A stretch of DNA of 7,094 nt from Candidatus Latescibacterota bacterium (GCA_016209865.1 JACQVL010000015.1:1-7094), one strand, 5' to 3'. Shown: positions 1-7,094, counted from the first letter of the stretch. A program made the numbers and translations. Notes: generated from the sequence alone by a model not told the origin.

Positions 1-39
1 ACATAATACTAGATTTTTTAATAAGCATCCCGCATGCTG

Positions 40-102
40 TGTCACCCTGAGCGGAGCGAAGGGTCTCGTGTGCTGAGATTCTTCGCTTCGCTCAGAATGA
101 CA
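40..102. repeat. Long imperfect palindrome (REP/MITE-like hairpin) upstream of moaA
   Basis: Bases 40-68 pair with 74-102 around a five-base loop. The 29-position stem has only two true mismatches (45/97 and 46/96); four positions (54/88, 62/80, 63/79, 68/74) would be G-U pairs in RNA. The arms begin with TGTCA and end with TGACA. Elements of the type CCCTGAGCGGAGCGAAGGGT are, from memory, scattered between genes in many environmental bacterial genomes, so this is most likely a copy of a dispersed repeat and not a moaA-specific regulator. It has no T-run after it, so it does not look like an intrinsic terminator. Confidence 0.85.
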
Positions 103-136
103 GAGACAACGCTGATGCGGCAGAATCAAAGGGAAT

Positions 137-145
137 TGGTATAAA
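137..145 (+). promoter_or_regulatory. Possible extended -10 promoter element for moaA
   Basis: TGGTATAAA matches the extended -10 pattern TGnTATAAT at eight of nine positions. No convincing -35 box lies 16-18 bases upstream, which extended -10 promoters can tolerate. If used, transcription would begin near 152, which would exclude the ATG at 146 and leave only a very short leader before the ATG at 161. It is equally possible that this is a chance AT-rich stretch. Confidence 0.25.
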
Positions 146-147
146 AT

Positions 148-152
148 GAGGG
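148..152 (+). promoter_or_regulatory. Ribosome binding site favouring the moaA start at 161
   Basis: GAGGG lies eight bases before the ATG at 161. A competing AAAGGGA (128-134) lies eleven bases before the in-frame ATG at 146. The choice between them rests mainly on the protein: the start at 161 leaves 23 residues before the CxxxCxxC motif, the same number I recall for E. coli MoaA. Confidence 0.4.
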
Positions 153-160
153 CATCGCTT

Positions 161-1153
161 ATGAGTTATCAGCTCATAGATAGTTACGGCCGGACGATCA
201 ACAACCTCCGGGTCTCCGTCACCGACCAGTGTAATTTCCGGTGCATCTACTGTATGCCGGCGGAGGGCATGGTCTTCGTGCCGCGCGAGGAGATCCTGAC
301 GTTCGAGGAGATCACCCGGCTCGTCCATATCGCCTCCGGTCTGGGCATCTCCAAAATCCGGCTGACCGGCGGGGAGCCGACGGTCCGCAAGGATTTCCCG
401 CTCCTCGTCCGCATGCTCGCCGGCGTCCCCGGCATCCGGGATATGGCGATGACGACGAACGGGTTCCTGCTGAAGAAGATGGCCAGAGACCTCCGGGAAG
501 CCGGGCTGAAGCGGGTGAACGTCAGCCTCGACACCCTCAACCCGGAGACATTCAAGCAACTGACCCGGCGGGATTACCTGTCCCAGGTGCTCGAAGGACT
601 GGAGGAAGCGGAGCATTATTTCCGCCTGCCCATCAAGGTCAACGCCGTGGCCATCCGGGGGTACACCGACGATGAGCTCCTGGATTTCGCCCTGCTCGCC
701 CGGACGAAGCCGTACCAGATCCGGTTCATCGAGTACATGCCGCTCGACGCCGACCATCGCTGGAGCCGGGATCAGGTGCTGACCGGCCGGGAGATCATCG
801 AACGGATCAACGCCGTCTGGCCGTTAGAGCCGGTCAGACGGAACGGCAGCCGCGAGCCGGCCGACCTGTTCCGGTTCGTCGACGGCACGGGGGAGATCGG
901 GCTGATCGCCTCGGTCAGTGAGCCGTTCTGCGGGAGCTGTAACCGTATCCGGTTGACCGCCGACGGCAAGCTCCGGACGTGTCTGTTTTCCCTCTGGGAG
1001 ACCGACCTGAAGACGCCCATGCGGATGGGCGTGACGGATGATGACCTGGCGGAGATGATTATCTCAGCCGTCGCACGCAAGGAGCCGGGCCATCTGATCA
1101 ACGACCCGTCCTTCGTCCAGCCTGAGCGAACGATGTCAGCGATTGGGGGATAG
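161..1153 (+). CDS. moaA: GTP 3',8-cyclase MoaA
   Basis: Radical SAM enzyme that, in the family, converts GTP to 3',8-cyclo-7,8-dihydro-GTP, the first step of molybdenum cofactor synthesis in the cytoplasm; MoaC then makes cyclic pyranopterin monophosphate. The 330-residue product has the full set of MoaA marks. C24, C28 and C31 form the CxxxCxxC site for the SAM-bound 4Fe-4S cluster. GEP is at 71-73. C257, C260 and C274 (CGSC, then LRTC) bind the second, GTP-binding cluster. The conserved NRIRLTADG segment follows C260, and the protein ends in the Gly-Gly tail (329-330) typical of active MoaA. Length matches the family (about 330). An in-frame ATG at 146 would add five residues; I prefer 161 because the N-terminus then aligns with known MoaA proteins. 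The MoeB fusion gene follows 165 bases downstream, so the two may share a cofactor role. No truncation or lost residue is seen. Confidence 0.97.
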   Translation: MSYQLIDSYGRTINNLRVSVTDQCNFRCIYCMPAEGMVFVPREEILTFEEITRLVHIASGLGISKIRLTGGEPTVRKDFPLLVRMLAGVPGIRDMAMTTNGFLLKKMARDLREAGLKRVNVSLDTLNPETFKQLTRRDYLSQVLEGLEEAEHYFRLPIKVNAVAIRGYTDDELLDFALLARTKPYQIRFIEYMPLDADHRWSRDQVLTGREIIERINAVWPLEPVRRNGSREPADLFRFVDGTGEIGLIASVSEPFCGSCNRIRLTADGKLRTCLFSLWETDLKTPMRMGVTDDDLAEMIISAVARKEPGHLINDPSFVQPERTMSAIGG

Positions 1154-1160
1154 AAACAGC

Positions 1161-1250
1161 AAGGACGAAGGACGAAAACGGCAAGGACGAAAACGGCAAG
1201 GACGAAAACGGCAAGGATAAAGGACGAAAAAGTAAGGACGAAAAGGACGA
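1161..1250 (+). repeat. AAGGACGA tandem array, forward arm, after moaA
   Basis: Seven exact copies of AAGGACGA begin at 1161, 1168, 1183, 1198, 1220, 1234 and 1243, with a degenerate copy at 1213. Copies at 1161 and 1168 are in seven-base register. Within the array a 15-base unit (C/G)AAGGACGAAAACGG is repeated three times head to tail at 1167, 1182 and 1197. The array starts eight bases after the moaA stop. The same motif recurs in reverse orientation at 1271-1299 and in the same orientation after ilvD at 6956-6984. Confidence 0.9.
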
Positions 1251-1270
1251 TGAATGTGGACAGGTTTCTT

Positions 1271-1299
1271 TCGTACTTCGTCCTTCGACCTTCGTCCTT
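1271..1299 (-). repeat. AAGGACGA array, reverse arm, before the moeB fusion
   Basis: TCGTCCTT, the reverse complement of AAGGACGA, occurs at 1278 and 1292, and a one-mismatch copy TCGTACTT at 1271 keeps seven-base register with 1278. Together with 1161-1250 it forms an inverted pair that brackets the gap. The arm ends 19 bases before the downstream start codon. Confidence 0.8.
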
Positions 1300-1305
1300 T
1301 TTAAT

Positions 1306-1314
1306 AAAGGGGGG
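1306..1314 (+). promoter_or_regulatory. G-rich ribosome binding site setting the moeB start
   Basis: AAAGGGGGG ends four bases before the ATG at 1319. The upstream in-frame ATG at 1250 lies inside repeat DNA, and the residues it would add are a translation of the TCGTCCTT repeat, so this site decides in favour of 1319. Confidence 0.7.
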
Positions 1315-1318
1315 CATT

Positions 1319-2497
1319 ATGCGGGTCACATCACAGGAACTGTTAGCGCGGACGAAGCGCGAGATTCACGAGATGACGGTGGCGCAGGTCCGTGAGAAGC
1401 TGGAGAAGAAAGAGCCGTTCGTCCTCGTCGACGTCCGGGAACTGGACGAGTACGCGGAAGGGTTCATCGACGGGGCGATCCACATTCCGCGCGGGTTCCT
1501 TGAACTCCGGATCGAGAACGCCGTCAACGACCGTGACAAAGAGATCGTCCTGTACTGCGCCGGCGGCAACCGGTCGGCGCTTGCCGCCAAATCCCTCGAG
1601 GAGATGGGCTACACGAACGTCATCTCGATGGCCGGAGGGATGACCGGCTGGCGGAACGCCGGGTATCCAGCGAAGAAAGAGCGGATGCTCACCTCGGAGG
1701 AACGGGAGCGGTACTCCAGGCATTTGAGAGTCCCGGAGGTCGGGGAGAAAGGACAGATCAAGATTCTGGACGCCAAAGTGCTCCTGATCGGCGCGGGCGG
1801 CTTAGGCTCTCCGGCCGGGTACTACTTAGCCGCGGCGGGTGTCGGGACGATGGGATTGATCGATTCCGACGTCGTCGACGTGACCAACCTGCAGCGGCAG
1901 ATCCTCCACGGCACGTCTGACATCGGCCGGCCGAAGGTCGTCTCGGCGACGGAGACGATCAAGGACCTCAACCCCGGCGTGAACGTCGTGACCTTCCAGG
2001 AACGGTTGATGTCGGACAACATCATGGACATCATCAAGGACTACGACATCGTCGTGGACGGGTGCGATAATTTCCCGACCCGGTATTTAGTGAACGATGC
2101 ATGCGTCCTGGCCGGAAAACCGAACGTTCATGGGAGCATCTACCAGTTCGACGGGTACGCGACGGTGTTCTATCCCGGCAAGGGGCCGTGCTACCGTTGC
2201 ATGTACCCGGAGCCGCCGCCGCCCGGCATGGTGCCGAGCTGCGATGAGGCCGGAGTGCTGGGCGTGCTGCCGGGGGTGGTCGGGGTGATCCAGGCGACGG
2301 AGACGCTGAAGCTCATCCTGGGCAAGGGCCAGCCGCTCATCGGCCGCGTGTTGATGTACGATGCGTTAGACATGAGCTTTAACACGTTCAGTGTCCGCCG
2401 GAACCCCGCCTGCCCGATCTGCGGGGACAACCCGACAGTTCATGAGTTGATCGACTACGAAGCCTTCTGCGGCATGCCAGCGCAGGCGGCAGGGTGA
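1319..2497 (+). CDS. moeB: Rhodanese-MoeB/ThiF fusion, sulfur-carrier adenylyltransferase
   Basis: 392 residues in two domains. Residues about 15-120 are a rhodanese domain (LVDVR at 36-40; active loop CAGGNRS with C80 as the persulfide cysteine; GGMTGW at 106-111). Residues about 125-375 are a ThiF/MoeB E1-like adenylyltransferase: the ATP-binding loop GAGGLGSP (158-165), NLQRQILH (190-197), DGCDNFPTR (248-256), the SCDEAGVLG segment with C308, and zinc ligands CYRC (291, 294) and CPIC (365, 368). The family adenylates the C-terminal Gly-Gly of a small sulfur carrier (MoaD, ThiS or CysO), and a rhodanese partner can supply the sulfur. Adjacency to moaA favours MoaD and molybdopterin synthesis, but the carrier is not encoded here. 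In MoeZ and MOCS3 the rhodanese is C-terminal; here it is N-terminal, while the end (IDYEAFCG at 378-385) resembles the linker that leads into rhodanese in those proteins. All catalytic residues look intact. A dedicated role in thiamine or cysteine synthesis remains possible. Confidence 0.92.
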   Translation: MRVTSQELLARTKREIHEMTVAQVREKLEKKEPFVLVDVRELDEYAEGFIDGAIHIPRGFLELRIENAVNDRDKEIVLYCAGGNRSALAAKSLEEMGYTNVISMAGGMTGWRNAGYPAKKERMLTSEERERYSRHLRVPEVGEKGQIKILDAKVLLIGAGGLGSPAGYYLAAAGVGTMGLIDSDVVDVTNLQRQILHGTSDIGRPKVVSATETIKDLNPGVNVVTFQERLMSDNIMDIIKDYDIVVDGCDNFPTRYLVNDACVLAGKPNVHGSIYQFDGYATVFYPGKGPCYRCMYPEPPPPGMVPSCDEAGVLGVLPGVVGVIQATETLKLILGKGQPLIGRVLMYDALDMSFNTFSVRRNPACPICGDNPTVHELIDYEAFCGMPAQAAG

Positions 2498-2503
2498 AAT
2501 GAG

Positions 2504-2531
2504 CGGTGATCGGTGGTCAGTGGTCGGTGAA
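2504..2531 (+). repeat. Degenerate CGGTGRT heptamer array after moeB
   Basis: Four units in strict seven-base register start at 2504 (CGGTGAT), 2511 (CGGTGGT), 2518 (CAGTGGT) and 2525 (CGGTGAA). The array starts seven bases after the moeB stop and is followed almost at once by the GTGACGA array. No reverse partner is seen in this window. Confidence 0.65.
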
Positions 2532-2535
2532 AAAT

Positions 2536-2568
2536 CAGTGACGAGTGACGAGTGGCAAGTGACGAGTC
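2536..2568 (+). repeat. GTGACGA heptamer array, forward arm, gap 2
   Basis: Four units in seven-base register start at 2538, 2545, 2552 (degenerate GTGGCAA) and 2559; the other three are exact GTGACGA. Bases 2536-2567 are complementary to 2673-2704 at 28 of 32 positions, so the two arms could form a long stem in read-through RNA or a cruciform in DNA. Confidence 0.9.
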
Positions 2569-2615
2569 AAGACCGTTGAACAACTCATGTGGCTGATATG
2601 GAACCTTCGTGATGG

Positions 2616-2635
2616 ATTCCCGCTTGCGCGGGAAT
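2616..2635. repeat. Short ATTCCCGC/GCGGGAAT palindrome
   Basis: Perfect eight-base inverted repeat, 2616-2623 with 2628-2635, around the loop TTGC. It lies between the two GTGACGA arms. The core ATTCCC(8)GGGAAT has the form of the dispersed 20-base repeats called dRS3 in Neisseria, and from memory similar copies occur in many unrelated genomes, where minus-strand reading gives spurious peptides containing SFPRKRES. Read on the minus strand, this copy gives that same peptide. It is probably a copy of a mobile or dispersed repeat; no T-run follows, so a terminator is unlikely. Confidence 0.85.
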
Positions 2636-2672
2636 GACACCATGAAAGCGACCCGTCACAGGAGAGAGGATA

Positions 2673-2704
2673 ACTCGTCACTCGTCACCTGTCACTCGTC
2701 ACTG
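2673..2704 (-). repeat. GTGACGA heptamer array, reverse arm, before the GarR-like gene
   Basis: Units of TCGTCAC in seven-base register start at 2675, 2682, 2689 (degenerate CTGTCAC) and 2696. It matches the array at 5228-5259 at 30 of 32 positions, differing only inside the third unit. It ends 20 bases before the start codon at 2725, just upstream of the ribosome binding site. Confidence 0.9.
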
Positions 2705-2724
2705 CTTTTAGCGAAAGGAATCTC

Positions 2725-3618
2725 ATGCAACCACGGATCGGGTTTATCGGACTGGGCATCATGGGCAAGCCGATGTGCCGGAACCTCCTCAAGGCCGGGT
2801 ATGGGTTGACCGTCTCCAACCGGAGCCGGCCGGCCGTCGAGGAGATCGTCGCCGCCGGGGCGACGGGGGCCGGGTCGTCGAAGGAAGTGGCGGAGCGGTC
2901 GGACATCGTCATCACGATGGTGACCGACTCCCCGGATGTCGAGCAGGTCATCCTGGGGCCGAACGGGGTGGCCGAGGGAGCGCGGCCGGGCCTGATCGTG
3001 ATCGACATGAGCACGATCTCGCCGTCGGTCACCCGACGGATCGCGGAGACACTGGAAGCCAAAGGGGTGGAGATGCTCGACGCCCCGGTCAGCGGCGGGG
3101 ATAAGGGGGCGATCGCCGGGACGCTCTCCATCATGGTCGGCGGCAAGGAAGCGGTGTTCAACACGTGTCTGCCCGTGTTCCAGGCGATGGGGAAGACGAT
3201 CATCCATATCGGCGGGCACGGGGCGGGCCAGATGACCAAACTCTGCAACCAGGTCGCCGTCTGCCTGGCCAACCTGGCCATGGCCGAAGCCCTTCTGTTG
3301 GGGGCGAAAGCGGGCCTGAACCTCGAACGGATGCTCCAGGCGATCAGCGGCGGGGCGGCCGGCTCCTGGCAGCTCTCGAACCTCGCCCCCCGCATCCCGA
3401 AGCGGGATTTTGAACCGGGCTTCATGGTCAGGCTGCAGCAAAAAGACCTGCGGCTGGTGGTGGCAGCGGCGAATGAACTCGGCCTGGCGCTCCCGGGCAC
3501 CAGCCTCGTCCATCAACTCTTCAACACGGTTGAAGCGGCGGGTGAGGGCAACAAGGGAACCCAGGCTCTCGTGAAAGCGCTGGAACGGATGGCCGGGTTC
3601 GAGGTCAAGGGGGAGTGA
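2725..3618 (+). CDS. garR: NAD(P)-dependent 2-hydroxy-3-oxopropionate reductase / 3-hydroxyisobutyrate dehydrogenase family
   Basis: Beta-hydroxyacid dehydrogenase of 297 residues, the usual family length. In order: the Rossmann loop GLGIMG (9-14) opening with IGFIGLG; the substrate-binding signature DAPVSGG (119-125) followed by GTLSIMVGG (132-140); the catalytic region GAGQMTKLCNQ with K172 as the general acid/base; and KD at 240-241 in the C-terminal helical domain. As I recall E. coli GarR (tartronate semialdehyde reductase), similarity is spread along the whole protein, including GIMGKPM, LLKAGY and DMLDAPVSGG-like stretches, so the reaction is likely reduction of tartronate semialdehyde to D-glycerate, or of a related semialdehyde such as succinic or glyoxylic. 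N32-R33-S34 after the second strand resembles the NRT of NADPH-using glyoxylate reductases, which hints at NADPH use (inference). AAAGGA (2714-2719) lies five bases before the ATG. No gene for glyoxylate carboligase or glycerate kinase is nearby, so the exact substrate is open and the symbol is tentative. Confidence 0.88.
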   Translation: MQPRIGFIGLGIMGKPMCRNLLKAGYGLTVSNRSRPAVEEIVAAGATGAGSSKEVAERSDIVITMVTDSPDVEQVILGPNGVAEGARPGLIVIDMSTISPSVTRRIAETLEAKGVEMLDAPVSGGDKGAIAGTLSIMVGGKEAVFNTCLPVFQAMGKTIIHIGGHGAGQMTKLCNQVAVCLANLAMAEALLLGAKAGLNLERMLQAISGGAAGSWQLSNLAPRIPKRDFEPGFMVRLQQKDLRLVVAAANELGLALPGTSLVHQLFNTVEAAGEGNKGTQALVKALERMAGFEVKGE

Positions 3619-3651
3619 TTCAAGATTCGAGTGAAGATCGTCTCTTGAATC
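3617..3651. other. Nine-base inverted repeat overlapping a stop codon
   Basis: GATTCAAGA (3617-3625), which overlaps the last two bases of the TGA stop, is exactly complementary to TCTTGAATC (3643-3651), with a 17-base loop. It fills most of the 54-base gap before the next gene. There is no T-run after it, so it is not a standard intrinsic terminator. It could be an RNA-processing or stabilising hairpin between two co-transcribed genes, an operator, or chance. Confidence 0.5.
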
Positions 3652-3672
3652 CAGGATGAATGGGAGCTATCG

Positions 3673-4620
3673 ATGTCAAAACTCCTGGCTGTGCTCTGTA
3701 CGCGACGACGCCACGGGAACACCGCTACCCTCCTGAAAGAAGCGATGGCCGGGGCGCAAACGGTCGAAGGCGTGGAGGTCGAGCCGCTGTACCTGCACAG
3801 CTCTTCCTTCGGACCGTGCCGGAGCAGCTTCTGGTGCATCCGACATGGCGGCGTTGGATGTTGTCTCGACGATGATTTCGGTCGGAAGGGGGAAGGAGAA
3901 ATCTTCAAGCAGGTCACCCAGGCGAACGGTATCATCGTCGCCGACCCGGTGCAGTTCTGGGGCCCCTCAGCGACCGCGCATCTCTTTTTCGAACGACTGT
4001 ACCCGTTTCACTGGTCGGACCTCTTGAACGGCATCCCGTTCGGGTCGATCACCTGCGCGACCAATCAGGGATTCCAGCTCTATTCGACCCGCGAGATTTG
4101 TAAATGGGCGTTTACGATGAAGATGCGGTATATCGAGTCGGTGTCCGCCCACACCGCCCAGTGGGAGCAGCATATCCAGGCCGCCCGTGAACTCGGCGTC
4201 GCGGTCGCCCGCGCGTCGCTGGATGATGCCAGGCAGCGGGTCAAATTCACAGAACAGGACGTGTACGCCTACTACCTCGACAAGCCCTGGAGAGTCTACG
4301 AGCCCTATTTTGAGAACATGACCGACGGAAAGTATACGTATGAAGATTCCCTCATCGGGCGCGCACTGGCCGAGGGGAGCTTCAAACGCCCGGAGGCGAT
4401 TGACCTGTTGCAGAAAGCCGGGACAGAGTTTAAACAAGCCCTGGCGTCTTACCTCGAACACAATCAGGAGGCGGCCAGCCAGCATCTGATTAAAGCGGCG
4501 GATTTCTGGACGAACGCGACCTGGAAAGAGTTCTTAGAAGAAACGGTGATCAAGGCTCCGCAGCCCGAAGCGTACCGGTCGCTCAAACAGTATGAGCATG
4601 AGGAAAGTCCGGACGTGTGA
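3673..4620 (+). CDS. Flavodoxin-fold NAD(P)H-dependent oxidoreductase-like protein with C-terminal extension
   Basis: 315 residues. Residues 1 to about 180 look like the NADPH-dependent FMN reductase / iron-sulfur flavoprotein group: a first strand LLAVLCT, a phosphate loop of the type (G)SxRxxGNTxxL here seen as CTRRRHGNTATLL (9-21), a central IIVADPVQFWGPSA (87-100) that corresponds to the usual gsPvYw-type FMN site, and SITCATNQG (125-133). In iron-sulfur flavoproteins a compact cysteine cluster follows the second strand; here C49, C55 and C63/C64 are present in that place, but position 52, where the second cysteine is expected, is serine. Whether a cluster is bound is therefore doubtful. 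Residues about 185-315 form a charged, mostly helical extension with many aromatic residues (YAYYLDKPWRVYEPYF at 198-213) that I do not recognise. No signal peptide or membrane segment, so cytoplasmic. GGGAG (3662-3666) is six bases before the ATG. Electron donor and acceptor are unknown; it probably shares a transcript with the next gene (44-base gap). Confidence 0.75.
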   Translation: MSKLLAVLCTRRRHGNTATLLKEAMAGAQTVEGVEVEPLYLHSSSFGPCRSSFWCIRHGGVGCCLDDDFGRKGEGEIFKQVTQANGIIVADPVQFWGPSATAHLFFERLYPFHWSDLLNGIPFGSITCATNQGFQLYSTREICKWAFTMKMRYIESVSAHTAQWEQHIQAARELGVAVARASLDDARQRVKFTEQDVYAYYLDKPWRVYEPYFENMTDGKYTYEDSLIGRALAEGSFKRPEAIDLLQKAGTEFKQALASYLEHNQEAASQHLIKAADFWTNATWKEFLEETVIKAPQPEAYRSLKQYEHEESPDV

Positions 4621-4664
4621 ACGTGCAAACGTATTACCTTACCGCACAGCATTGAAAGGAGTGT

Positions 4665-5141
4665 ATGCGTTCCACCACGATCGTGAGTACCGTCAGTCTG
4701 GTCGCGGTGGTGTCGGCTGCGGTCATCTTAGCGATGAGCCAGCAGGAGCAAGACCCTCCGGAACCGGCCACCCCGGTCGCTCAAGGCGCCAGGCTGTTTC
4801 GCATACAAGGCTGCGCTGTTTGTCATGCCATCGGGAACGGAGCATCCCGCGGGCCGAACCTGGCCGGCCTCGTCCCCAGGCTGGAACAGCGCCTCGACCC
4901 GGAACAGTATCAACGGCAGATGGCGGGGATTCGAAAAAAACGTCCCGACGTGTACCAGCAGTACGAGGGGGTGTACACGGACATCCTCGCCCGTGACGGA
5001 GAAGAGCGCCTCCGCGCCTGGCTGACCGCCCATCTCCGGAACCCACGGTTCGATTTTCCGGAGGGCAAGATGCCAAACTACGGGCATCTCACTCCGCAAC
5101 AGGTGGAGTCGTTGATTGAGTTTTTGCTGACACTGAAGTGA
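4665..5141 (+). CDS. Mono-heme class I cytochrome c, membrane-anchored or exported
   Basis: 158 residues. Residues about 5-24 are a hydrophobic segment after a short N-terminus with R2, so the protein is exported and either anchored by this helix or cleaved after it; no lipobox cysteine is present. A Pro/Glu/Gln-rich linker (26-40) follows. CAVCH (50-54) is the covalent heme c site with H54 as axial ligand, RGPNLAG (62-68) is the usual following loop, and M136 in GKMPNYG is the expected sixth ligand, so this is a class I His/Met cytochrome. HLTPQQVESLIEFLLTLK is the standard C-terminal helix. The distance from CxxCH to the Met (82 residues) is longer than in a minimal c-type domain (about 40-60) because of a charged helical insert around 74-125. 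AAAGGAG (4655-4661) is three bases before the ATG. It presumably transfers electrons in the periplasm; its partner is not identified. The cytoplasmic flavoprotein-like gene just upstream may be co-transcribed, but a functional link is not shown. Confidence 0.9.
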   Translation: MRSTTIVSTVSLVAVVSAAVILAMSQQEQDPPEPATPVAQGARLFRIQGCAVCHAIGNGASRGPNLAGLVPRLEQRLDPEQYQRQMAGIRKKRPDVYQQYEGVYTDILARDGEERLRAWLTAHLRNPRFDFPEGKMPNYGHLTPQQVESLIEFLLTLK

Positions 5142-5148
5142 AAGAGCC

Positions 5149-5163
5149 GTGACGAGTGACGAG
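5149..5163 (+). repeat. GTGACGA heptamer array, forward arm, gap 4
   Basis: Two exact GTGACGA units (5149 and 5156) plus a trailing G, starting seven bases after the cytochrome stop codon. The 15 bases are perfectly complementary to 5229-5243, separated by 65 bases, giving a second inverted pair of the same family as in gap 2. Confidence 0.85.
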
Positions 5164-5227
5164 CAAACAGGGTTCACGAATGTTTCACGGTTGCCATTCC
5201 TGTGAAAGCGGAAATCCATCGTTTTTT

Positions 5228-5259
5228 ACTCGTCACTCGTCACTGGTCACTCGTCACTG
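5228..5259 (-). repeat. GTGACGA heptamer array, reverse arm, before ilvD
   Basis: TCGTCAC units in seven-base register start at 5230, 5237, 5244 (degenerate TGGTCAC) and 5251. It is a near copy (30 of 32) of 2673-2704, again with the third unit degenerate, and ends 18 bases before the ilvD start, followed by the ribosome binding site CGGAG (5266-5270). The rest of this 136-base gap shows only a weak six-base hairpin (5183-5188 with 5202-5207) and a run of six T at 5222-5227, too far from the hairpin for a normal terminator. Confidence 0.9.
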
Positions 5260-5277
5260 ATTTACCGGAGACCCATC

Positions 5278-6951
5278 ATGCCCCATGACCTGAAACCCCG
5301 GAGTCACAGTATCACCGACGGCCCGAGCCGTGCCCCGGCCCGTGCGATGCTGAAGGCAGTCGGGTTTACCGACGACGACCTCGCCCGGCCGATCGTCGGG
5401 GTGGCCAACACGTGGATCGAGATCGGCCCCTGCAACTATCACCTGCGCGAACTGGCCGGCCGGATCAAGGACGGCATCCGCGACGCGGGCGGGACGCCGA
5501 TGGAGTTTAACACCGTCTCCATCTCGGACGGCATCACGATGGGGAGTGAGGGGATGAAAGCCTCCCTCATCAGCCGCGAGGTCATCGCCGATTCGATCGA
5601 GCTCGTCGCGCGGGGGAACCTGTTCGACGCGGTCGTGGCCATCTCCGGGTGTGATAAGACGATCCCCGGCACGGTGATGGCCCTGGCTCGCCTCAACGTC
5701 CCCGGCCTCATGCTCTACGGCGGGTCGATCATGCCCGGCCAGTTTCATCGTCATGACGTGACCATCCAGGACGTCTTTGAGGCGGTCGGGGCGTACGCCG
5801 CCGGCAAGATGACGGAGGCCGAGTTCCACGACTTAGAGAGCCACGCCTGCCCGGGGGCGGGCGCGTGCGGCGGCCAGTTCACCGCCAACACGATGGCCGT
5901 CGCGTTCGAGCTGTTGGGCATCTCCCCGATGAGCAGCGCGAGCGTCCCCGCCCTCGACCCGCGGAAGGAGGATGTGGCGTTCCGTTGCGGCCAGCTCGTC
6001 ATGGAGTTGCTGCGCCGCGACCTGCGCCCCCGTCAGATCATCACCCGCCGCTCCTTAGAGAACGCGATCGCCGGGGTGATAATGACGGGCGGGTCGACGA
6101 ACAGCGTCCTCCACCTGCTCGCCATCGCGCGCGAAGCCGGGGTCGACCTGACGATCGACGACTTCGACCGGGTGAGCGCCCGGACTCCGATCCTGGCCGA
6201 CCTGAAGCCGGGAGGCCGGTTCGTGGCCAACGACCTCTACCGGGCGGGCGGCAACGCGCTCATCGCCAGACGGCTCCAAGACGCCGGCCTCCTCCACGCG
6301 GAAGAGCTCACCGTCACCGGCCGCACGATCGGGGAAGAGGCACGCGCGGCGGCGGAAACGCCCGGCCAGGTCGTCGTCCATCCCCTCTCCGACCCGATCA
6401 AGCCGACGGGCGGGCTCGTCATCCTGAGGGGAAACCTGGCTCCGGAGGGATGCGTTCTGAAGCTGGTCGGACACGACCGGACGAGCCATCGCGGCCCGGC
6501 CCGGGTGTTCGATTGCGAAGAGGACGCGTTCGCCGCGGTGCAGCGTCAGGAGATCAGGCCGAACGACGTCGTCGTCATCCGGTATGAAGGGCCGAAAGGG
6601 GGACCGGGGATGCGAGAGATGTTAGCGGTGACGGGGGCGCTCGTCGGGGCTGGGCTGGGGGATTCGGTGGCGCTGATGACGGATGGCCGGTTCTCGGGCG
6701 CGACCCACGGGTTCATGGCCGGCCATGTCTCCCCGGAAGCCGCACGTGGCGGGCCGATCGCGGCGCTGCGTGACGGCGACACCATCGTCTTCGACGTGGC
6801 CTCGCGCCGCCTCGACGTCGAGCTGTCCGACGCGGACCTCCGCGCCCGGCTCAGCGCGTGGACGCCGCCGCCGCCGCGCTACACCTCCGGCGTCATGGCC
6901 AAATACGCCCGCCTCGTGTCGTCCGCCTCGGAAGGAGCGATGACGGGATAA
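5278..6951 (+). CDS. ilvD: Dihydroxy-acid dehydratase IlvD
   Basis: 557 residues, IlvD/Edd family. The enzyme dehydrates 2,3-dihydroxy-isovalerate and 2,3-dihydroxy-3-methylvalerate to the 2-oxo acids that lead to valine, leucine (and pantothenate) and isoleucine. The iron-sulfur ligands expected for the family are present: C52 in GPCNYH, C125 in GCDKTIPG and C197 in [12 protein letters not shown] (another cysteine, C191, lies just before). D84 in SISDGI and D126-K127 are the expected metal-binding residues, K127 being the lysine carbamylated in characterised plant-type enzymes. S473 in [10 protein letters not shown] is the expected catalytic serine, and [12 protein letters not shown] (483-494) distinguishes dihydroxy-acid from sugar-acid dehydratases. 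The length (about 550-560) fits the shorter 2Fe-2S type more than the roughly 616-residue E. coli enzyme. CGGAG lies seven bases before the ATG. No other ilv or leu gene is in the window, so ilvD stands apart from its pathway here. The gene is intact and no attenuator-like leader peptide is seen. Confidence 0.97.
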
Positions 6952-6955
6952 GAGC

Positions 6956-6984
6956 AAGGACGAAAGGGCAAGGACGAAGGACGA
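6956..6984 (+). repeat. AAGGACGA array, forward arm, after ilvD
   Basis: Exact AAGGACGA copies start at 6956, 6970 and 6977, so two copies overlap by one base in seven-base register, as at 1161/1168. The array begins four bases after the ilvD stop codon. By analogy with the moaA gap, a reverse arm may lie beyond the window before the next gene, but it is not in view. Confidence 0.85.
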
Positions 6985-7056
6985 AAAATAAGATGCTATA
7001 GTTTTTCAGAAAAAGAATTGGACTGCCCAGTTTTGCACCTCACCCCTACTCCCCAG

Positions 7057-7094
7057 CCCCCTTCCCCTCTCCGCTTGCGGAGAGGGGAAGGGGG
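7057..7094. repeat. GC-rich palindrome cut by the window end
   Basis: Bases 7057-7074 are perfectly complementary to 7077-7094, an 18-base stem with CGCTTGCG at the tip (a real hairpin would open a few of these). The stem reaches the last base of the window, so the element is probably longer: the 5' flank from about 7039 (CTCACCCCTACTCCCC) has the composition of an outer arm. Elements of this kind (CTCACCCC ... CCCTCTCC/GGAGAGGG) are, from memory, common dispersed repeats. No T-run is visible, so a terminator cannot be claimed. Confidence 0.75.

Follow-up and report, generated by a model that had tools for sequence, protein, structure and literature searches.

The window, a 7,094-nt stretch that constitutes contig 88 of a 3.75 Mb, 83%-complete assembly of 356 contigs, carries six genes in one direction (Table 1). 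Three of its gaps are bracketed by two arrays of tandem heptamers: a forward, G-rich arm (F) downstream of the stop codon and a reverse, C-rich arm (R) upstream of the next start codon. The first-pass annotation had placed these arrays, a further forward array in the ilvD flank and a third, forward family of CGGTGAT type at positions that the sequence bears out. It had also described the arrays as forward after stops and reversed before starts, and this is what we observe: the F arms begin 7-39 bases after the three upstream stops, while the R arms end 19-21 bases before the three downstream starts. The CGGTGAT-type heptamers, judged by sequence, appear to form an outer shell like the nesting found elsewhere in the genome.

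Table 1. Genes and repeat features of the 7,094-nt window
Feature	Position	Strand	Remark
moaA	161-1153		
AAGGACG-family forward (G-rich) arm	1161-1217	+	3' of moaA stop (1153); continued by 15-base AAGGACGAAAACGGC copies
AAGGACG-family reverse (C-rich) arm	1270-1299	-	5' of moeB start (1319)
moeB (rhodanese-ThiF, moeB-like gene)	1319-2497		
CGGTGAT/CGGTGGT-type forward heptamers, putative outer shell	about 2502-2528	+	3' of moeB stop (2497)
GTGACGA-family forward arm	2537-2567	+	gap downstream of moeB
REP palindrome ATTCCCGCTTGCGCGGGAAT	2616-2635		in spacer downstream of moeB
GTGACGA-family reverse arm	2673-2703	-	5' of start (2725)
3-hydroxyisobutyrate-dehydrogenase-like gene	2725-3618		
FMN-reductase-like gene	3673-4620		
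Cytochrome c gene	4665-5141		
GTGACGA-family forward arm	5149-5163	+	3' of cytochrome c stop (5141)
GTGACGA-family reverse arm	5228-5258	-	5' of ilvD start (5278)
ilvD	5278-6951		
AAGGACG-family forward arm	6956-6985	+	3' of ilvD stop (6951); any partner would lie past the contig end (7094)

Placement and family matching of the arrays

Across the 3.75 Mb genome, the two-unit GTGACGA word has 237 exact matches and the two-unit AAGGACG word has 90, with none for either pattern read backwards. We sampled 709 kb of this genome as 20 stretches around matches and 40 chosen by contig number; the match-chosen stretches bias the density of arrays, not their order. Genes were called with a simple home-made codon-usage caller, which reproduced the genes of the window. 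The sample contains 217 arrays of period 7, compared to 6, 29, 31 and 28 of periods 5, 6, 8 and 9, respectively, and 185 of the 217 are intergenic, with intergenic bases making up 12% of the sample. The array pattern is thus confirmed as real and far above chance, and it extends far outside the window. A phylum-wide search of 16 genomes added little.

When both orientations of the three main families occur in one gap, the order is F then R in 50 cases and R then F in none, and orientation is therefore not random with respect to gene ends. Among opposite-strand AAGGACG pairs lying within about 260 bases of each other, all are likewise plus then minus among the matches listed. The 50 brackets occupy 46 tandem, 3 convergent and 1 divergent gap, in a sample with 288 tandem, 23 convergent and 38 divergent gaps of at least 30 bp; brackets are enriched in tandem and convergent gaps and, per base, scarce in divergent ones. 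In 39 of the 46 tandem brackets, the F arm starts between -8 and +12 of the stop, and for most R arms of the tandem brackets about 8-26 bases separate the end of the arm from the start. The first arm thus begins at the stop codon, and the second stops short of the ribosome-binding site.

In 50 of 51 gaps the two arms are of the same family; 20,000 shuffles gave 20.2 such gaps on average and never more than 34. The earlier claim that families never mix within a gap holds for the paired arms in all but one of these gaps, but a gap may also contain arrays of two families as shells, one nested inside the other (e.g., at locus L064 near 4844 and locus L053 near 12951). Each family in such shells keeps its G-first orientation, and some of the two-family shells surround a REP. 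Arrays also occur singly; of the two neighbouring genes, the closer is the one 5' of the G strand in 66 cases and the other in 13, and some lone C-rich arms are found just 5' of starts. A single partner unit is present on the expected side of 8/71 lone arms, against an expectation of 2.7, and on the wrong side of 0/67; because partner units appear only on the expected side, some of the lone arms resemble brackets that have decayed.

Polarity across units, gap types and phyla

To describe polarity independently of any one family, we scored each period-7 array by its G minus C content. In its own genome, the G-rich arm comes first in 93 of 97 pairs from 18 period-7 families (93 vs. 4), a count in which some pairs are possibly entered from both arms. 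Pairs of period 8 follow the same order (13 G-first vs. 2), as do pairs built from other units in the relative G013 (17:0). Counted as neighbouring arrays per gap, a G-rich array precedes a C-rich one 52 times in the own-genome sample and 12 times in G013, with the opposite order absent from both.

An exact search of bacterial genomes for three GTGACGA units extends this picture to other phyla, with Chloroflexi, Acidobacteria, Verrucomicrobia, Kiritimatiellae, Nitrospirae, Bacteroidetes, Cyanobacteria and Proteobacteria among the matches listed. At these loci, which were picked by a single heptamer and have rough gene calls, GTGACGA pairs run F then R in 38 cases and R then F in 2, and neighbouring arrays per gap are G-first in 34 and C-first in 1, in each case among the matches listed. 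Divergent gaps obey the same order (3 in the own genome, 1 in G013 and 9 in other phyla among the matches listed, all G-first and none C-first). Xanthomonas sp. Leaf148 agrees on few pairs, with 2 G-first and 0 C-first. Because the polarity is common to many unrelated units, to other phyla and to all gap types, we regard it as a property of the element.

Two other sources of polarity were considered and rejected. Inverted repeats of the ordinary intergenic kind are biased little or not at all, G-first versus C-first being 23:25 in G013 and 89:72 in other phyla among the matches listed, which argues against a general polarity of hairpins; the 48:29 ratio in the own genome probably reflects residual degenerate arrays. 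Stop codons in all frames would fit three units of GTGACGA, but not AAGGACG or GGATTTT.

Arm structure and lineage-specific gain

The GTGACGA arrays have preferred ends: AGTGACG opens 85 of 162, while 57 close with GACGAGT and 38 with TGACGAG. The sequence to either side of them is A-rich. Their lengths peak at 24 and 31 bases; those of the GGATTTT arrays peak at about 31-34, and AAGGACG arrays are mostly shorter. The lengths of the GTGACGA and GGATTTT arrays thus show the preference for about four units described by Rehm et al. 2015. The spacers between arms are mostly 20-125 bases long and have little in common apart from REP-type stretches. A REP core is present in 19 of 58 spacers, with an F arm to its left and/or an R arm to its right; the reversed arrangement never occurs.

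The first-pass annotation had raised the possibility of a gap-wide element copied as an inverted pair. The gap-wide unit is borne out by the presence of one family per gap and by gains at junctions where relatives have compact gaps. Copying as an inverted pair is not: unit variants are no more alike between the two arms of one gap than between arms taken from separate gaps (p 0.92, 0.75 and 0.80), arm lengths within a gap show no overall correlation, and the spacers are unshared. A search at the brackets for target-site duplications found none.

The relatives in our search set belong to the same order but to a different family, and in them the gene order moaA, moeB, hib, cytc, ilvD is kept. 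A comparison of orthologous gaps, as the first-pass annotation had proposed, shows near-empty gaps in relatives at two of the three window junctions. The moaA-moeB gap is 165 bases here versus 12 (stop, ribosome-binding site and ATG) in most Nitrospira-like relatives, and the cytc-ilvD gap is 136 bases here versus 13-33 in 8 of 14 relatives. The moeB-hib gap is already 81-246 bases long in relatives, without GTGACGA arrays, and in G013 it has its own TGGTGATT arrays directly 3' of the stop. Since the gaps of relatives are near-empty there, the brackets at moaA-moeB and cytc-ilvD, two of the three in the window, most likely represent lineage-specific gains, which on this sequence comparison would have fallen into the short interval that separates the stop from the ribosome-binding site.

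Known repeats and possible origins

The closest known case that we found is not the cyanobacterial STRR, which the first-pass annotation had named as the nearest likeness, but the convergent GGGAATC heptamers of Xanthomonas (PMC4692102). Rehm et al. 2015 described GGGNATC heptamers in Xanthomonas and Nostoc and proposed that they form G-quadruplexes (PMC4692102). These repeats are intergenic, preferentially comprise about four units and lie between aligned genes, being scarce between divergent ones; their G-rich strand is sense directly after stops and antisense directly before starts, and convergent GGGAATC pairs number 70-75 per genome in Xanthomonas, with few pairs in Nostoc (PMC4692102). 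The arrays described here are also mostly intergenic tandem heptamers, with the G-rich strand sense after stops and antisense before starts and with convergent pairs. Unlike GGGNATC, however, GTGACGA, AAGGACG and GGATTTT hold no GGG and thus lack four GGG tracts. We match the elements to this class in placement and, from their sequences, do not file them as quadruplex repeats. Further differences from Xanthomonas and Nostoc are the many families per genome, the family-matched arms, the nested shells and the REP in the spacer. The polarity rule is of a kind first reported in Xanthomonas; as far as searches of the open literature show, what is new is its extension to units without GGG, the family matching of arms and the polarity across phyla. 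What had been a curiosity of one quadruplex heptamer thereby becomes a rule that many unrelated heptamers and octamers in several phyla follow almost without exception, the general G-quadruplex explanation is removed, and a testable question is raised as to which process or selection forces the G-rich arm first and a shared unit.

REP and BIME are palindromic repeats that lie outside genes, between neighbours in tandem or convergent orientation. The brackets resemble them in intergenic tandem and convergent siting and carry a REP core in a third of spacers, but the arms are heptamer arrays rather than REP, and no RAYT-type Y1 transposase was found. With STRR, the arrays share the trait of intergenic tandem heptamers, and we claim no membership. 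The TAACTGA repeats of Beggiatoaceae are likewise lineage-specific intergenic heptamer arrays near gene ends; unlike the inverted pairs here, most of them lie just 5' of starts as direct repeats in sense orientation, and inverted pairs are almost absent (PMC4679880).

We tentatively favour a reading in which the brackets are non-coding repeat elements that fill gaps at the level of DNA and whose polarity is intrinsic. Each element would consist of two inverted arms of about 3-5 tandem heptamers from one family; the spacer that they enclose is not conserved and frequently contains a REP palindrome. The element would be gained, as at two of the three window junctions, in the only insertion-tolerant stretch of a compact gap, from the upstream stop to the downstream ribosome-binding site, and this restricted tolerance would explain the apparent precision relative to gene ends. 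The arms may grow by slippage of 7, sometimes 8, bases, and exchange between dispersed arrays may keep arms alike within a family, the one observation behind this exchange being the lack of within-gap similarity. Once read through, the arms would form an intercistronic RNA stem, and any action of the element would resemble that of REP/BIME, through mRNA 3'-end protection or mild polarity. Neither a Y1/RAYT transposase (PF01797) nor a reverse transcriptase domain was found in the 83%-complete assembly. What counts against the gap-filling reading is that a passive element does not obviously predict a single fixed polarity.

Selection could act on an RNA stem, though in our view it is unlikely as the cause. 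The transcript hairpin would protect the upstream mRNA or tune the downstream gene, and the order of the arms would matter: with the G-rich arm leading, the C-rich arm, on which Rho loads, would be sequestered as soon as it is transcribed. The concentration of brackets in tandem and convergent gaps and their scarcity per base in divergent ones are consistent with this, as is the transcription of most GGGAATC repeats in Xanthomonas (PMC4692102). Pairing of the F and R arms is predicted in the minimum-energy fold of 39/44 elements, so that the stem suggested at first pass can form and may matter; selection for it does not alone account for the G-first order, including in divergent gaps. There, the polarity is kept although the arms need not share a transcript, which argues against explanations requiring both arms in one transcript. 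Arms of the same gap also lack compensatory matching of unit variants, their lengths are uncorrelated overall, and lone C-rich arms exist just 5' of starts. Predicted accessibility of the ribosome-binding site is 0.40 for the full element, 0.41 without F and 0.37 without R, and because it is unchanged on removing either arm, we reject a ribosome-binding-site switch.

A MITE-like mobile element, with the heptamer arms as terminal inverted repeats moved as a unit by a transposase, seems improbable. The fixed phase at array ends, the A-rich flanks, the length modes of 24 and 31 and the gain at compact junctions would all suit such an element. The spacers, however, have little in common beyond REP-type stretches, target-site duplications are absent at the brackets, and Y1, the one transposase family searched for, was not found in the 83%-complete assembly. 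With neither shared internal sequence nor target-site duplication, we do not class the brackets as MITEs.

We give slightly less credence to a widespread dedicated activity that would add 7-8 base repeats with the G-rich strand inward on both sides, a telomere-like polarity. Such an activity would use a unit differing by lineage, with polarity and unit length rather than sequence being conserved across phyla.

Paired sites for a DNA-bending or nucleoid protein would be less probable again, an idea drawn by analogy from Geobacter metallireducens. There, tandem heptamers and octamers in 3-5 copies are paired on opposite strands at variable distance and are listed as putative IHF/HU sites (PMC2700814). 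The short paired arrays with variable spacing are alike in the two cases, and units of both 7 and 8 bases obey the polarity here; the consensus differs, and the main text on G. metallireducens gives no polarity rule (PMC2700814). The protein is only conjectured in that work (PMC2700814), and one sequence-specific protein would not recognise the many unrelated units that follow the rule.

The G-quadruplex account, in which four G-tracts per arm fold as proposed for GGGNATC, is highly improbable here. The Xanthomonas and Nostoc repeats do share a similar placement and four-unit preference (PMC4692102), but AAGGACG and GGATTTT have only GG and GTGACGA lacks even a GG step, with placement and polarity unchanged. 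Since GTGACGA nonetheless obeys the rule, quadruplex formation is refuted as the general cause, and it may add to the behaviour of GGG-bearing families.

Simple tandem slippage with no higher order is barely credible: period-7 arrays are common in bacteria according to work cited in PMC4679880, but an orientation of 50:0 and a family match in 50/51 gaps refute it as a full explanation, in line with the earlier suggestion that the ordering exceeds what slippage would produce.

Repeat arms in the window genome and its relatives

The polarity in which the G-rich arm precedes the C-rich arm within a gap is the same in the window genome and in a relative, G013 (L118-L120, L237-L256), where the repeat units, heptamers and octamers such as GGTGATT, differ from those of the window genome. 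At the moaA-moeB junction of another genus (G011, L257), the gap holds C-rich heptamers (ccaaagtccaaagcccaacatccaacatccaaagt) with no forward partner.

In the forward arm, three GTGACGA units place a TGA in each of the three reading frames; no stop codon occurs in the reverse arm. This may affect where the arms are tolerated, in this family only.

Gene content and window ends

The FMN-reductase-like gene lies between hib (3-hydroxyisobutyrate-dehydrogenase-like) and the cytochrome c gene; in genomes of the same order but other families, it is missing from this position and the two neighbors are 0-99 bases apart.

Window features discussed here
Feature	Position	Sequence
Palindromic repeat-like stretch, upstream of moaA	30-110	gtcaccctgagcggagcgaagggtctc ... 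gagattcttcgcttcgctcagaatgacag
GTGACGA forward arm	2537-2567	
FMN-reductase-like gene	3673-4620	
Polypyrimidine/polypurine hairpin, contig end	7040-7094	cccccttcccctctccgcttgcggagaggggaaggggg

The terminal hairpin recalls intrastrand-triplex repeats (PMC4666352).
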